From contig JAHFAK010000074.1 in the NCBI GenBank assembly GCA_023250585.1, positions 1-11,771 on the forward strand: DNA of 11,771 bases, in the 5' to 3' direction. This stretch comes from Deltaproteobacteria bacterium (lineage in GTDB: Bacteria; Bdellovibrionota_F; JAHFAK01). The notes below the pieces were generated by a model that worked only from the letters and a program-made list of their open reading frames with translations, was not told the DNA's origin and ran no database searches. Made by a program: the position numbers and the translations under genes. Of the stretch, positions 1 through 11,771 are shown one piece after another (the first letter of the stretch is position 1; the number at the start of each line of letters is the position of its first letter).

Positions 1-135
1 ATCATGGCATATGAGAAGGAATTGCTTGAACGATTGTTAGTTAAGAATAACTGGCATAGGATGAAGACTTCTAAAGAATTAGGTATATCTAGGAATAGGT
101 TGTATAAAAAAATGCAGGCTCTGGGGATTGGATGA
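1..135 (+). CDS. C-terminal end of a sigma-54-dependent response regulator / Fis-type HTH protein (partial)
   Basis: The window opens inside a reading frame that ends at TGA 133-135, leaving 44 residues. The segment ELLERLLVKNNWHRM-KTSKELGISRNRLYKKMQALGIG has the layout of the Fis/HTH_8 DNA-binding domain that ends NtrC-type enhancer-binding proteins: a helix with a conserved-position W (here NNWHRM), a turn, then a recognition helix (SRNRLYKKMQALG). Such proteins activate sigma-54 promoters, usually with an upstream receiver and AAA+ domain that would lie outside this window. Only the tail is visible, so the receiver, ATPase and target genes cannot be judged. It could also be a stand-alone Fis-like protein, but the extreme C-terminal position right before the stop fits the NtrC class best. 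It is separated from the next gene by 137 nt containing a promoter, so it is probably a different transcription unit. Confidence 0.75.
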   Translation: MMAYEKELLERLLVKNNWHRMKTSKELGISRNRLYKKMQALGIG

Positions 136-225
136 ATTTCCATCTTTATCCCTTCATCCCTCGGTACGCCGTGGAATGGCATTTTGGAAAATTTGTTTTT
201 CTCTGTTAAATTAAAATCAGCTTCC

Positions 226-254
226 TTGTAATACCCATTCCTTTTTGCTATAGC
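226..254 (+). promoter_or_regulatory. Predicted sigma-70-type promoter for rpoH
   Basis: A TTGTAA -35 box (226-231) and a TATAGC -10 box (249-254) are separated by exactly 17 bp, and TG at 246-247 makes an extended -10 (TGcTATAGC). The -10 lies in a small perfect palindrome, GCTATAGC (247-254). Transcription would start near 261, only about 12 nt before the ATG at 273. Both boxes match consensus at 4 of 6 positions. This is pattern matching, not mapping. Confidence 0.45.
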
Positions 255-272
255 TATTCTTAATCTATACCT

Positions 273-1175
273 ATGACAGTTCAATCCAAAAAAGGACAAA
301 AAAAGAAAAAAGAGCCTATAACTCCTTCTCTCCCAGCAGTTCTTTCATCGCTCGCAAGGTATTTAATAGAAATAAAAAAATATCCGTATCTTTCGCGTGA
401 AGAAGAAGAAAAAATCGCAAAGCAGTATTATGAACATGGAGATCTTAAAGCGGCTGAAAACCTCATAACTGCTAATTTGCGATTAGTCGTTAAAATTGCG
501 TATGAATATTATCGGACGGGATTTAAGGTAATGGATCTCATTCAAGAAGGAAATATTGGACTCATGCAGGCAGTGAAAGAATTTAATCCCTATCGAGGAA
601 TTCGGTTGGCGACATATGCAAGTTGGTGGATTAAAGCATATATCCAAAACTTTCTCATTAAAAATTGGAGTTTGGTGAAGATCGGCACGACTCAAGCACA
701 GAGAAAACTCTTCTATAAATTGGAACAAGAACGAAAACGGCTGGAGGCATTGGGAATTACCCCGGAAATTAAATTGCTCTCAGAAAATTTAGGAGTAAAA
801 GAAAAAGAAGTTACGGAAATGACCAAACGACTTTCCGGAAGAGACGCTTCGTTAGATGCTCCCATTGGTCACGATGAAGGGGCAACGTTGCTTGATTTTC
901 AATCCTCTCACGCAGAAGATTACTCCACTGAATTAGCAAATCGTGAAACACTCACTATTTTTAAAGACAAACTTGATGATTTTGTGAAAACATTAACAGG
1001 AAAGAGTTTATACATTTTTGAACGACGGATTATGAGTGATGAACCTATGACACTTCAAGAAATTGGAGATGAATTTGGCATAACGAGAGAAAGAGTAAGG
1101 CAAATTGAAGTAGATGTGGTTGAGCGATTAAAAGAGTATATTAAACAACATGCACCTGAGTTAGGAGTAAAATAA
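273..1175 (+). CDS. rpoH: RNA polymerase sigma factor RpoH (heat-shock sigma-32 family)
   Basis: A 300-residue group-2-type sigma factor; sigma-32 proteins are usually about 280-300 aa. Residues 1-20 are a lysine-rich tail. Region 2 runs from about 25 to 138, with the core-binding NLRLVVKIA (68-76), DLIQEGNIGLMQAV (88-101) and the melting/-10 segment RLATYASWWIKAYIQNF (111-127). The stretch NWSLVKIGTTQAQRKLFYKL (131-150) matches the RpoH signature, with the RpoH box QRKLFYKLE at 143-151 where E. coli has QRKLFFNLR; this separates it from RpoD/RpoS. Region 4.2 is the HTH at 259-291 (TLQEIGDEFGITRERVRQIE). ATG 273 is the first ATG after an in-frame stop at 261-263 and has no Shine-Dalgarno sequence, so initiation may be unusual. 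Tandem stops (TAATAG) end the gene, and an outer-membrane protein gene follows 18 nt later, suggesting co-transcription. The family drives chaperone and protease genes; its role beside envelope genes here is inference. Confidence 0.92.
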   Translation: MTVQSKKGQKKKKEPITPSLPAVLSSLARYLIEIKKYPYLSREEEEKIAKQYYEHGDLKAAENLITANLRLVVKIAYEYYRTGFKVMDLIQEGNIGLMQAVKEFNPYRGIRLATYASWWIKAYIQNFLIKNWSLVKIGTTQAQRKLFYKLEQERKRLEALGITPEIKLLSENLGVKEKEVTEMTKRLSGRDASLDAPIGHDEGATLLDFQSSHAEDYSTELANRETLTIFKDKLDDFVKTLTGKSLYIFERRIMSDEPMTLQEIGDEFGITRERVRQIEVDVVERLKEYIKQHAPELGVK

Positions 1176-1182
1176 TAGCTAC

Positions 1183-1190
1183 AAGGAGGT
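1183..1190 (+). promoter_or_regulatory. Strong Shine-Dalgarno of the first barrel gene
   Basis: AAGGAGGT lies 3 nt before ATG 1194 and is a near-complete anti-16S match. It contrasts with the absent site on the preceding rpoH gene. If both are on one mRNA, the outer-membrane protein should be translated much more strongly than the sigma factor. Confidence 0.7.
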
Positions 1191-1193
1191 TCT

Positions 1194-1700
1194 ATGAAAA
1201 AACTATCTTTAGTAATTCTTGCTTTAGTAAGTATGACTGTATCACTGCAAGCTGCAACCATTGGAAATGAGAGTGTGTTAGTTCCTAATCCCTTATCATT
1301 AGGAGTTGGTATTGAACGATTTAATACGACGACCGATGTGTTAAATACGTTTTCTTTTCTTGTAGATAACATAAGTTATAATCTGCGTGTTGGAGGAAAC
1401 TTTGGTTTTGCGGATTCTTTTGATGACCTGATTCTTGGGCCTAAAGTCCAGTATATGTTTTATGGGAGAAAATACTTTGAACTCTTTGCTCAAGCCGGCA
1501 TTTACTATCGTAGACATTTTCGTGTAGGCGATGGACTCGACGGAAATGTTTTGGGTGGTGTTGAATTTAAGATTCCTGAAATTGAAATGCTAAGAATTTC
1601 ATTAGCCTACGGTATTGTATGGGATGCCATTGACCAAAGCGACGTCAGCATGAATCACGGCGATGTTTTTGGAAATTTAGCAATACATTACTATTTTTGA
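1194..1700 (+). CDS. Small outer-membrane beta-barrel protein
   Basis: 168 residues. A typical Sec signal peptide covers residues 1-20 (MKK, hydrophobic core LSLVILALVSMTV, cleavage near LQA/AT). The mature part alternates polar and hydrophobic residues in short strands (YNLRVGGNFGF, LILGPKVQYMFY, FELFAQAGIYYRRHF, NVLGGVEFKI, LRISLAYGIVW, FGNLAIHYYF) and ends with a terminal Phe preceded by aromatics, the usual signal for insertion by the BAM complex. About eight strands would make it a small OmpA/OmpX-sized barrel. The start is set by a strong SD at 1183-1190. It follows rpoH by 18 nt and probably shares its transcript. Its precise family is not recognisable. A structural role beside the downstream envelope machine is possible, but it could equally be a stress-induced outer-membrane protein. 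It shows no clear sequence similarity to the next gene beyond both being barrels. Confidence 0.75.
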   Translation: MKKLSLVILALVSMTVSLQAATIGNESVLVPNPLSLGVGIERFNTTTDVLNTFSFLVDNISYNLRVGGNFGFADSFDDLILGPKVQYMFYGRKYFELFAQAGIYYRRHFRVGDGLDGNVLGGVEFKIPEIEMLRISLAYGIVWDAIDQSDVSMNHGDVFGNLAIHYYF

Positions 1701-1701
1701 G

Positions 1702-1730
1702 TTGATTACCATGATAAATTTGTGTTTAAT
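1702..1730 (+). promoter_or_regulatory. Candidate internal promoter before the Glt-like cluster
   Basis: TTGATT (1702-1707, 4/6 to TTGACA) and TTTAAT (1725-1730, 5/6 to TATAAT) have a 17-bp spacer within the 71-nt AT-rich gap that is the largest gap between 1175 and the right edge. Transcription would begin near 1737 and give a leader of about 35 nt. AT-rich gaps produce such matches easily, so this is a moderate call. It would let the cluster be expressed independently of rpoH. Confidence 0.35.
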
Positions 1731-1771
1731 TTCATTTAATAAATAATTTTAATATTTAGAGATGGCACCCT

Positions 1772-2518
1772 ATGAAAAAACAAATGTATCTTTTTAAAAT
1801 CACTTTTATTTTAATCATTGTCTCTTTCTTTCCTTTGTACCTATTTGCAGAGGAATCTAGTAATGACGAAGCTACAAAAAAAGATTCACTTTTGCTTCTT
1901 GATTTACTCAATAGAAAGAGAATGTACGTGGTTCAGGAAAAACTTTTTAGGAAATCTCCAAAACTCGAAATTGCGCCTTTAGTTGGAGGATTTTTTAATG
2001 ATCCATTTTGGGACACGCTAACATACGGTGGAGAAGCATTCTTCCACTTTTCAGAATTTTTTGCCATTGGTGGAAGTTATCGATATGCAAAAACATGGCA
2101 GTCAAATAACGCAAAACCTTTGGAAGAGGTATTTGATATTCGAGCTGATTCTTCCATTCTCAATTATTTGGTTTTAGGCAATATCATTATTACTCCAATT
2201 TATGCAAAGGCGAGCCTTTTTGCTCGTAAAGTTGTACACTTTGATTTTTATTTTACTTTAGGAGCCGGTCTCATTAACACGACGGCGGAATGGTCAGAAG
2301 AAGTCTCAGATGCAACAGGAACACGAGTTGTTCAACAATCTCAAGACGGAAGCAGTCTTGCATATAATTTTGGGGTAGGCGCGCGCGTATTTTTAACTAA
2401 ACGGATATCTTTTAAAGTTGAACTTTCAAATGTTCTCTATCAGGATTTTGTTCGTGATCATGAGACATGGTTTTGGAGACTTCCTGTTAACGTAGGCTTT
2501 GGTATCTTTTTACCATAA
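1772..2518 (+). CDS. Outer-membrane beta-barrel domain protein (myxobacterial-type OMP family)
   Basis: 248 residues with a signal peptide (residues 1-26, cleavage after LFA before EESSND). An N-terminal linker of about 25 residues leads into the signature VVQEKLFRKSPKLEIAPLVG (53-72) followed by NDPF (76-79) and then HFSEFFAIGGSYRYAKTW. In the known family (the outer-membrane beta-barrel domain described mainly from myxobacteria, recalled as TIGR04565) the same order appears: V-Q-x-x-L-F/Y, a strand, NDPF, then a strand with H-x-S-E-x-x-A. Later strands (YFTLGAGLINTTAEW, AYNFGVGARVFLTKRISFKVELSN, FWRLPVNVGFGIFL) complete a barrel of about eight strands. In M. xanthus, barrels of this kind belong to the Glt system, so position directly ahead of the gltE-like gene (16-nt gap) supports an outer-membrane partner role. 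The protein ends in LP, not an aromatic, which is unusual for a BAM signal, although F sits third from last. Confidence 0.7.
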   Translation: MKKQMYLFKITFILIIVSFFPLYLFAEESSNDEATKKDSLLLLDLLNRKRMYVVQEKLFRKSPKLEIAPLVGGFFNDPFWDTLTYGGEAFFHFSEFFAIGGSYRYAKTWQSNNAKPLEEVFDIRADSSILNYLVLGNIIITPIYAKASLFARKVVHFDFYFTLGAGLINTTAEWSEEVSDATGTRVVQQSQDGSSLAYNFGVGARVFLTKRISFKVELSNVLYQDFVRDHETWFWRLPVNVGFGIFLP

Positions 2519-2534
2519 GTAAGGATACGAGGAT

Positions 2535-4103
2535 ATGAAAAAAATAGTGTTGTCCTTTACGTGTATTCTGTTGTTTAGTACTTGTGGTCCAAAAAAAGAA
2601 ATGAATTATGATGGATCACCAAAGGCACATTCTGTTGCTATTAATACTAAAACCAATTTAGGTCAGGCAATTGAATTATATAAGGTTCAGAATTATCTTC
2701 AGGCATCTGTTTCATTTTATGAGGCGCGAAAAGAAGTAAAAGAAGGCTCTGAGACGTATTTTCGTCTTAATCAATTTATTGCTAATAGTTTATTCCATTT
2801 AGGTTTTCCTCACGCTTCTATTCCTTATTTAACGGAGATTATCAGTAAAGGAAGAACGAGCAATCGCTATCCAATTGCTATCCGAAAGCTTGTGCTGCTT
2901 TCAGAATTATTTCCCAGCGATGAAAAAATTCTTGAAAGTTTAAATAGTATTAAAATTGAAGATTTCCCTTTTATGCTCAATGATCGGCTTGCCATTTTAC
3001 TTGCTCGTGAAGCTCTTTTGAAGAAAGACTTTACTCGTGCAAAAGCGCTTTTAAATCTTATAGGTGAGGCAAGCCCTTACGCGAAGGAAAAAATCTATTA
3101 TGCTGGTCTTGTTAATTACAATGAAGGAAATTATAAAGTTGCGATTGAGTCTTTTAAAAGTTTGGTAGAATTTCATATCAGCGATGAAGAGCCTTATTTG
3201 GCTGATCAGACATATTTATCGCTTGCCCGTGTATTCTATGCACTTGGTAAGTATGAAACCGCAATAGAATTTTATGAAACAATTCCTCATAATTCTATAT
3301 TTTGGCCAGAGTCGCTTTTTGAGCTCTCATGGGCATATTTTCTCGACGGAAATTACAATAGATCTTTAGGGTTGCTCGATGATTTGAACAGCGATTTCTT
3401 TGTGAGTCATGTTTTAAATGAAAGCCTTGTTGTTATGGCTATTATTTATTTTGATCTTTGTATGATTCAAGAAGCTCGTCTTTCAGTAGCTGCATTCCAC
3501 GAAAGATATGATCCATTGATTGATAAAATCTCGCGACTTGATACTACCTATCAAAAAAATCCTAAAGACTTTGGTTTAGTCCTTAAAGAAAAAAAGTATG
3601 ACCAACTTGGATCTGAACTATTATCAGAGCTTTTCTACCAAAATATTGAGATTGAAAATCAGTCTGTACTGCTTAAAAAGCTTGATCGTGAGCTTGAAAT
3701 CTTTGTAGACCGTCCCGAATATTTTAAGAATTCTGGACTTGGCAGTACCGTTTTAGAAAATTTAGAAAGTTCTATTGATACTCAAATTGATAAGCTTGGA
3801 AAAAAGGGCCTTGAGGATTTAGCTGCTCTTAATTCTCGTCTTAAAAATTTGGCAACGCAAGTTGATCTCGTTGAATTTGAAGTACTTAATCTTGAAAAGA
3901 AAGAGCTTAACCTAAGTCTTTCAAATAAAGAATCTGAAAGTAAAATAGAAAGCAATATTACCAAATATGGAAATATTGTAGATAGTGAATTATTTCCTTC
4001 TCATGCTTATTATAGTTGGCCAGATGAAGGAGAAGGTTGGACCGATGAAATTGGGCATAAAGTATTCTTTTTAGCAGAAGGAAATTTATGTCAGCAACAA
4101 TAA
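2535..4103 (+). CDS. gltE: TPR-containing outer-membrane lipoprotein, GltE (AglT)-like
   Basis: 522 residues. The N-terminus MKKIVLSFTCILLFST-C17 reads as a lipoprotein signal with Cys17 lipidated. The lipobox LFSTC is atypical (Thr at -1), and G18-P19 at +2/+3 gives no inner-membrane retention signal, so the outer membrane is the likely site. TPR-type helices are visible at about 43-105 (AIELYKVQNYLQASVSFYEA), 187-215 (YYAGLVNYNEGNYKVAIESFKSL), 223-250 (TYLSLARVFYALGKYETAIEFYETI) and 256-290 (PESLFELSWAYFLDGNYNRSLGLLDDL). The last, followed by a CMIQEARLSVAAFHERYDPL segment, resembles GltE/AglT-type proteins as I remember them. A probable coiled coil spans 400-475, then a tail motif at 493-507 rich in W, E, G and D. 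ATG 2535 has AAGGA 9 nt upstream. The 3' end overlaps the next gene by 16 nt. In Myxococcus the homologue is required for adventurous gliding; the function in this organism is inferred. Confidence 0.62.
   Translation: MKKIVLSFTCILLFSTCGPKKEMNYDGSPKAHSVAINTKTNLGQAIELYKVQNYLQASVSFYEARKEVKEGSETYFRLNQFIANSLFHLGFPHASIPYLTEIISKGRTSNRYPIAIRKLVLLSELFPSDEKILESLNSIKIEDFPFMLNDRLAILLAREALLKKDFTRAKALLNLIGEASPYAKEKIYYAGLVNYNEGNYKVAIESFKSLVEFHISDEEPYLADQTYLSLARVFYALGKYETAIEFYETIPHNSIFWPESLFELSWAYFLDGNYNRSLGLLDDLNSDFFVSHVLNESLVVMAIIYFDLCMIQEARLSVAAFHERYDPLIDKISRLDTTYQKNPKDFGLVLKEKKYDQLGSELLSELFYQNIEIENQSVLLKKLDRELEIFVDRPEYFKNSGLGSTVLENLESSIDTQIDKLGKKGLEDLAALNSRLKNLATQVDLVEFEVLNLEKKELNLSLSNKESESKIESNITKYGNIVDSELFPSHAYYSWPDEGEGWTDEIGHKVFFLAEGNLCQQQ
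4076..4082 (+). promoter_or_regulatory. Shine-Dalgarno that fixes the start of the large TPR gene
   Basis: AGAAGGA lies 5 nt before ATG 4088, inside the end of the upstream gene. It decides the start in favour of 4088 over the ATG at 4106, which belongs to the inserted palindromic element. This matters because it means ribosomes initiate upstream of the element and read through it. Confidence 0.65.
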
Positions 4104-7100
4104 CTATGCGCAACACCATAACTTCGCATACCTTCGTTGCTTCTTGTGTCGTCATTGCGGCGTATTGTTTTATACGCCTCATTCCTCGACTTCGTCGCGC
4201 CTCGGTCTGCTCGTTCTGCTGTTGCGTATCGGGTGCTTTATATATACTCTTATTTTGTTTATTGAGCACAACTCTTTTTGCTGCCCTCCAGAAGCCTTCA
4301 CAGAGCGATATCACCTTGCGTGATTTCTACAATCGCGAAAAAGGCGTTAAAGAAAGAACAGATGCTATTGTTGATACTCAAATTAAAATTCTTACGAAAT
4401 CCTTAAAAAATATTGATGACTCAGAACAAAAAGTAAAATTTATGTTGCGTCTTTCTGAGCTTTATCAAGAGAAAGCACGTAGTATTTATTTCGATGAAGT
4501 AGAGGCATACGAAAAACAGTTTGATATGTATACTAAAGAAGGGAAAAAGGGTCCCGAACCAAAACTTTCACAAGATAAATCAGATGAGTATATAGATAAA
4601 GCTATTGCGCTCTATAACAGTGTTTTAAATGATGAAAGATATAAAAAATATTCCAAAAAAGATTTTGTTCTCTTTCAACTAGGTATAAGTTTTCATGGCC
4701 TTACTAAATCAAAAGAAGCGTATGATAGTTTTCAACGATTAATTAAAGAATTTCCAAAAAGTGAGTACATCGCCGATGCATATCTGTATGTTGGCGAGTA
4801 TTATTTTGATTCGATACAAATTAAAAGCGCCATCGATAGTTATAAAAAAGTTTTGGAATATCGTGAGCCAAAGCTCTATGGATATGCATTATGGAAGCTC
4901 GGCTGGTGCTATTATAACTTAGATCAATTTGATGAAGCGATTGAAACGTTTAAGCAAGTTGTTTCATTTAGTGAACGCCAAGAAAAGATTAGCCAGGAAA
5001 ATAGAATTGTTCTTAAGAAAGAAGCCCTCAATGATTTAATTCTTGTTTTTGCTGATGTCGGCGATATTGATCGTGCTGAAAATTATTTTAGTCAAGTTCA
5101 AGGGAAAGATTATTATTATCGATTGCTCGAAAAACTTGGTGAAACATTTGCGGCAAATGGAGAAAGCGAAAAAGCCATTACTACTTTTTCCAAGCTTTTA
5201 CGTAAAAATCCTCTGTACCGAAGGAATCCAATTATTCATAAAGAACTTATAGGAGTATATGTAAAAGTAAAAAAAGATAGAGAAGTATATGCGGAATTAG
5301 TTAAATATGCTCGTTCATATAGTAAAAGTTCAGAATGGTATGAAGAAAATAGCAAAGACGCTGATGCGATTAAGCTTGCTCGTGTTACGACAGAAAATCT
5401 TTTACGAAAATACGGTTCTGAATATCATAAAACTGCTCAAGAAAAACAAGATAAAGAGCTCTATGCATATTCAGGAAAGATTTATGAATTGTATCTACAG
5501 CATTTTCCTGAAGATAAAAATGCATACGATATAAGCTTCTTTTTAGCGGAAGTATTTTTCTATATTAAAGATTATGAAAAAGCAGATGTTTACTATAAGA
5601 AAGTTATCGATGATAAAACGCATGATCAACATCGTATTGAAGCTGCATATGGTTTAGTACTTGCACGCGAACGCATTTCCTATAGGGATATTGAAGAAGA
5701 ACGCAAATCAAGTATCGTCAAATCTGAAGAGCTCAAAAAGGGAGCTGTAGGAGCTGTAGTTCAGCCGAAAGAAATTCCTGATAAAGAAATGAAATTAATT
5801 GAAGCGTGCGATCTCTATGCAAGTCTTGTAAAAGAATCAACTGAACTTCCCGATATACTATTTAATGCTGCTCGTATTTATTTTAAATATGACAAATTTC
5901 CTGAAGCTCGTCAGAGATTTTTAGCAATTATTAATCGATACCCCAAACACGATATTTCAATACTTTCTGCCAGTCTTGTTTTGGATGCGCTTAGCTATGA
6001 AAAGCTATGGGATGAACTTACGAAACAAGGGAGCGTATTTTTAGCTAAAAAAGATCTTGGAGACCAAAAGTTTAAAAATTATATCAAAGATATTATTGAA
6101 GGAGCTAAGTTTAAACAAATTTTTGAAAAGAAGGACGAAGCCCCAGGAAATTTAGCACAAGCGTTTGAAAATTTTGTTTATAGTCATCCTCGTTCTCGTT
6201 TGGGAGATAAAGCATATTACAATGCGATTATCAATTACGAGAAAACAAGAAATTTTAAAAAGGTTAAAAGTGCATCGCTCACATTTTTAAAATCTTTTCC
6301 AAATTCTGATCTTTACCCAAAGGTGTTGCTCAAGCTGAGTAATTTACGAGAAAATATTGCTGATTTTGAAGGAGCAGCTCAAGGATATGAAGAGCTTTCA
6401 GCCAAGTATCCTGCTCACGAAGAATCAAAAACTACTCTGTATAATGCAATCACGCTGAGGATTTATTTGGGTCAATATGATAAAGCTCTTGCTAATTGCG
6501 ATACTTATATTAAGAAATATCCTCAAGATTCAGAAATTCCTAAGGTCCATTTTTTTATTGCTCAGATATATGTAAAACAAAAAAATACGAAAGCTGCAGT
6601 TGCAAAATACACGGAAATTATCAATACCAATAAGGATAATAGAGTCGCATTATTTCAGGCCTCTGCTGAACTTGCGCTTTTCTATTTAAAAGATGGGAAA
6701 ATAGCGGAAGGCACTGATTATGCTGATAATGCAAAAATGCATTATCAGAAACTTGAGAAAAAAGATCAAAATTCTTTTCTGACTCTTTATGCTGAATTAC
6801 GATTTCAAGTTGTTGGGCTCACGTTTAATGAATTTCAAAACATTAAGCTGAAGCTTCCTCAAAATGTATTAAAAGATCTTTTACGAAAAAAGGCAGCACT
6901 CCTTAACACAATTAAAGATTCATATCTTGAGATTATTAGTTTGGGAGAACCTACGTGGGGAATAGCCGCTCTTTATATGATTGGTTATGTATATGAGGAT
7001 TTTAGTAAAACATTATTTAATGCGCCTATTCCTGCAGGTTTAACTGATGCACAAAAAGAAGAGTATAAACTCTCGCTTGAAGATCAAGCCTTTCCTATTG

Positions 7101-8320
7101 AAGACAAAGCAGTTGAGGCATATGAGAAAGCCATTCAAAAATCTTTGGAACTCAAGGTGTATGAAGTTTGGACTGAATATTCTCTAGAGCATTTAATTAA
7201 GTTTAAACCTGATAAATTTATTCCTATCCCCCATCTTGCCGAATTGCGATCAAATTATATTCCATTATTTGATGTTCGCATAATTGATCCAAAAGGAGCT
7301 CTGCAATATACAATTGATCCGCAATTCAGACAAAGCATCGATATGGGAAAAGAATATCTTTATTCTAAGAAAGATTTTGTAAATGCAGAAAAAATATTTC
7401 GAGAAGTGCTTCGTCGTGATGTTCTCAATGTGACCGCATATCATTATTTGGCATATACAAAATATTTGGCTAATGATTATAAAGCTGCAATTACGCTTTA
7501 TCTTGATATTCTCAAGATGAAGCCAAAAGATATGATAGCAGAGAAGAACATTAGTATTCTCTATTTTAATAGTAATAACTCGAAAGAAGCTCTTATACAT
7601 TATCGAAAAATGTATGACTCAGATAAATCAGAAGAAGTTATCCTTAATTTAGCTGAGCTTTATCGAATAAATCATTACTTTAATGAATCTAAAAAACTAA
7701 TGTGGGATATTCTCATCAATAATCCTGAGAATGTTCGGGCATTTGATATTCTCTGTAGAAATTACATTTTAGAGAATAATTATGAGTTAACTAAACTCGC
7801 GTTTGAAGTTGCATTTCGATCAAATCCAAATACTCCCGAGCTGGAACATTCGTATTCACAAAGTCTTATTGCCTTTAAAAATTATACAGAGGCACATTTT
7901 AATTTGATGGAAGCTTATAAAGCAAAAAAAGTTAAGGAAGTATATAGAGATTTAGGAGTATTTAATTTATATTTCCGTAATTATCGTCAAGCAATCGTTT
8001 ATTTTGAAGAATATGTAGCCACAGGCGTTGATGATAAATATGCACAATTCTTTTTGGGGTTCGCGTATAACGGAGAAAAAGATTACAATAAGAGCATTCA
8101 GATATTCAATACGCTTCTAGCAGCTTATCCAACGGATGATGAGATTACCTATATTCTTGGTACATGGTATTATGAAAATATACGAGATTATGGAAAGGCT
8201 AAAATGCTTTTTGAACGCGTGCAAAAAATAAGTTCAGAAGGCGGGATGTTCTATAACCGTGCAAGTGATTACCTACAAAAAATCGAAATGAAAGAAAAGA
8301 CAAAGGAAGCAAAAAAATGA
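4088..8320 (+). CDS. gltD: Large exported TPR protein, GltD (AgnA)-like, with palindromic element inserted in its signal region
   Basis: 1410 residues. After the short start MSATIT, residues 7-48 are encoded by the palindromic element (4106-4229), in its reverse orientation: a hydrophobic stretch (15-29), an Arg-rich turn (RLIPRLRR) and a Cys-rich piece (VCSFCCCV, 40-47). The native-looking signal core GALYILLFCLLSTTLFA (49-65) follows, with cleavage predicted after A65. The mature protein is helical repeats throughout. TPR motifs are clear at about 190-300 (e.g. ALWKLGWCYYNLDQFDEAIETF, 266-288), around 585-640, in the middle (FFIAQIYVKQKNTKAAVAKY) and in a C-terminal array (YHYLAYTKYLANDYKAAITLY onward). 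The early LRLSELYQEKARSIYFDEVEAYE segment and size fit the large periplasmic TPR component GltD/AgnA of the myxobacterial gliding complex. The start overlaps gltE by 16 nt and the stop overlaps the next ATG by 4 nt, indicating translational coupling. Orthology is judged from order, domain layout and remembered family features. Confidence 0.62.
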   Translation: MSATITMRNTITSHTFVASCVVIAAYCFIRLIPRLRRASVCSFCCCVSGALYILLFCLLSTTLFAALQKPSQSDITLRDFYNREKGVKERTDAIVDTQIKILTKSLKNIDDSEQKVKFMLRLSELYQEKARSIYFDEVEAYEKQFDMYTKEGKKGPEPKLSQDKSDEYIDKAIALYNSVLNDERYKKYSKKDFVLFQLGISFHGLTKSKEAYDSFQRLIKEFPKSEYIADAYLYVGEYYFDSIQIKSAIDSYKKVLEYREPKLYGYALWKLGWCYYNLDQFDEAIETFKQVVSFSERQEKISQENRIVLKKEALNDLILVFADVGDIDRAENYFSQVQGKDYYYRLLEKLGETFAANGESEKAITTFSKLLRKNPLYRRNPIIHKELIGVYVKVKKDREVYAELVKYARSYSKSSEWYEENSKDADAIKLARVTTENLLRKYGSEYHKTAQEKQDKELYAYSGKIYELYLQHFPEDKNAYDISFFLAEVFFYIKDYEKADVYYKKVIDDKTHDQHRIEAAYGLVLARERISYRDIEEERKSSIVKSEELKKGAVGAVVQPKEIPDKEMKLIEACDLYASLVKESTELPDILFNAARIYFKYDKFPEARQRFLAIINRYPKHDISILSASLVLDALSYEKLWDELTKQGSVFLAKKDLGDQKFKNYIKDIIEGAKFKQIFEKKDEAPGNLAQAFENFVYSHPRSRLGDKAYYNAIINYEKTRNFKKVKSASLTFLKSFPNSDLYPKVLLKLSNLRENIADFEGAAQGYEELSAKYPAHEESKTTLYNAITLRIYLGQYDKALANCDTYIKKYPQDSEIPKVHFFIAQIYVKQKNTKAAVAKYTEIINTNKDNRVALFQASAELALFYLKDGKIAEGTDYADNAKMHYQKLEKKDQNSFLTLYAELRFQVVGLTFNEFQNIKLKLPQNVLKDLLRKKAALLNTIKDSYLEIISLGEPTWGIAALYMIGYVYEDFSKTLFNAPIPAGLTDAQKEEYKLSLEDQAFPIEDKAVEAYEKAIQKSLELKVYEVWTEYSLEHLIKFKPDKFIPIPHLAELRSNYIPLFDVRIIDPKGALQYTIDPQFRQSIDMGKEYLYSKKDFVNAEKIFREVLRRDVLNVTAYHYLAYTKYLANDYKAAITLYLDILKMKPKDMIAEKNISILYFNSNNSKEALIHYRKMYDSDKSEEVILNLAELYRINHYFNESKKLMWDILINNPENVRAFDILCRNYILENNYELTKLAFEVAFRSNPNTPELEHSYSQSLIAFKNYTEAHFNLMEAYKAKKVKEVYRDLGVFNLYFRNYRQAIVYFEEYVATGVDDKYAQFFLGFAYNGEKDYNKSIQIFNTLLAAYPTDDEITYILGTWYYENIRDYGKAKMLFERVQKISSEGGMFYNRASDYLQKIEMKEKTKEAKK
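4106..4229 (-). repeat. Palindromic inserted element, copy A (reverse orientation), in frame in the gltD-like gene
   Basis: 124 bp, the reverse-complement relative of copy B (8360-8486): 101 of 116 positions identical (87%) outside the central loop, with no gaps in either arm. Ends are ATGCGCAACA (4106-4115) and TGTTGCGTAT (4220-4229), inverted repeats matching 14 of 17 over the first 17 bp. The centre is a 7-bp hairpin, GGCGTAT/ATACGCC, with a 6-nt loop when read on the minus strand. A mini-hairpin CGAC-GAA-GTCG lies in one arm. Hand-counted GC is 63/124 (51%), well above the surroundings. It starts 2 nt after the stop codon of the upstream gene. No obvious longer target-site duplication is visible. 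It contributes codons 7-48 of the host gene. Confidence 0.9.
5741..5758 (+). repeat. Tandem 9-bp duplication in the large TPR gene
   Basis: GGAGCTGTA occurs twice in succession and encodes GAVGAV (residues 552-557) in a linker between helical repeats. It is in frame and looks like a simple slippage duplication in a tolerant loop. No function is implied. Confidence 0.8.
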
Positions 8321-8766
8321 AAAAAATTATTATAAACATAATGACATATATATTTGAACATACACAACGCAAGAACGAGCAGACAAAGGCACGACGAAGT
8401 CGAGGAATGAGGCGTACTTTTTTTAGTTACGCCGCAATGACGAGACGAGGAGTAACGAATGTATGCGAAGTTATGGCGTTGTGTATAGCATTGTTTTTTG
8501 TAACAACATCTGCTATCCTGGCAGAAACCAAAACAGATAAAGATAATGAGCCTCCGCCCATTATCAAAAAAGAAAAAGTGCAAGTCATAAAATACAGGAA
8601 AAAGACACGTATTGATTTTACTGAACTGACAGTTCAAGGAGATCTAAAGAGACCCTCAGGATTTCTTATTCTTAAAAGAAAAGGAATTGAGTTTTCTGGA
8701 CTTATTAATTTGCGAAAAGATTTTGATGATAAGTTATATGATTCCGTTAATTTTATAGGTAAGTAA
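8317..8766 (+). CDS. gltF: Small exported GltF-like protein, with palindromic element inserted in its signal region
   Basis: 149 residues. The ATG overlaps the preceding TGA (ATGA, 8317-8320) and has AAGGA 9 nt upstream. Residues 1-14 (MKKIIINIMTYIFE) look like the front of a signal peptide. Residues 15-57 come from palindromic element copy B and are basic and polar (four consecutive-type Arg/Lys clusters such as KARRSRGMRR). Residues 58-69 (ALFFVTTSAILA) supply a signal-peptide core with cleavage before E70. The mature part is only about 80 residues: a charged, proline-containing lead, then KKTRIDFTELTVQGDLKRPS, GFLILKRKGIEFSGLINLRKDF and a short tail. This IDF-x-x-L/V-x-x-x-G-x-L-K-x-P ... 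RK ... F-x-x-L-I-x-L-R arrangement agrees with my memory of GltF-type proteins, which occupy the same place between gltD and gltG. Internal ATGs at 8437 and 8473 are in frame and could give shorter signal peptides. Family call is moderate. Confidence 0.55.
   Translation: MKKIIINIMTYIFEHTQRKNEQTKARRSRGMRRTFFSYAAMTRRGVTNVCEVMALCIALFFVTTSAILAETKTDKDNEPPPIIKKEKVQVIKYRKKTRIDFTELTVQGDLKRPSGFLILKRKGIEFSGLINLRKDFDDKLYDSVNFIGK
8360..8486 (+). repeat. Palindromic inserted element, copy B (forward orientation), in frame in the gltF-like gene
   Basis: 127 bp with perfect 11-bp terminal inverted repeats, ATACACAACGC (8360-8370) and GCGTTGTGTAT (8476-8486), extending to 15 of 17. The centre is GGCGTA/TACGCC (8411-8416 and 8428-8433) around an 11-nt T-rich loop. 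The arms contain the same CGAC-GAA-GTCG mini-hairpin as copy A. It is the inverted counterpart of 4106-4229, and its only length difference is 3 nt, in the loop. Hand-counted GC is 59/127 (46%). It contributes codons 15-57 of the host gene, read on the strand opposite to that read in copy A. No transposase gene is nearby, so it would be non-autonomous. Confidence 0.9.
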
Positions 8767-8768
8767 CC

Positions 8769-10643
8769 GTGAAAGAAATGAATACAATACAAGTCCTTCC
8801 CGTTACCTGCAAAGTTTATTATAAAGGTAAATTTTTGCGTCGAATAGCATTTCAGCAGCAGAGTATTCTGATCGGTCGAGTTTTGTCGGCAGACTTACAA
8901 CTCGAAGATGAGAAAGTGTCTCGAATACATTCAGTCATTGAGATTATTAATGGTGGCAAAGATGTATTGCTATTTGATTTGGGAAGTTCAAATGGAACCC
9001 AAGTAAACGGAACGCTCACCAAAGAAAAACAACTTGTTTCCGGAGATGTTATTTTGATAGGTGATAGCTCTATTGTTGTAAGCCTTGAACAACGTCCTGT
9101 TTCGATTGCGCTCGAAGAAGTACCTGTTCCTATTACCGATTATAATAAAGAAGCAGCTGAAGGGGTATTAATGCTGCATGAAGCTTCTTACAAAAAAGGC
9201 GCTGCAAGCCCTGAAGCTGTGAAAGAAACAACGCAATCAAAAGACGTAGAAGAGATCATAGAAGATAAGAACAAAAAGACAATTCCTGAAGTTCTTGAAA
9301 TGACAATGTTCTGGTATGACAATATTGTCGATATTCGTCATTTCGATAAACCAGAACAAATTACTATTGGTAATTCAACGAAAAACCACTTTAATTTTTA
9401 TTCTGATAGTATTCCGGAAAATTTTGCTTTAGTTCGTTATCGAAGTAATAAATATTTTATCTACTTTAATAAAAAAATTACGGGTGAAATACGCTATGGA
9501 CGGCATGTGAGATCTTTGAATGAATTTACCGGGATGAAGCAATCACGCCAAGTTTCTATCGATGGCGAAGTTTATACGGAACTCGAATTAATTCATGATA
9601 TGCAGTGTGTTGTTGAACTGAGCAAGATTTCCTTCTTCTTACAATTTGTTTACCCAGCCAAAAAATACCATATAAGTTTTTGGAAGACCATTGATAAGTT
9701 TTTCACGTTTATTCTCTTTATGGTTGCATTGGCACAATTTTTATTTTTTGCATATGCTCCTGTTCAATCCGAGGAAATAGATATAGACACTGCTTTTAAA
9801 TCACCAAATCGATTCACAAAGCTTGTCATTCTTTCTCCTGATATGCTTCGAGGAACACGCGGTTCGATTGGAGGCTCATCAGACGAAAAAGGAAAATTGC
9901 CCGGACAAGAAGGAACTAAAGGGGGTGGAACTCCTACAGGAAAAGGAACAGGAGGACAAGGAAAAACTAAAGCTCATGCTACTCCAAAATCTGGTGGACT
10001 CCTAGGCCTCAATGCAATCATTACTGAATTAGGTAAACAAGGAAAGTATGCTGATATTTTTGGTAAGAGTGGTTTAGGAAAAGGCTTTGAAGAAGCTGCT
10101 GAGGGATTACAAACAGGCTCTCCAGGCAAAGGTTTAGGTAAATCTGGATTCGGTGGAGGGACAGGTTCTGGAGGATTCGGTACCAAAGGTAGCGGTCTTG
10201 GCGGTGGTGGCGAAGTTGTTGGAATCGGCAATTTAGGCTCGGGGGGTGCATTTGGTGAACCTCCTGGTTCCGGTAAAAAAGATGTAGGAAAAATTAAAGT
10301 TAAATCTCAATCAGTCATTACTATTAGTGAAGAAGAAACGATTATTATTGGATCTCTTACCCGTGAAGAAATTGATAGAGTTGTTAAGCGTAATATTGAG
10401 CAACTCGAATACTGTTATGATGTTCAACTTATGAAAGAACCAAACCTCAATGGAAAAATTGAAATCACTTGGGTCATTGAAGCTAATGGTTTTGTCCAAA
10501 GCGCATACATTAAAACTACGACTCTCCAAAGTCCTGCTGGAGAAGAATGTATGCTTCGCAGAATTCAGAGGTGGCGTTTCCCGCGTCCCCGAGGTGGAGG
10601 TATTGTTGAAGTTAATTATCCATTCCTTTTCAACGCCTTATAA
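8769..10643 (+). CDS. gltG: Inner-membrane FHA-TM-TonB-like-tail protein, GltG (PglI)-like
   Basis: 624 residues. An FHA domain occupies about 8-105, with the conserved GR (36-37), SRIHS (51-55) and LGSSNGTQVN (71-80) phosphothreonine-binding loops intact. A charged linker leads to a second beta-rich, FHA-like domain lacking those motifs (about 180-297). One membrane helix follows (FFTFILFMVALAQFLFFAYAP, 311-331), then a glycine-rich periplasmic linker (about 361-505) and a C-terminal TonB/AgmX-PglI-type domain (about 525-622) with EQLEYCYDVQL, LNGKIEITWVI, a second Cys (C594) and RWRFPRPRGGGIVEVNYPF. The Cys pair C549/C594 is typical of this tail. The FHA head faces the cytoplasm and the tail the periplasm or outer membrane. 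In Myxococcus this protein is part of the Agl-Glt gliding motor. GTG 8769, with AGGT 8 nt upstream and only 2 nt after the previous stop, is favoured; ATG 8778 (codon 4) is an alternative start. Confidence 0.78.
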   Translation: MKEMNTIQVLPVTCKVYYKGKFLRRIAFQQQSILIGRVLSADLQLEDEKVSRIHSVIEIINGGKDVLLFDLGSSNGTQVNGTLTKEKQLVSGDVILIGDSSIVVSLEQRPVSIALEEVPVPITDYNKEAAEGVLMLHEASYKKGAASPEAVKETTQSKDVEEIIEDKNKKTIPEVLEMTMFWYDNIVDIRHFDKPEQITIGNSTKNHFNFYSDSIPENFALVRYRSNKYFIYFNKKITGEIRYGRHVRSLNEFTGMKQSRQVSIDGEVYTELELIHDMQCVVELSKISFFLQFVYPAKKYHISFWKTIDKFFTFILFMVALAQFLFFAYAPVQSEEIDIDTAFKSPNRFTKLVILSPDMLRGTRGSIGGSSDEKGKLPGQEGTKGGGTPTGKGTGGQGKTKAHATPKSGGLLGLNAIITELGKQGKYADIFGKSGLGKGFEEAAEGLQTGSPGKGLGKSGFGGGTGSGGFGTKGSGLGGGGEVVGIGNLGSGGAFGEPPGSGKKDVGKIKVKSQSVITISEEETIIIGSLTREEIDRVVKRNIEQLEYCYDVQLMKEPNLNGKIEITWVIEANGFVQSAYIKTTTLQSPAGEECMLRRIQRWRFPRPRGGGIVEVNYPFLFNAL

Positions 10644-10644
10644 C

Positions 10645-10651
10645 AGGGGGT
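10645..10651 (+). promoter_or_regulatory. Shine-Dalgarno of the terminal gene
   Basis: AGGGGGT stands 3 nt before ATG 10655, within the 11-nt gap after the gltG-like stop. It supports this ATG as the start of a gene that has no stop inside the window. Confidence 0.55.
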
Positions 10652-10654
10652 CTT

Positions 10655-11771
10655 ATGTTACTTTATTGTAAAAACTGTAAACAAAAAGTTGAAGTTCCAA
10701 AACAAGTTGTTCCTGTATCGCCTACAGTAATATGCCCTCGTTGTGGTTCAAGCATTCTTTTTTCTACTGATCTTCAAGATAAAACCATACTGAGAGGTTC
10801 TCTTCCGGAAGATGAGTCAGAAGGCCCTGGATCTTTTAAAAAATTAATTACACGTTTGTTCATTGTCTTCATGCTCCTGGTTGCTATTCTTGTTGTATTA
10901 CTTGTTTATCCAAAGACGAGTAGCTATACAAAAACGACCTTGCAGGATATTTATGAAAAAGGTGCTTCTAAAATTACGGGAAAAAAATATGTCAAACGAG
11001 CAGGAGAAGATCTGTTTTTCCGTGGAGAAGAATTATATCATCAATACACGTATACTTCTTTGAAAGATGCAAATATTTTTTACCAAAAGGCATATCATGA
11101 AGATAAAACTTTTGGAGATGCCCGCATTGGTGAAGCAGAAACCTATGCAATGATAGGAAGGCTTTCAAATGATACGCGTCTTATTAGAAAAGCTTTGACT
11201 GTCATAAAAGAGCTTGAAGCAGAAGTGAATTCATCGGCTCGATTATTACGAGCTCGCGCTGATGCAGAAAGTTCTCAGCTTCGTATAGATTTTTCGTTTA
11301 ATCCTACGCTTGATACTAATAGTATTAAAGCAGTTTATACACAAGCCGTACATGATATTAATCAAGCAATGAGTTTGGAGCCAAATAACCCGTATAATTA
11401 TAATATCCAAGGAATAGTTTTATTTCTTAATCCTACAGAAGATGAAAATAGTTTAAATGCATTCAAAAAAGCAAACGAACTCGATAGGAAATTTCTCGAT
11501 CCACTCTTTAATATTGCGCTTCTCTTTTTCGTCAATAATAATAACGAGAAAGCGATTGAGTATAGCAATCTTACGCTTCAATTAAATCCCGAATTAGAAT
11601 TACCGAAGTCATTAACAGAAGTTATTCAAAATGAGGCAACTCTTAAATCGTTTAGTTCAAAGAAAAAGACACATCCGAAAACATCAGTAGAAGAATTGCC
11701 TTATTCAAATGATCTGGCGGTTGAATATATTACCTCTTTTGCTACCTTCCGAAAGGCTATCATAGAAAGAA
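10655..11771 (+). CDS. Zinc ribbon-TM-TPR bitopic membrane protein (partial, 3' end outside window)
   Basis: Open from ATG 10655 to the window edge (372 codons, no stop). Residues 1-35 form a zinc-ribbon-like knuckle pair, C5-x2-C8 and C27-x2-C30 (LLYCKNCKQKVEVP, ICPRCGSS), as in the MJ0042-type zinc ribbons seen at the front of many deltaproteobacterial membrane proteins. An acidic linker follows, then one strongly hydrophobic helix (about 66-85, LFIVFMLLVAILVVLLVY). The rest is helical with TPR-like repeats (about 112-165, AGEDLFFRGEELY and ANIFYQKAYHEDKTFGDARIGEA; about 225-320, AVHDINQAMSLEPNNPYNYNIQG, NALYFVN-type helices). Positively charged residues precede the helix (FKKLITR), placing the ribbon in the cytoplasm and the TPR part in the periplasm. 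It follows the gltG-like gene by 11 nt and clearly belongs to the operon. Its zinc ribbon-TM start recalls GltJ/AgmX, but a GYF domain is not visible and the TonB-like tail, if any, is outside the window, so no gene name is given. Confidence 0.75.
   Translation, partial: MLLYCKNCKQKVEVPKQVVPVSPTVICPRCGSSILFSTDLQDKTILRGSLPEDESEGPGSFKKLITRLFIVFMLLVAILVVLLVYPKTSSYTKTTLQDIYEKGASKITGKKYVKRAGEDLFFRGEELYHQYTYTSLKDANIFYQKAYHEDKTFGDARIGEAETYAMIGRLSNDTRLIRKALTVIKELEAEVNSSARLLRARADAESSQLRIDFSFNPTLDTNSIKAVYTQAVHDINQAMSLEPNNPYNYNIQGIVLFLNPTEDENSLNAFKKANELDRKFLDPLFNIALLFFVNNNNEKAIEYSNLTLQLNPELELPKSLTEVIQNEATLKSFSSKKKTHPKTSVEELPYSNDLAVEYITSFATFRKAIIER

Follow-up and report, generated by a model that had tools for sequence, protein, structure and literature searches.

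The two palindromic segments of this DNA are in all likelihood (probability about 0.82) copies of one non-autonomous, TA-terminated mobile element, which is MITE-like and fused in frame with the genes that carry it. The element forms a dispersed multi-copy family, orthologous sites with and without it occur, and an open reading frame runs through it in six genes. The window, i.e. the whole stretch of 11,771 nt that was analysed, is contig C148 of a metagenome-assembled genome (MAG) of 2.24 Mb in 164 contigs (G000, the host genome).

A repeat search of the window detected the inverted pair as two ungapped blocks that far exceed every other inverted pair in it: 61 nt with 87% complementarity (4104-4164/8428-8488) and 57 nt with 88% (4173-4229/8360-8416). 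Each copy folds as one long imperfect hairpin with a central GGCGTA/TACGCC stem, with a stability of z ~ -6.3 against dinucleotide shuffles, none of which was equally stable. The initial annotation had described two inverted copies of ~87% identity with this central hairpin, and both descriptions hold. The hairpin core of copy A lies at 4104-4229 on the minus strand (139.8 bits with the covariance model R1), and that of copy B at 8360-8488 on the plus strand (149.3 bits). Their GC contents are 51% and 47%, and they differ at ~13% of the positions. The previously given extent of ~125 bp fits the hairpin of ~126 nt, whereas a left tail of ~27 nt had been overlooked, and the full element measures ~152 nt. 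Flank alignment placed this tail at 8333-8359 (plus strand, TAAACATAATGACATATATATTTGAAC) in copy B, which including the tail spans about 8333-8487. In copy A, a diverged tail lies on the right side of the copy as seen in the window, at about 4230-4261 (minus strand, outer end uncertain).

Searching the host genome with copy B revealed ~20 full-length copies and many fragments or degenerate ones. A covariance model built from 19 copies found 20 places of at least 128 bits, followed by a falling series of degenerate matches. Several copies are situated at contig ends, so the true copy number is probably higher. Most copies are intergenic and almost fill the space between the genes, as judged from heuristic gene calls around them. 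With at least 20 dispersed full-length copies, the expectation of a mobile family was borne out; a restriction to this operon was not supported. Flank alignment of many copies showed a conserved left tail of 27 nt (TATACACAACGACATAAATAATTGCG). From TATA to TATA the full element has ~152 nt; copies without the tail, ~126 nt long, form a second class. Most copies of several genomes have the ends TATACA .. TGTATA, that is, inverted-repeat ends with TA, and the build of tail plus hairpin is also seen in other genomes. All of this describes a dispersed element of less than 200 bp (126-152 nt) without a protein of its own. One remnant (L161, C22:31624) has kept the left tail and the first arm end, with the hairpin deleted.

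The hairpin is maintained by compensatory changes. Among 54 copies, 22 of the 33 pairs had double changes, 96.7% of the cells were paired (18-39% in slid controls) and 192 cells were double-changed, compared with 56 in shuffles; the alignment was fitted to the model, which biases these counts in its favour. The terminal arms differ freely in sequence from copy to copy (TACACAACG, TACAGAGCG, TACCCAACATC), yet remain complementary. The sense strand folds better than the opposite strand, with RNA and DNA parameters alike. This is well matched by the internal loops, most of which set G.A against G.A in a consensus read by eye. We infer that the element functions as the folded hairpin.

Copy A lies near the start of a gene for a 1410-aa protein (4088-8320, plus strand), whose ATG at 4088 is preceded by AGAAGGA and which overlaps the stop codon, at 4101-4103, of the gene before it. 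Copy B lies in the next gene, coding for a 149-aa exported protein (8317-8766, plus strand), whose ATG overlaps the preceding stop (ATGA). Here, the element sits between MKKII and the hydrophobic part of the signal peptide. Both reading frames are stop-free through the element, in line with the initial annotation, which had described the genes as undisrupted. Its names gltD and gltF, from a Glt-like operon, were not supported: Pfam detected TPR repeats alone in the 1410-aa protein and no family in the 149-aa protein.

Six copies of the host genome are in frame with genes: A, B and those on contigs C152, C43, C96 (purE) and C106. Five of them begin within ~5-13 codons of a start codon, and each of these five starts has a Shine-Dalgarno-like site or else touches or overlaps the stop codon of the gene before it. 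In purE, the Pfam domain AIRC begins directly after the element. The frames used are sense +0 (B, C43), sense +1 (C152, C96, C106) and antisense 0 (A), the three with the fewest stops in intergenic copies. Including the tail, the required frame is open in 2/13, 4/13 and 11/13 intergenic copies for the three frames, a comparison that is partly circular because copies are called in-gene by their open frame. Judging from these reading frames, the ribosome would really read through the element. Three different frames are in use; therefore, the extra residues are more probably tolerated than selected for.

In four host genes, removal of the element restores a normal start. Excision with one TA kept yields MKKIIIALFFVTTSAILA / MKKIIIALFFVTTSAILAETK for copy B (net insertion 153 nt), MKKKYSIILLLFSLPQFVGA for C152 (150 nt) and MKHIILFCILVLILVGC, with a lipobox, for C43 (150 nt); in purE, a 150-nt excision yields MLKQTINIVFGSASDEW. 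No clean simple excision was found for copy A, and the C106 insert occupies a linker of variable length between a propeller part and the C-terminal part. These reconstructions indicate, as distinct from prove, that the element enters at a TA, which is duplicated, and lengthens the gene by a net 150 or 153 nt; they were derived from the occupied sites of three or four host genes.

Counterparts lacking the element were also found. The orthologue of the copy-B gene in G001, a genome of the host's phylum, has at the protein level an ordinary, uninterrupted signal peptide without the insert. At the junction of nusG and rplK, the element is present in G041 and absent in its sisters G042, G045, G047 and G048, where the spacing between the aligned parts is 5 nt (G047, G048) or an element-free 55-63 nt (G042, G045). 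Both an insert shared by all orthologues and a lack of further copies, either of which would have spoken against the initial annotation, are excluded for copy B and the family. The same junction in G046 (L170) holds an unrelated repeat with CCCTTGACCCC motifs; this joint has therefore been hit twice. The copy-B gene and the following FHA-domain gene (8317-10643 in the window) are also adjacent in G001 (L128:7580-9561), and therefore this pair is conserved in the class.

An exact-pattern scan covered 84,980 species genomes. Full-length copies occur in unrelated MAGs, deposited as a Hainich groundwater bacterium, Nitrospirae CG2-30-53-67, Deltaproteobacteria GWA2_55_10 and a Nitrospinota bacterium, each with 11 to 51 model matches, many of them degenerate. 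Matches were found in 6 of the 8 genomes examined from the phylum of the Hainich genome, and in 15 of 297 from that of GWA2_55_10, about seven of which have full-length copies. No copy was found in G001, the one other genome of the host's own phylum that was searched. Phyla are named here as by the depositors or by the grouping of the search collection, and at least three distinct groupings are represented. Copies from one genome mostly group together, the pattern to be expected from local bursts, and the best identity between the host genome and another phylum is 84%. Such identity across phyla implies horizontal spread or strong constraint. The plasmid, phage and viral-contig collections contained no match to the element, and one further hit of the pattern scan (L065) was a chance match that the covariance model did not recover.

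Several other repeats and RNAs were observed. Several copies, at L165 (C115:894-1128), L164 (C157), L166 (C70) and L083 (C113:52157), carry within their right arm a second palindromic element (ends GTCCTACTACG / GAAGCAGGATC), nested at the same position each time. It is flanked by a direct repeat of ~8 bp (CGCAGCGA or TCGTTGCG), as if by an 8-bp target duplication. Another palindromic family of ~128 nt (CTGTCATTGCGA .. TCGCAATGACAG) is present in the host genome (L094:1219-1346, L191:435-561), near an IS200-type tnpA gene and near an IS630-type gene. At L076:1375-1506 (C19), a sub-threshold match to the cobalamin (AdoCbl) riboswitch directly adjoins a copy of the present element, and the flanks of this copy (TTGATCGTTA / TAACGATCAA) lengthen the palindrome, as if it had been inserted in the centre of a hairpin. 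The Nitrospinota MAG has an RNA resembling the cspA thermoregulator (L064:883-1213) that scores below the gathering threshold (61/78 bits, E 3e-13). Two more hairpins, with weak model matches of 38-40 bits, flank an apparent ribosomal RNA gene sequence at L167 (C163:9819-10093) and are perhaps processing stems or a sister family. G041 and G043 have dozens of matches of 40-60 bits and ~115-140 nt, which suggests one sister family or several, with mainly the middle of the hairpin in common.

Palindromic elements in frame with genes are known from Rickettsia and Wolbachia, with weaker precedents in enterobacteria and Neisseria. Bacterial MITEs of similar size have TA ends and terminal inverted repeats, can be fused in frame, and mostly lack a known parent insertion sequence (PMC2229807); signal-peptide fusions are known for enterobacterial repeats (PMC2759123). 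Classification as a non-autonomous, MITE-like family agrees with the dispersed copies and empty sites. The further label RPE-like is apt for behaviour only. Like the present element, the Rickettsia RPEs and their Wolbachia counterparts are hairpins of ~150 bp, in frame in unrelated genes, without a known transposase (PMC10969869, PMC2229807). The present fusions, however, cluster behind start codons, and the core pattern had no match in any Rickettsia or Wolbachia genome of the exact-pattern scan, a separation that holds at the level of the pattern. Correia elements (NEMIS) are also short elements with terminal inverted repeats and TA ends, and a ~107-bp class is fused in frame with genes, whereas their host range differs and their long form has stops in all frames (PMC2229807); this comparison is by description only. 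REP and REPIN sequences with their RAYT (Y1) enzymes are likewise high-copy imperfect hairpins, and Y1 genes occur in 6 of 7 element-bearing genomes. REPs, though, are 20-40 bp long (PMC3733652), and no Y1 gene is flanked by the present element.

The closest known system in size and build is ERIC (IRU, RU-1), an imperfect palindrome of ~127 bp with TA ends, mostly intergenic and with in-frame gene fusions (PMC2229807, PMC2759123). The present hosts, by contrast, are uncultured bacteria of other phyla, and ERIC occurs in hundreds of plasmid records while the element occurs in none of the plasmids searched. That it is a distant ERIC homologue, which would extend ERIC far beyond enterobacteria and vibrios, is suggested but in our view unlikely. 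The lengths (127 and 126 nt), the TA ends and a left tail with TAAATAATT agree, and several ERIC copies align with the model end to end in the same orientation, at best with 16 bits (E 0.012). Scores in this unfiltered search were nevertheless weak (5-16 bits), an unrelated hairpin in the same set reached 11 bits, and plain local alignment was no better than for shuffles.

No parent insertion sequence with the same ends was found near genes of the Y1 or IS630 type, the two transposase families searched. A linked Y1 transposase was rejected as a candidate, with no element match around 17 Y1 loci. IS630-type genes occur in only 2 of the 7 genomes, do not adjoin a copy and do not share its ends. 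On C88, the region between inverted solo ends, considered as an autonomous transposon, contains ordinary genes and remnants only.

Three other explanations bear on how the in-frame copies, the hairpin and the inverted pair are read. Instead of being read through, the genes may begin translation within or behind the element, their upstream start codons being relics. ATG codons and a GAGGAG do occur in the element, a stable hairpin this early in a coding region should impede ribosomes, and the nearest gene start of several other copies lies in the element or just behind it. Against this, all six genes keep the frame they need open from one end of the insert to the other, although intergenic copies have these frames open in only 2, 4 and 11 of 13 cases; copy B lacks a good ribosome-binding site before its last in-frame ATG, and the native starts keep their Shine-Dalgarno sites and ATGA overlaps. 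Relic starts seem to us rather improbable.

The strong covariation, the better folding of the sense strand and the position of copies against gene ends and starts, with one adjoining the cobalamin riboswitch match, would also suit an RNA that serves the host in processing, stability or as a stop signal between operon genes, with mobility secondary. Yet the copies lie in both orientations relative to the neighbouring genes, have no consistent neighbour gene and match no Rfam family, and there are many per genome with local bursts; we regard a primarily functional RNA as quite improbable. NEMIS and ERIC are mobile elements that can also have such effects, and because they combine both, the functional and the mobile reading are not exclusive. 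In a MAG of 164 contigs, where repeats can mislead assembly, the inverted pair could be suspected of being an artefact, or else a plain duplication of a gene within the operon. Such an origin is hardly conceivable here: the divergence between A and B, the presence of the element at no fewer than 18 other places in unrelated contexts and in independent MAGs, and the different frames in which host genes read it all argue against it, and the dispersed copies refute it.

For the mobile element, the following course would account for the data. It would insert at a TA dinucleotide and duplicate it, probably catalysed in trans by a separate enzyme, and would settle in the short stretch between one gene and the next, where an insert is tolerated. 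In operons whose genes overlap or abut (ATGA type), this stretch would be the opening codons of the second gene. A copy would survive at such a joint only if its frame is open and its net length a multiple of three, so that the protein would acquire ~50 residues in front of the signal peptide or conserved domain, the net gain being 150 nt with the standard full-length form and 153 nt with copy B. A bolder version is speculative and, taken whole, rather unlikely: one hairpin element, perhaps related to ERIC through an ancient origin, would cross phyla and specialise in gene joints. Its commonest full-length form would add exactly 50 codons behind starts in any of three open frames, repeatedly extending signal peptides and even purE, translated and tolerated, and its strand-specific G.A-loop hairpin would be the substrate of a putative single-strand transposition enzyme.

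The same in-frame behaviour as in the Rickettsia and Wolbachia elements is now seen in uncultured bacteria of several phyla. Each single trait of the family has a precedent; it stands out by its unusually wide host range and its marked N-terminal habit. A suggested reason for this habit is that, in packed operons, the first codons are the sole free space at a joint. For annotation, it is a warning that some proteins begin with ~50 transposon-derived residues.
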